64,000 bases of DNA, taken from contig NZ_CP119127.1 of NCBI RefSeq assembly GCF_030128825.1, positions 354,001-418,000 on the forward strand, read 5' to 3'. A program made the translations under genes and the position numbers. The DNA comes from Sphingobium sp. WTD-1 (GTDB lineage: Bacteria; Pseudomonadota; Alphaproteobacteria; Sphingomonadales; Sphingomonadaceae). The notes under the pieces are model-generated. The model was not told where the DNA came from. It was given only the letters and a program-made list of their open reading frames with translations, and did not search any database. Numbering within the stretch: position 1 is the stretch's first letter; each line of letters begins with the position of its first letter. This document shows, one piece after another, positions 1 through 64,000 of this stretch.

Positions 1-1
1 C

Positions 2-79
2 GATCCGGGGGCATCGCTGCTGGAAAGCGGCGGATATCGCCTGCTGGAGACCGGCGGCCATCTCATATTGGAGGATTGA
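2..79 (+). CDS. 3' end of a phage structural or tail-associated protein (partial)
   Basis: The frame beginning at base 2 is open to the TGA at 77-79 and encodes 25 C-terminal residues ending LLETGGHLILED. Gly/Leu/Glu repeats of the type 'LLE(S/T)GG' are common at the C-termini of small phage tail-region proteins. The start lies outside the window. The next gene's ribosome binding site (GGAGG, 70-74) is inside this frame and its ATG follows one base after the stop, so the two are cotranscribed. Assignment as a phage protein is inferred from the motif and neighbours. Confidence 0.5.
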   Translation, partial: DPGASLLESGGYRLLETGGHLILED

Positions 80-80
80 T

Positions 81-662
81 ATGTCCGAACTCGACAAGAA
101 GGCATCGGCCCTCGCGGCGGCGGCGGCACTGACAGGCGCTGAAGGCTGGGCCGGCATCCAGGGCGGCGCGGATGTGCTGATCACGGCAGCGCTGCTGAAG
201 GCCTATATGAAGGCGCCTTACATCCTAGCGCAGGATGGGGCGGCATCGGCGGTGTGGACGGGCAGCCTGGCCACGCATGATTTTCTGACGATCACGATAC
301 CGGGCGGCGCGCTGGGTCCGAAGGGATCGCTCAAGATCGAGAGCTTCTGGACCATATCCCAGAACGCGAACACCAAGACGGTCATGCACAAGTTCGGCGG
401 CGCGACCATCAACAGCTGGCCGGTGACCACCTCGGGCAATGTCGGTTCGCTCCTCCGCATGAACAATCGCAACGACCAGGCCAGCCAGTTCATCGCCCGC
501 GCCGGATCGACGTCGATCTATGGTTCCGGCGTCAACGCGCACGGTGCGGCCGCGATCGACACGTCGGTCGACCAGGTGCTGACGCTGACCGGCCAGTTGG
601 CCAACGCCTCCGACACCATGGTGCTGGAAGGCTACATCATCGAAATCTTCCCCGGCTTTTAA
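81..662 (+). CDS. Phage-associated protein of unknown function, 193 aa
   Basis: The ORF starts at ATG 81 behind a strong GGAGG site. There is no signal peptide or membrane segment. The N-terminus is alanine-rich and helical (ASALAAAAALTGAEG); the rest looks beta-rich with alternating Thr, Ser and Gly, as in tail or decoration proteins. It ends 9 bases before the next ATG, so it shares an operon with the tail-fibre-like gene downstream. I do not recognise a named family. The structural role is inferred from the neighbours only. Confidence 0.6.
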   Translation: MSELDKKASALAAAAALTGAEGWAGIQGGADVLITAALLKAYMKAPYILAQDGAASAVWTGSLATHDFLTITIPGGALGPKGSLKIESFWTISQNANTKTVMHKFGGATINSWPVTTSGNVGSLLRMNNRNDQASQFIARAGSTSIYGSGVNAHGAAAIDTSVDQVLTLTGQLANASDTMVLEGYIIEIFPGF

Positions 663-671
663 GGAACGGAC

Positions 672-1319
672 ATGCACAGGATCGATAGTGCCGGCGCGAC
701 GGTTGACGGCCTTTTCAAGGTTACCCCACTTCCCGCGACGCGGGTCGATGCAGACTGGCTCAATGCGGTGCAGGAGGAGATCATCACCGCCATTGCGCAG
801 CTGGGTGGCGCGCTGCCTGACAAGGAGGACCAGCATCAGCTTGCGGCGGCGATCATCGCCTATGTCGCCCATGCGAAGGGCAATCTAGAAAGGGTCATCA
901 CCGATCCGCTGGGTGGCAATTCCGGCCTGGACGGCGGCGCCAGCAACCAGCTCCTGGTCGCGATCCTGGCGATGATCAGTCGCGGCCTAAGTGAGGCTAT
1001 CACGATCACCGTCGATCCGACGACCAGCGAACGGACGATATCCTTCCTGGGCGGCCTCGCGATCCTCAAGCTCGGCTATTATCGAGAGACGGTGACCAGC
1101 GAAGTCGTGCGCAACGTCGCCTTTGCGCTGCCATTCCCCAACAGCTGCTGGAGCGTGCTGACCCAGGGCGTGATCGCCGCACCCAGCATCTATCGCGACC
1201 TCTGGGTCCAGATCGTGCCCGGCAGCACGACCAGGAACGGCTTCCAGGCGCAGTTCCAGAGCGACGATGACAATGACCACGCCCTGTCCGGCTTCGACTG
1301 GTGGGCACTGGGTAACTGA
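672..1319 (+). CDS. Phage tail-fibre-like protein, 215 aa
   Basis: The ORF starts at ATG 672 after AAGGA. Residues about 1-45 (MHRIDSAGATVDGLF, then DADWLNAVQEEI) match the N-terminal pattern of many phage tail-fibre and tail-collar proteins, where a 'WLNA.QEEI' segment precedes the fibre domain. The C-terminal half is a beta-rich domain ending in a Trp-rich stretch (GFDWWALGN), like a small receptor-binding or trimerising head. It is the last structural gene of the phage cluster; about 140 bases separate it from the methylase. Role known from the family pattern; host receptor unknown. Confidence 0.65.
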   Translation: MHRIDSAGATVDGLFKVTPLPATRVDADWLNAVQEEIITAIAQLGGALPDKEDQHQLAAAIIAYVAHAKGNLERVITDPLGGNSGLDGGASNQLLVAILAMISRGLSEAITITVDPTTSERTISFLGGLAILKLGYYRETVTSEVVRNVAFALPFPNSCWSVLTQGVIAAPSIYRDLWVQIVPGSTTRNGFQAQFQSDDDNDHALSGFDWWALGN

Positions 1320-1463
1320 CCTTTTTCCCTCCGCCGATCAGGCGGGGGGCAAGGGGCGTTGGCCCGCCCCTCTACCGCAGGATTGCACCCTGCATCTCAG
1401 CGCTGATCAGGCGCAGTCAATCCCCGCCACCGGGCACCCCGGCGGTAGGGCTTTTGAGGTGCA

Positions 1464-2282
1464 ATGATGAAGGAAATGGAAATGCTCGCCCCGGTTGCGC
1501 CCGTTCGCACGGTGGCCGGATATATTGGCGGTAAGCGTGCGCTGGCTTCGCGCATCGTCCCGCTCATCGGGGCCACGCCCCATCAATGCTATGTGGAACC
1601 CTTTGTCGGCATGGGCGGCATCTTCTTCCGTCGCGATCGCCGGCCCAAGGCTGAGGTCATCAACGATATTTCGGCCGATGTCGCCAACCTGTTCCGATTG
1701 CTGCAACGCCATTACCAGCAACTGCTCGACGTCCTCAAATGGCAGGTTGCCAGCCGGGCGGAATTCGAGCGGCTGGTGAAGGTCGACCCGGACACGCTGA
1801 CCGACCTTGAGCGAGCAGCTCGCTTCCTCTTCGTCCAGCGTCTGGCGTTCGGCGGGAAGGTGATGGGCCGGACATTCGGCACTGGCACGACCAGCAGCGC
1901 CCGGTTCGATCTTACGAAGCTGGTGCCTGTCCTGGAGGACGTCCATGAGCGCCTGTGCGGCGTCACGATCGAGCGGCTCCCCTATGACCGGCTCATCCCG
2001 CGTTATGATCGCCCGCACACCCTCTTCTATCTCGACCCGCCCTATTGGGGCTGCACCGATGACTATGGCCAAAGCGTCTTTTCAGAAGCCGATTTCGAGC
2101 GTCTCAGCGCCCTTTTAAAGGGCATCAAGGGGCGCTTCATCCTGTCGATCAATGACGTCCCCGAAATCCGAGAGCTGTTCGCTTGGGCGACGATCGAGCC
2201 TGTCTCACTGAACTATCGCGTGAGCGGCAAGGTGACGGCCGCGCGGGAGCTGATTATAGCGAACATAACTAACACCGATTAG
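1464..2282 (+). CDS. dam: DNA adenine methylase (D12 class N6-adenine methyltransferase)
   Basis: This 272-residue protein transfers a methyl group from S-adenosylmethionine to adenine N6 in DNA. It carries the N-terminal AdoMet-binding motif YIGGKRALAS (residues 20-29) and the catalytic DPPY motif at 191-194 (YLDPPYWG), both in the order expected for the alpha-type Dam/D12 family. A GAGGTG site precedes the ATG at 1464. It follows phage tail genes and lacks a partner restriction endonuclease, so it is probably an orphan phage methylase that protects phage DNA from restriction or alters host methylation. The target sequence cannot be read from the protein. Confidence 0.88.
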   Translation: MMKEMEMLAPVAPVRTVAGYIGGKRALASRIVPLIGATPHQCYVEPFVGMGGIFFRRDRRPKAEVINDISADVANLFRLLQRHYQQLLDVLKWQVASRAEFERLVKVDPDTLTDLERAARFLFVQRLAFGGKVMGRTFGTGTTSSARFDLTKLVPVLEDVHERLCGVTIERLPYDRLIPRYDRPHTLFYLDPPYWGCTDDYGQSVFSEADFERLSALLKGIKGRFILSINDVPEIRELFAWATIEPVSLNYRVSGKVTAARELIIANITNTD

Positions 2283-2308
2283 CGCAGGCCATTATAGGGG
2301 GGGTGGAG

Positions 2309-2956
2309 ATGGATATTATCGATATCTCGAAATTTCGATTTAAACGCACCAAGCAGCTATTCGAGTTGGCCAACCTAGCTGGCCATCACGCGGACCTTCT
2401 TGCGGAAAAATACGCACATGATGCAGATCAGGCTCCGCTAACCGCCTTGAATATGTCGTTCAATTATTTCGTTCATGCCGCCGAGATTTTTGATTTTTAT
2501 CATCATCGCTGGTTCGTGCCTGGCACGCCCTTTATTCTCTCTAGCGAGATGGTGGAGCGCGAATCCTTGGTCCTGAGGAGCATGATAATCGAGACGCTAT
2601 CGGCGTTTGAGTATGGCGCAAAACAGGCCGTAAAAAGCGCTGGCAGTCCATTCACTTTTAACGGCCGCGTGTATCTGGGGAACATAATGGCTAAGAGCCA
2701 TGAAATTGGCATCACTAGCGCCGCTCAAGACGCATTCTGGGATTTCATCCGCGAATGGCGGAATGCTGGGGTGCATAACAATGGAGTGGGGGAGAGGTGG
2801 AAAACCCTCACGCTCAGTTCAGGAGCCCAACTGAGCATTTATGAGAATGCTATGGCAACATGGCGAACAAGCGAAGCGATCACGTTGACACGGGATTGCA
2901 TCGAACATTTCGCGAGTTGGTGCGACGGGTTTTTGTCGAGGCGGCAACGTCCTTGA
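2309..2956 (+). CDS. AT-rich HEPN-like protein, 215 aa, phage-linked
   Basis: I do not recognise a named family. The protein is mostly helical and has RNAGVH in the context EWRNAGVHNN, an R-X4-H arrangement as in HEPN-domain RNases. The codon usage is clearly AT-richer than the flanking genes, which suggests separate acquisition. The ATG at 2309 is spaced well from the AGGGGG run; a GTG at 2303 is an alternative start two codons upstream. It lies just behind the phage methylase, a usual place for phage cargo such as exclusion or defence genes. HEPN assignment is by motif and helical pattern only. Confidence 0.55.
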   Translation: MDIIDISKFRFKRTKQLFELANLAGHHADLLAEKYAHDADQAPLTALNMSFNYFVHAAEIFDFYHHRWFVPGTPFILSSEMVERESLVLRSMIIETLSAFEYGAKQAVKSAGSPFTFNGRVYLGNIMAKSHEIGITSAAQDAFWDFIREWRNAGVHNNGVGERWKTLTLSSGAQLSIYENAMATWRTSEAITLTRDCIEHFASWCDGFLSRRQRP

Positions 2957-3146
2957 GTGCTACAAAAGGTCTTGTCCCGCACTCCTAAAGCTTTTGTCGC
3001 GCTTCATTCACCGGCGCGCGGCAGGCGCTTGGCCGGCGCGTTGGCCCGAAATCACCCGCACGACACTGTGAACTTCGACTGTCGCGTCGATTCCGGCCTC
3101 TCATAGGGATCCCCGCCCCATCCCCACGCCTTGCGCTACTTATCCA

Positions 3147-3170
3147 CATAGCATAGGGGGGTACCCTATG
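3147..3170 (+). promoter_or_regulatory. Probable DmeR/RcnR operator overlapping the dmeR start codon
   Basis: The segment holds a run of six G flanked by AT-rich half-sites (CATAGCATA, GGGGGG, TACCCTATG). RcnR/FrmR-type regulators bind a G tract flanked by AT inverted repeats. The right half-site contains the ATG of dmeR, so bound repressor would cover the start of the coding sequence. No clear Shine-Dalgarno site is separable from the operator, so a leaderless or very short leader transcript is possible. Confidence 0.6.
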
Positions 3171-3440
3171 CACATTATCGCGAATCGGGACAAATTGCTG
3201 GCGCGGGTGCGCCGCATTGCTGGGCAGGTCAACGCCGTCGAACGCCAGCTGGCGGGCGATGCGGGCTGCTCGGAAACATTGCAACTGGTCGCCTCGGTGC
3301 GCGGCGCGGTCGGCAGCCTGATGGAGGAATTGATCGAGCAGCATATGCGCGAACATGTCGCCCGCCCCGGCCTGACCGACGAAGCGCGCACGGCCGCTAC
3401 CGAAGAAATGCTGGCGCTGATCCGCCGCTACGGGAAATGA
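3168..3440 (+). CDS. dmeR: Nickel/cobalt-responsive repressor, RcnR/CsoR family (DmeR-like)
   Basis: This 90-residue all-helical repressor binds operator DNA as apo-protein and releases it on binding Ni(II) or Co(II). The metal ligands of E. coli RcnR (His3, Cys35, His60, His64) have counterparts at His2, Cys34, His59 and His63. The fourth histidine separates it from formaldehyde-sensing FrmR. The stop overlaps the start of the His-rich CDF exporter (ATGA, 3437-3440), so the pair is translationally coupled and autoregulated, as in rhizobial dmeRF. The operator at 3147-3170 supports this. Metal specificity is inferred from ligands and partner. Confidence 0.85.
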   Translation: MHIIANRDKLLARVRRIAGQVNAVERQLAGDAGCSETLQLVASVRGAVGSLMEELIEQHMREHVARPGLTDEARTAATEEMLALIRRYGK

Positions 3441-4465
3441 CGATGCACGACGATCACGCCCATGGACACCATCATCATGGCGCCGGCTGCAACCATAGCC
3501 ATGCCCATCACCCCGCCCCGGCCGCGCCGCCGCCGACCGATGACGATGGCGAGGAACGCCATTATTTCGACCATATCTATCTGAGCGCCGGGCATGACAA
3601 GAATGCCAGGCGCACCCTGTGGGTCGTCTGGCTGACCGCCGCGACCATGGTGGTGGAAATCGCCTTTGGCTGGATCACCGGGTCGATGGCACTGCTGGCC
3701 GACGGCTTCCACATGGCGACCCATGCCGGCGCGCTGGCGGTGGCGGCCGCCGCCTACAGCTATGCCAGGCGCCATGCCCGCAATCCGCGCTACACCTTCG
3801 GCACCGGCAAGGTCGGCGACCTGTCCGGCTTCGCCTCCGCGCTGCTGCTGCTGCTGACCGCACTGTTCATCGCGATCGAATCCGGCATGCGCTTGTTCGA
3901 GCCGGTGAAGGTCGCCTTTGGCGAGGCGACCCTGGTCGCGGTCATCGGCCTGGTCATCAATCTGGTCAGCGCCCTGCTGCTCGGCCACGACCACAGTCAT
4001 GACCATGGGCATGATCATGGCCATGCGCATGACGATCATGATCACGACCACAAGGGCGGCCATGCCGACAATAATCTGCGCGCCGCCTATGTTCATGTGC
4101 TGACCGATGCGCTGACATCGGTGCTGGCGATCGCCGCGCTGCTGGCCGGCCGCTATCTCGGCTGGTGGTGGCTCGACCCGGCGGTCGGCCTGCTCGGCGC
4201 CGTGGTCATCGCCCGCTGGGCCTGGGGCCTGATGAAGGACACCGCCGCCATCCTGCTCGACACCGCCGAACCCGCGCTGATGGCGAAAGTCCGCGGACTG
4301 GTCGAGGCCGAAGGCGCCACCATCCGCGACCTCCATGTCTGGCGCATCGGCCCGCACGCCCATGCCGCGATCATCAGCCTGGCGCCCGGCGCCGACGGCG
4401 CCCGTGTCCGCGAACGGGTGCGCAGCCTGCCGCGCATGGAACATGTCACGGTGGAGTGCGGCTGA
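3437..4465 (+). CDS. dmeF: Cation diffusion facilitator exporting Co/Ni (DmeF-like)
   Basis: This 342-residue inner-membrane CDF antiporter exports divalent metal, probably Co(II) and Ni(II). It has about six transmembrane helices, the CDF site DGFHMATHAGAL near residue 92 and HVLTDAL near 219, and a C-terminal cytoplasmic domain (RDLHVWRIGPHAH). Two histidine-rich stretches, at residues 3-26 and about 183-211, would bind metal before transport. The 'HMATHA' version of the first site is characteristic of DmeF rather than zinc-type CDFs. It is cotranscribed with dmeR through a 4-bp overlap. A hairpin about 105 bases downstream probably ends the operon. Confidence 0.88.
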   Translation: MTMHDDHAHGHHHHGAGCNHSHAHHPAPAAPPPTDDDGEERHYFDHIYLSAGHDKNARRTLWVVWLTAATMVVEIAFGWITGSMALLADGFHMATHAGALAVAAAAYSYARRHARNPRYTFGTGKVGDLSGFASALLLLLTALFIAIESGMRLFEPVKVAFGEATLVAVIGLVINLVSALLLGHDHSHDHGHDHGHAHDDHDHDHKGGHADNNLRAAYVHVLTDALTSVLAIAALLAGRYLGWWWLDPAVGLLGAVVIARWAWGLMKDTAAILLDTAEPALMAKVRGLVEAEGATIRDLHVWRIGPHAHAAIISLAPGADGARVRERVRSLPRMEHVTVECG

Positions 4466-4570
4466 GCGTCCGCTTGAGAAAGCCGGTTCCGCCCCGCTCC
4501 CCCGCCCAACCGCTCGATCCAGTGTCATCCTGTCGGGTCGTTGGATGGGGGAGCGGGCTGGTACCGTAAC

Positions 4571-4596
4571 GAAAAATCGCGCTTTCGCGATTTTTC
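4571..4596 (+). terminator. Hairpin terminator after dmeRF
   Basis: There is a perfect 11-bp stem (GAAAAATCGCG with CGCGATTTTTC) and a CTTT loop. The right arm ends in a T run, so it works as an intrinsic terminator for dmeRF and, in the reverse direction, for the minus-strand gene at 4773. The rest of 4466-4772 has no gene; a small inverted repeat (ATTTCCT/AGGAAAT, 4701-4723) has no assigned role. Confidence 0.7.
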
Positions 4597-4772
4597 AAAC
4601 AGGCTCTGAGCCGCCCGTGCTGTCCTACAGAGCCGGGCCCATGTTAGACTGCGCCCGGCTCTTTCCCATCGTCCGGCGCCCCCATCCCCCTCGCAAGATG
4701 ATTTCCTACTTGAGCAAGGAAATGTCGAAATGTGCGGGAAATATGGGAAGTTAAGCGGACGAAATCCTATTT

Positions 4773-5201
4773 TCAGGCGGGCTTCAACGCATCCATGATC
4801 TGCCGCACCGGGGTCAGGTCATAGCCCGCCGCCTCGGCCTGCGCCGCCAGCACATTGGCATTGTCGCCCGCCCGCGCGCGGGTCAGCGCCCACAGCAGCG
4901 TGCTGCGCGTGCCCGACCGGCAATAGGCCAGGATCTTGCCCTCGCCCGCCTGCTCCATCGCGGCGGCCATGCCGTCCAGCTGCCAGGGCGCAAAGCCGCC
5001 ATGGGCGACCGGCACGGCCGCATAGGCGACGCCGGCGTCGATCGCCGCCGCCTCGACCGCGGCACCGTTGGTCTGGCCTGGCTCCTCGTCATCGGGGCGG
5101 TTGTTGATGATCATGGTCACGCCCAGCGCCTTGGCGGTCTCCACCTGATCGACACTGATCTGGGGCGAGACATAGAGGCGGTCGGTCAGCTGGCGGAACA
5201 T
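4773..5201 (-). CDS. DUF442 / TIGR01244-type phosphatase (beta-lactamase-hydrolase-like)
   Basis: This 142-residue protein has the fold of small dual-specificity-type phosphatases. The P-loop AYCRSGTRS supplies the Cys-X5-Arg signature. The N-terminal 'FRQLTDRLYVSPQIS' and 'IINNRPDDEEPGQ' are typical of the family, which is often fused or linked to sulfide-handling enzymes such as persulfide dioxygenase. No such partner is adjacent here. The start at 5201 is chosen because GGAG lies at the right spacing; 29 codons of open frame upstream lack family similarity. Substrate unknown. Confidence 0.8.
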   Translation of the reverse strand: MFRQLTDRLYVSPQISVDQVETAKALGVTMIINNRPDDEEPGQTNGAAVEAAAIDAGVAYAAVPVAHGGFAPWQLDGMAAAMEQAGEGKILAYCRSGTRSTLLWALTRARAGDNANVLAAQAEAAGYDLTPVRQIMDALKPA

Positions 5202-5334
5202 GGGCAAATCTCCTTCGCCCCCGCCATGCGCCCGCCCGCCACAGGATTCAAGCGTCTGCACGCCCAACCGGCATCGATGCCCCTTCATCCGTTCGTTTCG
5301 AACCCGTCGAGAAACAGGGCCACAAGCTCATCCG

Positions 5335-7107
5335 CTACAGATAGGGCCGGATCGCCGCCAGGAAGGCGTCGCCATAGGCGTCCAGCTTCTTCTGCCCCAC
5401 GCCGCTCACCATGCCCAGCTCATGGATGGTCGCCGGCCGCTGCTCCGCCATTTCGCGCAGCGTCGAATCATGGAAGATGACATAGGGCGGCACCCCGGCA
5501 TCCTGCGCCAGTTCGCGGCGACAGGTGCGCAGCGCGTCGAACAGCGGATCGCCGACCGGATTGGCATCGCTGCCATTGCGGGCGTTGCGCTTCTTCCGCT
5601 CGCGCCGCGGCGGCACCAGGATCCGCACCTCCTCCTCGCCGCGCAGGATCGGCCGGGCATTGGGACCGAGCATCAGCCCGCCATGCTCGGTCGTCCCCAG
5701 CGCGTCCCGCACCAGCAGCGCGCGCGACACCGGCCGCAGCAGCGCCGTCTCGTCGCCATCGACGATCGCATAGACGGAAATCTTGTCATGCCCGCGCTCG
5801 CGAATCTTGTCGGTGACGGCGCCACTCAGCACCGCCTCGATATGGCCTGCGCCAAAGCTCTGGCCGGTGCGATAGACCGCCGACAGATATTTGCGCGCCG
5901 TTTCGGTCGCGTCGACGCTGGCCGGCGGGGTCAGGCAATTGTCGCAATTGCCGCAGGTCGCCGGCGGGTCTTCACCGAAATGCCGCAGCAGGATCGCCCG
6001 GCGACAGGTCGCGGTTTCCACCAGCGCGCCCAGCGCCGCGATCCGTGCCCGCTCGCCCTGCTGGCGCGCGGGCTCCAGCTCCATGATGCGCTGGCGGGCA
6101 CGGGCGAAATCCTCCGCCCCCCAGAAGAGATGCGCGACCGCCGGTTCGCCGTCACGGCCGGCGCGGCCCGATTCCTGATAATAGCCTTCGATCGACTTGG
6201 GCAGGCCGGCGTGGGCGACGAAGCGCACGTCGGGCTTGTCGATCCCCATGCCGAAGGCGACGGTGGCGACCATCACCATATCCTCGCTGGCGATGAAGGC
6301 GGCCTGGTTGGCGGCCCGCTGGGCCGGATCCATGCCGGCATGATAGGCACGCACCGCCCGGCCGCCGCGCCCCAGCGTCTCGGCCAGCTTCTCGGTCGCG
6401 GCGCGGGTCGGCGCATAGACCACGCCCGGCCCCGGATTGGCGGCGAGCAGATCGGCCAGCTGTCGGGTCAGGCCATCGCGCGAATGGACGGCATAGCGGA
6501 TATTGGGCCGGTCGAAGCCCGAGATGATCAGCCCATCCTCGGGAATGCCGAGCTGGACGAGGATATCCTTGCGGGTATGCGCGTCCGCCGTGGCCGTCAG
6601 CGCCAGCCGCGGGACTTCGGGAAACTCATCGAGCAGCGGCCGCAGCAACCGATAGTCGGGGCGGAAATCATGGCCCCATTCGGACACGCAATGCGCTTCG
6701 TCGATCGCGAACAGCGCGACCTTGGCCGAGCGCAGCAGATTGCGGAACCCCTCGCCGCTCGCCCGTTCCGGCGCGACATAGAGCAGGTCCAGCTCGCCAT
6801 TGCGCAACCGATCCTGCGTCTCGCGCCAGTCGGCATCGACGCTCGTCAGGCTGGCGGCACGAATGCCCACAGCGGTCGCCGCGCGCAGCTGGTCATGCAT
6901 CAGCGCGATCAGCGGCGAGACGACGACGCAGCAGCCATCGAGCGCCACGGCCGGCAGCTGATAGCAGAGCGACTTGCCCGCGCCGGTCGGCATGATCGCC
7001 AGGGTCGGCTGCCCCGCCATGACCCGGCCGACCACCTGTTCCTGCACCCCGCGGAACGTCGTGAAGCCGAAAATATCGTGGAGCAGCGTGGGAATATCGC
7101 GGGGCAT
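5335..7107 (-). CDS. recQ: ATP-dependent DNA helicase RecQ
   Basis: This 590-residue superfamily-2 3'-5' helicase works in recombination and repair. The helicase core has the Q motif near residues 15-22 (FTTFRGVQ), Walker A TGAGKS at 41-46, DEAH (AIDEAHCVSEWGHDFRPDY) and motif VI QESGRAGRDG. Four cysteines (CRR, then CGNCDNC) form the RecQ zinc site, followed by winged-helix and HRDC domains at the C-terminus (VSGVGQKKLDAYGDAFL). The length agrees with bacterial RecQ. It is monocistronic or weakly linked to the DUF442 gene, 133 bases downstream. Confidence 0.95.
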   Translation of the reverse strand: MPRDIPTLLHDIFGFTTFRGVQEQVVGRVMAGQPTLAIMPTGAGKSLCYQLPAVALDGCCVVVSPLIALMHDQLRAATAVGIRAASLTSVDADWRETQDRLRNGELDLLYVAPERASGEGFRNLLRSAKVALFAIDEAHCVSEWGHDFRPDYRLLRPLLDEFPEVPRLALTATADAHTRKDILVQLGIPEDGLIISGFDRPNIRYAVHSRDGLTRQLADLLAANPGPGVVYAPTRAATEKLAETLGRGGRAVRAYHAGMDPAQRAANQAAFIASEDMVMVATVAFGMGIDKPDVRFVAHAGLPKSIEGYYQESGRAGRDGEPAVAHLFWGAEDFARARQRIMELEPARQQGERARIAALGALVETATCRRAILLRHFGEDPPATCGNCDNCLTPPASVDATETARKYLSAVYRTGQSFGAGHIEAVLSGAVTDKIRERGHDKISVYAIVDGDETALLRPVSRALLVRDALGTTEHGGLMLGPNARPILRGEEEVRILVPPRRERKKRNARNGSDANPVGDPLFDALRTCRRELAQDAGVPPYVIFHDSTLREMAEQRPATIHELGMVSGVGQKKLDAYGDAFLAAIRPYL

Positions 7108-7149
7108 GGACTGGCCTTAGCGAGTCAAGCCTATCGGTGCCAGTGGCGC

Positions 7150-7470
7150 TTAGCCTGCCGGGTCGAGCAGGCAGCCCCAGCCCGGCTTGAAGCGCGCGGT
7201 GCGCGACGCCAGCAGCGGCACATGCGCCTCGACCGCCCGCTCCTCCGGCTTGTCAGTCAGCCGCACCATCGCCATGCCCGGTTCCTTGTCGCCCTGGCAG
7301 CTGCCCATGGCGCGGCCCTCGACATAGCGGCAGGAACAGGTCAGCCGCGCGCCATAGGCCGCCCCGAGCTGCGCGCGGGCACGCAGGGTCGACCAGTTCC
7401 ACGCCAGCGCCGCCAGCAGCGCGAAGAGGATCAGTCCGGCGACGATCCACCATTTACCACGAACCGCCAT
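7150..7470 (-). CDS. Small membrane-anchored protein of unknown function, 106 aa
   Basis: One N-terminal transmembrane helix (WWIVAGLILFALLAALAW) precedes a periplasmic domain with conserved-looking cysteines (CSCRY, MGSCQG, WGCLLD). GAAGGA precedes the ATG at 7470, which favours this start over one seven codons upstream. The gene is divergent from the serine hydrolase at 7509 with only 38 bases between them. The cysteine pattern and the pairing suggest an envelope protein that works with the hydrolase, but I do not recognise the family. Confidence 0.65.
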   Translation of the reverse strand: MAVRGKWWIVAGLILFALLAALAWNWSTLRARAQLGAAYGARLTCSCRYVEGRAMGSCQGDKEPGMAMVRLTDKPEERAVEAHVPLLASRTARFKPGWGCLLDPAG

Positions 7471-7508
7471 GGTCCTTCTTCCCGCCTCCATGCTAAGGGC
7501 GCCGGCTT

Positions 7509-8633
7509 ATGCAGATCGAGAAGCGAATCGTAAAGCGCCTTGCCATGGGTGCCGGACTGGTGGCGCTCGTCCTCGCCGGCACGCTGGCGGGGCGCGCCGC
7601 CCATGCGCCCGAGCCCGTCTATAGCGTCGACACCGACGCCGTGGTCAGCGCCAGCGCGCTGCGCGGCGCGATCGATCCGCTGTTCGACGACAAGGCGATG
7701 GGCGAGACCCGCGCCCTGCTGGTCATGCGCGACGGCAAGGTGATTGCCGAACGCTATGCCCCCGGCATCACCCCTGACACGAAATTGCTGTCCTGGTCGA
7801 TGGCCAAGAGCGTGACCGCGGTGCTGGTCGGCCTGATGGTGTCGGACGGACGGCTGGCGCTCGATTCGCCGGTGCCGGTCGCGGCCTGGAGCCAGCCGGG
7901 CGATCCGCGCGGCCGCATCACCCTGCGCCAGTTGCTGTCGATGACCTCCGGCCTCGACCATGCCGAGGATGGCGAGCCGATCACCGACGGTGACACGGTG
8001 CGCATGCTGTTCATGGACGGCGCGCAGGACATGGCGGCCTATGCCGAATCCAAGCCGCTCGCGCATGTTCCCGGCGAGACATTTTCCTACTCCACCGGCA
8101 GCACGATGATCCTGTCGGACCTGATGACCCGGATGTTGACCAACAGCCCTCATCCCGACGTGCGTCGCCGGGCGATGCAGATGTTCATCGACGGCCGGCT
8201 GAAGGCGCCGGGCAAGCTGTCCAGCCTGACGCCCGAATATGATGCCAATGGCACGCTGATCGGCGGGTCGATCATGCACATGACCGCGCGCGACTATGCT
8301 CGCTTCGGCGAATTGCTGCGCAACCATGGCCGTTCGCCCAATGGCCATCAGATCGTGCCGGAAAAATGGGTCGACTATATGCGCGCGCCCTCGCCCCGGA
8401 ATGCGGCCTATGGCGCCCATCTCTGGCTCAACCGGGACAGCAGCGAGAGCGCGCTGATGCCCGGCCTCGCCTCGGCCAGCCTGTTCGGCTGCGTCGGCCA
8501 TAATGGCCAATATATATTGGTCGCGCCCGGCCAGCGGCTGACGATCGTGCGGATCGGCATGTCACCCAAGAAGGAGCAGCGCACCGCCGTGAAGGCGCAG
8601 CTGGCCCGGCTGATCGGCCTCTTCCCCGGTTAA
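7509..8633 (+). CDS. Exported serine hydrolase, class C beta-lactamase family
   Basis: This 374-residue protein belongs to the beta-lactamase/6-aminohexanoate-dimer hydrolase (NylB-like) group. The nucleophile motif SMAK lies at residues 97-100 (LLSWSMAKSVTAVLVG). The second motif is in the YSTGS segment and a C-terminal GHNGQY segment fits the third motif. A hydrophobic N-terminal segment (GAGLVALVLAGTLAGRAAHA) predicts export. The last four bases overlap the convergent PhzF gene. The substrate could be an amide, an ester or a peptidoglycan-type compound; activity on beta-lactams is not implied. Confidence 0.85.
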   Translation: MQIEKRIVKRLAMGAGLVALVLAGTLAGRAAHAPEPVYSVDTDAVVSASALRGAIDPLFDDKAMGETRALLVMRDGKVIAERYAPGITPDTKLLSWSMAKSVTAVLVGLMVSDGRLALDSPVPVAAWSQPGDPRGRITLRQLLSMTSGLDHAEDGEPITDGDTVRMLFMDGAQDMAAYAESKPLAHVPGETFSYSTGSTMILSDLMTRMLTNSPHPDVRRRAMQMFIDGRLKAPGKLSSLTPEYDANGTLIGGSIMHMTARDYARFGELLRNHGRSPNGHQIVPEKWVDYMRAPSPRNAAYGAHLWLNRDSSESALMPGLASASLFGCVGHNGQYILVAPGQRLTIVRIGMSPKKEQRTAVKAQLARLIGLFPG

Positions 8634-9415
8634 AGGGTGAATATGCCCTCGATCACGGTGCGACAGGCGCCGGTCATCACCACCCGGTCGCCCTCCAGCC
8701 GGCAGCCGAGCCGCCCGCCTCGCGCCGACGCCTGGTAGGCGCTGATTGCGCTCTTACCCAGCCGCTCCGCCCAATAGGGTGTCAGCAGGCCATGGGCCGA
8801 TCCGGTCACCGGATCTTCGTCAATGCCGCCGCCGGGCACGAAGACACGGCTGATGATGTCGCTGTCGTCGCCCGGCGCGGTCGCCATCAGCAGATTGTCG
8901 CCCAGCTTTCGCAGCGTCGCGAAATCGGGCTCAAGCGCGCGGATCGCATCGGCGTCCCGATAGACGAAGATCGCATAGCCGCCATCGCGCCACCGGGTTT
9001 CGACAATGTCGCCGCCCATCCCCGCCGCCAGCTCCGGCAGCGACTTCGGCGCACTGATCCAGGCCGGCAGCGACAGTTCATAGCCCTCGCCCGCGCGGGT
9101 GACGGTCAGCACCCCGGCATGGCGCGTGCGAAAGCATATGGTCTCACCCTGCATCAGCACATGCCCGCTCGCCAGCGTGGCATGGCCGCACAGCTTCACC
9201 TCGACCGCCGGGGTGAACCAGCGCAGCGCATAATCGGCCTCCGCATCGTCCGGCGTCGGCACGGTGAAGGCGGTTTCTGACAGGTTGTTTTCCGCCGCGA
9301 TCGCCTGCAGCACCGCATCATCGAGCCAGGCATCAAGCGGCATCACCGCCGCAGGATTGCCGGTGAAGGGCGCGTCGGCAAAGGCGTCGACCTGGGTGAA
9401 GCGAAGGCGGGTCAT
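8630..9415 (-). CDS. PhzF-family isomerase
   Basis: This 261-residue protein has the duplicated diaminopimelate-epimerase fold of the PhzF/YddE family. The catalytic glutamate of the 'NNLSETAF' motif is at residue 47. The family marker DEDPVTGSAHG lies in the C-terminal half and KLCGHATLASG in the middle. No other phenazine genes are present, so this is one of the many family members of unknown substrate. GGAG precedes the ATG at 9415. The gene ends inside the convergent hydrolase (4-bp overlap). Confidence 0.88.
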   Translation of the reverse strand: MTRLRFTQVDAFADAPFTGNPAAVMPLDAWLDDAVLQAIAAENNLSETAFTVPTPDDAEADYALRWFTPAVEVKLCGHATLASGHVLMQGETICFRTRHAGVLTVTRAGEGYELSLPAWISAPKSLPELAAGMGGDIVETRWRDGGYAIFVYRDADAIRALEPDFATLRKLGDNLLMATAPGDDSDIISRVFVPGGGIDEDPVTGSAHGLLTPYWAERLGKSAISAYQASARGGRLGCRLEGDRVVMTGACRTVIEGIFTL

Positions 9416-9516
9416 GGCGATACTCCTGATGGATCGCCGCCTTCATGCCGGCCCCGCATCCGTGCCGACAGGGCCGGATGCGGGCAATTGGTCCCTTGGC
9501 AGGTACGTTTAAAATC

Positions 9517-9585
9517 CCGTTCGGGCTGAGCGAAGTGCCCTCCCGTCGGTCGGGTGAGCCCTTCGACTTCGCTCAGGGCGAACGG
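9517..9585. repeat. REP-like imperfect palindrome
   Basis: The arms are CCGTTCGGGCTGAGCGAAGT (9517-9536) and ACTTCGCTCAGGGCGAACGG (9566-9585); they match as inverted repeats at 18 of 20 positions. Similar GTTCG and GAGCGAAG-type elements are scattered between genes in sphingomonad genomes. It sits in the 187-base gap between phzF and the SLC13 permease. A related but different element lies at 24584-24696. Confidence 0.6.
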
Positions 9586-9602
9586 CGATAGACGGCGCGA
9601 CG

Positions 9603-11384
9603 CTAGCCCAAAATGACCAACGCCGAACAAACCGCAACCCCGACGATCAGGTTGAGCGGCACGCCGATGCGCACGAAATCGGCGAAGCGATAATCGCCGG
9701 CGGCATAGACCAGCGCATTGGTCTGATAGCCGATCGGCGTCGCGAAACAGGCCGATGCACCGATCATCAGCGCAATCACCAGCGGGCGCGGATCGGTGCC
9801 CAACTGATGCGCCAGCGCGATGGTGAGCGGGGTCAGCAGCGCCGCGACCGCATTGTTGCTCAGCAGTTCGGACAAGATCAGCGCGGCGAAATAGACGATG
9901 AAGACCAGGCTCCATTGCGGCGCGACCTGCATCAGCGGCGTGATCCAGCCGACCATCAGCGCGACGCTGCCCGCCTGTTCCAGCGCCAGGCCCACCGCCA
10001 GCATGGCGAAGATCAGGATCAGCACATCGCCGTCGATCGCCGCCCAGGCCTCCTCCGCATCGATGCAGCGGGTGACCAGGATCACGCCCACCGCGATGAA
10101 GGCGGCCAGGCCGATGCCGATCACGTCGAGCGCCGACAGGATCACCACCGCCGCCATCGCCAGGATCGCGATCCATGCCTTGCGCGGGCGGAAGGCGCGG
10201 GTGCGGCTGATGTCGACGCCGATCAGGTTTGGATTGTCTTTCAGCGAACGCATCGCGTCGTCGCTGCCCGCCACCAGCAGCCGGTCGGCGCCGCGCACCC
10301 GTGTATCGGCCAGGTCAGGCCCCGGCAGATGGCGGGCGCGATGGATGCCGATCAACCGCACGCGCAGGGCATGAAGGAAGGGAATGTCGATCAGCCGTTC
10401 ACCGATCGAGGGATGACTGGGTGCCACCATAGCCTCGATCACCGTGCCCTCGCGCGCGGAGGTTTCGGAATCGGCGGCAATGCCCAGTTCGAAATCGCCC
10501 GATTCGCGCAGCGTCATGATCGCCGTGCCATCGGCGCGCACGATCAGGCGGTCGCCGACATGCAGTTCCTCCTGCTCCAGGTCGTGGCGTCGTATCTCGC
10601 CGGCCCGCTTGAGCCCGATCAAGGTGACCGAGCGGCCAAGGACGGACAACTCGCCAATCTCCCGTCCGACCACCTCGCTGTCCGGCGTCACCACCAGTTC
10701 GGTCAGATATTCCTGCACATTGCCGCCATTTTCGCCCGCGATCGAAGGCGCGTCGCTGGGCAGCAGGAAACTGAGGCAGGCCAGGCCGACGACGCCGGCA
10801 ATGGTGCCGGCCAGGCCATAGGGCGTGATGTCGAATATGCCGAAGGGCTGCATGCCCTGTTCGGCCGCGATGCCCGCGACGATCAGGTTGGTCGATGTGC
10901 CGATCAGGGTAACGCAGCCGCCCATCACCGCCACCGCATTCATCGGGATCAGCAGCTTCTTGACCGGATAGGCGGTCGCCTGCGCCAGACGGAACATGAT
11001 CGGGATCAGCAGCACGACGACCGGCGTGTTGTTGAGGAAGGCCGACAGCAGCACCGTGCCCACCGCAACCTCCACCAGCGCGAGCCGCGGATGCTTCTGC
11101 GCCCGGACCATGACCAGATCGGCGATGCGGTTGATCGTCCCCGTGCGGATGAGCGCACCCGACAGCACGAACATCGCGCCCACGGTCAGCGGCGCGCTGT
11201 TGGAGAAGACGGAGAAGAGCGATTTCTCGTCGAGCAGGCCGAGCAACGCGAAGGCACAGGCGCCCAGCACCGAGACGACCGTGGGCGAATAGCGTTCGCG
11301 CACGAAGGCGACAAACATGCAGGCAAGAATCACCAGGCCGATTTCCGCGCGGTAAATGCCCAATAGCGCGGTGATGAAATGCAT
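9603..11384 (-). CDS. SLC13 (DASS) family permease with TrkA-C domains
   Basis: This 593-residue inner-membrane transporter has two blocks of transmembrane helices (about 1-200 and 400-593) separated by two soluble RCK-C/TrkA-C-type domains (about 205-385). That is the usual layout of large SLC13-type permeases annotated as sulfate or carboxylate carriers. Signature segments are LNNTPVVVLLIPI and GTSTNLIVAG in the first half and LLSNNAVAALLTPL with a TPIGYQTN segment in the second. The ATG at 11384 is preceded by a purine-rich GGGGGCAAGACGAG. The transported anion cannot be told from sequence. Confidence 0.88.
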   Translation of the reverse strand: MHFITALLGIYRAEIGLVILACMFVAFVRERYSPTVVSVLGACAFALLGLLDEKSLFSVFSNSAPLTVGAMFVLSGALIRTGTINRIADLVMVRAQKHPRLALVEVAVGTVLLSAFLNNTPVVVLLIPIMFRLAQATAYPVKKLLIPMNAVAVMGGCVTLIGTSTNLIVAGIAAEQGMQPFGIFDITPYGLAGTIAGVVGLACLSFLLPSDAPSIAGENGGNVQEYLTELVVTPDSEVVGREIGELSVLGRSVTLIGLKRAGEIRRHDLEQEELHVGDRLIVRADGTAIMTLRESGDFELGIAADSETSAREGTVIEAMVAPSHPSIGERLIDIPFLHALRVRLIGIHRARHLPGPDLADTRVRGADRLLVAGSDDAMRSLKDNPNLIGVDISRTRAFRPRKAWIAILAMAAVVILSALDVIGIGLAAFIAVGVILVTRCIDAEEAWAAIDGDVLILIFAMLAVGLALEQAGSVALMVGWITPLMQVAPQWSLVFIVYFAALILSELLSNNAVAALLTPLTIALAHQLGTDPRPLVIALMIGASACFATPIGYQTNALVYAAGDYRFADFVRIGVPLNLIVGVAVCSALVILG

Positions 11385-11440
11385 CTCGTCTTGCCCCCGT
11401 TGATCGCGTGATCGCGTCTCTAACGGAGGTGAAACGAAAT

Positions 11441-11468
11441 GGGCCAGCCATGGTTGCATGGCTGGCCC
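11441..11468 (-). terminator. Hairpin, probable terminator of the aroC operon
   Basis: A perfect 12-bp stem (GGGCCAGCCATG with CATGGCTGGCCC) closes a 4-base loop. Read on the minus strand it is followed by ATTTCGTTT, a weak U-rich tail. It lies about 180 bases past the aroC stop and 57 bases upstream of the permease start. The remaining gap (11385-11646) shows no gene. Confidence 0.6.
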
Positions 11469-11646
11469 GTGTCGCGGCGTCAGGGGACGTTTTGACCGTC
11501 AAACCGCGCTCGGCGCGCTGACGCTCCCCAGGCTTACGCTCTGCCGCTCACCCTCCCGCGGGTGACGGCTGTCATCCTAGCGTAATATTGGCGAGTCGTC
11601 TCTTGTCATTTGCACATTCGGCGCGCGATTGGCGCGGTTCGGCGCG

Positions 11647-12720
11647 TCAGTCGGCCCCGCACTGGGCGCGGTGCAGCAGCTTCTGGTCGGCCAGCACCAG
11701 CGCCATCATCGCTTCGACCACCGGCACGCCGCGAATGCCGACGCACGGGTCATGACGGCCCTTGGTGATGATGTCGGACGCTTCGCCTTCGCGCGTCACC
11801 GTCTCGACCGGAATGAGGATCGAACTGGTCGGCTTGAAGGCGATCCGCACCTTGACCGGCTGACCGGTCGAAATCCCCCCGGCAATGCCGCCGGCATGAT
11901 TGGCCAGGAAGACCGGGCCGTCCTGTCCGGGCCGCATCGGATCGGCATTCTGCTCGCCGCGCAGCCGGGCGGCGGCGAAGCCGTCGCCGATTTCCACGCC
12001 CTTGACCGCGTTGATGCTCATCATCGCGCTCGCCAGCTCGCTGTCGAGCTTGGCATAGAGCGGCGCGCCCCAGCCGGCCGGCACGCCCGATGCGACGCAT
12101 TCGACCACCGCACCGAGCGAGGAACCGTCCTTGCGCGCGCCATCGACAAGCGCTTCCCAGCGCACCGCAGCTTCGGAGTCAGGGCAGAAGAAAGGATTCT
12201 GGCTGATCTGCGCCGCGTCGAAATTGCCATAGTCGATGGCGTCGCCGCCTATCTCGCTCACATAGGCGAAGATATCGACTTCCGGGATGACCAGCCGCGC
12301 CACCGCGCCGGCCGCAACCCGGCTAGCGGTTTCGCGCGCCGAGGACCGCCCGCCGCCGCGATAGTCGCGAAAGCCATATTTGGCGTCATAGGCATAGTCG
12401 GCATGGCCGGGACGATAGGCCTTGGCGACCTCCGAATAATCCTTCGATCGCTGGTCTTTATTCTCGATCATCAGGCTAATCGGCGTGCCGGTGGTCCTGC
12501 CCTCGAACACGCCCGACAGGATGCGCACCTCATCGGGTTCGCGCCGCTGGGTCGTGAACTTCGACGTGCCCGGCTTGCGCAGGTCTAGCCAGGGCTGGAT
12601 GTCCGCCTCGCTCAATGCCAGGCCCGAAGGGCAGCCATCGACCATCGCGCCGATCGCCGGCCCATGGCTCTCGCCCCAGGTCGAGAAGCGGAAGACACGA
12701 CCGAATATATTGAAGCTCAT
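11647..12720 (-). CDS. aroC: Chorismate synthase
   Basis: This 357-residue enzyme converts 5-enolpyruvylshikimate-3-phosphate to chorismate with reduced FMN, the last step of the shikimate pathway. The sequence shows [13 protein letters not shown] at the N-terminus, [32 protein letters not shown] and RGVPVVEAM, all family signatures. The start at 12720 (MSFNIFG) overlaps the stop of the upstream AT-rich gene by ATGA, so translation is coupled. The presence of an unrelated gene immediately upstream is unusual (see findings). Confidence 0.96.
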
Positions 12721-13172
12721 GCTATTCGCCCAACGAAATGATTTGAAAGCCAACGGCGGTCGACGAGATTGAAGGGACTCACTATACTCAACATGGAAGA
12801 TAGCGTCGGCACATTTTCTCGATATCCTGTTTCGAGATAGCGGTTACGCCATTTTGGACCTGAATGCCCACCGTCCAAATGCGCCACTAGGAATTTCAGC
12901 TCGTCTCCAACCTCAAACTTATTCCTAAAATCTACGCTGAGATCGTTAAACAAGTTAGGCAATGAATGCCCATATTGCCGGCGCACATCCTCCATTGGCA
13001 GCTCCCGACGGCGATCGGCTTTAAAAATTAGCTCCAGCCCATGAGCAATTAAAAACTCAAATGGGTCATGGAATAGCCAATCATCATCGCTATCAGCTGC
13101 TCTTCGAGCCACGTCGAGGTAGCCCACCCCAAGGTTGTAGAACCCTATGGGCAGGCTATTCTCTTCGCTCAC
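12717..13172 (-). CDS. AT-rich HEPN-like gene between fabI and aroC, 151 aa
   Basis: The start is GTG at 13172, overlapping the fabI stop by GTGA; the stop overlaps aroC by ATGA. The gene is therefore stitched into the operon at both ends. Its base and codon use is much more AT-rich than its neighbours. The segment [12 protein letters not shown], then [12 protein letters not shown], follows the helical pattern of HEPN-type proteins, where a long helix precedes a 'GH-L--L' turn. A possible R-X4-H lies near the end (RWLSNH). I do not recognise a named family. No toxin or antitoxin partner is evident. Confidence 0.7.
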
Positions 13173-13975
13173 TTGTCCAGCGCGATATCAGGCGCGTCTT
13201 CGGCCTTCATGCCAACGACATTATAGCCCGAGTCGACATGGTGAATCTCGCCGGTCACGCCCGAGGCAAGGTCCGACAACAGATAGAGCGCCGAACCACC
13301 GACATCGTCGATCGTCACGTTGCGGCGCAGCGGCGAGTTCAGCTCGTTCCACTTCATGATGTAGCGGAAATCGCCGATGCCGCTGGCTGCCAGCGTCTTG
13401 ATCGGGCCGGCCGAGATCGCGTTGACCCGGATCGCTTCGGGACCAAGGTCCATCGCCAGATATTTGACGCTGGTTTCCAGCGCCGCCTTGGCCACGCCCA
13501 TGACATTGTAATGGGGGATGACCTTTTCCGCGCCATAATAGCTCAGCGTCAGCAGGCTGCCGCCTTCCTTCATCAGCTTGCGCGCGCGGGCCGCGACCGC
13601 GACGAAGCTGTAGACTGAGATGTTCATGGTCATCAGGAAATTGTCGAGGCTGGTGTCGGCATAAAGGCCGCGCAGCTCATTCTTGTCGGAAAAGCCGATC
13701 GCATGGACGACGAAGTCCAGCTTGCCCCAGCGCGCCTCGATCTCGGCAAAGGCCTCGTCCAGCTTCGCCATGTCGGACACGTCGCAGTCGATCAGGAAGT
13801 CCGAGCCCAGCTGTTCCGCCAGCGGCTTCACGCGCTTGGCCAGCGCCTCGCCCTGGTAGGAGAAGGCCAGTTCCGCGCCCTGCGCATGCAGCTGCTTCGA
13901 AATGCCCCAAGCCAGCGACTTGTCGTTCGCCAGGCCCATGATCAGCCCGCGCTTTCCCGCCATCAAGCCTGTCAT
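13169..13975 (-). CDS. fabI: Enoyl-ACP reductase (NADH), FabI
   Basis: This 268-residue short-chain dehydrogenase carries out the last reduction of fatty-acid elongation. The divergent nucleotide motif (GLANDKSLAWGISKQL) is the FabI form, and the Tyr/Tyr/Lys catalytic set lies in the LSYYGAEKVIPHYNVMGVAK region, followed by GPIKTLAASG. The start overlaps the end of the upstream yihY-type gene (ATGA, 13972-13975) and its end overlaps the AT-rich gene, so four genes form one coupled chain. Confidence 0.96.
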   Translation of the reverse strand: MTGLMAGKRGLIMGLANDKSLAWGISKQLHAQGAELAFSYQGEALAKRVKPLAEQLGSDFLIDCDVSDMAKLDEAFAEIEARWGKLDFVVHAIGFSDKNELRGLYADTSLDNFLMTMNISVYSFVAVAARARKLMKEGGSLLTLSYYGAEKVIPHYNVMGVAKAALETSVKYLAMDLGPEAIRVNAISAGPIKTLAASGIGDFRYIMKWNELNSPLRRNVTIDDVGGSALYLLSDLASGVTGEIHHVDSGYNVVGMKAEDAPDIALDK

Positions 13976-14895
13976 ATCGTCGTTCCGTTCCCTTTATCCT
14001 GCACGGTGCCGGCTGCTTCGTCTTCCGGAAATTCCGCCAGTGCCGCATTCAATTCGGCGCCAATTACCACGCCGAGCCCCACGAGGAAGAAAAAAATGAG
14101 GGTGATCATGACACCGGCCAGACTGCCATAGGTGCGATCATAGCCGCCCAGCATCGACAATGTGACCGGCAATAGCAGAGTGACCGCATACCACCAGAGC
14201 GCGGTGGCGATCGCGCCGGGCCATTTGGGAAAGCGCTTGTCGCGATAGAGGGTCGGGGTCAGCGAGACATAGAGCGAGTGGAGCGCCACGCATAATATCG
14301 CCATCGGCACCAGCTTGGCCGAGGAAACCCAGGCGATCGCCTCGTCTGCGAAGGGCAGCAGCCGGTGGAGCAACTGGTCCACCGCGGTAATCATCACCTG
14401 CATCGAAAAGGCGAACATCACCGCCAGCACGCTGACCAGCGTGATCCCGACCGACGCCAGCCGATAACGCCAGAAGGGCTTGGTGCTCTTCGTCCCATAG
14501 GCGCGGCGCAATATGTCGCGGATCGTCTCGATCAGGCTGCCCACGGTCCAGAGCCCCACCAGACCACCGAACCAGAGCAGATTGCCGGAACGGGCCTGCA
14601 ACACATCGCTAATCGGCTGGCGCACGACATCGGCAACTCCGCGCGGCACGGTGTAGAGAAAGGCATTCACCGCCGAGAGCCCGTCCGACGTGCGACCAAA
14701 GACGCTGGCGACGGCGGCGGCGACGATGAAGAAGGGAAAGAGCGTCATCAGCGAGAGATAGGCCAGATTCCCCGCATGGATGAACCCATCGCTATAGACG
14801 CCCACCATCACCCGCTTGGCGATCTCGAAGCTGCGCGAACCCGGCCGGACCCGATCGATCTGGCGATGGAATTTCTCCTGCGCCTGCGCCGCCAT
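13972..14895 (-). CDS. YihY/BrkB-family inner-membrane protein
   Basis: From ATG 14895 the protein has 307 residues and about six transmembrane helices (for example AGNLAYLSLMTLFPFFIVAAA and GVMITLIFFFLVGLGVVIGAELNAAL). The 'GNLAYLSLMTLFPF' and 'GAELNA' motifs mark the family, once misnamed RNase BN. The open frame continues upstream to 14994 and would overlap the DnaJ-like gene; a GTG at 14934 is another possible start. The N-terminal region before the first helix is basic. Function in the family is not established. It is coupled to fabI. Confidence 0.85.
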   Translation of the reverse strand: MAAQAQEKFHRQIDRVRPGSRSFEIAKRVMVGVYSDGFIHAGNLAYLSLMTLFPFFIVAAAVASVFGRTSDGLSAVNAFLYTVPRGVADVVRQPISDVLQARSGNLLWFGGLVGLWTVGSLIETIRDILRRAYGTKSTKPFWRYRLASVGITLVSVLAVMFAFSMQVMITAVDQLLHRLLPFADEAIAWVSSAKLVPMAILCVALHSLYVSLTPTLYRDKRFPKWPGAIATALWWYAVTLLLPVTLSMLGGYDRTYGSLAGVMITLIFFFLVGLGVVIGAELNAALAEFPEDEAAGTVQDKGNGTTI

Positions 14896-14951
14896 GCGGC
14901 GGCGCGACTCCGGACTATAGGGGGAAGGCAGCGGCACCCTTGCCGAACGTC

Positions 14952-15878
14952 CTAGACGCCCAGATGGGTCCGCACCGCGCGACCATCCTGCCAATCCTCA
15001 ACCAGCTGAAGGATCACCGGATCATCGGCGGGCACGTCGATCAACAGAGTCACCAGTTGGTCGCCGCGCTGGCCATCCTTGCCGGTAAAGCCCTTGCCGC
15101 GCAGGCGCAGCGCCTTGCCCGATGTGGTGCCGGCGGGCACGCCCAGCATCACCGGGCCATCGACGGTCGGCACCTTGACCTTGCCACCCTTCACTGCCTC
15201 ACCAAGGGTGATCGGCAGGTCGAGCAGCACATTGTCGCCGTCGCGCTTGAAGAAGGGATGCGGCTTCACCTCGATGGTGACGATCGCATCGCCCGCGCCG
15301 CCAGCGCCCGGCTGGCCCTTGCCGGTCAGGCGCATCTGCGTGCCGGTCTCGACCCCGGCGGGCAGCTTCAGGTCGATCGTCTTGCCATCCTGCAGGGTGA
15401 TGCGTTGCGGCGCCAGCGTCGCGGCGTCAACGAACTGCACCGCCAGCCGATAGGCGACATTAGCCCCCTTGGCCGGTGGCGCACTGCGACCAAAGCCGCC
15501 AAAGCCGCCGCCACCTCCGGCACGACGGCCCGCACCGCCGAACAGGCCTTCGAAAATATCGCCGAAATCGGCGCCGCCCTCGTTGAACTCGAACCCGCCG
15601 GGACGACCGCGCCCACCGCCACCGCCACCGCCGCCAAAGCCGAACGGCGCGGTCGGATTGCCATCGGCATCGATCTCGCCCCGGTCGAAGCGGGCCCGCT
15701 TGTCCTTGTCCGACAGCAGGTCATAGGCGTTGGTCACGGCCGAGAATTTCTCCGCCGCGTTCGGATTGTCCTGATTCTTGTCGGGGTGATATTGCTTGGC
15801 CAGCTTGCGATAGGCGGACTTGATCTCCGCTTCGCTCGCGCTGCGCGCCACACCCAGAGTGGAATAGGGATCCGCCAT
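14952..15878 (-). CDS. DnaJ-class co-chaperone without zinc finger (CbpA-like)
   Basis: This 308-residue protein stimulates DnaK. The J domain is at residues 4-70 with HPD at 31-33, followed by a Gly/Phe-rich linker (APFGFGGGGGGGG near residue 80) and the C-terminal peptide-binding domains. There are no CXXCXGXG repeats, so it is a type B/CbpA form rather than canonical DnaJ. It starts at ATG 15878 and is followed by the yihY-fabI chain about 55 bases downstream. Confidence 0.9.
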   Translation of the reverse strand: MADPYSTLGVARSASEAEIKSAYRKLAKQYHPDKNQDNPNAAEKFSAVTNAYDLLSDKDKRARFDRGEIDADGNPTAPFGFGGGGGGGGRGRPGGFEFNEGGADFGDIFEGLFGGAGRRAGGGGGFGGFGRSAPPAKGANVAYRLAVQFVDAATLAPQRITLQDGKTIDLKLPAGVETGTQMRLTGKGQPGAGGAGDAIVTIEVKPHPFFKRDGDNVLLDLPITLGEAVKGGKVKVPTVDGPVMLGVPAGTTSGKALRLRGKGFTGKDGQRGDQLVTLLIDVPADDPVILQLVEDWQDGRAVRTHLGV

Positions 15879-16014
15879 CTATCATCCTGTTATGCTGAAA
15901 CCGGTATCTGCCGCATCACGGCCATATCGCCCCTATGTGGCCGAAGGCCGGGCATCGTTCAAGCTGCGGCGCATCCGTATCGACAGTGCGGTGCCGGGAA
16001 TCTAAGGCAGGGAC

Positions 16015-16590
16015 ATGACCGATCCCTTCGCCCTTTTCGACGAGTGGTATGCGCAGGCGCGCGAGACCGAACTCAATGACAGCAACGCCATGGCGCTGGC
16101 CACGGCCGATGCACAGGGCCGCCCGTCGGTCCGCATGGTGCTGCTCAAGGGCCATGGCCCCGACGGCTTCATCTTCTACACCAATTTCGAAGGGCGCAAG
16201 GCCGGCGACCTGCTCGCCAATCCGCATGCCGCCCTGCTGTTCCACTGGAAGTCGGTACGGCGCCAGATCCGGATCGAAGGAACGGTCGGCCCGGTCGACG
16301 ACGCGACCGCCGACGCCTATTTCGCCACCCGCAGCCGCGACAGCCAGCTCGGTGCCTGGGCGTCCGACCAGTCCCGCCCCCTGCCCTCGCGCGCCGTCTT
16401 CATGGATCGCTATGAAGAGGTGCGCGCCCGGTTCGAGGGCGGCCCGGTGCCGCGCCCGCCTCACTGGTCGGGCTTCCGCCTGACCCCGGAACGGATCGAG
16501 TTCTGGCAGGATCGCGAGCATCGCCTGCATGAACGGCGCGTCTTCACCCGCCAGGAAAATGGCTGGAACGAGGGGCTTCTCTACCCTTGA
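16015..16590 (+). CDS. pdxH: Pyridoxamine 5'-phosphate oxidase
   Basis: This 191-residue FMN enzyme oxidises pyridoxamine or pyridoxine phosphate to pyridoxal phosphate. The FMN-binding core RPSVRMVLLKGHGPDGFIFYTN and FHWKSVRRQIRIEG, and the C-terminal 'FWQDREHRLHERR' motif that lines the substrate site, are all present. It is shorter than the E. coli protein at the N-terminus, which is usual for alphaproteobacteria. It is divergent from the DnaJ-like gene and stands alone. Confidence 0.94.
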   Translation: MTDPFALFDEWYAQARETELNDSNAMALATADAQGRPSVRMVLLKGHGPDGFIFYTNFEGRKAGDLLANPHAALLFHWKSVRRQIRIEGTVGPVDDATADAYFATRSRDSQLGAWASDQSRPLPSRAVFMDRYEEVRARFEGGPVPRPPHWSGFRLTPERIEFWQDREHRLHERRVFTRQENGWNEGLLYP

Positions 16591-16769
16591 GCGAGCATCA
16601 TGCCATTGTCCTGCCGTAAAACAGGGCGCGGAATATGGTGGCTCATTCGTCTATCCCCGCACAGTCCAAGCCTGCCCGATTGCGGGCTGGCCGGGCGCCT
16701 GTTAGGTGTCACCACCCAGCAGAACAGAATGAATGCGCGGGCGGACCGCTCGCTGGCTAGAGGAATATA

Positions 16770-18101
16770 ATGCGAAATCGACTGACGGCCTACATCCTGA
16801 CAGGCATGGTCCTGGGCGTGATCGTGGGCTTCGTGGCCAATCTCTGGGTCGGCGGGGATGAAGCGCTGGCCAAGGATGTGGCGGGCTACTTCCATCTTCT
16901 GGCCGACATCTTCCTTCATCTGATCAAGATGATCATCGCGCCGCTAGTCTTTTCCACGCTGGTCGCGGGCATCGCCCATATGGGCGACAGCGCGGCACTG
17001 GGGCGGATCGGCGGGCGCGCGCTCGCCTGGTTCATCATCGCCAGCCTGATCTCGCTGACGCTCGGCCTGATCTTCGTCAATTTCTTCGAGCCGGGCGCCG
17101 GCCTCAACCTCGTCCGATCGGGCGCGGATGCGGGCGTCAACACCGAAGCGCTCAATTTCCGCGACTTCATCCTGCACGTCTTCCCGACGTCGATGATCGG
17201 CGCGATGGCGGACAACCAGATCCTGCAGATCGTCGTCTTCTCGCTGTTCGTCGGCGTGGCACTGACCGCCATCGGCGAAAAGGGCAAGCCGATCATCGCC
17301 GTGATCGAGGCGCTGGTGGAACTGATGCTGCAGGTCACCGGCTATGTCATGCGGGTCGCACCGTTCGCCGTGTTCGGCGCCCTTGCCTCGTCAGTGACGG
17401 TGCAGGGCCTGGGCGTGCTCAAGACCTATGGCGCGCTGGTCGGCGAATTCTACATCGCCCTCATCTGCCTGTGGGTGCTGCTGTTCGGCGCGGGCGCGAT
17501 CTTCCTCGGCAAGCGGATGTTCAAGCTGATCCGTTATGTCCGCGAGCCGATCCTGATCGCCTTCTCGACCGCCTCGTCGGAAGCCGCCTATCCCAAGATG
17601 CTGGAACAGCTCGACCGGTTCGGCGTGCCACGCCGCATCTACAGCTTCGTGCTGCCGCTGGGCTACAGCTTCAACCTCGACGGCTCGATGATGTATGCGA
17701 CCTTCGCGACCATCTTCATCGCCCAGGCCTATGGCATCGACCTGCCGATCGCGACCCAGATCACGATCCTGCTCGTCCTGATGGTCACCAGCAAGGGCAT
17801 CGCCGCCGTGCCGCGTGCGTCGCTGGTCGTGGTCGCCGCCACGCTTGGCCAGTTCGACCTGCCGGTCGAGGGCGTCGCCTTCATCCTGGCGGTCGATCAT
17901 TTCATGGACATGGGCCGCACCGCGACCAACGTGCTGGGCAATGCCATCGCCACCTCGGTCATCACAAAGTGGGAAGGCATGCTGGAAGTGGAGGAGCCGG
18001 TGGATGTACCGCACCCCAAGTCCCCCGCACACACACCGGCCGATGGCCGGCGTGGACTGGAACTGGCAGCCGACATGGTCGATCAGGATCGCAAGGGCTG
18101 A
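16770..18101 (+). CDS. Dicarboxylate/amino acid:cation symporter (SLC1/DAACS family)
   Basis: This 443-residue inner-membrane carrier couples uptake of glutamate, aspartate or C4-dicarboxylates to Na+ or H+. It has the eight-helix-plus-hairpin pattern of the GltP/DctA family: a FSTASSEAAYPKM serine-rich hairpin, the GYSFNLDGSMMYA helix, the SKGIAAVPRASLVV hairpin and a final VDHFMDMGRTATNVLGNA helix. AGAGGAA precedes the ATG. A strong terminator follows 20 bases after the stop. The substrate is not resolved. Confidence 0.9.
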   Translation: MRNRLTAYILTGMVLGVIVGFVANLWVGGDEALAKDVAGYFHLLADIFLHLIKMIIAPLVFSTLVAGIAHMGDSAALGRIGGRALAWFIIASLISLTLGLIFVNFFEPGAGLNLVRSGADAGVNTEALNFRDFILHVFPTSMIGAMADNQILQIVVFSLFVGVALTAIGEKGKPIIAVIEALVELMLQVTGYVMRVAPFAVFGALASSVTVQGLGVLKTYGALVGEFYIALICLWVLLFGAGAIFLGKRMFKLIRYVREPILIAFSTASSEAAYPKMLEQLDRFGVPRRIYSFVLPLGYSFNLDGSMMYATFATIFIAQAYGIDLPIATQITILLVLMVTSKGIAAVPRASLVVVAATLGQFDLPVEGVAFILAVDHFMDMGRTATNVLGNAIATSVITKWEGMLEVEEPVDVPHPKSPAHTPADGRRGLELAADMVDQDRKG

Positions 18102-18120
18102 GGCCACTGGCTCCAACCTA

Positions 18121-18163
18121 AAGAAAAAGCCCCGCCTGCATGACGCCGGCGGGGCTTTTTCTT
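18121..18163. terminator. Strong bidirectional terminator
   Basis: A perfect 16-bp stem (AAGAAAAAGCCCCGCC with GGCGGGGCTTTTTCTT) with an 11-base loop lies between the convergent symporter (+) and bestrophin (-) genes. It has a GC core and A/T tails on both strands, so it serves both genes. Confidence 0.92.
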
Positions 18164-18167
18164 GGCC

Positions 18168-19052
18168 TTACCAGAGGACACCACGCACCGGCGCGACGGG
18201 GTCTGGCGCCGGATCGCCGATCGACTGGAGCAGATCGATCTCGATCGTCCGGCACATCGCCGTCAGCGGCACGTCATGCACGCTGTCGGCAAAGGGATCG
18301 GTCAGATCATCGCCGATCCGCAGCACCGCCATGAACATCAGCCCCGCCACCGTTGAACCGAGCGGCGTGGCGAAACCCAGCGTCTCGACCAGCCCGATCG
18401 GCAGCAGGATACAGAAGAGATGAGTGAAGACCACCGGCAGCAGTCGATATTGGAAGGGCAGCGGCGTGTTCTTCAGCCGCTCCATCCCGCCCTGGGCATT
18501 GGCGATATCGACCAGCACCTTCTCCATCTGGGTCTGCTGGATGGTATCGATCCAGCCTTCCTGCCGCGCCATGTCGATCCGCCGGCCAGTGCTATCGAGC
18601 AGGCCATTGGCCGGATTGGCCCGCGCCAGAGCCTTGCCCTTGTCCTCCTCGCGCAGGAATTTCGTCACATCCTCGCCGATCGTCTGCCGCCGCAACTGAC
18701 AGCGCAGCGCATTCACATAAGCGATCTGGCGCTTGACGATCTCGCGCTTGAGGTCACGCCCTGCCGGATCGGGCAGGAAGTTGCGCGCCGATCGCGCCAG
18801 ACTGCGTGATGCATTGATCATCGCGCCCCACAGCACACGCCCTTCCCACCAGCGCTGATAGCTGCTGTTCGACCGGAAGCCGAGGAACAGGGCGAGGGCC
18901 GAACCAAAGATGGTGAGCGGCAGCGAAGGCGCCCTGAACGGCAGCAGATAATAGGCCGCCGTGACCGCACAGTCCCACACGAACAGCGCGGTCAGCGGTT
19001 TCCACACTTCCGATGCGATCCGGCGCATGCTGGGGACGGCATCAACGATCAT
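18168..19052 (-). CDS. Bestrophin-like membrane protein (UPF0187)
   Basis: This 294-residue protein belongs to the bacterial bestrophin family of pentameric channels. The pattern VWDCAVTAAYYLLP, then GSALALFLGFRSNSSYQRWWEGR and WGAMINASRSLAR, is the family core, with further hydrophobic segments near residues 205-250 and the acidic ending before VPLTAMCRTIEIDL. It is convergent with the symporter across the shared terminator. The conducted ion is not known from sequence. Confidence 0.88.
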   Translation of the reverse strand: MIVDAVPSMRRIASEVWKPLTALFVWDCAVTAAYYLLPFRAPSLPLTIFGSALALFLGFRSNSSYQRWWEGRVLWGAMINASRSLARSARNFLPDPAGRDLKREIVKRQIAYVNALRCQLRRQTIGEDVTKFLREEDKGKALARANPANGLLDSTGRRIDMARQEGWIDTIQQTQMEKVLVDIANAQGGMERLKNTPLPFQYRLLPVVFTHLFCILLPIGLVETLGFATPLGSTVAGLMFMAVLRIGDDLTDPFADSVHDVPLTAMCRTIEIDLLQSIGDPAPDPVAPVRGVLW

Positions 19053-19157
19053 GCAAGACTCCTTCTGATGAACCGGCGCAACGCCTGGGATTGCGGAAAT
19101 GCTCCATCGATGCCCTACCGAAACGAAATATTGCCAACTTCGCTGATGCCAGTTGGT

Positions 19158-19727
19158 TCAGCGCTGCGCCTTCGCCGCCTGTGCCCACCAGATGAGCGTG
19201 TCGGCGAAACCGGCAAAGCCACGTTCCAGCGCCGCACCGCCCTCCCCCTGGGGCCGAGCCTGCTCGTCCAGCGTCTGCCCGATCTGGCCGACGCTCAGCC
19301 GCTCCGGCATCACCGCCATGCCCATGGCGGACAATGTCACCGTCCAGTCGGCATGGCTGTTGACCCCGGCGAAGCGGCCCATCGAATAGCTTGCGATCGC
19401 GGCTGGCCGGCGGTCGAATTCCTTGAGATAATGGTCGACCAGATTTTTGAGGCCGGGCTGGATACCGCGATTATATTCGCCCGCGACGAACACGAAGGCA
19501 TCGGCAGCAGACAGGCGCTGCGCCAGTTGCGCCATGGCGGCGGGCGCCTCGCCAGCCGGATAGTCGCTGTAGCGCAGGTCGAGCATCGGCAGGTCGATCG
19601 CCTTGGCATCGACCAGTTCCACCTTGTGCCCCAGCCCTTCAAAGCCGCGGATCAGATAATCCGCCAGCCGGATACCGAGCCGGCCGCGTCGATAGGAACC
19701 GTAGAGGACGAGGATATCGAGTGCCAT
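19158..19727 (-). CDS. NADPH-dependent FMN reductase-like flavoprotein
   Basis: From ATG 19727 (behind AGGAGG) the protein has 189 residues and a flavodoxin-like fold. The phosphate-binding loop is at the N-terminus (LVLYGSYRRGRLG), and VFVAGEYNRGIQPGLKNLVDH matches the 'EYN.s.pg.LKN..D' signature of the SsuE/ArsH/azoreductase group. It probably reduces FMN or quinones with NAD(P)H. It stands alone between bestrophin and GH43. Confidence 0.86.
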   Translation of the reverse strand: MALDILVLYGSYRRGRLGIRLADYLIRGFEGLGHKVELVDAKAIDLPMLDLRYSDYPAGEAPAAMAQLAQRLSAADAFVFVAGEYNRGIQPGLKNLVDHYLKEFDRRPAAIASYSMGRFAGVNSHADWTVTLSAMGMAVMPERLSVGQIGQTLDEQARPQGEGGAALERGFAGFADTLIWWAQAAKAQR

Positions 19728-19882
19728 GCGGAGCCTCCTGCCTTGATGTCGACAGACTTGTCGCATCCTGCCCCGATCGGGTCCAGCCGGCCTTCCAATC
19801 TTTCAATATTTCACGATGCGAAATTGCATTTCACATGACGGAACGCCATCATCGCATCAATGATCGTCACGGGAGGATGCGG

Positions 19883-20812
19883 ATGAAGAGGATGGCGCTG
19901 CTGGCCTATATGGGCCTGCTGATGGCCAATGGCGATGTCGCGCCGGGCCAGCCGATCAGCCCGCGCTTTGCCGGTGATCCCTCGCCGCACTGGTTCGACG
20001 ATCGCTGGTATCTCTACGCCACCGATGATGCGTCCAATTCCGGCCGCTACTGGGACAGCACGAGCTGGCGCCTCTACAGTTCGACCGACATGAAGAGCTG
20101 GAAAGACGACGGTGCCTTTCTCGACGTCACTACCTTCCAATGGGCACGCCCCGATGCCAAGGCCTGGGCACCCGAAGTCGCCCGCCGCAACGGGCGCTAT
20201 TATCTCTACGCGCCGATCGGCGGCGACCGGATCGGCGTTGCCGTGGCGGATCGCCCAGAGGGCCCCTATCGCGATGCGCGCGGCGATGCGCTGATCGACA
20301 AGGCGCGCGACGCCAATGCCGGCGCCGAGCCGATCGATCCCGCCGTCTTCATCGACAGCGACGGACAGGCCTATCTCTATTTCGGCACCCGCATGCCCAA
20401 GGTCGTCCGGTTGAAACCCGACATGATCCATGTCGACGGCCCGATCATGGATGTCGTCGTCACCGGACTGCCGGCCAGCGACCCCAAGAAGAAATATGGT
20501 GAGGCGCCCTATCTCCACGCCCATGGCGGCCGCTATTATTTCAGCTTCTCGACCGGCTGGCCCGGCCAGATCATCTACGGCACCGCCGCCTCGCCGCTCG
20601 GCTCCTTCGCCTATGGCGGGGTGATCCTCGACTATCTGCCGATCTCGACCAATCATCAGGCGATCGTCGAGCGGGACGGCAAGAGCTGGCTCTTCTATCA
20701 TGACAGGCTGTTGCCCGGCGGTGGCGATCACCGGCGCTCGATCACCATTGCGCCGCTGACCTATGCCAAGGACGGGGCCATCCAGCCGGTCCAGCGCCAC
20801 GTCCCGGAATGA
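19883..20812 (+). CDS. Glycoside hydrolase family 43 enzyme, exported
   Basis: This 309-residue five-bladed beta-propeller hydrolase has a short signal-like N-terminus (MALLAYMGLLMANGDVAPG). The three GH43 acidic residues are recognisable: Asp in FAGDPSPHWFDD, Asp in EPIDPAVFIDSDGQAYLYFG and Glu in YGEAPYLHAHGGRYYFSFS. Likely substrates are arabinan, xylan or related side chains. GGGAGG at 19871-19876 gives good spacing to ATG 19883; an ATG at 19877 would abut it. It is convergent with the 60-residue gene. Confidence 0.88.
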   Translation: MKRMALLAYMGLLMANGDVAPGQPISPRFAGDPSPHWFDDRWYLYATDDASNSGRYWDSTSWRLYSSTDMKSWKDDGAFLDVTTFQWARPDAKAWAPEVARRNGRYYLYAPIGGDRIGVAVADRPEGPYRDARGDALIDKARDANAGAEPIDPAVFIDSDGQAYLYFGTRMPKVVRLKPDMIHVDGPIMDVVVTGLPASDPKKKYGEAPYLHAHGGRYYFSFSTGWPGQIIYGTAASPLGSFAYGGVILDYLPISTNHQAIVERDGKSWLFYHDRLLPGGGDHRRSITIAPLTYAKDGAIQPVQRHVPE

Positions 20813-20815
20813 GGA

Positions 20816-20841
20816 AAGGCCGGACGTTTCCGCCCGGCCTT
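20816..20841. terminator. Bidirectional hairpin between GH43 and the purA operon
   Basis: The stem is AAGGCCGG (20816-20823) with CCGGCCTT (20834-20841). It begins 4 bases after the GH43 stop and lies 9 bases before the end of the convergent 60-residue gene, so it can serve both. Confidence 0.6.
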
Positions 20842-20849
20842 CTCATCTC

Positions 20850-21032
20850 TCAGCGCAGCTTGGCGATCGACAGCCCGTCCTGCTTGGCGCGGGTCTTCAC
20901 CGATTCCTCGCTGCGGGTCAGCGCCTTGGCGATCGCCTTCAGCGCCATGCCCTTCTTGGCGAGCGTGTGCAGCTTCTGGACCTCATCCTGGGTCCAGGGC
21001 TGCTTGTGCCGCTCGAAACGTTCGCCGGCCAT
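20850..21032 (-). CDS. Small SANT/HTH-like protein, 60 aa
   Basis: The sequence reads as a single helical DNA-binding motif: PWTQDEVQKLHTLAKKG, then IAKALTRSEESVKTRAK, which follows the Myb/SANT tri-helix pattern (W, regular Leu/Ala, then 'R-EESVK-RA'). Similar small proteins are common in sphingomonads, from memory. It starts 5 bases after the purA stop, so it is the distal gene of a purA operon. Function unknown; DNA binding is inferred from the motif. Confidence 0.75.
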   Translation of the reverse strand: MAGERFERHKQPWTQDEVQKLHTLAKKGMALKAIAKALTRSEESVKTRAKQDGLSIAKLR

Positions 21033-21037
21033 GCCCC

Positions 21038-22327
21038 TTAATCCGCGAAGGGATCGCGGACGAGGATGGTGTCGTCGCGTTCCGGGCTGGTCGACACGAG
21101 CGTGACCGGGCAGCCGATCAGCTCTTCAATGCGGCGGATATATTTGATCGCCTGTGCCGGGAGGTCCGCCCAGCTGCGCGCGCCGGCCGTGGTTTCGCTC
21201 CAGCCGGCGATGCTTTCATAGATCGGTTCGGCCTTGGCCTGGTCCTGCGCATGGGCGGGCAGATAGTCGAAGCTCTGGTCGCCAATCTTGTAGCCAACGC
21301 AGATCTTCAGTTCCTCGAAGCCGTCGAGCACGTCCAGCTTGGTCAGCGCAATGCCGGTCACGCCCGAAACCGCGACCGACTGGCGCACCAGCACCGCGTC
21401 GAACCAGCCGCAGCGGCGCTTGCGACCAGTGACGGTGCCGAATTCATGGCCCCGCTCGCCCAGCCGCTGCCCGACGTCATTTTCCTGCTCGGTCGGGAAC
21501 GGGCCGGAACCGACGCGGGTGGTATAGGCCTTGACGATGCCCAGCACGAAGCCGGCGCCATTGGGACCAAGGCCGGTGCCGCTCGCCGCCGTACCCGCCA
21601 CCGTATTGGACGAGGTGACGAAGGGATAGGTGCCATGGTCGATGTCGAGCAACGTGCCCTGCGCGCCTTCGAACAGGATGCGCTTGCCTTCCGACTTCGC
21701 CTTGTTAAGCGTCAGCCAGACCGGCTTGACGAAGGGCAGGATGAAGGCGGCGATTTCGGTCAGGTCGGCCATCAGCTGGGCGCGGTCGATCGGCGCCTCA
21801 TTGAAGCCAGCACGAAGAGCGTCATGATGGGCGGTCAGACGATCGATCTGCAGGTCGAGATCGTCGAGATGGGCGAGGTCGCAGACGCGGATGGCGCGAC
21901 GGCCGACCTTGTCCTCATAGGCCGGGCCGATGCCGCGACGGGTGGTGCCGATCTTGCCGGCGCCCGATGCGTCCTCGCGCAGACCATCGAGGTCGCGATG
22001 GAAGGGCAGGATCAACGGGCAGGTCTCGGCGATCTGCAGGTTTTCCGGGGTGATCTCGACGCCCTGGCCCTTCAGCTTGGCGACCTCGTCACGGAAATGC
22101 CAGGGGTCCAGCACCACGCCATTGCCGATCACCGACAGCGTGCCGCGCACGATGCCCGACGGCAGCAGGGAAAGCTTGTAGACCTTCTCGCCGACGACCA
22201 GCGTGTGGCCGGCATTATGGCCGCCCTGGAAACGGGCGACGACATCGGCGCGCTCCGACAGCCAGTCGACGATCTTGCCCTTGCCTTCGTCACCCCATTG
22301 GGCGCCGATCACGGTAACATTTGCCAT
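21038..22327 (-). CDS. purA: Adenylosuccinate synthetase
   Basis: This 429-residue GTP-dependent enzyme joins IMP and aspartate, the first committed step to AMP. The P-loop GDEGKGK lies at residues 12-18, followed by GGHNAGHT with the catalytic His, then [37 protein letters not shown] and the C-terminal GTP site ([12 protein letters not shown]). The length is standard. The start at 22327 (MANVTVIG) fits the family; 12 further in-frame codons upstream do not. It is paired with the 60-residue gene. Confidence 0.97.
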
Positions 22328-22647
22328 GGATACACTCCTCCGCCCGCCGCGCGGACCGGCCATGCCCTTCGACGGGACTCGGCATGCCGGTGGAATAGGA
22401 TGGGCGGGGCACGCCCTGTGCGGGGCGCGCGTTAGCCGGGCATGGCCGATGCGTCAAGGTTGGAGGCACATTACACTTTGATACCAGGTGCCGGCTTTAC
22501 GACCGAATGCGCCCTCGCGATCATGGCGGCGCAGGGGCAGCGAAGGACGATCCATATGCACAGACGGCTGATTCCCATCCTGATTCTCTCGCTGCTCGCG
22601 GGCACGCCGCTGCCGCGCAGGCCCAGACGGCTACTGCGCCGCAGGCC

Positions 22648-23412
22648 ATGACCTATGGCCATGATCCATTGCAGGCGATCGACTTCTGGCCGGGCAAGGG
22701 CACGAAGGCACCGCTCGTCATCTTCGTCCATGGCGGCGGCTGGAAGCGCGGCAGCAAGGACAATGCCACCGGCGCGGCCAAGGCACCCCATTATACCGGG
22801 CTGGGCTATGCCTTCGCCTCGATCAATTACCGGCTGGTGCCCGATGCGACGGTCGAGAGCCAAGCGCAGGATGTCGCCGATGCACTCGTCCATCTGCGCA
22901 GCCGAGCCGCGGCATTGGGTGTCGACCCCAACCGCATCATCCTGATGGGCCACAGCGCCGGCGCGCATCTGGTGGCGCTGGTCGGCACCGACATGCGCTA
23001 TTTCGCAAAGGCCGGGCTGAAGCCCGATGCCGTGCGCGGCATCATCGCGCTGGATGGCGCCGCCTATGACGTGCCGACGCAGATGGCGCAGGGCGGCCGC
23101 TTCATGGCGAAGACCTATGAACAGGCGTTCGGCACCGATCCGGCGCGGCAGAAGACGCTATCGCCGACCTTGCAGGCGGCAAAGCCCAATGCCCCCGATT
23201 TCCTGCTGCTCCATGTCGATCGGGTCGACGGCACCGCCCAGTCCAATGCGCTCGCCGCCGCGCTGCGCAAGGCTGGCACGCCCGTGGAGATCCATGCCCT
23301 GCCCGGACGCGGACTGCGCGGCCATATGCAGATCAACCGCGAGATGGGCGATGCCGACTATGCCGGCACCGGCATAGTCGATGCCTGGCTGCGCCGCCTG
23401 TTCGGTCAGTAG
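22648..23412 (+). CDS. Alpha/beta-hydrolase (esterase) with an apparent frameshift in its signal peptide
   Basis: The catalytic domain has the oxyanion motif FVHGGGWKRGS, the nucleophile elbow GHSAGAH and a C-terminal LPGRGLRGHMQIN with the likely His. It resembles bacterial BD-FAE/HSL-type carboxylesterases. The frame from ATG 22648 encodes 254 residues without a signal peptide. Upstream, ATG 22556 behind GAAGGA opens another frame encoding MHRRLIPILILSLLAGT. Adding one base near 22605-22610 would join it to AAAAQAQTATAPQAMTYG in this frame, giving a normal exported enzyme. The gene is either a frameshift mutant or carries a sequence error. Confidence 0.75.
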   Translation: MTYGHDPLQAIDFWPGKGTKAPLVIFVHGGGWKRGSKDNATGAAKAPHYTGLGYAFASINYRLVPDATVESQAQDVADALVHLRSRAAALGVDPNRIILMGHSAGAHLVALVGTDMRYFAKAGLKPDAVRGIIALDGAAYDVPTQMAQGGRFMAKTYEQAFGTDPARQKTLSPTLQAAKPNAPDFLLLHVDRVDGTAQSNALAAALRKAGTPVEIHALPGRGLRGHMQINREMGDADYAGTGIVDAWLRRLFGQ

Positions 23413-24536
23413 GGGCGGGGCTCGCTGCCATCCAGCCAGTGCGAACAGCGCTGGGCAGCGCCATCTTCGCCGTCAGCCAGGGCAGCAACCGTGTGCCAGC
23501 CTTCGGCCCGCAACGCTGCCGCGCGCACGGCATCATGGCCGACCGGCAGGAACAAGCGCTGGGGCCGTTCGTCGCCAAAGCCCGCGTCGATCAGCGGATC
23601 GGGATAAAGGGAAAAGCCCATGGCGGGCTCATCCGTTTCGCCGGCACGGGCAATGGCATAGCTGCCGCCCCGGCCGATCTCACCGATGAAGCCCTCGGCA
23701 AAGATGGAGAAGCCGAACCAGTTCTGGAACTCGAAACCGTGCCGCTCGGTCGGGTCAAGGGTCAACGTGATGTCCCAGCCGATCGGCTTGGCGATCGCGC
23801 GCAGGCCCGCGATGCGGCTGTCGATGGCGCCGCCCAGGCTGGCGCTGAACGCCTCCAGCCGTTCCATCGCGGCATGGAAGGGACCGGTGGCCTCAATGAG
23901 CGGCAGATAGGCGGCGGCGGCCGGACTGATCGCCACCAGCGCGCCGGCATCCTTGGCGTCCAGTTCGGCACGCACGGCTTCCAGTTCCTCTGTCCCCAGC
24001 GGCAGCGGGCCAGCGGCCAGCGCGTCGATCAGGTCGGGCAAGGTGAAATCGATGGTGATGCCGGTGACGCCGGCGGCGGTGAGCGCCTCGATCGCGATAT
24101 TGACGATCTCGACCGCGGCGGCACTGCTGTCGCTGCCGATCAGTTCGGCGCCCAGCTGCATCTTCTCGCGCTCGGGGCGCAGTTGGCTCGCCTTCTGGCG
24201 GATCACCGGCCCGGCATAGGACAGGCGCAGCGGCCGCGGCGCGCTGCGCAGGCGGGTCGCGGCGATGCGGCCGACCTGCGCGGTCATGTCGGGGCGGAAG
24301 GCCAGGGTGCGCTGCGACACCGGGTCGACGGCGCGGACCAGATCCTGCGCGCGCATCGACTTGAGGCGCTGGGTCAGCGTATCCTCGAATTCCGCCAACG
24401 GCGGCATGACCCGTTCATAGCCATGGGTCGCGACCGTATCGAGCACGCGGCGCGCCAGGCGCGCGGAAGCTTCGGCCTGCGGCGGCAGGCGATCGGATAG
24501 CCCCTCCGGGAGCAGGCTTGGCGGGATCATGGTCAT
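23406..24536 (-). CDS. hisZ: ATP phosphoribosyltransferase regulatory subunit (HisZ)
   Basis: This 376-residue protein resembles the histidyl-tRNA synthetase catalytic domain and works with short-form HisG at the first step of histidine synthesis. The N-terminal LLPEGLSDRLPPQAEASARL and the class II motif 2 region RTLAFRPDMTAQVGR are visible, but the HisRS anticodon domain is absent. Its end overlaps the convergent esterase by 7 bases. HisG is not in the window. The hisZ-serA neighbourhood is common in sphingomonads. Confidence 0.9.
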   Translation of the reverse strand: MTMIPPSLLPEGLSDRLPPQAEASARLARRVLDTVATHGYERVMPPLAEFEDTLTQRLKSMRAQDLVRAVDPVSQRTLAFRPDMTAQVGRIAATRLRSAPRPLRLSYAGPVIRQKASQLRPEREKMQLGAELIGSDSSAAAVEIVNIAIEALTAAGVTGITIDFTLPDLIDALAAGPLPLGTEELEAVRAELDAKDAGALVAISPAAAAYLPLIEATGPFHAAMERLEAFSASLGGAIDSRIAGLRAIAKPIGWDITLTLDPTERHGFEFQNWFGFSIFAEGFIGEIGRGGSYAIARAGETDEPAMGFSLYPDPLIDAGFGDERPQRLFLPVGHDAVRAAALRAEGWHTVAALADGEDGAAQRCSHWLDGSEPRPY

Positions 24537-24583
24537 GGGACAGGCCCTTTAGCGCAATTTTGGGGTTAGGCCATCCCCTACCC

Positions 24584-24696
24584 CCGTTCGGTTCGAGCTT
24601 GTCGAGAACTGTTCTCGACGACGCTTTTCGACAAGCTCGAAGCCTGTCCTGAGCGGCGGCCTTGCAGGCAGGCGAAGGGCTGCTCGAACCGAACGG
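24584..24696. repeat. Nested inverted repeat (REP-like) between hisZ and serA
   Basis: The outer arms CCGTTCGGTTCGAGC (24584-24598) and GCTCGAACCGAACGG (24682-24696) are perfect inverted repeats. The left arm also pairs with an inner arm: TTCGAGCTTGTCGA (24592-24605) with TCGACAAGCTCGAA (24628-24641). The element can form two alternative structures. It belongs to the 'GTTCGAGCTTGTCGAG' intergenic repeats seen across sphingomonad genomes. Position 24537-24713 holds no gene. Confidence 0.7.
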
Positions 24697-24713
24697 CAGA
24701 TATTTAGGTCAGC

Positions 24714-26294
24714 TTAGGCGAAGCGCAGCAGCTTCACCTGCTTCACGCCGGCGAGGTTGCAGATCGCCCAGCGCAGCGGTTCTGTGACGGTGCCGTCGAC
24801 CGACAGCAGCAGCACGGCTTCGCCGCCCTGGTTGCGACGGCCCAGGTGGAAGGTGCCGATATTGACGTCCGACTCGCCCAGCTTCGAGCCCAGGCGGCCG
24901 ATGAAGCCCGGCGCGTCCTGGTTGACGATGTAGAGCATGTGGCCGTCGAGATCAGCTTCTACCTTGATGCCGAACAGCTCGACCAGACGCGGCTGGGCAT
25001 GGCCGAACAGCGTGCCGGCGACCGACTTGTCGCCCGCTTCGGTCGAAACGGTGACGCGCACCAGCGTCTGATAGTCGCCCTCGCGGTCATGGCGCACTTC
25101 ACGCACGTCCAGACCACGCTCCTTGGCCAGGAAGGGCGCGTTGACCATGTTCACCGTGTCCGAATAGACGCGCATCAGGCCGGCCAGCACTGCGGCGGTG
25201 ATCGGCTTCTGGTTCAGCTCGGCGGCATGGCCCTCGACCTCGACCGAAACGCCAGTGATGGCATCGCCTTCCAGCTGGCCGATCAGGCTGCCCAGCTTTT
25301 CCGCCAGCGCCATATAGGGCTTGAGCTTGGGTGCTTCCTCGGCCGACAGGCTGGGCACGTTCAGCGCATTGGTGATGCCGCCGTCGAGCAGATAGTCGCT
25401 GAGCTGTTCGGCCACCTGCAGCGCGACATTGACCTGCGCTTCGTCGGTCGACGCGCCCAGATGCGGGGTGCAGATGAAGTTGGGCGTGCCGAACAGCGGC
25501 GATTCCTTGGCCGGTTCGGTCTGGAACACGTCGAGCGCAGCGCCGGCGACATGGCCCGAATCCAGCGCGTCCTTCAGCGCCGCTTCGTCGATCAGGCCGC
25601 CACGGGCACAGTTGACGATGCGCACGCCCTTCTTGGTCTTGGCCAGATTTTCCTTCGACAGGATGTTGCGGGTCTGGTCGGTCAGCGGCGTGTGCAGCGT
25701 GATGAAGTCGGCCTTGGCCAGCAGCGTGTCGAGATCGGCCTTTTCCACGCCCATTTCCACGGCGCGCTCGGGCGTCAGGAACGGATCGAAGGCGACGACC
25801 TTCATCTTGAGGCCGAGCGCACGGCTGGCGACGATCGAACCGATATTGCCGGCACCGATCAGGCCCAGCGTCTTGCCGGTCACTTCCACGCCCATGAAGC
25901 CGTTCTTGGGCCACAGGCCCTGCTGCGTCTGGGCATTGGCTTCGGGGATCTGGCGGGCCAGCGCGAACATCAGCGCGATGGCATGTTCGGCGGTGGTGAT
26001 CGAGTTGCCGAACGGCGTGTTCATCACGATCACGCCCTGGGCCGATGCGGCCGGAATATCGACATTGTCGACGCCGATGCCGGCGCGGCCGATGACCTTG
26101 AGGTTGGTCGCGGCGTCGAGAATCGCCTTGGTGACCTTGGTCGAGCTGCGGATGGCGAGGCCGTCATAGGCGCCAATCATCGCGGCCAGTTCTTCCGGCG
26201 TCTGGCCGGTGATGACGTCGACCTCGACACCACGCTCGCGGAAGATCGCGGCGGCGCGGGGGTCCATCTTGTCGGAAATGAGAACCTTGGGCAT
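24714..26294 (-). CDS. serA: D-3-phosphoglycerate dehydrogenase
   Basis: This 526-residue enzyme oxidises 3-phosphoglycerate with NAD+, the first step of serine synthesis. It is the long form: an N-terminal substrate/NAD catalytic pair (GLIGAGNIGSIVASRALGL Rossmann motif, NCARGGLIDEAAL, TPHLGASTDEAQ), then an intervening ASB domain and a C-terminal ACT domain (MLYIVNQDAPGFIGRLGSKL) that usually binds serine. AAGGA gives good spacing to ATG 26294; nine extra codons upstream are less likely. It is preceded by serC on the same strand. Confidence 0.96.
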   Translation of the reverse strand: MPKVLISDKMDPRAAAIFRERGVEVDVITGQTPEELAAMIGAYDGLAIRSSTKVTKAILDAATNLKVIGRAGIGVDNVDIPAASAQGVIVMNTPFGNSITTAEHAIALMFALARQIPEANAQTQQGLWPKNGFMGVEVTGKTLGLIGAGNIGSIVASRALGLKMKVVAFDPFLTPERAVEMGVEKADLDTLLAKADFITLHTPLTDQTRNILSKENLAKTKKGVRIVNCARGGLIDEAALKDALDSGHVAGAALDVFQTEPAKESPLFGTPNFICTPHLGASTDEAQVNVALQVAEQLSDYLLDGGITNALNVPSLSAEEAPKLKPYMALAEKLGSLIGQLEGDAITGVSVEVEGHAAELNQKPITAAVLAGLMRVYSDTVNMVNAPFLAKERGLDVREVRHDREGDYQTLVRVTVSTEAGDKSVAGTLFGHAQPRLVELFGIKVEADLDGHMLYIVNQDAPGFIGRLGSKLGESDVNIGTFHLGRRNQGGEAVLLLSVDGTVTEPLRWAICNLAGVKQVKLLRFA

Positions 26295-26315
26295 GGGAAT
26301 ATCCTTGTCGTTCAT

Positions 26316-26401
26316 CGTCACCCCGGACTTGATCCGGGGTCCCGCTCATCTGCGGGAGTGGACATGAAGAAGCGGGACCCCGGCTCAGGGCCGGGGTGAC
26401 G
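26316..26401. repeat. Inverted repeat between serC and serA
   Basis: The arms CGTCACCCCGGACTTGATCC (from 26316, continuing GGGGTCCCGCT) and AGCGGGACCCCGGCTCAGGG (from 26371, continuing CCGGGGTGACG) are near-perfect inverted repeats with a 25-base centre. This 'GTCACCCCGGACTTGATCCG' type element is a common alphaproteobacterial intergenic repeat. On the minus strand it lies between the serC stop and serA start, where it would form a strong RNA hairpin and may attenuate read-through. Confidence 0.75.
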
Positions 26402-26412
26402 CCATGATGTGA

Positions 26413-27576
26413 TTAAGCGGCAGCCTTGGTCTGGGCGTAGGCCCAGTCGAGCCAGGGACCGAGCGCCTCGATATCGGCGGTCTCGACCGTGGCCCCGCAC
26501 CAGATGCGCAGGCCGGCCGGGGCGTCGCGATAGCCCGCGACGTCATAGGCGGCGCCTTCCTTCTCGAGCAGGCCGGCGAAGGCCTTGATGAAGGCTTCGT
26601 CGGCACCCTCGACTGTCAGGCAGACGCTGGTGGTCGAGCGCGAAGCTTCATCGACGGCGAGATGGCCCAGCCAATCGCGTTCGGCGACGATCTTGCCCAG
26701 CGCCGCCGCATTGGCGTTGCTGCGCGCGATCAGGCCCTGAAGACCGCCCAGCGACTTGCCCCATTCGAGCGCGAAGATCGCATCTTCGACGGCCAGCATC
26801 GACGGGGTGTTGATGGTTTCGCCCTTGAACACGCCTTCGGCCAGCTTGCCCTTGGCCATCAGGCGGAACACCTTGGGCAGCGGCCATGCGGGGGTGTGGG
26901 TTTCTAGGCGCTCGACGGCACGGGGGCCCAGGATCAGCACGCCATGGCCGCCCTCGCCGCCCAGCACCTTCTGCCAGGAGAAGGTGGCGACGTCGATCTT
27001 GGTCCAGTCGATCTCATAGGCGAAGACCGCGCTGGTGGCGTCGGCGAAGGTCAGGCCCTCGCGGTCGGCCGGGATCCAGTCGGCGTTCGGCACGCGCACG
27101 CCCGAGGTGGTGCCGTTCCAGGTGAACAGCACGTCGTTCGAGAAGTCGACGGTGCCAAGGTCAGGCAGCTGGCCATAATCGGCACGGATCACGGTGGGAT
27201 CGAGCTTCAGCTGCTTGGCGGCGTCCGTCACCCAGCCTTCGCCGAAGCTTTCCCAGGCCAGCGTCGTCACCGGGCGGGCGCCCAGCATCGTCCACATCGC
27301 CATTTCGAAGGCACCGGTGTCGCTACCCGGCACGATGCCGATGCGGTGGGTGTCGGGCAGGTTCAGCAACTCGCGCATCAGGTCGATGCTGTAGGCGAGG
27401 CGGGTCTTGCCGATCTTGGCGCGGTGCGAACGGCCGAGCGACTCGGTGGCCAGCTTGGCGGCATCCCAGCCCGGAGGCTTGGCGCAGGGACCGGAAGAGA
27501 AAAAGGGGCGAGCCGGACGGTTGGCAGGCTTTGCGACAGGCGCAATGGTGGCGTCAACGGCAGTCAGATCAGTCAT
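26413..27576 (-). CDS. serC: Phosphoserine aminotransferase
   Basis: This 387-residue PLP enzyme makes phosphoserine from 3-phosphohydroxypyruvate and glutamate. The PLP lysine is in [16 protein letters not shown]; the N-terminal [14 protein letters not shown] and [16 protein letters not shown] segments are typical of the alphaproteobacterial/Methanosarcina-type SerC. serC and serA are on the same strand with the repeat between them and supply two consecutive steps of serine synthesis. Confidence 0.95.
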
Positions 27577-27735
27577 GTATGCGTCTCCTTGCAGAGAGCA
27601 CGCGCGGCGTTGGGACCGCGTGGCCCGTCGGCCGCCCTAAAGATTTCCGAAAAAGAGTCAAGCCGCAGCAAAATGCGACGAAATGACAGCGCCGTTAACC
27701 CATCGGCCCGGAAAGCCGTGGTAAATGCGGGATTG

Positions 27736-28434
27736 ATGGTAGAGCGGGCGACGAAAAATTCGGTATGGCGCAGCGCGGCCCTGGCCGCGACGATGGCGAG
27801 CATGCTGGCCGCCTGCAGCGGCGACCTGGTGCCCAAGGGTCGAGTCGCGCGCGCATCCAAACCGGTGAAGAGCGCCCGCCCGGCCACACCGCCCGCGCCG
27901 CCGCCACTCGAAACCCGGCAATGCTTCGCCAAGCTGCAATCCCAGTCGGTCGCCTTCACCCCCCTGCCCGACCAGAATTTCGGCGGCGGATGCAGCGCGA
28001 TCGGTAGCGTCAAGTTGCTCGACATCGGCGTGCCGACCTCGGGCCTGGGCGCCATGACCTGCAACCTGGCCGCCAATTTCGCGGCCTGGTCACGCTATGC
28101 CGTGCAGCCCGCCGCCCGACTGATCCTGGGCGCGGAGATCGAGAAGATCGAGACATTCGGCACCTATAATTGCCGGCCGATCGCGGGCAGCGGCAAGCTC
28201 AGCGAACATGCCCACAGCAATGCGATCGACGTATCCGCCTTCGTCCTGAGCGACGGGCGGCGGATCAGCGTCGAGAAGGACTGGAATGGTGACAAGCGCA
28301 CCCGCCAGTTTCTGGAAGTGGTCCATGCCAGCGCCTGCAAGCGGTTCAACACGGTGCTGTCGCCCGACTATAACGCCGCCCATCATGACCATTTCCATTT
28401 CGACATGGGCGGCCGCGGCGGCTTTTGCCGCTGA
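27736..28434 (+). CDS. Extensin-like domain lipoprotein
   Basis: From ATG 27736 the 232-residue protein has a lipoprotein signal (AALAATMASMLAACSGD, lipobox LAAC), a Pro/Ala-rich linker, then an extensin-like C-terminal domain. The domain shows GKLSEHAHSNAIDVSAF and YNAAHHDHFHFDMGG, the His/Asp metal-site motifs shared with D-Ala-D-Ala carboxypeptidase-like folds. A peptidoglycan-related role is inferred. A much longer open frame continues upstream to 26944 but it is antisense to serC and not coding. The start is uncertain, as no strong ribosome site is seen. Confidence 0.82.
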   Translation: MVERATKNSVWRSAALAATMASMLAACSGDLVPKGRVARASKPVKSARPATPPAPPPLETRQCFAKLQSQSVAFTPLPDQNFGGGCSAIGSVKLLDIGVPTSGLGAMTCNLAANFAAWSRYAVQPAARLILGAEIEKIETFGTYNCRPIAGSGKLSEHAHSNAIDVSAFVLSDGRRISVEKDWNGDKRTRQFLEVVHASACKRFNTVLSPDYNAAHHDHFHFDMGGRGGFCR

Positions 28435-28545
28435 GCGGTAATCAGAAACGCGGCGGCTTCCGCCCCTGAGCGGAAATAGCCAACTTGGCCAATTTTCCTG
28501 CTAACGGTCTTGGCATTGTCACCTGCCGCGCCTAGCTTGTTGGGA

Positions 28546-29424
28546 ATGACCAAGAAAGAAATTGAAGAACGCAAATTCCGCCCCGCACGCCAGGAAGCGG
28601 ACGACGCCAGGAAGGCGATCGAAACCCCCCAGACTAGCAGCGCCGCCTACAAGCTCGCCTTCCAGGACAATGAGTTCCTGCTGCGCGAGGATCTGCGCCC
28701 GGTACGCTTCCAGCTTGAATTGCTCAAGCCCCAGTTGCTGATGGACGAGGCGCGGATCGAATCCACCTTCGTCTTCTACGGCTCCGCCCGCATTCCCGAA
28801 CCCGATCAGGTCCAGGCGCGGATCGACGTGGCCACCACGCCCGAACAGAAGAAGATTGCGGAAAATCTGGGCAAGAAGGCCCGCTATTATGACGAAGCGC
28901 GCAAGCTGGCGCGGATCGCGGCGCAATATCCGGTGAACGCCGCCGGTTGCCGTCACTTCGTCGTCTGCTCGGGCGGTGGCCCCTCGATCATGGAAGCGGC
29001 CAATCGCGGCGCGGTCGATGTCGGCCAGACGACGATCGGCATGAACATCGTGCTGCCGCATGAACAGGCGCCCAACCTGTTCGTCACGCCGGAACTGAGC
29101 TTCCAGTTCCACTATTTCGCGCTGCGCAAGATGCATTTCCTGCTGCGCGCCCGCGCGCTCGCCGTCTTCCCCGGCGGATTCGGCACGTTCGACGAGATGT
29201 TCGAGCTGCTGACGCTGATCCAGACCGGCAAGATGAAGCCGATCCCGATCCTGCTGTTCGGCAAGGATTTCTGGAACAAGGTGGTGGATTTCGAGGCGCT
29301 GGCCGATGAGGGCGTGATTTCGCACAATGACCTCAACCTGCTGACCTGGGTCGAGACGGCCGAGGATGCCTGGGCCGCGGTGCAGGACTTCTATCACGAC
29401 AGCGAAGCGCCCGGGTGCGGCTGA
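28546..29424 (+). CDS. LOG-family protein (TIGR00730, cytokinin riboside phosphoribohydrolase-like)
   Basis: This 292-residue protein has the Rossmann-like LOG fold once called 'lysine decarboxylase'. The signature VFPGGFGTFDEMFELLTL (PGGxGTxxE) and the CSGGGPSIMEAANRGA loop are present. It belongs to the longer group with a helical N-terminal extension (about residues 1-85). Members cleave ribose 5-phosphate from nucleotides such as AMP; the substrate is not proven here. The start at 28546 (MTKKEIEERKF) is chosen because the 12 codons before it do not resemble the family. Confidence 0.85.
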   Translation: MTKKEIEERKFRPARQEADDARKAIETPQTSSAAYKLAFQDNEFLLREDLRPVRFQLELLKPQLLMDEARIESTFVFYGSARIPEPDQVQARIDVATTPEQKKIAENLGKKARYYDEARKLARIAAQYPVNAAGCRHFVVCSGGGPSIMEAANRGAVDVGQTTIGMNIVLPHEQAPNLFVTPELSFQFHYFALRKMHFLLRARALAVFPGGFGTFDEMFELLTLIQTGKMKPIPILLFGKDFWNKVVDFEALADEGVISHNDLNLLTWVETAEDAWAAVQDFYHDSEAPGCG

Positions 29425-29456
29425 TGCGGCCGATCCATGGGGCCTTTGCGCCCTTG

Positions 29457-29481
29457 CCCTAATCCCCGCCGGGGATTAGGG
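29457..29481. promoter_or_regulatory. Perfect palindrome upstream of the HAD nucleotidase
   Basis: The 25-base element CCCTAATCCCCG-C-CGGGGATTAGGG is perfectly symmetric about one base, 33 bases after the LOG gene stop and 8 bases before the next ATG. It could be an operator, or a hairpin that sequesters the translation start, because the ribosome-binding region lies in it. There is no U tract, so terminator function is less likely. Confidence 0.45.
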
Positions 29482-29488
29482 CCCGGCC

Positions 29489-30160
29489 ATGCGCGCGGAC
29501 CTGGCCCATGTCGACACCTGGATCTTCGATCTGGACAATACGCTCTATCCGGCGAAGGCGGACCTGTTCGCGCTGATCGACGTGAAGATGGGCGAATATA
29601 TCCAGGGCCTGCTGGGCTGCGACCCGGCCGAGGCGCGGACTGTCCAGAAACGCTATTTCATGGAGCATGGCACCACCCTGTCGGGGCTGATGCACCATCA
29701 TGGCATCGAACCGCGCGAATTTCTCGACTATGTCCATGATATCTCGATGGAGCGGCTGGCGGTCGATGCCGACCTCAACGCCCATATCGCCGCCCTGCCC
29801 GGCCGCCGGCTGATCTTCACCAATGGTGATGCCACCTATGCCGGCCGCGTGCTCGACCGACTGGGCCTCGCCGGCGCGTTCGAGCTGATCCACGACATCC
29901 ATGCCTGCCGCTATGTGCCCAAGCCCGATCCGTCGGGCTATGCAGAGCTGTGCAGCGTCCACGCCGTCGACCCGACCCGCGCCGCCTTTTTCGAGGACAT
30001 GGCCCGCAACCTCAAGCCCGCCAAGGCGATCGGCATGACCACCATCTGGGTCAATAACGGATCGGAAGCGGGCAATCACGACCATCATCCCGATTTCATC
30101 GATTATGAAACCGACCATCTGACGCCGTTCCTGGCGGATATTTTTGGGGAAAGACCATGA
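29489..30160 (+). CDS. HAD-family pyrimidine 5'-nucleotidase
   Basis: This 223-residue hydrolase has the HAD motif I DLDNTLYP (Asp14 and Asp16), motif II in [14 protein letters not shown], and motif III/IV in VPKPDPSGY and [13 protein letters not shown]. It belongs to the SDT1/YjjG-like subgroup that dephosphorylates pyrimidine nucleotides. Its stop overlaps the dapD start (ATGA, 30157-30160), so the two are coupled. A link to lysine synthesis is positional only. Confidence 0.88.
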
Positions 30161-30996
30161 GCCAAGACCTGATCGCGATCATCGACGCCGCCTGGGAGGA
30201 CCGGGCCAATATCAACCTGTCGATCCAGGGCGACGTCCGCCAGGCGGTCGACAAGGCGCTGGCCCTGCTCGACAAGGGCGAACTGCGCGTCGCCGAACCG
30301 ACCGAAGCCGGCTGGCAGGTCAACCAGTGGGCAAAGAAGGCCGTGCTGCTCTCCTTCCGCCTCAACGACAATGTCATGATCGACAATGGTCCGGGCGCCG
30401 GCCACTGGTGGGACAAGGTGCCGAGCAAGTTCGCCGGCTGGGACGAGGCCGCCTTCCGCGCCGCCGGTTTCCGCGCCGTGCCGGGCAGCTTCGCCCGTGC
30501 CGGCAGCCATATCGCCAAAAATGTCATCCTGATGCCCAGCTTCGTCAACATCGGCGCCTTTGTTGATGAAGGCACGATGGTCGACACCTGGGTGACGGTC
30601 GGCAGCTGCGCCCAGATCGGCAAGAATGTCCATCTGTCGGGCGGCGTCGGCATTGGCGGCGTGCTGGAACCGCTGCAGGCCGACCCGGTCATCATCGAGG
30701 ATGACTGCTTCATCGGCGCCCGTTCGGAAGTGGTCGAGGGCGTGCGCATCGGCAAGGGGTCGGTGCTGTCGATGGGCGTGTTCATCGGCATGTCGACCAA
30801 GATCATCGACCGCGCGACCGGCGAAGTGTTCATCGGCGAAGTGCCGCCCTACTCGGTCGTCGTCCCCGGCTCGCTGCCCGGCAAGCCGCTGCCCGACGGC
30901 ACCCCCGGCCCCAGCCTCTACTGCGCCGTGATCGTCAAGCGCGTCGACGCGCAGACCCGGTCGAAGACCGGCATCAACGAACTGCTGCGCGACTGA
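30157..30996 (+). CDS. dapD: 2,3,4,5-tetrahydropyridine-2,6-dicarboxylate N-succinyltransferase
   Basis: This 279-residue left-handed beta-helix enzyme succinylates tetrahydrodipicolinate in the DAP/lysine pathway, using succinyl-CoA. An N-terminal helical domain (about 1-95) is followed by hexapeptide repeats ([38 protein letters not shown]). The substrate-binding [13 protein letters not shown] segment is standard. The length matches the family. It is coupled to the upstream HAD gene and ends at a hairpin. Confidence 0.96.
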
Positions 30997-31002
30997 TCGA
31001 GC

Positions 31003-31026
31003 GAAGGGGCGGCCCGCCGCCCCTTC
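31003..31026. terminator. Hairpin between convergent dapD and cobU
   Basis: GAAGGGGCGGC (31003-31013) pairs perfectly with GCCGCCCCTTC (31016-31026) across a 2-base centre. The right arm enters the cobU stop codon (31025-31027). It can act for both operons. Confidence 0.7.
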
Positions 31027-31531
31027 ATCCCTTGAGCGCGAGCGGCAGGCCCGCCGCGACGAAAACGACCCGATCCGCCACCGCCGCGACCCGCTGGTTC
31101 AACGTGCCGGCCAGATCGCGAAAGCGCCGCGCCAGCGCATTGTCGGGCACGATGCCCAGCCCCACTTCATTGGCGACCAGGATGATCGCCCTGTCATGGG
31201 CCAGGATCGCGGCACAGAGCGCGTCCGCCGCAGCTTCCCCATCCTTTTCCGCCAGCAGCAGGTTGCTGGCCCACAATGTCAGGCAATCGACCAGCACGGT
31301 CTTGCCCCGCGCCGCCGCGATCGCGCCCGGCAGGTCGATCGGCGCCTCCACTGTTTCCCATTCCGGCCCGCGATCGGCCCGGTGCCGCGCAATCCGGTCG
31401 GCCATTTCCGTGTCCCAAATCTCGGCCGTGGCGATGAAGACGCGCGCGCCGGGCAGTGCTTCGGCCGCTACCTGGGCATGGCGGCTCTTGCCCGATCGCG
31501 CGCCGCCCAGCACCAGCAGGCTGCTTGTCAT
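31025..31531 (-). CDS. cobU: Adenosylcobinamide kinase / adenosylcobinamide-phosphate guanylyltransferase
   Basis: This 168-residue bifunctional enzyme phosphorylates adenosylcobinamide and attaches GMP, activating the corrinoid for nucleotide-loop assembly. The P-loop GGARSGKS is at residues 9-16; RIARHRADRGPEWETVEAP is the CobU/CobP active-site segment, and the LVDCLTLWASNLL and VANEVGLGIVP segments are characteristic. It is the last gene of the cobalamin operon; its start overlaps the cbiB stop by 4 bases. Confidence 0.95.
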   Translation of the reverse strand: MTSSLLVLGGARSGKSRHAQVAAEALPGARVFIATAEIWDTEMADRIARHRADRGPEWETVEAPIDLPGAIAAARGKTVLVDCLTLWASNLLLAEKDGEAAADALCAAILAHDRAIILVANEVGLGIVPDNALARRFRDLAGTLNQRVAAVADRVVFVAAGLPLALKG

Positions 31532-32481
31532 ATCATGTCTCCAGCAAATAGCGCCTGCAGCCCGGCCACCAGCCAGAGCAGCAGGCAGGCCTGAACATAG
31601 ATGGCCAGCGCCCAGCGCAGGTCGAGCGGATCGGCCTCCATCCGCCCGCTGCCGATCCAGGGCTTGTCATGGCGCACGCCATCATAGCGGATCGGCCCGG
31701 CCAGCCGCAGGTCGAGCGCGCCTGCCATTGCCGCTTCAGGCCAGCCGGCATTGGGCGAGGCATGGTTGCGCGCGTCACGCCACATCACCCGCCAGCCGCC
31801 ACCCCCGGCCAGACAGAGCAGGCAACCGGCCAGCCGCGCCGGGATCAGGTTCATCAGATCGTCGGTGCGCGCCGCCGCCCAGCCGAACGGCCCCCAGGGG
31901 GCTTCGCGATGACCTATCATGCTGTCGGCCGTGTTGACCGCCTTATAGGCCCAGACGCCCGGCAGACCCAGCAGCAGCAGCCAGAAGAAGGGCGCGACGA
32001 CGCCGTCGCAGAAGCTTTCCGCCAGACTCTCGATCGCGGCGCGGGTGACGCCGCTTTCATCGAGCGATTGCGTATCGCGGCCGACGATCATGCCGACCGC
32101 CTCGCGCGCGTCCGACAGATCATCGGCCGCCAGCGCGCGATGGACGGCGCGGACATGGCTATAGAGGCTGCGCAGCGCCAGCGCCGGATAGGCCAGCAGG
32201 CCGATCAACAGCCAACTCCATGGTTCGGGCAGCCAGAAGCGGAGCAGATACTGGACCAGCCATCCGCCACCGCCCGCCACCGACAGCAACAGCAACACCG
32301 TCGCCATTCCGCCCATTTTCCGGGCGAAAGCGCCATGCGCCGGATCATTCCAGCGCGCAGCACAATGATCGATAAGCCGCGCAAAGCCGCCGACCGGATG
32401 GCCGACCCGGCGATAGAGCGCCGCCGGCCAGCCGGCCGCTGCGTCGAGCGCGAGCGCCAGCAAGGCAACCGGATCAGCCAT
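31528..32481 (-). CDS. cbiB: Adenosylcobinamide-phosphate synthase
   Basis: This 317-residue inner-membrane protein (CbiB/CobD of the aerobic naming) attaches (R)-1-amino-2-propanol phosphate to adenosylcobyric acid. The PVALLALALDAAAGWP start, YSHVRAVHRALAADDL, DTQSLDESGVTRAAIESLAESFCDGVVAPFF and AYKAVNTADSMIGH motifs identify it. The ATG is at 32481; the open frame upstream lies inside cobD. It overlaps cobU at one end and the decarboxylase at the other, in one coupled operon. Confidence 0.94.
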   Translation of the reverse strand: MADPVALLALALDAAAGWPAALYRRVGHPVGGFARLIDHCAARWNDPAHGAFARKMGGMATVLLLLSVAGGGGWLVQYLLRFWLPEPWSWLLIGLLAYPALALRSLYSHVRAVHRALAADDLSDAREAVGMIVGRDTQSLDESGVTRAAIESLAESFCDGVVAPFFWLLLLGLPGVWAYKAVNTADSMIGHREAPWGPFGWAAARTDDLMNLIPARLAGCLLCLAGGGGWRVMWRDARNHASPNAGWPEAAMAGALDLRLAGPIRYDGVRHDKPWIGSGRMEADPLDLRWALAIYVQACLLLWLVAGLQALFAGDMI

Positions 32482-33457
32482 GGCGCAGCGCCCGTTCCAG
32501 TCGGGCCAGGCCCATCGCGTCGGTCGGCAGGCCGATGCGCAGCCAGTGCGGCTGGGCATCGAACGGCCGGGTCAAAATCGCCTGCCCTGCCAGCCGCTCG
32601 AACAGGGCCATGGCATGGGGCGTTTCGATCAGGCGAAAGAGCGGGCTTTGGCCGATCGGTTGATAACCGCAGCGCAACAGCAGCGCGTCGAGCGCCTGCG
32701 CCTCCCGCTGGAGTTGATTGCGCATCGCTTCTATCCAAGCGGTATTGCGATAGGCCGCCGTACCGATGGCAATGGCGGCGGCCGACACAGGCCAGGCACC
32801 CAGCCTGTCCCGCACCCGCGCGATGATCGCGCGCGGCGCCACCAGAAAGCCGAGGCGCAGGCCGGCAAGCCCGAAAAACTTGCCGAAGGAGCGCAACAGC
32901 ATGAGGCGACGATCGTCGGCCAGGAAGGGCGCCAGGCTGATGCCGGGATGGCCATCGGCAAAGGCCTCGTCCACCACCAGCCAGCCATCCGACCCGCGCC
33001 GGTCGAGCAGGGTCAGCAGATCGGCCACGCCAAGGATGCGCCCGTCGGGATTATTGGGATTGGCGAGGATCAGCGTCTGCCCATCCGCATGGTCCAGATG
33101 GTCGAGATCGACCGGCGCGGCGCCGGGCACCATGACGCCATGGGTGCGATAGGCCGGGCTGGCATGGCGGACCAAACCGTCGAGCAAAGTGCCAACGAGG
33201 CGCAAGCCAACCTCCGTCCCCGGCAGCGCGCAGACATGATCGGCCGCGACGCCGAAATGATCGGCCGCCGCCTGTTCGAGCGCGCGCAGTCCCTGCTCGT
33301 CGGGCAAGGCGCGCCAGTCGATCGCCTGCTCGGCCGCGCCGGGCCAGGCATGGGGATTAATGCCTGTGGATAAGTCGAGCCAGCTTTCGGGCGCGCCGCC
33401 GAAATGCGCGCTCGCCGCCGCCACGCCGCCGCCATGCCAAGTCCAGCGTGTCGTCAT
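32474..33457 (-). CDS. cobD: Threonine-phosphate decarboxylase (CobD/CobC-type aminotransferase fold)
   Basis: This 327-residue PLP protein is homologous to histidinol-phosphate aminotransferase. It makes (R)-1-amino-2-propanol phosphate for the nucleotide loop. The PLP lysine lies in LLRSFGKFFGLAGLRLGF; LANPNNPDGR and VVDEAFAD are the usual fold-type I motifs. It sits between cbiB and cobS, so the donor and user of aminopropanol phosphate are adjacent. Called cobC in some alphaproteobacterial schemes, cobD in the enteric one. Confidence 0.92.
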   Translation of the reverse strand: MTTRWTWHGGGVAAASAHFGGAPESWLDLSTGINPHAWPGAAEQAIDWRALPDEQGLRALEQAAADHFGVAADHVCALPGTEVGLRLVGTLLDGLVRHASPAYRTHGVMVPGAAPVDLDHLDHADGQTLILANPNNPDGRILGVADLLTLLDRRGSDGWLVVDEAFADGHPGISLAPFLADDRRLMLLRSFGKFFGLAGLRLGFLVAPRAIIARVRDRLGAWPVSAAAIAIGTAAYRNTAWIEAMRNQLQREAQALDALLLRCGYQPIGQSPLFRLIETPHAMALFERLAGQAILTRPFDAQPHWLRIGLPTDAMGLARLERALRHG

Positions 33458-34173
33458 GTCGTGCCGCTCGTGATCAGGACGACGAAAAGCAGCCCGCTTT
33501 CAACCAGTTCGATACCGGCGCCATGGCCATCGCCGGAAATGCCGCCCAGCCTGCGCTTCAGCCACAGGCCCCAGACCAGCATCAACAGCGGCGCTGCGAG
33601 CAGGGCTGGCAACCACCAGGATACGATTATCAACAGACTTATCCACAGGGCGATGTGGATTGTTTTGACGGCATCGGCAAAGCGCGCGCCCAGCCCGGCA
33701 TGCAGCGGCGGCAGCATCCGCGCCCACAGCAACGGCCCGATCCGCGCGGCAAAGGGAATGAGCAGCAGCGGCAGCATCATAGCCCGTTCCGCCAAGGCAT
33801 GGAGCAGCAACAGCTTGGCGATCAGTTGCAGGCCGATCGCCACCACGCCGAAACTGCCGACATGCGGGTCGGCCAGCACCGCCAGCAGCCGGTCGCGCCC
33901 TTTATGCACCGCGCCGCAGGCGTCGGCGATGTCCCCCAACCCGTCGAGATGCAGCGCCCCGGTCACGCCGACCCAGCAGAGCAGCCCGGCCAGCGCCCCG
34001 ATCCAGGGATCGATGCGAACAGCAAGATTGACAGCGAACATGACAGATAGACCGACAATCGCGCCGACCGCCGGAAACCATCGGACCGACCGTGCGAAGT
34101 CTGTCTCGTTCGCTGTCACCTTCGGCATCGGCAGGCGGGTGAGAAACTGGATGGCAAGGACCAGCCCCTTCAT
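33454..34173 (-). CDS. cobS: Adenosylcobinamide-GDP ribazoletransferase
   Basis: This 239-residue integral membrane enzyme joins alpha-ribazole to GDP-cobinamide, giving adenosylcobalamin (or its phosphate). It begins KGLVLAIQFLTRLPMP and carries the ALHLDGLGDIADACGA and ISGDGHGAGIELVESG motifs, with several hydrophobic helices between. Both ends overlap neighbours by 4 bases (ATGA type). Confidence 0.94.
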   Translation of the reverse strand: MKGLVLAIQFLTRLPMPKVTANETDFARSVRWFPAVGAIVGLSVMFAVNLAVRIDPWIGALAGLLCWVGVTGALHLDGLGDIADACGAVHKGRDRLLAVLADPHVGSFGVVAIGLQLIAKLLLLHALAERAMMLPLLLIPFAARIGPLLWARMLPPLHAGLGARFADAVKTIHIALWISLLIIVSWWLPALLAAPLLMLVWGLWLKRRLGGISGDGHGAGIELVESGLLFVVLITSGTT

Positions 34174-34739
34174 GGGCGCAGGCCCGTGATACGGGCAAGC
34201 GGCGGCTCCCCGGTCCAGCGTTCCAGCGACAGCAAGGCGGCATAGGGCAGGCCGAAGCTCCAGCTCTGCTGCACGCTGAACCCGCACAGATGGGCCAGCG
34301 CCGCGCGCATCGCCCCGCCATGGGTCAGTACCAATGTGGGCACGCGCGGCAGATCCTCGACCGCATCGGCGATCCGCCCCAGCAATGCCGTCCATCCCTC
34401 GCTGCCCGGCGGCGCGAAGCCATCGGGATCCTGCCAGAAACGAGCAAGCGCCTCGGGATCGACATCGGCCGGGGCCAGGCCATCCCAGATGCCGAAATCC
34501 AGTTCCCGCCAGCGCGGATCGACCCACACCGGCAAACCGGCGCGCTCGCCGATCGCGGTTGCCGCCTGCCGGGCGCGCTGCAGGTCGGACGTCACGATCA
34601 TCTCGATCTCCAGCCCCTCCGCCTGCGCCAGACAGGCATCGATGCCCGCGCGCGTCGGCACGCTGTCGGTCCGCCCCAGCAACAGGCCGGGCGTCTCGGG
34701 CGCGCCATGCCGCAGCAGATGGAGCGGCATGCCCATCAT
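34170..34739 (-). CDS. cobC: Histidine phosphatase, probable alpha-ribazole phosphatase
   Basis: This 189-residue phosphoglycerate-mutase-like phosphatase has the catalytic LLRHGAPE motif (RHG) near residue 10 and the second histidine in LVLTHGGAMRAAL. The context, between cobS and cobT, points to dephosphorylation of alpha-ribazole phosphate or of cobalamin 5'-phosphate. It starts at ATG 34739, overlapping the cobT stop. Function is assigned by context; the fold alone is broad. Confidence 0.86.
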   Translation of the reverse strand: MMGMPLHLLRHGAPETPGLLLGRTDSVPTRAGIDACLAQAEGLEIEMIVTSDLQRARQAATAIGERAGLPVWVDPRWRELDFGIWDGLAPADVDPEALARFWQDPDGFAPPGSEGWTALLGRIADAVEDLPRVPTLVLTHGGAMRAALAHLCGFSVQQSWSFGLPYAALLSLERWTGEPPLARITGLRP

Positions 34740-35749
34740 GTCGCGGTCGACACCGCCGCCTCGGCAAAGGTCGCCATACCGCTATGCGCGGCTACGGCCG
34801 CACGGACGATATTGGCCGCCACCGCCGCGCCGCTGCCTTCCCCCAATCGCATGTCGAGGCGCAGCAGCGGTTCAAGGCCCATCCGCTCCAGCAGCAGGCC
34901 ATGGCCAGGCTCGGCCGAGCAATGGCCGGCCAGGCAATGGTCGGCAAAGGCCGGCACCTGCGCCACCAGCGGCGCGATCGCGGCGCAACTGATGAAACCG
35001 TCGAGCAGCACCGGCACGCCCAGTTGGCGGGCCCGCAGCACCGCGCCGGCAATCGCCGCCAGTTCGCGTCCGCCCAGCCGGCGCAGCGTTTCAAAGGCAC
35101 CGTCCGGCGCATCGGCATGGAAGGCGAGTGCCCGATCGATCGTCGCGATCTTGCGCGCGATCCCCTCGCCATCGACGCCCGTGCCGGGACCAACCCAGTC
35201 ACGCACCGCACCGCCAAAGCTGCGGGCGCTCAGGGCGGCGGCGGCGGTCGAATTGCCGATCCCCATTTCGCCCACGACCAGCAGGTCCAGATCCTCTTCG
35301 GCCGCCGCCGCGCCGATCGACAGCGCGGTCAGGCACTCCGCCTCGGTCATGGCGGGCGCGACGGTGAAGTCCGCCGTTGGCTGGTCCAGATCGATTGATC
35401 GCACCGCCAGTTCCAGCCCGGCAACACCGGCCAGCGCGTTGATCGCCGCGCCGCCAGCAGCGAAATTGGCGACCATCTGCGCGGTCACGGCGGCGGGATA
35501 GGCGCTGACGCCATGGACGGTGAAGCCATGATTGCCGGCAAAGATCGCGGCACGGGCACGCTTCAGGCGCGGCACCGCGCGCCCCTGCCAGCTTGCCATG
35601 AAGATCGCGACATCCTCCAACCGGCCGAGCGCCCCCAATGGCTTGGTCAGTTCGGCCTGCCGCGCGCGTGCAGCCGTACTGGCCAGTTCCTCGGCCGGCG
35701 GCAGGTTGGCCAGGGCATTTTCGAAATCGGTGATCGAGGCGAAGCTCAT
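34736..35749 (-). CDS. cobT: Nicotinate-nucleotide--dimethylbenzimidazole phosphoribosyltransferase
   Basis: This 337-residue enzyme makes alpha-ribazole phosphate from nicotinate mononucleotide and the lower-ligand base. The motifs LTKPLGALGRLEDVAIFMASWQ, FAGNHGFTVHGVSAYP, VGEMGIGNSTAAAAL and HCSAEPGH (with the family's Glu near the end) are visible. It is coupled to the phosphatase at one end and to the DUF1636 gene at the other. No dimethylbenzimidazole-synthesis gene (bluB) is in the window. Confidence 0.95.
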   Translation of the reverse strand: MSFASITDFENALANLPPAEELASTAARARQAELTKPLGALGRLEDVAIFMASWQGRAVPRLKRARAAIFAGNHGFTVHGVSAYPAAVTAQMVANFAAGGAAINALAGVAGLELAVRSIDLDQPTADFTVAPAMTEAECLTALSIGAAAAEEDLDLLVVGEMGIGNSTAAAALSARSFGGAVRDWVGPGTGVDGEGIARKIATIDRALAFHADAPDGAFETLRRLGGRELAAIAGAVLRARQLGVPVLLDGFISCAAIAPLVAQVPAFADHCLAGHCSAEPGHGLLLERMGLEPLLRLDMRLGEGSGAAVAANIVRAAVAAHSGMATFAEAAVSTAT

Positions 35750-36153
35750 TCGACGACAAATCCTTCCGGCGGGGTACGGGTGATGAAATGGCCCTTCACG
35801 CCTTCGGGCCATTCGCGAAAGGCGACGCGGCCATGCTCGCTGGCGGCATAGGCAATGGCATAATCGAGGATCGCGCGCGCCGCATCGGCATCCGGTGTGA
35901 ACCGCCCCATTACATAGCCGACCTTGCCCGGCGCGCGCAGATGGACGGTGCAATGATCCTGGCAGGCGAACAGGCAGGGCATGTCCTGCACCGCGACGGC
36001 GGCATAGCGCGGGTCGGAGGCCTGCACGCTGCGCAGCGCCTCCGCCAGCCGTGCCCCGCCGCGCACGCCCTCCCCATCGTCTCGCATCGTCGCCGAATGA
36101 CGGCAGGTATTGCAGGTGACGATGGCGGGGCCGGGTTCGACGGGGCGGAGCAT
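35746..36153 (-). CDS. DUF1636 metal-binding protein in the cobalamin operon
   Basis: This 135-residue protein has cysteines arranged as TCNTCRHSATM near the N-terminus and PCLFACQDHCTVHLRAPGKVGYVMG in the middle, like small 2Fe-2S or metal-chaperone proteins of the DUF1636 group. Genes of this group are often found in alphaproteobacterial cobalamin clusters, from memory. It overlaps btuB (TGATG, 36151-36155) and cobT (ATGA). The role is not established; a metal or cobalt-handling protein is inferred. Confidence 0.8.
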   Translation of the reverse strand: MLRPVEPGPAIVTCNTCRHSATMRDDGEGVRGGARLAEALRSVQASDPRYAAVAVQDMPCLFACQDHCTVHLRAPGKVGYVMGRFTPDADAARAILDYAIAYAASEHGRVAFREWPEGVKGHFITRTPPEGFVVE

Positions 36154-38108
36154 CAGAAGCGCCCCCGGAAGCCGGCATAGATGCTCCGGCCGAGCGTGCC
36201 ATAGCGATAGGCCGTCATATAATTCTCGTCGAAGAGATTTTCGACGCGAGCGAACAGGCGCAACGCCGGGGTGAACGCATATTCGGCGCGCAGGTCGACC
36301 AGCGTATAATCGTCCAGCCGCGTCGTGTTGGCCGCATTGTCATAGCTGTGGCCGGACCAGCGCAGCGCCGCGCCGGTGGTGAGGCCGAAGGGCCAGGCAT
36401 AGCTGATCGCGCCATTGGCGCTGTTGCGCGGCCGGCGCGGCAGCCAATTGCCTTCGTTCGCGGTCCCTTCCGAACGATCCTCCGCCACGGTCCAGCTATA
36501 ATTGCCGTCGATGGTCAGCCCCTTGACCGGTTCGACCGCCACCTGCGCCTCTATGCCATGCGCCTTGGCGCGCGCGACATTGAGATAATAGCCATAGCGG
36601 CGGGTGGTGGTGCCGGGCGTGAAGCAGAGCGGATCGGTCGAGCTGGACGAACAGCTGTTATAGATGATCTGGTCGGTCGTGGTCCGATCGAACCAGGTCG
36701 CGCCCAGTCGCAGTTTCTCGCCAAAGAAACGCTGCTCCGCGCCAGCTTCCCAGCCATGGGCGCGTTCGGGATCAAGCGCCTGGTTCCCATATTCGGAAAA
36801 GAGCTGATAGAGGGTCGGCGCCTTGAACCCCTCGCCATAGCTGGCGCGCAGCACCGTCCCGGTCGGCAGCGCCCAGACGCCACCGGCGGAAAAGAGGGTG
36901 CGGCCGCCGTAGCGGTTATGATCGTCATAGCGCAGCCCGCCGGTCAGGGTCAGGCCCGTAATCGGCTGGGCATTGAGCTGGCCATAGACGCTGGTGATCT
37001 CCGCCTTGCCGCGGGCCGGATCGGGAATCGGGACCGAAAGCGACGCCGAAGGCGACACGCTGCGGAAGCGGCTATTCTCATTCTCCACCCCGAACAGCGC
37101 GGTCCAGCCGTCGGCGATCGCGAAGCTGCCCTGATATTCCAGCCGCTGGTTGCGCCCGGCTGCGTCGAACGTCTGCTTGCGCGGGTTGCGCGGGTCGTAA
37201 TTGTCGCGATCGGTGTCGGTATAACCATAGCCGAAACGGTTGCGGAACCGGCCATCGAACAGCGCCACATTGAGGCCGGCATAGCCGACAAATTCGCGAT
37301 TAGTGCCATAGGCCGGACTGTCCGCGCTGGTCGCGTCGAAATCGACACGGCCATCGGAATAATAACCGCGCAGGTCCGCGCTGATCCCATCCGCCAGCGC
37401 AACCTCGACCCGGCCGGTGACGCTGCGGTTGGTGTAGCCGTCCTTCTCCTTGCCGCCAAAGGCCGGGCTGATCGCCGAAATGCCCTCGGTGGTGAAACTC
37501 TGGCCGCCAATCCGCCAGCTGACAGGCCCCGTCTTGCCGCCCAGCGCCGCGCGGGCGCTGACCGTGTCGCGCGACCCCGCCTCGATGTCGAAGCTGCCCT
37601 CCAGCGCCTTTTCGGGCATGGCGGTGACGACATTGACGACGCCGCCGATCGCCTGGCTGCCCCACAGGGTCGACTGGGGACCGCGCAGCACTTCTATGCG
37701 CGAGGCATCGCCGGCCAGCAGGTTTGCGAAATTATAGCCGCCGCCGGCCGAAGAGGGATCGTTGAGCTTCACGCCGTCGATCACCACCACGGTCTGGTCG
37801 GATTCCGCGCCGCGGATGCGCAGCGACGTCGCCGTGCCATAGCCGCCATTGCGCGAGATGCTGACTCCGGGCGTGCGCAGCAGCAATTCGGTGACGCCCA
37901 GATCCTGTGCTCGGTCGATCGCTGCCTTGTCGAGCACGGTGACGGAGGCCGGCACCTGATCGACCGGCGTGGCGAGGCGGGTCGCGGTGACGAGGATCGA
38001 GGATGCGCCGGCATCGGCGGCGGCATCGGGCGGTGGCGCCTGCTGCGCCTCTTCGGCGAAAGCGGTGGTGGAGAGAAGGAAAGAACAGAAAGTCAGATAT
38101 TTGAACAT
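36153..38108 (-). CDS. btuB: TonB-dependent vitamin B12 receptor BtuB-like
   Basis: This 651-residue outer-membrane receptor imports cobalamin or cobinamide. It has a signal peptide (YLTFCSFLLSTTAFA), a TonB-box-like ILVTATR segment after the mature start, a plug domain (SVTVLDKAAI, LRTPGVSISRNGG, RIEVLRGPQSTLWGSQAIGG) and a barrel ending in a C-terminal Phe (YAGFRGRF). It follows a cobalamin riboswitch and heads the coupled B12 operon, so its ligand is clear from context. The ATG at 38108 is chosen; the frame is open upstream. Confidence 0.94.
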   Translation of the reverse strand: MFKYLTFCSFLLSTTAFAEEAQQAPPPDAAADAGASSILVTATRLATPVDQVPASVTVLDKAAIDRAQDLGVTELLLRTPGVSISRNGGYGTATSLRIRGAESDQTVVVIDGVKLNDPSSAGGGYNFANLLAGDASRIEVLRGPQSTLWGSQAIGGVVNVVTAMPEKALEGSFDIEAGSRDTVSARAALGGKTGPVSWRIGGQSFTTEGISAISPAFGGKEKDGYTNRSVTGRVEVALADGISADLRGYYSDGRVDFDATSADSPAYGTNREFVGYAGLNVALFDGRFRNRFGYGYTDTDRDNYDPRNPRKQTFDAAGRNQRLEYQGSFAIADGWTALFGVENENSRFRSVSPSASLSVPIPDPARGKAEITSVYGQLNAQPITGLTLTGGLRYDDHNRYGGRTLFSAGGVWALPTGTVLRASYGEGFKAPTLYQLFSEYGNQALDPERAHGWEAGAEQRFFGEKLRLGATWFDRTTTDQIIYNSCSSSSTDPLCFTPGTTTRRYGYYLNVARAKAHGIEAQVAVEPVKGLTIDGNYSWTVAEDRSEGTANEGNWLPRRPRNSANGAISYAWPFGLTTGAALRWSGHSYDNAANTTRLDDYTLVDLRAEYAFTPALRLFARVENLFDENYMTAYRYGTLGRSIYAGFRGRF

Positions 38109-38261
38109 ATAAGCCCCCGGACGAGGGACCGCATCCCAGGGACGATATCGGTGCCCGGCCGGGCGCGACATGGTCCCCGCAATTTGCGGTCCACCTGTCG
38201 CCACGCGGGTTCACCCCCGTCCGCTCGGCACACCCTGTCCGCGCGAAGGACGACCGCGACG

Positions 38262-38450
38262 GGCAGGTCTCCTGGCTCGCGGGTCATCGCTGATTCATGC
38301 CGCCTTCTCAGAACCTTGCGGTCCCAATGGCATGTGGCACAAAAGCTCGCCGCTCACAGTTGCAGGGGCAGCCGGGGTCTTGAACCCCATTCCCTTTTCA
38401 TCCCCGCTACTGGGGAACCTGTCGCAGTCCGGGCGATAGGCGAGCCCGAC
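38262..38450 (-). ncRNA. Cobalamin riboswitch
   Basis: Read on the minus strand, the region contains the conserved GGCTGCCCCTGCAACTGT core, a later ACATGCCATTGGGACCG/GAGAAGGCGGCATGAATC section and the B12 box AGCCAGGAGACCTGCC (complement of 38262-38277). This is the order of the cobalamin aptamer. It lies about 150 bases upstream of btuB and should repress btuB and the cob genes when adenosylcobalamin is plentiful. The 5' boundary near 38450 is approximate. The intervening 38109-38261 region can form GC-rich hairpins (for example CCGCAAATTGCGG). Confidence 0.92.
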
Positions 38451-38503
38451 TGGAGCGTCAATCTTCCTTGCCTGGAGGAGCGCGCGGGCTAAGGGAGGTG
38501 GCC

Positions 38504-39364
38504 ATGCGGATATTTGCGCCCATCGGCCCCGGTAAGGGGATGATCGCCCTGCTGATCGCCCTCATCGGTGGCGCCACATTATGGGCGGCCACCGCGCGCC
38601 AGCCTGCTAATGCAGGCAAACGTCCGCAACGGATCGTGTCACTCAACCTGTGCGCCGACCAGTTGCTGGTCGCGCTGGCCGATCGCGACCAGATTGCCGG
38701 CCTGACCCATAACGCCGGCGATCGACAGATGTCGGCGGTGGCTGCCGTAACGAAGGGCCTGCCCATCCTCGACGGATCGGCCGAGCAGATTTTGGCGACC
38801 AACCCCGATCTGGTGATCGGCATGCCGGCGCGGCGCAATCCGGCGATCGCGATCCTCAAGGCCCAGCATTATCCCGCCGTCGACCTCAAAAGCGCGGACA
38901 GCTATGCCGATATCGTCACCTCGATCCGCACGGTGGCGCAGGCGATCGGCCATGCCGACCGCGGCGAAGCGATGATCGCGCGGATGGACCGGGAACTCGC
39001 CGCCCTGCCCCGCGCACCCAAGCCCAAAGTCGCGGCCTATTATCAGCGGCGCGGCTACATGACCGGCACCGGCACGCTGGTCGACGACCTGATGACGCGG
39101 GCGGGCCTGCGCAACCTGGCCGCCGACCTTGGCAAGCCGGCGATCGCGCAGGTCAGCCTGGAGGAGATGGTCGCGGCCCGACCGGATTATCTGATCGTCG
39201 AGAGCGCGACCGACCGCATCACCGACCAGGGCACCGAAATGCTGCACCATCCCGTGCTGCGCGACATAGCGCGCATCAGCCTGCCCCAGGCCTGGACCGT
39301 GTGCGGCGGACCGGCCTATGTGCAGGCAGCCCGCGCCCTCTCCCAGGCCGTCAGCGCCCGCTGA
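38504..39364 (+). CDS. btuF: Cobalamin-type ABC transporter substrate-binding protein (BtuF-like)
   Basis: This 286-residue periplasmic protein has an N-terminal signal anchor (GMIALLIALIGGATLWAATA) and a class III binding-protein fold: RIVSLNLCADQLLVALADRDQI is the family motif, with a long connecting helix and a second lobe. GGGAGG precedes ATG 38504. It is divergent from the riboswitch-btuB operon. No permease (btuC) or ATPase (btuD) gene is nearby, so it is an orphan here. Ligand assignment rests on the location. Confidence 0.84.
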   Translation: MRIFAPIGPGKGMIALLIALIGGATLWAATARQPANAGKRPQRIVSLNLCADQLLVALADRDQIAGLTHNAGDRQMSAVAAVTKGLPILDGSAEQILATNPDLVIGMPARRNPAIAILKAQHYPAVDLKSADSYADIVTSIRTVAQAIGHADRGEAMIARMDRELAALPRAPKPKVAAYYQRRGYMTGTGTLVDDLMTRAGLRNLAADLGKPAIAQVSLEEMVAARPDYLIVESATDRITDQGTEMLHHPVLRDIARISLPQAWTVCGGPAYVQAARALSQAVSAR

Positions 39365-39376
39365 AGCTGGGCCGGC

Positions 39377-39775
39377 TCAGCCCTCGATGAAGTTGGCGGC
39401 GACTTCGGCCGGCACCCGCATCAGCCGGCCGCTTTCCTTGTCGATCATCGCCCAGGTGGATTTGGCCGACACCTTCACCTTGCCGTCCGGTCCGGTGAAC
39501 TCGATCAGCCGGTCGAACCGCGCGCCGCGCGGCCCTTCCGGTATCCAGGTGCGGCCCGACACGACATCGCCCTCGGTCACATTACCGCGATAATCGACCT
39601 CATGCCGGGTCACCACCCAGATATAGGCATCGACATGAGCGGGGTCGGCATCGGTCATCCAATGTTCGACCGACAATTGCTCCATCCACTGCACCCACAC
39701 CGCATTGTTCACATGGCCCAGCACATCGATATGCTCGGGCCGTGCGGTGAACTGCTTGGTGAAGCTCGACGCCAT
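39377..39775 (-). CDS. Hotdog-fold acyl-CoA thioesterase
   Basis: This 132-residue protein has the 4-hydroxybenzoyl-CoA thioesterase/YbgC-like hotdog fold. The catalytic loop DVLGHVNNAVWVQWMEQ is clear, followed by RHEVDYRGNVTEGDVV. It starts at 39775 with a TGATG overlap of the oligopeptidase stop, so the two are cotranscribed. It is convergent with btuF. The acyl-CoA substrate is unknown. Confidence 0.86.
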   Translation of the reverse strand: MASSFTKQFTARPEHIDVLGHVNNAVWVQWMEQLSVEHWMTDADPAHVDAYIWVVTRHEVDYRGNVTEGDVVSGRTWIPEGPRGARFDRLIEFTGPDGKVKVSAKSTWAMIDKESGRLMRVPAEVAANFIEG

Positions 39776-41847
39776 CAGCCTTCCACTCCCAGCTGCCACA
39801 GGATGAACGCAAATTCCTCGGCGGTCTCGTGCAGGCTCTCGAACCGCCCGGACTTGCCGCCATGGCCTGCGCCCATATTGGTCTTGAGCAGCAGGATATT
39901 ATTGTCGGTCTTGGTCGCGCGCAGCTTCGCCACCCATTTTGCCGGTTCCCAATAGGTGACGCGCGGATCGTTGAGGCCGGCGGTCACCATCAGCGGCGGA
40001 TAGGCCTGGGCGCTGACATGGGTGTAGGGGTCATAGGACTGGATGGTGCGGAACGCAGCCTCATCCTCGATCGGATTGCCCCATTCGGGCCATTCGCCCG
40101 GCGTCAGGGGCAGCGTCTCGTCCAGCATGGTGTTGAGCACGTCGACGAACGGCACATGGGCCACCACCGCGCCCCACAGGTCGGGATCGGAGTTGATGAC
40201 CGCGCCCATCAGCTCACCACCGGCCGATCCGCCCGAAATGCTGATCCTGCCCCTGGCCGAATAGCCAAGATCGATCAGCCCCTTTGCGACATCGACGAAA
40301 TCGGTGAAGGTGTTGGTGCGCTTGTCGAGCTTGCCGTCGAGATACCATTGCTGGCCCAGGTCGTCGCCGCCGCGAATATGAGCGATAGCAAAGGCAAAGC
40401 CACGATCGAGCAGCGACAGGCGGCTGGTCGAGAAGCCCGGCTCCATCGCCAGGCCATAGGCGCCATAGCCATAGAGATGCAGCGGCGCGCTGCCGTCGCG
40501 CGGAAAATCCTTGGGATAGACGATCGACACCGGAATCTGCGTGCCGTCGCGCGCCGCGATCATCAACCGCTCGGCGGCATAAAGGCTGGCGTCATAGCCC
40601 GAGGGGATTTCCTGGACCTTCAGCACCTCCAGCTCACCCGTTGCCAGATGATAATCATAGATGGTGTCGGGCGTGACCATCGATTCATAGCCGATGCGCA
40701 GCTTCGTCACCTCATATTCGGGATTGTCGTCGAGACTCGCCGAATAGCTGGCTTCCGGGAAGGGAATGCGCTTGGCGCTGTGGGTCGCATAATCGCGCAG
40801 CTCGATCTGGTCGAGCCCGTCCTGCCGCCCTTCGGTGACGTAGAAGGTCTTGAACAGGGTGAAATCGGTCAGGTAGAAATGGGCGTCGGCGCCGATCACC
40901 TCATCCCACTGGTCGGGCGCATCGAGCGATGCCTTAACCAGCCGGAAATTGGGATGGGTGTCGTTGGTCTTGATGTAGAGCGTGCCCTCATGCTCATCGA
41001 CATCATATTCGCGGCCGGGCTGGCGCGCGGAGACGAGCAGCGGCGTCGCGGTCGGATTGTCGGCCGGGATCAGCCAGGCTTCGCTGGTGACATGGTCGCC
41101 GGTCGCGATGACGATCCATTTTTCCGAGGAGGTGAGGCCGATCGAAACGCGGAAGCCCTCATCATCCTCATGGAACAACTCGACATCGCTCTCGACGCTC
41201 TGGCCCAGCCAGTGCAGCCGCGCATTGTCGGTCCGCCAATTTTCATTGGCGAGACCATAGAGCAGCCCCTTTGAATCGCTGGTCCACACCAGCGAAGACA
41301 ATGTGTCGGGAATGACTTCGGGCAGGATTTCGCCCGAGAAGAGATCCTTGATCCGCGCCTCGAACCGTTCGGAGCCATTGGTGTCGATGCCATAGGCCAG
41401 ATAGCGGCCGTCGGGGCTGACCGACATGGCGCCCAGGCGGAAATATTCATGGCCCTGCGCCAGCGCCGGTTCGTCCAGGATCAGCTGGTCGTCACCGCCT
41501 GCTGCGGGCTTGCGATACCATTTGCGATATTGCGCCCCGGTCTCGAACGCACGCCAGTAGATATAGTCGCCATCCTTCTGCGGGACCGACTGGTCATCTT
41601 CCTTGATGCGCCCCTTCATCTCGTGGAACAGCGTATCGAGCAGCGGCTTGTGTGGCGCCATCGCGCCCTCGAACCAAGCATTCTCGGCCTCCAGATAGGC
41701 GAGCACATCCTTGTCCTTGACGTCGGGATAGCCCGGATCACGCAGCCATGCATAAGGATCGTCCACCGTGATGCCATGATGCGCGAAGCTGTGCGGGCGG
41801 CGTTCGGCGATCGGCGGGGACAGGGGCGGCTGCATTTGATCGGTCAT
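39775..41847 (-). CDS. ptrB: Oligopeptidase B / S9 family peptidase
   Basis: This 690-residue cytoplasmic serine peptidase of the prolyl-oligopeptidase family cleaves short peptides after basic residues. The N-terminal part forms a beta-propeller; the hydrolase domain has LYGYGAYGLAMEPGF, ISGGSAGGELMGAVINSDP with the catalytic Ser in GGSAGG, and GAGHGGKSGRF with the catalytic His. No signal peptide is seen. The length is standard for PtrB. It overlaps the thioesterase by one base. Confidence 0.92.
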   Translation of the reverse strand: MTDQMQPPLSPPIAERRPHSFAHHGITVDDPYAWLRDPGYPDVKDKDVLAYLEAENAWFEGAMAPHKPLLDTLFHEMKGRIKEDDQSVPQKDGDYIYWRAFETGAQYRKWYRKPAAGGDDQLILDEPALAQGHEYFRLGAMSVSPDGRYLAYGIDTNGSERFEARIKDLFSGEILPEVIPDTLSSLVWTSDSKGLLYGLANENWRTDNARLHWLGQSVESDVELFHEDDEGFRVSIGLTSSEKWIVIATGDHVTSEAWLIPADNPTATPLLVSARQPGREYDVDEHEGTLYIKTNDTHPNFRLVKASLDAPDQWDEVIGADAHFYLTDFTLFKTFYVTEGRQDGLDQIELRDYATHSAKRIPFPEASYSASLDDNPEYEVTKLRIGYESMVTPDTIYDYHLATGELEVLKVQEIPSGYDASLYAAERLMIAARDGTQIPVSIVYPKDFPRDGSAPLHLYGYGAYGLAMEPGFSTSRLSLLDRGFAFAIAHIRGGDDLGQQWYLDGKLDKRTNTFTDFVDVAKGLIDLGYSARGRISISGGSAGGELMGAVINSDPDLWGAVVAHVPFVDVLNTMLDETLPLTPGEWPEWGNPIEDEAAFRTIQSYDPYTHVSAQAYPPLMVTAGLNDPRVTYWEPAKWVAKLRATKTDNNILLLKTNMGAGHGGKSGRFESLHETAEEFAFILWQLGVEG

Positions 41848-41957
41848 TAACTATCCATGGTCCAGACGGGGGCTGCGCTGGAATAAGCGCGCCGGCCCCT
41901 CTATGTTGTCGGCATTATGGCCAACGCAAGAGGCCGGAATGATCCAAGGGAAGTTCG

Positions 41958-43739
41958 ATGTCCAGTTATGAAGATCGCCTGAAGGCCCTGCGCGCCCAGC
42001 TGGTACGCCAGAAGCTCGATGGTTTCGTGGTCCCCCTGACCGACGAGCATATGAGCGAATATGTCGGCGCCTATGCCCAGCGGCTCGCCTGGCTGACCGG
42101 TTTCCAGGGTTCGGCCGGCAGCGCCGTGGTCCTGCCGGAGGAGGCCGCGATCTTCGTCGACGGCCGCTATACGCTGCAGGTGCGCGAGCAGGTGGACGGC
42201 GCCCATTGGCAATATGAAAGCGTGCCGCAGACCTCGATTGCCGCCTGGTTGAAGGACCATGCGATCGAAGGCGCGCGCATCGGCTATGATTCCTGGCTGC
42301 ACACCCGCGCCTGGGTGAAGCAGGCCACCGAAGCGCTGGCCCAGAAGGGCGCGGAGCTGGTTGCGGTCGACACCAATCCGGTCGACGCCGTCTGGCCCGA
42401 TCGCCCGGCGCCCAGCGACGCCAAGCTGGTGGTCCATGAGGATCGCTATGCCGGCAAGAATGCGGCCGAGAAACGCGCCGACATCGCCGACTGGCTGGTG
42501 TCGAAGAAGGCGGACGCCGCCGTCCTCTCCGCGCTCGATTCGATCGCCTGGGCCTTCAACATCCGCGGCAAGGATGTCGAGCGCACCCCGGTCGCGCTCG
42601 CCTATGCCATCGTCCATGCCGATGCGACCGCCGACCTTTATGTCGCGCCGGAGAAGATGGACGAGGCGGTTGCCAAGCATCTGGGCAACGCCGTGCGCAT
42701 CCATGACCGCGCCGCCTTTGCCGATGCGCTCGCCGACCTCAAGGGCAAGACCGTCGTCGCCGACCCCGAGCGCGCCGTCGCCGCCATCTTCGAGGCGCTC
42801 GATGCCGGCGGCGCGCAGATACTCAGCCTGCGTGATCCCGTGGTCCTGCCCAAGGCGATCAAGAACGACACCGAAATTGCCGGCCACAAGGCGGCGCAGG
42901 AACGCGACGGCGCCGCCTTGAGCCGTTTCCTCCACTGGATCGCGGTGGAAGCGCCCAAGGGCGGCCTCACCGAACTTTCCGCCTCGGACCGGCTGGAGGC
43001 GTTCCGCAAGGAGACCGGCCTGCTGGAAGATCTGTCCTTCGACACGATCAGCGGTGCCGGCCCCAATGGCGCGGTCGTCCATTATCGCGTCGAGGAAAAG
43101 ACCAATCGGCCGATCGAGACGGGCAGCTTTTACCTGGTCGATTCGGGCGGCCAGTATCGTGACGGCACCACCGACGTCACCCGCACCATCGCCATCGGCA
43201 GCCCTAGCGAAGAGATGAAGCAGCGCTTCACCCTGGTGCTGAAGGGGCATATCGCGCTGGCCCGTGCCGTCTTCCCGGTCGGCACGCGCGGCGGCCAGCT
43301 CGACGTGCTGGCGCGCCAGTATCTCTGGGCGCAGGGTCTGGATTATGCCCATGGCACCGGCCATGGCGTCGGCAGCTTCCTGTCGGTGCATGAAGGGCCG
43401 CAGCGGATCGCGACCTTCGGCGGCGGCGACGAGCCGCTGGTGGCGGGCATGATCCTCTCGAACGAGCCGGGCTATTACAAGACCGGCGAATATGGCATCC
43501 GGATCGAGAATCTGGTGCTGGTCGAGGAACGGGCGATCGCCGGCGGCGAAAAGCCGATGCTGGGTTTCGAAACCCTGACCTTCGCGCCGATCGACCGCAA
43601 CGCCATCGCCACCGATCTGCTGGACGCGGGCGAGCGCGCCTGGGTCGACGCCTATCATGCGCAGGTGCTGGCCGTGGTCGGCCCGCAGCTCGACGGCGAG
43701 GCGCTGGCCTGGCTCCAGTCGGCCTGCGTGCCGCTCTAA
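41958..43739 (+). CDS. pepP: Xaa-Pro aminopeptidase (M24B family)
   Basis: This 593-residue dinuclear-metal peptidase removes the first residue from peptides with Pro at position 2. It has two creatinase-like N-terminal domains and a C-terminal pita-bread catalytic domain. Metal ligands are in VDSGGQYRDGTTDVTRT (two Asp), HGTGHGVGSFLSVHEGP (His), NEPGYYKTGEYGIRIEN (two Glu). The long form with an extra N-terminal domain is common in alphaproteobacteria. It is divergent from the oligopeptidase. Confidence 0.93.
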   Translation: MSSYEDRLKALRAQLVRQKLDGFVVPLTDEHMSEYVGAYAQRLAWLTGFQGSAGSAVVLPEEAAIFVDGRYTLQVREQVDGAHWQYESVPQTSIAAWLKDHAIEGARIGYDSWLHTRAWVKQATEALAQKGAELVAVDTNPVDAVWPDRPAPSDAKLVVHEDRYAGKNAAEKRADIADWLVSKKADAAVLSALDSIAWAFNIRGKDVERTPVALAYAIVHADATADLYVAPEKMDEAVAKHLGNAVRIHDRAAFADALADLKGKTVVADPERAVAAIFEALDAGGAQILSLRDPVVLPKAIKNDTEIAGHKAAQERDGAALSRFLHWIAVEAPKGGLTELSASDRLEAFRKETGLLEDLSFDTISGAGPNGAVVHYRVEEKTNRPIETGSFYLVDSGGQYRDGTTDVTRTIAIGSPSEEMKQRFTLVLKGHIALARAVFPVGTRGGQLDVLARQYLWAQGLDYAHGTGHGVGSFLSVHEGPQRIATFGGGDEPLVAGMILSNEPGYYKTGEYGIRIENLVLVEERAIAGGEKPMLGFETLTFAPIDRNAIATDLLDAGERAWVDAYHAQVLAVVGPQLDGEALAWLQSACVPL

Positions 43740-43745
43740 CCCGAA

Positions 43746-43886
43746 TCAGTCCTTGGACGATTCCGGCGCGGGGGTGGGCTCAGCCCCTTCCCGCGCCACA
43801 TCGCGGCTCTGGGCCTTGCGCCGCCGCAGATTGTCGCGCAGCGCCTGCGCCAGCCTTGCTTTCTTTTCGTCCTGGGTCTCGCTCAT
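43746..43886 (-). CDS. Small charged protein, 46 aa
   Basis: The frame runs ATG 43886 to TGA 43746 and encodes an Arg/Ala/Glu-rich helical peptide: MSETQDEKKARLAQALRDNL, then RRRKAQSRDVAREG and an acidic Pro-containing tail ending ESSKD. Its codon use fits the genome. It is convergent with pepP, 6 bases away. Similar short basic proteins are frequent in sphingomonads, from memory. Function unknown. Confidence 0.65.
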   Translation of the reverse strand: MSETQDEKKARLAQALRDNLRRRKAQSRDVAREGAEPTPAPESSKD

Positions 43887-44001
43887 GCCGAAGCGCATAA
43901 GCAAAATGCATTATCTGCCGCAACCCGCCTTGACAGGAGGCAATGGGGCGGCCATAGGCGCGACCTCCGAAGCGCACGGCGCGACGGAGACGAAATAGAG
44001 T

Positions 44002-44076
<75 letters not shown>

Positions 44077-44099
44077 TTTCTCCCCCGACAGATGAAAAA

Positions 44100-44369
44100 T
44101 CAGATCATCGCCCATCCGGCGAGGACCAGCCCCTGCGCCGCCGCGATCAGCCATAGCCACCGGACGAAAGGCTGTTTGCGCGTCTTGTGACGAAAGAGGT
44201 GGCGCGCGGCAAATGCACCCGGCGTCCCGCCTGCAAGCGCCCAGAGCAGCAAGGTCCGCTCGCGGATTCGCGCCATCCCCCGCACGGCCCGGCGCTTGTC
44301 GAATCCGAACAGCGTGAAGGCCATCAGGTTCGCCAGCAGCAACCAGACGAGGGCAAGAAACTGTGTGAC
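44100..44369 (-). CDS. DUF1294 membrane protein, 89 aa
   Basis: This small protein has two or three hydrophobic segments (FLALVWLLLANLMAFTLFGFD and WLWLIAAAQGLVLAGW) and the family motif GFDKRRAVRG, then ERTLLLWALAGGTPGAFAARHLFRHKTRK. These are the marks of DUF1294 domains, which occur alone or after a cold-shock domain. It starts at GTG 44369, just after the stop of the upstream TonB receptor gene (44380), so the two are probably cotranscribed. Function unknown. Confidence 0.82.
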   Translation of the reverse strand, partial: VTQFLALVWLLLANLMAFTLFGFDKRRAVRGMARIRERTLLLWALAGGTPGAFAARHLFRHKTRKQPFVRWLWLIAAAQGLVLAGWAMI

Positions 44370-44379
44370 GGGAATCGGC

Positions 44380-46398
44380 TCAGCCGCGCACGGTGACACC
44401 GATCCAGAGCGTCCTGGGTGTGCCCAGGTCGATGGATCCACCGGCATTGCGGGTGACGACATCCTCGTCGAACAGATTCTCGCCGCGCGCGACCAGGCTG
44501 ATGCCATGGCCGATCGGCAGTCGGGCGAGGGCGTCGAGCGTCAGTGCATCGGGCAGCACATCGCTCTGCAGGTCATCCTCATATTGCTTGGCCGTGTAGC
44601 GCAGCGTCGCCGACAGCTCCGGCCCGGCCTTGGGCGCCCAGGCCAGCGTCGCACTGGCGGAATGGCGCGGCACCTGCGCGGGCGCGAAGCCGTCGAACGC
44701 CATGCCCGGCGCATCGACCTTGCTGTGGCTATAGGCATAGGAGGCAAGCAGCGAGAAATTGGCCGGAAGCTGTGCGCTGGCGGTCAGTTCCACGCCCTTG
44801 GCCACGATCGCGTTCACATTCTGGCGCTGGCGGGTGTTGGTGGCGATGGTGACATTGGCGATCGCATCGTCGAGCCGGTTGTAGAAGAGCGTGGCGGAGA
44901 GTTGCACGCCCGATGCCGGGGTCAGATCGATGCCACCTTCCACGCCCTTGAGCTTCTCGGGCTTCAAGGCTTCATTGGCCTGGGTGGTGACCGGGAAGAC
45001 CACGAAGGGGCGATAGAGCTCATTGAGCGTGGGCAGGCGGAAGCCGCTATAGGCCGCGCCGCGCAGCGCCACCGCATCGCTCAGATGATAGAGCGCGCCT
45101 ACCCGGCCTGAAAATTCCCAGTCGGATCGGTTGGCGTAGCTGCTGTCCTGCGTCACCAGGCCGGCTGCACTGACCGCCTTGTAGAAGCCGTTGCGGATCG
45201 ACCAGCGATCGGCGCGTATGCCACCGGTCAGGACCAGATTTCCAATCGTCCAGTCATCCTCTGCGAAGATGCCGGACGTGATCTGGTCGCCACCGGCATG
45301 GCGGCGCGATGTCAGCGGGTTGCTGGCGATGCCGGCATTATAGGCATCCTCATACATGTCGCCGGTGGCAAAGCGGGTGTCCACGCCGATGCGCAGCACA
45401 TGCTCCTCGCCCACCGGCGGGCGCAGCTCGATCTTGCCGCCGATCCCGGTCGAGGGGGTGTTGCGCTGGTCGAGCGACTTGCGGAAGCTGGTGGAAGAGA
45501 TGACGATGTTCGAGAAGTTGCGCGCCTGGAGATAGGCGAGCGCATCGACCTGCCAGCGGCCGCGGCTGATATAGCGGATGCTGGCGTCCTGGCCCTGGCT
45601 CATGCTGTCGGCACCGGCAAAGCGCAGGGTGCGGTTATCCTGGAACAGGGTGCCGCGAAACTGGATTTCCGAGGTCGCGTCGATCGGCGCGACGGCGCGC
45701 AAATTGGTCGACCAGCTATCATAGGCGGCGGGCACGGTGGCGGCGACGCGCTGGTCCTTCGGCGTGGTCTGGAAACCATCGCCCCGATCCCAGCGACCGG
45801 ACAGCGACACGTAACCGCTGCCCAGATCCGGCGCGATGCTGGCGGACAATTCGGTCGCATCCCTGCTGCCATAAAAGGCGCTGGCGCCAAACACCGGCAT
45901 CTGGTCGCGGGTGGCGCTGGCCAGTTCGATCGTCCCGGCAACCGCGCCCGCGCCGAACGCGCCGCTGCCGCCGCCGCGCGTCACCCGCACCAGCGCCAGC
46001 CGGTCGGGCACCAAAGCCGAGAAGGGGATATAGCCGAAGAAGGGATCGGCGACCGGCACGCCATCGAGCAGCACCAGGGTCCGGCTCGACGCATTGCCGC
46101 CCAGCGCGCGCAGGGTGGCGCCCTGGTTCGAGGGATTGGACGCCCGGCTGTCAGAGCGGCGGAACTGCTGGAAGCCCGCGACATCGGCCAGCACGCTCTC
46201 GATCCGCCCCGATGCCGCATCCTCAAGCCGATCCCGGTCGATCACCACAGAGCCATAGGCCGGCGTCCCAGGCGGCAGGCTTAGGCCCGTGCCGGTGACG
46301 ATGATCGACGCGGCCTGATCCGCCGTCACATCGGGCGCCTGGGCAACGGCGACGCCGGGCAGCGCGCACAGCATCAACGGCAGCGGCAGGATTTTCAT
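44380..46398 (-). CDS. TonB-dependent outer-membrane receptor, 672 aa
   Basis: It has a signal peptide (MKILPLPLMLCALPGVAVAQ), a TonB-box-like SIIVTGTGL, a plug with the LVLLDGVPVADPF motif and GGNASSRT, and a barrel ending in WIGVTVRG. AAGGGGA precedes ATG 46398. The plug resembles BtuB- and catecholate-type receptors. The ligand is unknown: no riboswitch, Fur box or transport partner is adjacent. It is upstream of the DUF1294 gene. Confidence 0.88.
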   Translation of the reverse strand: MKILPLPLMLCALPGVAVAQAPDVTADQAASIIVTGTGLSLPPGTPAYGSVVIDRDRLEDAASGRIESVLADVAGFQQFRRSDSRASNPSNQGATLRALGGNASSRTLVLLDGVPVADPFFGYIPFSALVPDRLALVRVTRGGGSGAFGAGAVAGTIELASATRDQMPVFGASAFYGSRDATELSASIAPDLGSGYVSLSGRWDRGDGFQTTPKDQRVAATVPAAYDSWSTNLRAVAPIDATSEIQFRGTLFQDNRTLRFAGADSMSQGQDASIRYISRGRWQVDALAYLQARNFSNIVISSTSFRKSLDQRNTPSTGIGGKIELRPPVGEEHVLRIGVDTRFATGDMYEDAYNAGIASNPLTSRRHAGGDQITSGIFAEDDWTIGNLVLTGGIRADRWSIRNGFYKAVSAAGLVTQDSSYANRSDWEFSGRVGALYHLSDAVALRGAAYSGFRLPTLNELYRPFVVFPVTTQANEALKPEKLKGVEGGIDLTPASGVQLSATLFYNRLDDAIANVTIATNTRQRQNVNAIVAKGVELTASAQLPANFSLLASYAYSHSKVDAPGMAFDGFAPAQVPRHSASATLAWAPKAGPELSATLRYTAKQYEDDLQSDVLPDALTLDALARLPIGHGISLVARGENLFDEDVVTRNAGGSIDLGTPRTLWIGVTVRG

Positions 46399-46457
46399 GA
46401 AGCGCGTCCCCTTGGTCCGATTTTGCATCGGGGACTAGGAAGTCGCGCCCTGCACTG

Positions 46458-48674
46458 TCAAGCCGCGACCACCGGCATGCCTGCATGCAGCAGCTTGTCG
46501 ATGGTCAGCGGATAGTCGCGCAGCCGGATACCGGTCGCATTATAGACCGCATTGGCCACCGCCGCGCCGGCGCCGCATATGCCCAGCTCACCCACGCCCT
46601 TGGCCTTCATCGGCGAGCTCTTGTCGTCCAGTTCCTCGATGAACAGCACATCCTGTTCAGGAATATCAGCATGCACCGGCACCAGATATTCGGCCATGTC
46701 ATGATTGACGAAGAAGCCGAAGCGGGTATCGACATCCAGCGCCTCCATCAGCGCCGCGCCGGCGCCCATGGTCATCGCCCCGATCACCTGGTTGCGCGCC
46801 GATTTGGGGTTGAGGATTCGGCCGGCGGCAAAGGCGCCGCCCATCCGGCGGATGCGCACCTCGGCCGTGTCGATATCGACCCCAACCTCGCAGAAATGCG
46901 CACCGAAGGTCGCCTGGGCATAGCGTTTGGCAAGATCGCCAAACTCGATCCTGTCCTCGACCCACAGCCCGTCACGTCCGGCGAGCGCACCCAAAGTCTG
47001 CGACTGGTTGCCCATCTTCACCAACCCGTCCTCAAACCGGGCAGCGGCGATCGGATAGCCGGCCTTTTCCGTCAGCTTCGCCCGCATCGCCATGGCGGCG
47101 GCATAAACGCCGGCGGTTGAACTATTGGCGCCCCATTGGCCGCCCGATCCGGCCGAGGCGGGAAAGCGGCTGTCGCCCAGACGCACCGTCACCGCATCCA
47201 CCTCCACGCCCAACACTTCCGCTGCGGTCTGGGCCATGATGGTGTAGGTGCCGGTGCCAATATCGGTCATGTCGGTTTCGACCGTCACCCGTCCCTGCCC
47301 ATCGATGCCGATGCGCGCGCCCGAATCCGTCGTAATATTGTTGCGGAAGGCGGCGGCCATGCCCATGCCCACCCACCAGCGCCCGTCGCGCATCTGGCCG
47401 GGGCGCGGATTGCGTTTGCCCCAGCCAAACCGTTCCGATCCGGCGCGCAGGCACTCCACCAGCTTGCGGCTGGAAAAAGGGCGCTGCGGGCCGGCTTCGG
47501 GATCATATTGCACGTCGTTGCGGATGCGCAGTTCGACCGGGTCCAGCCCGCAGGCCTCCGCCAGTTCGTCCATCGCCACTTCCAATGCCAGCATGCCGAC
47601 CGCCTCGCCCGGCGCGCGCATCGCATTACCCTCCGGCAGGTCGAGCACGGCCAGCCGATGCGCGGTGATGCGGTTGGCGCCGCGATAGAGAAGGCGGGTC
47701 TGCTGCGCTGCCGTTTCCGGGCCACCGCCGGGCAGGTCGCCCGACCAGACCTCATGCGCGATCGCATCGATCACGCCGTCCTTGCCCGCGCCCAGACGGA
47801 TGCGCTGGATCGTCGCCGGGCGATGGGTGGTGTTGTTGGGGATTTGCGGCCGGGCGATCGCGACCTTGACCGGCCGCCCGATCTGTTTCGCACCCAGCGC
47901 CGCGAGCAGCGCGTCCGCACGCAGGAACAGCTTCGCGCCGAAGCCCCCGCCAATATAGGGCGCGACCAGCCGGATATTCTCCTTGGGAATACCCAGCGTC
48001 TTGGCCATCTCGCCGACGCTCCAGGCGATCATCTGGTTGGCGGTCCACAAGGTCAGCTTGTCGCCATTCCAGGCCGCCGTCGTAGCGTGCGGTTCCATCA
48101 TCGCATGGCTATGATCGGGCGTACTGTAGCTTTGGTCGATCTTCACCGCCGCCTTGGCAAAGGCGCCATCGAAATCGCCGACCTTGGTGTCGGCCGGCGA
48201 CCCGAAACTGGCCGGCGGCATGGTGCCGTGCAGCCGTTCCGCCTTCAGGTCGAACCGCCCCTGTTCGGGCGCATAGTCGATCCGCACCAGCTTTGCCGCA
48301 TCACGCGCATTTTCCAGCGTGTCGGCAATCACCAGCGCCAGGGCCTGCTCATAATGCTGGATCGCCGGGCCGCCGAGCAGATGGGCGGTGTTGAACTGCC
48401 CCTTGCCCAGCGTGCCGGCATTGGCATGGGTGACGATGCCGAGCACGCCCGGCGCCGCCTCGGCCGCGCGCAGGTCCATCGAACGGATCTGCCCCTTGGC
48501 GATCGCGCTGCCGACAATCCAGCCATAGGCGGCATTGGGCGCCGCATCATGGCGTTCATAGGCATAGGGCGCAGTGCCGGTGACCTTGGCAGCACCATCG
48601 ATCCGGTCGTGCGGAATACCGACCACGCGGCCGCGGTCGATCGGGTTCGGGCCGGCTGGCGTGTCGAACTTCAT
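46458..48674 (-). CDS. paoC: Molybdenum aldehyde oxidoreductase, molybdopterin-binding subunit (PaoC-like)
   Basis: This 738-residue large subunit belongs to the xanthine dehydrogenase family and binds molybdenum cytosine dinucleotide. It shows [20 protein letters not shown] at the start, [20 protein letters not shown], and the C-terminal [18 protein letters not shown] segment with the catalytic Glu (GVGE). It works with the two smaller subunits encoded just upstream. With the Tat signal on the iron-sulfur subunit, the whole complex is probably periplasmic and oxidises aldehydes. It overlaps paoB by 4 bases. Confidence 0.92.
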
Positions 48675-49627
48675 GCCCGTGCCTCCTGCTGGCGATAGAG
48701 CGATGCCAGCGTCTGGCTCAGCAACGCCTTCTTGAAGTCATTATGCGGGGTGGTGCGGGCACCCGCCAAGGCAGCGTCGGCAACGGCCTTGGCACCCTGC
48801 GACGCGGCCGCATCGGCGTCCGCCACCCGCCAGGGTTTGGGCGCGATTCCGCCAAAGGCAAAGCGCGCCTGACCGTCGTTGCCGAACACCGCGGCGACCG
48901 ACACCAATGCGAAGGCATAGGAGGCTCGGTCACGCACCTTGCGATAGACATGGGTACCGCCGATCGGTTTGGGCAAGGTCACCGACAGGATCATCTCGCC
49001 GGGCTGCAGTGCATTATCCACCTGCGGTGCATCGCCCGGCAGGCGATGGAAATCGGCGATCGGGATGGTGCGCTTAACGCCGCCCGGTGCCATCGTCTCC
49101 GCCTGTGCATCCAGCAGCCGCAGCGCCACCGCCATGTCGCTGGGATTCTGGGCGATGCAGGCGTCGCTGACGCCGACAATCGCCAAGCTGCGGCTCATCC
49201 CCTGCATCGCGCCGCAACCACTGCCCGGCCGCCTTTTGTTACAAGGCATGCGCGTGTCGTAGAAATAGGGACAGCGGGTCCGCTGCAGCAGATTGCCACC
49301 GGTCGTCGCCTTGTTGCGCAACTGGCCCGATGCACCCGCCACCAGCGCCCGGCTGAGCACCGCATAGTCGCGCCGCACCCGCTTGTCGGCGGCAAGGTCG
49401 GTATTACGCACCAATGCGCCGATCCGAAGACCGCCCTCCTGCGTCGGCTCGATTGTGTTGAGGCCCAGATGGTTGACGTCGATCAGATGGGCCGGCGTCT
49501 CGATCTGCAATTTCATTAGGTCGAGCAGGTTTGTGCCGCCGGCGATGAAGCGGGCACCCTGGACCGATGCTGCCGCCTTGACCGCCGCTTCCACGCTGGC
49601 CGGGCGCTCATAGGTGAAGGGTCTCAT
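48671..49627 (-). CDS. paoB: Aldehyde oxidoreductase FAD-binding subunit (PaoB-like)
   Basis: This 318-residue subunit binds FAD ([19 protein letters not shown] motif near residue 35) and carries the extra Cys cluster [15 protein letters not shown], then GSGCGAM, which in the E. coli PaoABC-type enzyme binds a [4Fe-4S] centre. It starts at ATG 49627 and overlaps paoA by 4 bases. It transfers electrons from the iron-sulfur subunit to the outside acceptor. Confidence 0.92.
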
Positions 49628-50259
49628 GCCTTCTCCTCCCCGGCGACGTCGCGCATGGCGGCGATAATGTTGGGATAGGCGGCGCAGCGGCAGATATTGC
49701 CGCTCATCCGCTCGCGCGCCTCCGCGTCGGACCAGGCGACCTGATCCAGATCCTGCGTCACATGGCTCGGCACGCCGGCTTCGATCTCTTCCAGCACGGC
49801 GACTGCGGAGCATATCTGTCCAGGCGTGCAATAGCCGCATTGGTAACCGTCATGGACGATGAAAGCGCGCTGCATCGGGTGGAGCCGCTCCGGCGTGCCC
49901 AGCCCTTCGATCGTCGTGACCCTCTCGCCCTCGTGCATGACGGCAAGGGTCAGGCAACTGTTGATCCGGCGCCCCTCGACGATCACGGTGCAGGCGCCGC
50001 ACTGGCCATGGTCGCAGCCCTTCTTGGTGCCGGTCAGATGCAGATGCTCGCGCAGCGCATCCAGCAAGGTGGTGCGCGGGTCGAGTTGCAGATGCACGTC
50101 GCGCCCGTTCACCTTCATGTCGAGTGCCATCATGCGATTGCCCTCCTGTGCCGATGGGGACCGGGCGGGCGGAGCAGCCTGTGCCAGGCCGGGCACCGCA
50201 GCGGTCGCCACGGCGCTGCCCTGCAGAATATGGCGGCGCGTAAAACCATCGGACGTCAT
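49624..50259 (-). CDS. paoA: Aldehyde oxidoreductase [2Fe-2S] subunit with Tat signal (PaoA-like)
   Basis: This 211-residue subunit carries two [2Fe-2S] clusters: [11 protein letters not shown] with a later Cys in the N-terminal domain, and CGYCTPGQI with CRCAAYPN in the C-terminal domain. The N-terminus has a twin-arginine signal ([22 protein letters not shown]), so the assembled complex goes to the periplasm by Tat with its cofactors loaded. AGGAGG precedes ATG 50259. It is the first gene of the paoABC operon. Confidence 0.92.
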
Positions 50260-50596
50260 GGATGACCCTCCTCCTGATCCGCATGTCATACGAAGGGCGG
50301 CGGCAATCGATCCCCGCAGGCCGCAGAAATGCCGGATCGGCAAAGAGTGACAGAACATGGGTGCAGGTCAAGCGGAGGCATGATTCGACGATTCGAGTCC
50401 GGCGCATCCGCAGCATCAAACCAGGCACCATGCCATGTCATTTTATCCACAGAGGCAAAACCCCCGGAAAACGGGAGGTTTTCCGCCATTTCAAAAAGTT
50501 TTTCATTTTTCTGCAATTCAGCCCTTGCCGACTTGGGAAACCACTGCTAGTTCGCCGCCACCCGCCGAGAGGGACACACTCTCCCGGCCGCCAAGA
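50260..50596. other. 337-bp gap with a hairpin upstream of tRNA-Gly
   Basis: There is no gene. It should hold the paoABC promoter on the minus strand and a tRNA promoter on the plus strand. A terminator-like hairpin, AAAACCCCCG (50457-50466) with CGGGAGGTTTT (50472-50482), has an A bulge. Its T-ending right arm and the surrounding T runs suggest termination of plus-strand transcripts. Confidence 0.5.
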
Positions 50597-50671
50597 GCGG
50601 GCGTAGCTCAGGGGTAGAGCACAACCTTGCCAAGGTTGGGGTCGAGGGTTCGAATCCCTTCGCCCGCTCCA
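50597..50671 (+). tRNA. tRNA-Gly (anticodon GCC)
   Basis: The acceptor stem GCGGGCG/CGCCCGC, D arm GCTC/GAGC, anticodon stem and loop CAACCTTGCCAAGGTTG with GCC, T arm GAGGG/CCCTT with TTCGAAT and encoded CCA form a standard tRNA-Gly. It marks the left edge of a compositionally different region and is a common type of integration site (see findings). Confidence 0.97.
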
Positions 50672-50701
50672 GAATTCTTCAATAAAATCAAAGAATTCTG
50701 G
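50669..50701 (+). terminator. Hairpin at the 3' end of tRNA-Gly
   Basis: CCAGAATTCTT (50669-50679) and AAGAATTCTGG (50691-50701) are perfect inverted repeats separated by 11 AT-rich bases. The stem starts in the tRNA CCA end. After it, 50702-51050 holds no gene I can support, only the probable promoter of the sigma gene. Confidence 0.55.
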
Positions 50702-51050
50702 ACCGCCGGGGCCGATCGAAACCGCTTATTTTTCCTTCGAAAATCGCAAAGTAAGCGCATGGTAAGCATGTTTGGGGCTAGGTTTCGCTGTGCTTTTTCC
50801 ATCACAGTTTACCAGTCTCTGATCGCAGCGGCTGCCTTGCGCAATCGATTACATGCCGCCATCATCGTGACGTGAGGAAATCCGAAGAGTGCCTCGCAAG
50901 CATACCTGCCAAGCATAATTTACGTCGGTCCACGAAGGACGGACGGCCGCCTAGAGATGACAGTGGCATGTCGAACCGCGGCATAGCGCAGGGGAAAGCA
51001 AACAGTCGGGCGACTGCCCGATGGCAGTTGCTGTCGCCTGGATTTGACTT

Positions 51051-51653
51051 GTGCCCTCTCAATTCCCTTTCCCGTGCCATCGTCCGCCTAGGTCCGTATC
51101 CTCTGGATGCCACAATAGTCCCGCCGATGGGACGCCGGCATCCGACGCCGTTTCTCCGCCGGCCGAAAGCCTTGCGCAAACTTTCCAGACCGAGCGAGCC
51201 GGGCTTCTGCGTTATCTGGGCAAACGCGCCGGATGGGATGCCGCACCTGATCTTGTCCAAGAAGTCTTCGTGCGCGCCGCAAGCAGCGAGCAGGCGGGAC
51301 GGCTCATAAATCCTGCCGCGTTCGTCAAACGAATCGCCCGCAATTTGCTGATCGATCGAGCCCGAAAGATAGGACGTGATAATGTCGTCATCTTTCCACT
51401 CGACGAGCAGCGAGATGTCGTCGCGCAGCCAGAACAATGCCTCAATTTGGAGGCGTCCGATCTCCTACGCCTCTACGAGAATGCCGTCGATACGCTTCCC
51501 GAAAAGACCCGCCGTGTATTCCTGATGCACCGGGTGGATGAAATGAGCTATCGCCAAATCCATGAGCGATTGGAAATCAGCGTCGCGACGGTGGAATATC
51601 ACATGGTGAAGGCGCTCGCGCATATCAGCCGCCACGTGGACGCGGCGCGATGA
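51051..51653 (+). CDS. ECF sigma factor (FecI-like), lasso cluster
   Basis: This 200-residue sigma-70 family factor has region 2 (LLRYLGKRAGWDAAPDLVQEVFVRAA, then AFVKRIARNLLIDRARK) and region 4 (LPEKTRRVFLMHRVDEMSYRQIHERL, then SVATVEYHMVKAL). Its stop overlaps the FecR-like gene by 4 bases. FecI/FecR/TonB-receptor triads sense ligand at the outer membrane and turn on transport genes. The only in-frame start seen is GTG 51051; without a strong ribosome site, the first 40 Pro/Ser-rich residues are uncertain. Confidence 0.86.
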   Translation: MPSQFPFPCHRPPRSVSSGCHNSPADGTPASDAVSPPAESLAQTFQTERAGLLRYLGKRAGWDAAPDLVQEVFVRAASSEQAGRLINPAAFVKRIARNLLIDRARKIGRDNVVIFPLDEQRDVVAQPEQCLNLEASDLLRLYENAVDTLPEKTRRVFLMHRVDEMSYRQIHERLEISVATVEYHMVKALAHISRHVDAAR

Positions 51654-52648
51654 GCGACCTGGATGGCGACGATGGCGTCGACCGCGATGCCATCGAAGAA
51701 CAAGCTATCGCGTGGTTCCTGAATCTGCGCGCTCGTGAACCGGAGGCGGATACCTCGGATCTCGACGCATGGCTGGATCAGTCTGCCGATCATCGACGGG
51801 CCTATGAGCGGGCTCGATATCATTTCGAGGCTTCAGAGATACTGAAGTCATCTGTCCGCCATGGCAAAAAGAAGCCGTTACATTCCCGCACATTTTTCCT
51901 CGGCCTGGGAATTGCAGCAGCACTTGCTCTGGCAATAGCTCTAGGCGCGACCTTCACGTCGAACCAGCATCTGCGGACCGCTATCAACGAGGAAGCTGCG
52001 CCGGCGCGCATGCGTGCGCCGCGGCATCAGATCCGCACCGTGGCGCTCGCCGACGGTTCCGATCTCACGCTCGACGCCGCCAGCCAGATCGAAGTTGCAA
52101 TGACGAGCAGAGAACGTCGAATCCGGCTGCTCGAAGGGAAGGCTCGTATAGCCGTGAGCGCAGACCCTCGCCCCTTCATCGTCGAGGCTGGTTCAGGCGA
52201 ACTTACGGCTAATGCCGCAAGCTTTGATGTGGATATGGCTGCCGATGGTCAAATCGAGGTCGCCGTCCTGTCGGGTGAGGTCGAATTACGCAGGTTGCTG
52301 CGCCCCGCGGTGTTGGAGAGGGCAGCCCCAAAGATGCAGGCCGGGCAAAGCTATGGCTATCTTGCAAGCGACTTCACACCAATTGCGGTCGGACAGGACG
52401 ACACCGATCGACGTGACTGGCCCAACGGCTGGACCGAATATCATTCCGCGCCCCTGTCGGAGGTGATTGCGGATGCCAATCGATATGCAAGGCAGCCGAT
52501 CGAGCTCGATGAGCCACCCCTGGGCAATCTGCTGGTTTCGGGACGGTTCCATATTACGGATAGCGACCGCTTTGCCGAGAGGATCGCCTCTCTTTTCGGA
52601 CTTGCTGCAGTCCACCGCCAAGGCGCCATTCACCTGCGCAAGAGATAA
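51650..52648 (+). CDS. FecR-family anti-sigma/transducer, lasso cluster
   Basis: This 332-residue inner-membrane protein has a DUF4880-like N-terminal domain (AIAWFLNLRAREPEADTSDL and DAWLDQSADHRRAYERA), one transmembrane helix (near 85-103, FFLGLGIAAALALAIALGA), then the FecR domain (HQIRTVALADGSDLTLDAAS, RRIRLLEGKARIAV) and a C-terminal STN/DUF4974-like part. It would hold the ECF factor and receive the signal from the TonB receptor. It is coupled to the sigma gene by ATGA. Confidence 0.88.
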   Translation: MSDLDGDDGVDRDAIEEQAIAWFLNLRAREPEADTSDLDAWLDQSADHRRAYERARYHFEASEILKSSVRHGKKKPLHSRTFFLGLGIAAALALAIALGATFTSNQHLRTAINEEAAPARMRAPRHQIRTVALADGSDLTLDAASQIEVAMTSRERRIRLLEGKARIAVSADPRPFIVEAGSGELTANAASFDVDMAADGQIEVAVLSGEVELRRLLRPAVLERAAPKMQAGQSYGYLASDFTPIAVGQDDTDRRDWPNGWTEYHSAPLSEVIADANRYARQPIELDEPPLGNLLVSGRFHITDSDRFAERIASLFGLAAVHRQGAIHLRKR

Positions 52649-52743
52649 AAAACTTTGATGGACGACTAAGGTCGTACCAATTGCAGCGTCAATCCCCCCA
52701 GACGCGCCGATGTGGCGGGTCGGCAAACGCATTGGGGGGAACA

Positions 52744-55290
52744 ATGTCCGTCACGAAGGTTCAAACGATTGCATTGCTCATGGCTGGCGCGGCAGGGGTT
52801 GTTTCAATCCCAGCAACATGGGCCAAGGACGATCCGGCTATCGTCATCGATTTACCCGCACAGACGCTTGACCAATCTCTGCGCGCCGTTGCCTCGAGCG
52901 CTGGCTGGGAAATTTACATGTCTGCCAGCGATATCGAGGGCATTGCCGCTGCCCCGCTCAAAGGCAATCTGACCCCGAGTGAAGCTATTGGTCGGCTCCT
53001 CAAAACCACCGACCTCGAAGCTAAGATCGTGGATGGAGCCGTGATCATCCGCTCGAAGTCGATCAGCGATGAAAATTCGAGGGACATCATCACCGTCACC
53101 GGCAGCCGGATTACCGGGGCGCCGCCGTCGGCCCCCGTTCGCGTCATAACGGCCGAAGACATGCGCCGCGGCGGACAAGCGGACCTGGGCGAGGTCATTC
53201 GAAGTTCCACGGTGAATTTTGGCGGAGGGCAGAACCCCGGTGTCGGCACAAGCCAGGGCAACAGCGACGTCAACGTCAACGGATCATCGTCCCCCAACCT
53301 GCTTGGCCTGGGTCCAAATGCCACTTTGACGCTGCTGAATGGCAACCGCCTCAGCTACACCGGTCTTAATTCTGCCGTCGACATCAGCGCCATTCCCGCA
53401 ACCGCAGTGGATCGTGTCGAAATCATCACGGACGGCGCTTCGGCGATTTACGGCGCCGATGCCGTAGCCGGCGTCGTCAATGTCATTCTGAAGCGCGACT
53501 ATGAAGGCGTTAGCGCGCTGGCGAGAGTCGGGGGTTCGACCGATGGCGGCAATTTCCAGCAGCAATATAATCTGACGGGTGGCGCCAAGTGGGCCGGAGG
53601 CGGAATTCTCGCCGTTCTGGACCATTCGTCCAACTCCGACATTCCAGCATCGAGCCGTTCCTACGCCAGAAGCATGGCGACGGATTCATCGCTTTACCCC
53701 AGGCTCGGGCGCGATAGCGCGCTGATAAGCCTCTTCCAGGACATTGGCAGTCAGCTGAAGGCCAATGTCGACCTCATGTACAAGGACGGAAGGCAAGATG
53801 TGATCGCCGGCTTCCTTGAGGGACAGCCGCACACCGCCAGCGGCGCGGCGGTCCGGGCAGACACCCGGTCGTGGCTTGTCGCCCCGTCGCTTACGGCCAG
53901 CCTTGGCGCATCCTGGAATCTGCATCTCCTGTCGTCGTTCGGTGCCGACAAATCCCAGACTCATTCGGACATCTTCGCGGGAGGCTCGGTTTATGGGGCA
54001 AGTTATCGGCAATATGACAATGATGCTCAGTCGATCGAATTGAACGGCGACGGCCCGCTTTTCAGCCTACCGGCCGGCGAGGTTCGCGTTGCATTGGGCG
54101 GCGGCTATCGCCGTACCGGCATCGAACTGACCACCACCACATTGGGCGTCACGAGCAACGCCTTCAAGCAGCACAGTGAAAACGGATTTGGTTTCGCCGA
54201 ACTGCTGGTCCCGATCCTTTCGCCAGCGCAGAATTCCCGGCTGGGGCGTGCGCTTCGGCTGACGGGAGCATTCCGCTACGAGGCGAACTCAGGCACGGAT
54301 TCCGTCGCGCTTCCAAAATTGGGGATCGTCTATGAGCCATTTGATGGCCTGGCGATAAAGGGTAGTTGGGGCCGCTCATTCCGCCTCCCGACCCTGTATC
54401 AGCGATATGGAAGCTATTCCGCCGTCCTGTATCAGACCGCCAGATATGCCACGGGCTTTCCAGCTGACTCGACCATGATAATCTTGGGGGGCGCGAACGC
54501 CGACCTGAAACCCGAGAAATCGGAAAGTTGGACCTTCTCGGCGGAATTCCGTCCAGTCGAACATCCCGAATTCACCGGGAGCATCAGTTTTTTCCATTTT
54601 GATTACACCGATCGTGTTGCAACGCCGCTGACGTCTGCGATCGGCGTGCTCAACAACCCGATCTATAACAGCCTCGTCACGCTTGACCCGTCCACCTCCC
54701 TGCAACAGTCGCTGATCAGCGGTGCAGCGATCGGTCTGCAGAATGGCACGACCGGCACTTATGATCCCAGCCGGGTCGTCGCAATTCTGGATGGCCGTGA
54801 CCGAAACATGGCACGCGAGATCTACAAAGGCATCAGCCTTTCCATGCGCTACCTGATCGGAGACCCGGATCGCGAGGCGCTCGATCTCAGCTTCGATGGC
54901 AATTGGATCGATAGCAGCAGGCAATTGTTCGACGGCCTGCCGACGGTCGATCTTTCCGGCACCATATTCAACCCGCCCAAGCTCAAGGGCCGCGTCGGTG
55001 CCAGCTATGTCACACCGCGGCTCACCCTCTCTGCATTCACCAATCTGAGTTCAAGCATCCTCGATAACCGGAGTCTGCCAGCTTACCGCCTGCGCGCGCT
55101 CGCGACCCTCGATCTTTCCGCCATCGCCAAGATGGGAGGCGGATTCGAATTGGGCGCCAATATGCAGAATGTCTTCAACGCCAAGCCCCCGTTGATCGTC
55201 ACAGGCTCTGGTTATGACACGCCCTTCGATACGACCAATTACTCCCCAATTGGACGCTTTCTCTCCATCCAGATTCGCCGGTCGTGGTGA
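52744..55290 (+). CDS. TonB-dependent receptor with STN signalling domain, lasso cluster
   Basis: This 848-residue receptor has a signal peptide (ALLMAGAAGVVSIPATWA), a periplasmic STN domain (IDLPAQTLDQSLRAVASSAG, TPSEAIGRLLKTTDLEAKI), a TonB-box-like IITVTGSRI, plug and barrel ending in a C-terminal Trp. The STN domain contacts FecR, so it is a transducing receptor. Receptors in lasso clusters of this class are thought to import the lasso peptide or its cargo. GGGGGGA precedes ATG 52744. Its stop overlaps the isopeptidase ATG by one base. Confidence 0.9.
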   Translation: MSVTKVQTIALLMAGAAGVVSIPATWAKDDPAIVIDLPAQTLDQSLRAVASSAGWEIYMSASDIEGIAAAPLKGNLTPSEAIGRLLKTTDLEAKIVDGAVIIRSKSISDENSRDIITVTGSRITGAPPSAPVRVITAEDMRRGGQADLGEVIRSSTVNFGGGQNPGVGTSQGNSDVNVNGSSSPNLLGLGPNATLTLLNGNRLSYTGLNSAVDISAIPATAVDRVEIITDGASAIYGADAVAGVVNVILKRDYEGVSALARVGGSTDGGNFQQQYNLTGGAKWAGGGILAVLDHSSNSDIPASSRSYARSMATDSSLYPRLGRDSALISLFQDIGSQLKANVDLMYKDGRQDVIAGFLEGQPHTASGAAVRADTRSWLVAPSLTASLGASWNLHLLSSFGADKSQTHSDIFAGGSVYGASYRQYDNDAQSIELNGDGPLFSLPAGEVRVALGGGYRRTGIELTTTTLGVTSNAFKQHSENGFGFAELLVPILSPAQNSRLGRALRLTGAFRYEANSGTDSVALPKLGIVYEPFDGLAIKGSWGRSFRLPTLYQRYGSYSAVLYQTARYATGFPADSTMIILGGANADLKPEKSESWTFSAEFRPVEHPEFTGSISFFHFDYTDRVATPLTSAIGVLNNPIYNSLVTLDPSTSLQQSLISGAAIGLQNGTTGTYDPSRVVAILDGRDRNMAREIYKGISLSMRYLIGDPDREALDLSFDGNWIDSSRQLFDGLPTVDLSGTIFNPPKLKGRVGASYVTPRLTLSAFTNLSSSILDNRSLPAYRLRALATLDLSAIAKMGGGFELGANMQNVFNAKPPLIVTGSGYDTPFDTTNYSPIGRFLSIQIRRSW

Positions 55291-57461
55291 TGCTGATGCG
55301 CGCGGGAACATGCCTGGCCATCTTGCTGACACTCGCGGCGGCACAGCCGATGGTGGGCCGTGCGGTCGCGGCTCAAGGCCATTTCTGGACCATGGACGAC
55401 ATATTGGCGATCCCCGCTGTGGCCGGCACCGCGCTGGCCGATGACGGACGATCGCTTGCCTACATCCTTCGGGTCGCAAACCGAAAGGAGAACCGCACGG
55501 AGTTCGAACTCCATGTGACCAACTTCCAGCCGGATGGAGACAGGATCCTTGCCCGTTCCATCTGGATGGAAAGGCTCCAGGCCGTTCCCGGCAAAATGGC
55601 CTGGAGCCTATTGATCGATCAGGGACAAGGCGTTCAGCTCTATCAGTTCGGGGCCGACGGCGCTATGCAAGCCCTTGTCGTCAATCCCGAGCCAGTCCTG
55701 GTCGGGTCAGCCGATGGTGCACAATTCGGCTATGGCTTCACCGGGCCAGTACGCTTTGGTCTTGCCTATTATGACTGGTCACCCGACGGGCGTCGACTCT
55801 TCTACTCACTGCTGCGCGGTGAGGACGAAAAAGGAGAAATCCGGCATGATGAAGACGTCACGCGGCTGACCATCTATCGGCGACGAGGCCCGAGGGTCAC
55901 GACACATTTCTTTATGAAGGAGGATGGTGGTCCGCCGCTCTGGATCGCTGACGTTATCGGCCCCGACCGGGTTGGGCGCTATCTGGGCGGCATGCCGATC
56001 TGGCACGATGATGCGCTCGACTATGCACTCCAGGCAGACAAACTCAATGTGCCCCATATCCAGCGTTACCGCTGGCGGTTCGAGGATCGCAAAAGCCGAC
56101 CTCTTGACGAAGGGCCCGCGCTGTTCGCCGATCGCATCACGGGACCTCATGACGGAACGGTCGCGATCGAGCGCGTCAACCAGCAGCGTCGCTTGAGAGA
56201 GCGAACAATCGATGGCCGCTTGATCGACTATGGGGTGCTTGATGCCACATTGTCGGACGCTCGATCCCCTGGACATTGGCGATCTCCAGACGGGAGTATG
56301 GCTCTCATAGCAGTCCGCTTCACCAGCGCGGGCCGCTATGGCCTGATCCGCCTAGATACCGCTGGCAGAGTGGCGCGGCTCGAGGTTCCTGAAAGCCTGA
56401 CCCATTGCAGTTTTACGCCCGGACTGTCCGAAGGCGTGTGCGTGCGCGAAGGGGTAACGCGAGCGCCATCCTTCGTACGGGTCACCGTCGGCACGGGCAG
56501 GATCGAAGCGCTTCAGCCCCTGTCGCCGCGACATGATGCGGTTACGCCGCTTCGTGTGGAGACCCGCATCCTGACGAACGCCTATGGATACCGCGCGCGA
56601 AATCTGATCATTTACCCCCGGACGTATAAATCCGGGCAACGCTATCCCACTGTGCTCGTCACGCATGGTTCCGACGCCGACGAACGGTTCGGGTCAAAGG
56701 ATATACAATGGGATTATCCGATCCAGCTCTTCGCTGAACGCGGATATATGGTCATACTGGCCAATGAGCCCGACGTCTCGCAAAGTGACGAACTGGAAAA
56801 GGCTTCGGCAGATCGCAACATGTGCGGCGGGACAACACCGCCTGCGGAAATACAGCGTCTGGGTTGGCTCAATCAGCTCGAGAGCTTCCGTGTAATATTG
56901 CATGCGCTTGATTCAGAAGGCCTGATCGATCCCAGGCATGTCGGCATTGCAGGGTACAGCTATGGCTCCCAGATCGCGAATGTTGCCGTCACCCAGGCTG
57001 ATCTGTTTTCAGCTGCATCCAGCGGCGATGGGGGGTTCCTCGAACCAACCAGCTATCGCACGCACCAATGTGTCTACCGGGCTATCTATGGCGGGGCTCC
57101 TGGCGATCCTGTTGCCCAGCCAAATTATGCCGCTTTGGCCCCTTCCTATCGAGCGCGCTTCGCTCAGGCGCCCGTGCTGCAGCAGATTGCCGAACCACAT
57201 GAGTCCGCGATCGATTTCCATCAGGCATTGCGCGCTGCGCAGATCCCCTCGGAAATATCACTTTATCCCGGAGAGAGCTGGGCGTCGGACGAGACGCATT
57301 TTTTCCATCTGCCCTCAAATCAGCTGGGCGCCATGGCGGAGAATCTGGAGTGGTTTGATTATTGGCTACGGGATCTTCCACCCTCAACTGGACCGGATGG
57401 CGCGCGACGCGCGCGATGGGAGGCCATGCGGCTTGCGCGGCCCAAGTCAGGCGATCGATGA
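55290..57461 (+). CDS. Lasso peptide isopeptidase (AtxE-like, S9 family)
   Basis: This 723-residue exported hydrolase has a beta-propeller followed by an alpha/beta-hydrolase domain. The nucleophile is Ser557 in GYSYGSQ; His670 lies in DETHFF; Glu635 or Glu638 (AEPHES) is the likely acid. AtxE-type isopeptidases use Ser/Glu/His and open the lasso ring by cutting the isopeptide bond. A signal peptide (MRAGTCLAILLTLAAAQPM) places it in the periplasm. ATG 55290 overlaps the receptor stop (TGATG). It ends 8 bases from the convergent cyclase gene, inside a lasso cluster, which supports this function. Confidence 0.88.
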   Translation: MLMRAGTCLAILLTLAAAQPMVGRAVAAQGHFWTMDDILAIPAVAGTALADDGRSLAYILRVANRKENRTEFELHVTNFQPDGDRILARSIWMERLQAVPGKMAWSLLIDQGQGVQLYQFGADGAMQALVVNPEPVLVGSADGAQFGYGFTGPVRFGLAYYDWSPDGRRLFYSLLRGEDEKGEIRHDEDVTRLTIYRRRGPRVTTHFFMKEDGGPPLWIADVIGPDRVGRYLGGMPIWHDDALDYALQADKLNVPHIQRYRWRFEDRKSRPLDEGPALFADRITGPHDGTVAIERVNQQRRLRERTIDGRLIDYGVLDATLSDARSPGHWRSPDGSMALIAVRFTSAGRYGLIRLDTAGRVARLEVPESLTHCSFTPGLSEGVCVREGVTRAPSFVRVTVGTGRIEALQPLSPRHDAVTPLRVETRILTNAYGYRARNLIIYPRTYKSGQRYPTVLVTHGSDADERFGSKDIQWDYPIQLFAERGYMVILANEPDVSQSDELEKASADRNMCGGTTPPAEIQRLGWLNQLESFRVILHALDSEGLIDPRHVGIAGYSYGSQIANVAVTQADLFSAASSGDGGFLEPTSYRTHQCVYRAIYGGAPGDPVAQPNYAALAPSYRARFAQAPVLQQIAEPHESAIDFHQALRAAQIPSEISLYPGESWASDETHFFHLPSNQLGAMAENLEWFDYWLRDLPPSTGPDGARRARWEAMRLARPKSGDR

Positions 57462-57469
57462 TCGCCGAG

Positions 57470-59194
57470 CTAGCCGGCCCACTGGCGAGCCCAGCTTTCC
57501 ACCCCGGCAAGACCGAGCAGGCGGCGGGCATCCGCTCGGTCATAGGCCGGTCTGCCTGACGGCGCATCCGGCGGGGGCACAGCGCATATGAGGTCATGCT
57601 CAGCGAGGAAGCCGGACTTGAGGAAGGACAATATCTTGCGCTCATTGTCCCAATAATATCGGTCGAGAAAGCCCGCCGGCCCGCCTTTGGTCCGGCGGGC
57701 GGTAATGGCAGGCGGCAGATCGGACGAAAAGGCGCGGCGCGCCATGGAGCGATCGATCCCGCCTTCCACCCATTGCCAGCTGGGTATGCCCAGGCAGACC
57801 TCCATGACCGACTGGGCCAGTAACGGCGCGATTGTCGGTGGCTGGACGCGCCGGTCATGAAATCCTTCATAGCCTACAGCTCGGGATAATGCGCGAATAT
57901 GCGCGGCTGCGCCGGGTGCGAGGCCCTCGGGCGGTGTCAGCCAAGGATGGATAGCGATCCTCTCCTTCGCCGCATTCAATCTTTCGATGTTGAGAAAGCC
58001 AGAAGTGCCTTGCGCTGCTTTGCGCGGACCACGTGCGAGATGCCGCAAGATATAAAGCAGAATGGTGGCATAGGAAGCGTCGTGCAATCTCGAAACATCC
58101 TGGATCGAGGCGATAACAGCCTTGGCGCCCGCTGCGTCCCGATAGCGATCTAGGATCGGCACAATCGAATGGGTCATTCCAAAGACATTATCGCCGCCAT
58201 GGCCCGTGAAGAACGCCGCAATATTATGTTGTGCTGCAACCATGGCCTGAGCCTTGGCAGTGCTTTGGGCATAATGGGCCATCAGCGGACGCGCAGCATG
58301 TGCGACAATGGGCTGCTCAACATCGATGGCATCCAGGTCGTACCGATAGATGTCGAGCGGCATGTCGAGCGCTTGGGCAACAAGCTGCGCATAGTATGTC
58401 TCATCACCCTCGCGGTCGGTCCAACGCATATGGAAGCCCCGAGGCGAAGAAGTCGCCCCGGCGAGCCCCGCGCAGACGATCGAAGAATCCAGTCCACCCG
58501 ACAGGCCCGACGAGATCGAGGCGAACTCACCAGCCCAAGTTTTGATCGCGTCGAGAACGGTGGCGCGCAGATGTTCGATCGAGGCAGGGCCAAGGCGCGC
58601 ACGACCGGCTATATAGTCCCAAGGTTGCCAGAGAAGGTCCGAGCGCTGCTTTGATGGCCCGATGTGTAGCCGCCCGCCCGGCACAATTTCCCGCACTCCG
58701 CAGAGGCATGTCTGTTCGCCAGCGTGGAACGGATGCCACATGTGGAGAAGCAGCGCGTCCAGATCGACAGATATTCCATCTGATGCCGCGAAGGGAGATG
58801 TGCCCACCTGAGGCGCAATGACGATGCCCCCGTCAATCTCTCTCCAAAAAGCCGGCAGACCACCGGAGGGATCGCGGATTATGACGATGTCGCCGCCAGC
58901 AATCTGGAAGATGGCGACATAACTGCCCCAATAATCGCGTATCAGACTTTGCCCATGGGTTATGATGGCCGCATTGGTTTCGGCCGCGTTGAGCTCCTTG
59001 ACCCGCCGACTGGGTAGCGCCTTCGTAAACAGATGCCCGATTATCGCGCCCTGCGTGCCGATCATCACGACAGGGTCGGACGTCCAAAGGTTGATAGGCA
59101 CCGCGAGCGGCACCTTTGACATCTGGTCTGTCGCTGCACCTTTGGATCCGGCAGGCGCGCAGCGGACATAAGCCAGATAGCGCGACGCACTCAT
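57470..59194 (-). CDS. Lasso peptide cyclase (asparagine-synthetase-like C protein)
   Basis: This 574-residue protein is asparagine-synthase-like. It adenylates the Asp/Glu side chain of the core so that Gly1 can attack and close the macrolactam ring. It has the N-terminal glutaminase-like domain without an N-terminal catalytic Cys, then the PP-loop SSGLSGGLDSS near residues 222-232 and a C-terminal synthetase domain (FFTGHGGDNVFG). The start (ATG 59194) overlaps the B gene stop by ATGA. It is convergent with the isopeptidase. No substitutions that obviously break it are seen. Confidence 0.93.
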   Translation of the reverse strand: MSASRYLAYVRCAPAGSKGAATDQMSKVPLAVPINLWTSDPVVMIGTQGAIIGHLFTKALPSRRVKELNAAETNAAIITHGQSLIRDYWGSYVAIFQIAGGDIVIIRDPSGGLPAFWREIDGGIVIAPQVGTSPFAASDGISVDLDALLLHMWHPFHAGEQTCLCGVREIVPGGRLHIGPSKQRSDLLWQPWDYIAGRARLGPASIEHLRATVLDAIKTWAGEFASISSGLSGGLDSSIVCAGLAGATSSPRGFHMRWTDREGDETYYAQLVAQALDMPLDIYRYDLDAIDVEQPIVAHAARPLMAHYAQSTAKAQAMVAAQHNIAAFFTGHGGDNVFGMTHSIVPILDRYRDAAGAKAVIASIQDVSRLHDASYATILLYILRHLARGPRKAAQGTSGFLNIERLNAAKERIAIHPWLTPPEGLAPGAAAHIRALSRAVGYEGFHDRRVQPPTIAPLLAQSVMEVCLGIPSWQWVEGGIDRSMARRAFSSDLPPAITARRTKGGPAGFLDRYYWDNERKILSFLKSGFLAEHDLICAVPPPDAPSGRPAYDRADARRLLGLAGVESWARQWAG

Positions 59195-59829
59195 CTCGCC
59201 AGGATAGGTTCGAAAGCGGTGATCCGATCGACTCTGTCGGCCATCAGCCTGTCTTCGCACTGAACCCAACAATGCGCCGCGATCGGCAACTGTACGCCAA
59301 TCACCAGGGTCGCCTGGTGGCCGAAGCGTCGCAACATCCGCGAAATCGCGATGCTGCGCGCAAGACAGTGATTATCGAGCGGCAGAAACTGCCGCAGGAG
59401 GTAGAATGCAGCGGCGACCATGGCTTCGCTGAAGATTGGCAGTTTCAACTGCGGCCTCCCTGCCCCCACCTCGACGCGATCCAAGATGGTCCGCAGCGCG
59501 TCGCGACGGACCTGAATCACAGCAATGGACAATGCAACAAGCGCCACTGGTGCCAAGAGCCAACCATGTCTGAGCTTGATCAGATCCAGATGACTGCATG
59601 TCGGAGCTACGGGTGCCGCTGCGCCTTCTGCGTCCATTATGGCCGGATCGAGCAGTCCTGCTCGGACCAGGGCCGCAATGTTCTCAGGGCCTGGCTTTGT
59701 TGCGAGGAGGGCGGTCAGATGGTCTCTGGTTGGCCCGCGGACAAGCTGATATCGCTCGCTCGCAATATTGAGAATTACGGGCGTCTGTCCGATCAGGCAG
59801 GCATGTAAATTTCGTCCTATCTGTCGCAT
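59191..59829 (-). CDS. Lasso leader peptidase with fused RRE (B protein)
   Basis: This 212-residue protein has an N-terminal PqqD-like leader-recognition element (about 5-70, RNLHACLIGQTPVILNIASERY) and a C-terminal transglutaminase-like peptidase. The catalytic Cys is near residue 153 in LDNHCLARSIA, and the His near 185 in IAAHCWVQ. It removes the leader from the lasso precursor. AAGGA precedes ATG 59829, which is preferred over the TTG six codons upstream. It is followed by the cyclase gene and preceded by the interrupted precursor. Confidence 0.92.
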   Translation of the reverse strand: MRQIGRNLHACLIGQTPVILNIASERYQLVRGPTRDHLTALLATKPGPENIAALVRAGLLDPAIMDAEGAAAPVAPTCSHLDLIKLRHGWLLAPVALVALSIAVIQVRRDALRTILDRVEVGAGRPQLKLPIFSEAMVAAAFYLLRQFLPLDNHCLARSIAISRMLRRFGHQATLVIGVQLPIAAHCWVQCEDRLMADRVDRITAFEPILAR

Positions 59830-59851
59830 TGCGATTTCCTTCCGCAAATCA

Positions 59852-59888
59852 AAAGGGCGCGCCGCTTTGGATGAGCGGTGCGCCCTTT
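59852..59888 (-). terminator. Stem-loop between precursor gene A and gene B
   Basis: AAAGGGCGCGCCGCT (59852-59866) and AGCGGTGCGCCCTTT (59874-59888) pair with one mismatch across a 7-base loop. It begins 6 bases after the precursor stop and lies just before the B gene. Lasso operons of proteobacteria often have such a hairpin after gene A; it can stabilise the A transcript and reduce read-through into B and C. Confidence 0.75.
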
Positions 59889-59894
59889 CGACCT

Positions 59895-59925
59895 TCAGTC
59901 TTCGTCGGAAATGCCGGAAGCCTTG
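59895..59925 (-). pseudogene. 3' fragment of the interrupted lasso precursor gene
   Basis: Read on the minus strand, 59925-59917 is the target duplication (CAAGGCTTC); the next bases give Ser-Gly-Ile-Ser-Asp-Glu-Asp and stop TGA at 59897-59895. This is the original C-terminal end of the core. The codons join in frame with the 5' part at 61248-61363 when the IS and one duplication are removed. The element separates the fragment from its start codon, so it is no longer translated from the A start. Confidence 0.9.
59917..59925. repeat. 9-bp target-site duplication (left copy)
   Basis: GAAGCCTTG lies directly before the left end of the element. The same 9 bases follow the right end at 61248-61256. 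A 9-bp duplication agrees with IS256-family transposition (8-9 bp). Identical copies indicate that this insertion has not been rearranged. Confidence 0.95.
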
Positions 59926-61247
59926 GGGACTGTCAGGATTTCCGTGTGCGGCCGGGCATAATGGGCAACAAGGAGTCCCACTATGTCACGACGCAAAGAA
60001 CCTGCCATACCGAATGAGCTTCTCGATCAGCTTTTGGCGGGCGGCGCTGCCAGTGCCGCCTTCGAGCAGGGCGGTCTGCTCGATTCGCTGAAGAAGGCGC
60101 TGACAGAGCGTGCCCTGAATGCGGAGATGGATCACCACCTCGCTGGCGAAGACGGCGCCGGCAACATGCGCAACGGCTACGGTCGGAAGACGGTAATGAC
60201 CGACACCGGCAAGTTGGCGATCGACGTGCCGCGCGATCGCCAGTCGAGCTTCGACCCGCAGTTGATCGCCAAGTATCAACGCCGCTTTCCCGGCTTCGAC
60301 GACAAGATCGTGTCGATGTACGCGCGCGGCATGAGCACCCGCGAGATCACCAGGCACCTGCACGATCTATACGGCATCGACGTCTCACCCGATTTGATTA
60401 GCACGGTGACCGACGCCGTGCTCGATGAGGTCGCCACTTGGCAGCAGCGGCCGCTCGATCCGGTTTACCCGCTGGTCTTCTTCGACGCGATCCGGGTCAA
60501 GATCCGCGACGAGGGCATGGTGCGCAACAAGGCGATCCACATTGCGCTGGGCGTCCGCGCCGACGGCGCAAAGGAGGTGCTCGGCTTGTGGCTCGAGCAG
60601 AATGAGGGTGCCAAGTTCTGGCTTCGGGTGATGAACGAGCTTCGCAACCGTGGCGTTGAAGACATCCTGCTGGCCGTCGTTGACGGCCTGAAGGGCTTTC
60701 CCGATGCGATCACCGCAGTGTTCCCCGATGCGATCGTCCAGACCTGCATCGTTCACCTGCTGCGCAACTCGATGGACTTCGTCTCCTGGAAGGACCGAAA
60801 GAACCTCGCCAGCGCGCTCAAGGAGATTTACCGTGCCACCGACGCAGATGCCGCCGAAAAGGCGCTGACAGCATTTGAGGCTGGCCCTTGGGGGCAGCGC
60901 TATCCCGCCATCGGCCAGAGCTGGCGGCGCGCCTGGGGCGAGGTGATCCCGTTTTTTGCGTTCCCCGACGAGGTCCGCCGGATCATCTACACTACGAACG
61001 CCATCGAAGCTTTGAACTCGAAGCTCAGGCGGGCTGTCAGGGCCAGGGGACACTTCCCCAGCGACGAGGCCGCCACCAAGCTGCTCTACCTGATCTTGAA
61101 TCGGTCGGAGAAAGAGTGGAAGATGCCACCACGTGAGTGGACCATGGCGAAGGCGCAATTTGCCGTGATCTTCGGCGAACGTTTCATCAGAGCCATGGCG
61201 GCCTGATGATCAACCGCCCGGCCGCACACGGAAATCCTGACAGTCCC
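59926..61247 (+). mobile_element. IS256-family insertion sequence, 1322 bp
   Basis: The element is bounded by perfect 32-bp inverted repeats (59926-59957 and 61216-61247, beginning GGGACTGTCAGGATTTCCGT), carries one full transposase gene, and is flanked by the 9-bp duplication GAAGCCTTG. These are the features of a complete IS256-family element. The transposase is intact, so it may still be active. It sits inside the lasso precursor gene, with the transposase on the opposite strand. Confidence 0.97.
59983..61206 (+). CDS. IS256-family transposase
   Basis: This 407-residue DDE transposase is of usual length. The catalytic residues lie in YPLVFFDAIRVKIRDEG (first Asp), LLAVVDGLKGFPDAI (second Asp) and TTNAIEALNSKLRRAVRARG (Glu). 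AAGGAG precedes ATG 59983. There is no frameshift. The stop is 41 bases from the right end of the element. Confidence 0.97.
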   Translation: MSRRKEPAIPNELLDQLLAGGAASAAFEQGGLLDSLKKALTERALNAEMDHHLAGEDGAGNMRNGYGRKTVMTDTGKLAIDVPRDRQSSFDPQLIAKYQRRFPGFDDKIVSMYARGMSTREITRHLHDLYGIDVSPDLISTVTDAVLDEVATWQQRPLDPVYPLVFFDAIRVKIRDEGMVRNKAIHIALGVRADGAKEVLGLWLEQNEGAKFWLRVMNELRNRGVEDILLAVVDGLKGFPDAITAVFPDAIVQTCIVHLLRNSMDFVSWKDRKNLASALKEIYRATDADAAEKALTAFEAGPWGQRYPAIGQSWRRAWGEVIPFFAFPDEVRRIIYTTNAIEALNSKLRRAVRARGHFPSDEAATKLLYLILNRSEKEWKMPPREWTMAKAQFAVIFGERFIRAMAA

Positions 61248-61363
61248 GAAGCCTTGTACAGCGTGCCGTTGCCATCATCCTGGCCGATCAGCAGAACGCC
61301 GCGGGTGAGTTCGACTGCATCTCCCAAATCGACGATATCCTGCGAATGTGCATCACGTTCCAT
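61187..61363 (-). CDS. Lasso precursor gene (5' part) fused to IS sequence
   Basis: From ATG 61363 (GGAG 8 bases upstream; a second ATG at 61369 overlaps the ribosome site) the leader MERDAHSQDIVDLGDAVELTR (21 residues, Thr at -2) is followed by core GVLLIGQDDGNGTLYKAS. The element enters at codon 39; the frame runs on into it and adds GLSGFPCAAGRLIIRPPWL before a stop at 61187. The intact gene would end GISDED after the same KAS. The encoded core has Gly1, with Asp8 and Asp9 as ring partners. This explains why the cluster has no obvious precursor. Whether the hybrid is made is unknown. Confidence 0.88.
   Translation of the reverse strand: MERDAHSQDIVDLGDAVELTRGVLLIGQDDGNGTLYKASGLSGFPCAAGRLIIRPPWL
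61248..61256. repeat. 9-bp target-site duplication (right copy)
   Basis: GAAGCCTTG follows the right end of the IS and is identical to 59917-59925. Its complement encodes the Lys-Ala-Ser junction of the precursor, so the duplication lies inside codons 37-39 of the A gene. Confidence 0.95.
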
Positions 61364-61369
61364 GGTCAT

Positions 61370-62208
61370 TCTCCTTCAAATCAGCGACTCCATGTCGCAA
61401 TTCGAAAGATTTCACGGAAACAATTCACCATCCATTTTATAATTACATTATAATCTATGAACAATTATCCCGATGCCACGGGGATGTGCTAATAGTGACC
61501 GAGCAGTGAGGGCGTGCGTTCGGCACACGCACTGACCCCTTTAGCCTTTCAGCCTGGACATGCGGGCCAGTCGCCCGGTCACCATCCACAATTGACTTTG
61601 TGGAAGAAGGAGACTGTTGCGACATATCTTGTTGCACAAGATAAATTGCCCCCACTTTGATACCTATCTGGCCCTTCGCGGCCAGTGATTGCATATTTGT
61701 CTGAGGTCTCGTCAAAGCGGCAGACCTGCATTCTCCTCGCAACCCAAGGGGATTATCCCTTCGCTGCCATGCACCCATTCCGACGCTCGTCGACTGCTCT
61801 GCCGTGTCGTCAAACGGACATGCGAAATTGCAGCAAATCTTCGATAAAGTCCCATATTCGCCATGCTCAAGAATGAGAGCGGCAACAGATTCAGTGGGGA
61901 ATGCGGTTTCTTCAGAACCATTTTGGAGACACATCCATAGTGCCTGAAATATAATTAGAAACGTCCGCAGCGATAATTATAATAATCATTATTGCCCGAT
62001 AGCAGTGAAATTTACATCGGAAATTTCTTATTTCAACCAATATTAAATTGTTCGTTTGACATTTCCCAAATATAATATATTTTCAATAGTGCTTAACGTC
62101 GCCTGCGACGAAATTTGCATCCTATTTGGGTGTCGTTTCCTTACTTGCGCTATCAGCTTCACCTGCAATTCCGCGGGTGGATTCTCTGTTTTCGTGAAGG
62201 GAACGCCC
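61370..62208. other. 839-bp AT-rich region upstream of the lasso precursor
   Basis: No gene here can be assigned. The part next to 61370 must hold the promoter and 5' leader of the precursor gene on the minus strand; a TATAAT-like run lies near 61440-61455. The frame 61455-61934 (minus) is open for 159 codons but has no family signature and atypical composition, so I do not call it a gene. The right part, about 61950-62100, is very AT-rich and is likely to include the long untranslated leader of the cold-shock gene. Confidence 0.5.
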
Positions 62209-62415
62209 ATGCCTATCGGCACCGTAAAATTCTTTAATTCTGACAAGGGGTACGGCTTCCTCGCCCCCGAGGACGGCGGTCCGGACAGTTTTGTCCATAT
62301 TTCTGCCGTAGAGCGTGCGGGAATGATAACGCTCCATAAGGATCAGCGTCTGAGCTACGAAGTCGAAGCAGATCGACGAGGCAAGCAGTCGGCCGTGAAC
62401 CTGGAAGCCGCGTAA
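62209..62415 (+). CDS. Cold-shock protein, CspA family
   Basis: This 68-residue single-domain RNA/ssDNA-binding protein has the RNP1 and RNP2 motifs GTVKFFNSDKGYGFLAPED and DSFVHISAV. AAGGGA precedes ATG 62209. A longer open frame starts at 62056 but the family starts at MPIGTVKF. It is preceded by a long AT-rich region, as expected for cold-shock genes that have extended leaders. It is one of several paralogues expected in sphingomonads. Confidence 0.93.
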   Translation: MPIGTVKFFNSDKGYGFLAPEDGGPDSFVHISAVERAGMITLHKDQRLSYEVEADRRGKQSAVNLEAA

Positions 62416-62857
62416 ATTACGAAGTCGAGTTTTTATTTTACACTGCCAGCGCGGCATTGCGTCGCGCTGGCTTGCCGTCTTGTCTTTGCTTAAACATCGG
62501 ATAGCGGTTAAGTACCACATAATTGCCCGAAATATGGGCAATTGCCGCCGGCCAAGTGACAGCGGCCTAATGCTCCGGCTTTTTTTCTTTTGCCTTATGT
62601 GCCGGCGAAAGACGTCGTTGAGCGAGACTTTTTCATTACATCACATGCCAAGATGCGTGTTTCAGGAATATCATGAATCTCAGTATCCGTTTGAATATGG
62701 CTCATGCCAAATTATCGCCCGCGACTGGCAAAACGCCGCGTTCATTTTACCAAAACGTCCCTTTGGGCACTCTGCCCGTGCGCGAATTGCGCAGGGCTGT
62801 CGCTGAAATGATCGATTGACGTCCGTCGCAACGACATCCAACTCGCAGGAGATCGAC
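62416..62857. other. 442-bp gap with a terminator after the cold-shock gene
   Basis: A hairpin GCCAGCGCG (62445-62453) with CGCGCTGGC (62463-62471) follows the stop by 29 bases and may terminate the cold-shock transcript, though no U tract follows. The rest shows no gene; short open frames at 62480-62806 lack signatures. Confidence 0.45.
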
Positions 62858-63064
62858 ATGCCCGCCACGATCGACTTCTACCTGGCCCGCGTCGCACAAT
62901 GTGACAAAGAGGCGCAGGAAACCAATCTGGCGAATGTGAAAGAGCGCTGCCTGCGGTCAAAAGCTGCATGGCAGATCATGTCTGATCGCGCTTTGCTGGT
63001 CCAGATCGACCGCAAAAGACAAGCGCTGGACAAGATGCGAAAAAAGGATGAGCATCTTGATTAA
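62858..63064 (+). CDS. Small helical protein of unknown function, 68 aa
   Basis: AGGAGA precedes ATG 62858. The sequence MPATIDFYLARVAQCDKEAQ, then NLANVKERCLRSKAAWQIM, resembles a small alphaproteobacterial family with a 'L-NV-ERCLR(S/A)-AAW' centre, seen in many sphingomonads and often present in several copies, from memory. It overlaps the next gene by 17 bases, so they are in one transcript. Function unknown. Confidence 0.78.
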   Translation: MPATIDFYLARVAQCDKEAQETNLANVKERCLRSKAAWQIMSDRALLVQIDRKRQALDKMRKKDEHLD

Positions 63065-63281
63065 GCGGGCTGGAAGACGGTTCGACGGTCCATATCTATC
63101 TTCGGATCAGATCGAGCGCCAAGGGCATATTCTTGAACTTGCCATAGCCCGATTGGGCTCTCAGGGCGCCATCGCATTTCTGAACGGCGAAGAGCCCGGC
63201 CTCGGCGGCCGACCACTAGATATCGCGGTAAAAAGCTCTTCGGGGCTTGAGGCGGTAAAGCGAATTCTCGAAGAACTCTGA
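63048..63281 (+). CDS. ParS/MbcA (DUF2384)-like small protein, 77 aa
   Basis: The C-terminal part AIAFLNGEEPGLGGRPLDIA, then SSGLEAVKRILEEL, matches the MbcA/ParS/Xre antitoxin C-terminal pattern ('--FL--PNP-LGG-TPL-L---- G---V---L'). The N-terminal helix-turn-helix expected in full Xre-type antitoxins is short or missing. A partner RES-domain toxin is not seen downstream. ATG 63048 overlaps the preceding gene. It may be an orphan or domesticated antitoxin. Confidence 0.66.
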   Translation: MSILIKRAGRRFDGPYLSSDQIERQGHILELAIARLGSQGAIAFLNGEEPGLGGRPLDIAVKSSSGLEAVKRILEEL

Positions 63282-64000
63282 TAGATATTGTCAGATTTAT
63301 CATTGATGCTTTTGCGCTTAAGCATCCGCGCATCGTTGTCCGATGGCCAAGGGCTGGGTCACGAACAGCGCAAGGTCGCGCTGATGAATATGCGGAACCC
63401 CGACCATAAGCCAACAAGCTTGGGATGCAGTCCAGCACCGTCATCTCCACTGTCAAGGCGATGGGTATGAAGGCAGTTCCATTGGGCCGGCGGCAAAACA
63501 GGCGTGGATGGGCAGGGGAAGGCAGCCCGCCAGGCCATCCATGGTCATGAGCGGGCGCTGCATTTGCTGTCAGCGCCAGGTGAGCGAGCGCATTTCTTGG
63601 TTGCCAACCAATTATGCCGAATTCTCGAACAGAGTGGAGGAGCAGCATATTGGATGATGGGGACGATCTGAAGATCGGTGAATTATGAAAATCTATAAAA
63701 CGTCTTATGATATTAAATAGATATCAAAGTGAATATGGTATAATATGATTATTTTTAAAATAATTAAGAGCGTTCTACATATTTGATCTCAAATATCATG
63801 CATTATATTTTATAAAATATCGTTGCTATGCCGATCCAATAATTCTTAAGGTTTTTCATGTGATTTCAAAATTAAATCATGGACTTTGAGAATATTATTT
63901 GATAAACACAATTATTGCGCGAAATTTGCTGCAAGCATTCGCCGTGACAGAGAGACCAACGTGCTCCCGCTTGCCAGCTGAGGGAGCCCATCCGTGGAAG
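63282..64000. other. 719-bp AT-rich region without recognisable genes
   Basis: From about 63660 to 63920 the sequence is strongly AT-rich and non-coding. A short open frame near 63504-63659 (plus, GTG start) encodes ARQAIHGHERALHLLSAPGE and onward, but it has no recognised family. An antisense open frame (63061-63648) overlaps the ParS-like gene and is likely a shadow. No tRNA or integrase is seen up to the window end. Confidence 0.5.

Follow-up and report, generated by a model that had tools for sequence, protein, structure and literature searches.

Lasso peptide clusters of the benenodin/subterisin type, whose precursors are recognised by the family models NF033522 and PF24178, are described in alphaproteobacteria and include that of benenodin-1 of Asticcacaulis benevestitus. 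In A. excentricus and A. benevestitus, an isopeptidase and a TonB-dependent receptor are encoded beside the lasso genes on the opposite strand, and the sphingocin cluster of Sphingomonas sp. BPH likewise consists of a lasso operon beside an isopeptidase and a TonB-dependent receptor (PMC11006600). In strain BPH, a laboratory miniTn5 insertion in the lasso B gene knocked out the cluster, with loss of phenanthrene use, and a siderophore-like role has been proposed for isopeptidase-linked lasso peptides (PMC11006600). Natural insertions that silence a ribosomal-peptide cluster have been described for the cyanobactin clusters of Microcystis, of which other strains keep working versions: a 95-bp MITE is located within one cyanobactin precursor gene, and two elements and a frameshift are found in strain NIES843 (PMC3428304).

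A lasso locus of the benenodin/subterisin type is encoded in Sphingobium sp. WTD-1, within a window of 64,000 nucleotides (the whole stretch of DNA that was analysed), and comprises the following features:

51051-51653, plus strand: ECF-type sigma-70 factor (TIGR02937, 61.1 bits, cut-off 42.9)
51650-52648, plus strand: FecR-type regulator (PF04773)
52681-55290, plus strand: TonB-dependent receptor with an STN domain (PF00593, PF07715, PF07660)
55284-57461, plus strand: lasso peptide isopeptidase (E), 725 aa (PDB chain 5jrk, 504.9 bits, residues 3-717)
57470-59194, minus strand: lasso C, asparagine-synthetase-like macrolactam cyclase, 574 aa (PF00733), open in this genome and in the relatives G038 and G092
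59191-59829, minus strand: lasso B protein with a B2 peptidase domain, 212 aa, open, alternative TTG start at 59847 (NF033537, 78 bits; PF13471)
59846-59894, minus strand: strong hairpin between A and B (-35.9 kcal/mol, z -5.26)
59895-59925, minus strand: remaining 3' end of gene A with its final codons and stop, severed by an insertion element
61248-61363, minus strand: 5' part of gene A, encoding the leader and the first 17 core residues, plus two bases of codon 39 (NF033522, 50.1 bits)

The original prediction, made from the sequence of the window, had placed genes B and C and an isopeptidase here; all three are open, B and C being matched by domain and family models and the isopeptidase by PDB chain 5jrk. 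At this locus, (i) a B peptidase and a C cyclase are encoded beside gene A, (ii) an isopeptidase of the AtxE2 kind and a TonB-dependent receptor are present, and (iii) the precursor carries the lasso hallmarks Thr at -2 (LTR-G), Gly at +1 and the ring acids D8 and D9. Chain 5jrk is listed in the PDB as a peptidase-like protein and is, we assume, the sphingopyxin I isopeptidase; the isopeptidase also scores 64.9 bits against AtxE2 (5txc) and 157.5 bits against NF033523, under the 400-bit cut-off of that model. The genes of the sigma factor, FecR-type regulator, receptor and isopeptidase, on the plus strand, converge on the A-B-C operon on the minus strand, whereas the isopeptidase set is divergent in Sphingomonas sp. 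BPH (PMC11006600).

Unlike in the benenodin/subterisin clusters cited above, gene A is split here by an element, and none of the cores named in the accessible text of PMC11006600 is the native core of this gene. The case represents a probable natural inactivation by insertion; the cluster belongs to a known kind, and so does the break. It differs from the insertion in Sphingomonas sp. BPH in being natural, in lying in A and not in B and in affecting a different core (PMC11006600), and from the Microcystis cases in that the latter concern a cyanobactin and not a lasso peptide and, in NIES843, several lesions instead of one clean insertion (PMC3428304). Among the papers listed in the literature searched, outside which most subscription journals lie, none was recognised as describing a lasso precursor gene that an insertion sequence had entered naturally, and the accessible text of PMC9723273 holds nothing on broken precursors.

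The insertion element and the reconstructed precursor gene

The element and its target duplication are located as follows:

59926-61247, plus strand: IS256-family element, 1322 bp, 99.9% identical to elements annotated ISSpwi2
59983-61206, plus strand: IS256-family transposase, 407 aa, open (PF00872, 451.2 bits; NF033543, 410.9 bits)
59917-59925: left copy of the 9-bp target duplication GAAGCCTTG
61248-61256: right copy of the 9-bp target duplication GAAGCCTTG

The bounds originally proposed for an IS256 element splitting the precursor gene proved exact to the base, and the same nine bases are present at both flanks, as had been stated. All the characters expected of an IS256-family insertion are found, namely a transposase of this family, inverted repeats (perfect over 32 bp at the termini), a duplication in the range of 8-9 bp and an empty site in relatives. 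The element entered at codon 39 of the 45-codon gene A. When the flanks were joined by a script with one repeat retained, a 138-nt gene was obtained, encoding MERDAHSQDIVDLGDAVELTR-GVLLIGQDDGNGTLYKASGISDED, with a leader of 21 residues (Thr at -2) and a core of 24, in agreement with the earlier reconstruction. A second in-frame ATG is present at 61369, two codons upstream, and an AGGAG motif is better spaced for the start at 61363.

The empty site is found in G038 and G092, two further species of the genus, and reads as one precursor in each. The joined flanks align with G038 and with G092 over 570/570 bases without a gap, at 97.2% and 96.7% identity, respectively. Of the 138-nt gene, 131 bases were compared, of which 131 agree with G092 and 129 with G038, and the precursor protein of each species is identical, letter for letter, to the reconstructed one. 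Because of this gapless flank match and the identical product in both species, the reconstruction is not a matter of chance.

The lasso role first assigned to the product is supported by the benenodin-family model NF033522 (cut-off 33), which gives 54.1 bits to the genes of G038 and G092, and by PF24178 (Subterisin, cut-off 27), which gives 30.5 bits to the intact protein; on these matches, gene A is classified as a benenodin/subterisin-type lasso precursor. The core of the empty-site allele in G038 and G092 is short (24 aa), with an acidic C-terminal end (ISDED). The same ending (...GSGISDED) is found in a homologue encoded by a more distant relative, G056, and further relatives in the protein database end in GISDED (P0004) and GISEED (P0005). 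One cluster of this database, which stands for 11 member sequences on 29 contigs, has a representative identical to the intact form, of 47 aa when counted from the ATG at 61369. In a scan of named genome contigs, from which near records may be left out, relatives of C or of the precursor were not confirmed. An intact precursor gene elsewhere in this genome was also sought, and the only match to NF033522 (E up to 0.1) was the split gene itself.

Eleven full-length copies of the element, 100% identical end to end, are present in this genome (G000), and 8-9 bp target duplications are found at 10 of them, while no match to the element was detected in G038 or G092 among the best four candidates scored per genome. 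The identity of the copies, their duplications and the lack of such matches in both relatives fit a recent burst, and a recent insertion at the lasso precursor is also inferred. The only copy without a target duplication (L006, G000:C1:2779606-2780927) is possibly the product of recombination between element copies. The element is the same as ISSpwi2 (IS256 family) of plasmids of Sphingobium yanoikuyae and Sphingopyxis, with 99.9% identity over the full length; ISSpwi2 elsewhere is found on sphingomonad plasmids, whereas the copy studied here is chromosomal and within a lasso precursor gene. No mention of ISSpwi2 was found in the literature searched, which likewise has most subscription journals outside it. 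A consensus scan of 59800-61600 returned two promoter-like sites, both upstream of A on the minus strand, and no outward promoter toward B inside the element.

The remaining genes of the locus

The element places 1.3 kb of its own sequence, in antisense orientation relative to the transposase, ahead of B and C, and the hairpin between A and B, at a position where hairpins are also present in G038, G092 and G056, is parted by it from the 5' end of A. No second copy of the processing genes was detected in this genome, where B2 (NF033537, E up to 0.01) and the cyclase (E<=1e-20) have one match each. Over the lengths that were compared, the genes of B, C, the isopeptidase, the receptor and the FecR-type regulator are free of internal stop codons in this genome, G038 and G092, so that the predicted import and cleavage half of the locus is open. 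The sigma factor gene of this genome is open as well.

In pairs of these three genomes, dN/dS was 0.05-0.06 for the receptor, which was aligned from its sixth codon onwards; it was about 0.2 for C and reached 0.33-0.50 for B, aligned from the second codon after the TTG. Thus B has the highest value among the five genes in every genome pair, despite the identity of the G038 and G092 precursors. This is not a sign of decay after the insertion, since the value is also 0.33 between the unbroken relatives G038 and G092. Relaxed selection on the broken operon was considered and rejected, as no clear excess of changes is seen in this genome (9 lineage-specific residues in B, compared with 4 in G038 and 8 in G092).

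By eye, the open reading frames at 46475-50373 of the window resemble a molybdenum hydroxylase/xanthine dehydrogenase operon; this stretch is missing from G092, where its flanks are about 50 bases apart, and is present in G038 at least from 47048, the start of the locus fetched from that genome. At the other side (61673-64000), collinearity with G038 ends at 61672, while G092 is 98.9% identical up to 64000. Judged from these alignments, the lasso locus borders a mosaic boundary.

The chimeric frame and the fate of the native peptide

The view that the element splits gene A stands, but the gene is not simply cut off, as its frame remains open for 18 further residues:

61187-61363, minus strand: chimeric open frame, 58 aa, made of precursor residues 1-40 and 18 residues from the element end

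The chimera reads MERDAHSQDIVDLGDAVELTR-GVLLIGQDDGNGTLYKASG-LSGFPCAAGRLIIRPPWL, with the stop at 61187-61189. The leader and core residues 1-19 are kept, including D8 and D9, core residues 18 and 19 being partly or wholly re-encoded by element bases, and ISDED is replaced by the 18 residues read from the element. The resulting core has 37 aa and ends in ...PPWL, so that both the short length and the acidic C-terminus are lost. The chimera scores 50.1 bits against NF033522, above its cut-off of 33, and 26.7 bits against PF24178, just below its cut-off of 27. Since the NCBI model NF033522 is passed, caution is called for in genome mining, where automatic searches could return this 37-residue core although it stems from a recent insertion.

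Five database proteins with differing front parts (P0006-P0010) share the exact C-terminal sequence GLSGFPCAAGRLIIRPPWL with the chimera; two of them bear names given by their source, one being a DNA adenine methylase. They are apparently truncated genes that were re-ended by the same element, and this common ending appears to be the tail that the element supplies to genes entered in that frame and orientation.

Among related loci, 45 distinct cores were extracted from L011-L071 and L078-L090, the locus of this genome being left out, with a filter requiring an upstream M and 20-45 residues from the motif to the stop, which a very long-tailed core would escape; L014, L019, L022, L029, L030 and L064 lack the motif and contributed no core. 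All 45 end in D or E and measure 20-26 aa, 40 of the 45 end in G[IL]xx[DE], and an acid is found at positions 7-9 in 45/45 and at position 8 in 41/45. The C-terminal end removed by the element therefore looks constrained. According to a review, the tail can be shortened as far as the residue below the lower steric lock, and benenodin-1 as isolated lacks 5 tail residues; tail additions typically cause product formation to drop significantly, yet astexin-1, pandonodin and some other lasso peptides tolerate them well, pandonodin holding the record with a tail of 18 aa in a total of 33 (PMC13352647). GFP fusions have also been described (PMC8498205).

As the insertion lies in the only precursor gene detected, the native lasso peptide is likely lost. 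We consider it probable that the strain no longer makes this peptide, the 24-residue core not being encoded in its genome. ISSpwi2 lies in the only detected benenodin-type precursor gene, and the 58-aa chimeric precursor would yield little or no functional peptide, because it has lost its acidic C-terminus and because the element has moved the hairpin, B and C 1.3 kb away from the 5' part of A; a complete null is likely. The cell would retain the predicted half for import and cleavage, and lasso peptides of relatives could still be taken up. Some observations speak against loss, namely that no decay of the remaining operon is seen and that the chimera, which passes NF033522, keeps the leader, Thr at -2, D8/D9 and core residues 1-19. 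In a rival reading, B would cleave the chimera and C would close it, giving a lasso of a 37-residue core in which ring and loop are native, the presumed plug residues are kept and the tail is extended by the element. The 58-aa frame is indeed open behind the native start and upstream region, with the loop and presumed plug residues also intact, the junction happens to restore G-L-S, comparable to the GLSDD ends of several related cores, and long tails can be tolerated, as in pandonodin and the astexin-1 fusions (PMC8498205, PMC13352647). However, none of the 45 distinct extracted cores exceeds 26 aa, the terminal acidic residue that all of them have is lost, tail additions typically lower the product significantly (PMC13352647), 1.3 kb of element now precede B and C, and PF24178 is narrowly missed, which makes such a re-tailed product rather unlikely. 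In the improbable event that the open tail LSGFPCAAGRLIIRPPWL supplied by the element forms a natural lasso fusion, this tail would, depending on the plug position, be longer than that of pandonodin, which holds the record with 18 residues. New lasso tails would in that case arise from insertion sequences, and a long-tailed lasso might or might not be accepted by the isopeptidase and receptor of the strain.

The insertion itself could also be an assembly error, in which one of the 11 identical copies was misplaced at this site, identical repeats being the usual cause of misjoins and one copy (L006) having no target duplication. This we hold to be very improbable, as the 9-bp duplication is site-specific (the 9-mer occurs once in each 4.7-kb empty-site locus fetched), both flanks are collinear with G092 and the contig spans 5.08 Mb.

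With loss of the native peptide as the preferred reading, the strain represents a clean natural mutant, in which one gene is disrupted, the other operon genes and those on the side of the receptor and isopeptidase are open, and the exact intact allele is available in two close relatives. The strain and relatives of the G038 or G092 type offer a ready comparison for the role of isopeptidase-linked lasso peptides in the cells that make them, and the strain is equally suited to the question of whether non-maker cells import and cut the lasso peptide. Since the insertion in Sphingomonas sp. BPH abolished phenanthrene use (PMC11006600), this natural mutant would be worth a growth comparison.

Lasso operons in the genus

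In the genus set of 94 genomes, this one included, a C homologue (E<=1e-20) is encoded in 58 genomes and a precursor match (E<=0.001) is present in 53. Among the 120 cyclase genes listed, 99 are paired with a precursor, and for 21 the 9 kb upstream on the same strand contain no match to NF033522; by motif, a precursor is present at two or more of these unpaired genes (L016, L021), and the unpaired regions of G021, G066 and G012 entered the 45-core motif scan only. The distance between precursor and C is 706-1043 bp in 97 of the 99 pairs, the exceptions being this genome (2044 bp) and G079 (5257 bp). On this measure, which covers paired genes only and to which small changes within a precursor are invisible, sequence of mobile elements is found to split 2 of the 99 paired operons, once in A (this genome) and once in B (G079). 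Eight related loci, picked by eye and mostly for incomplete or offset model matches, contained no further broken precursor, and all eight encode short, acidic-ended cores.

A lasso operon of the genus has been hit independently in G079 (L086, 3042-7480), where B is split by a 4.4-kb block with transposases of the IS256, IS110 and IS1380 families, and the precursor is complete. The same locus is encoded in G075, where it is 99.97-100% identical outside the block and B is open (227 aa). Eleven bases recur on either side of the G079 block.
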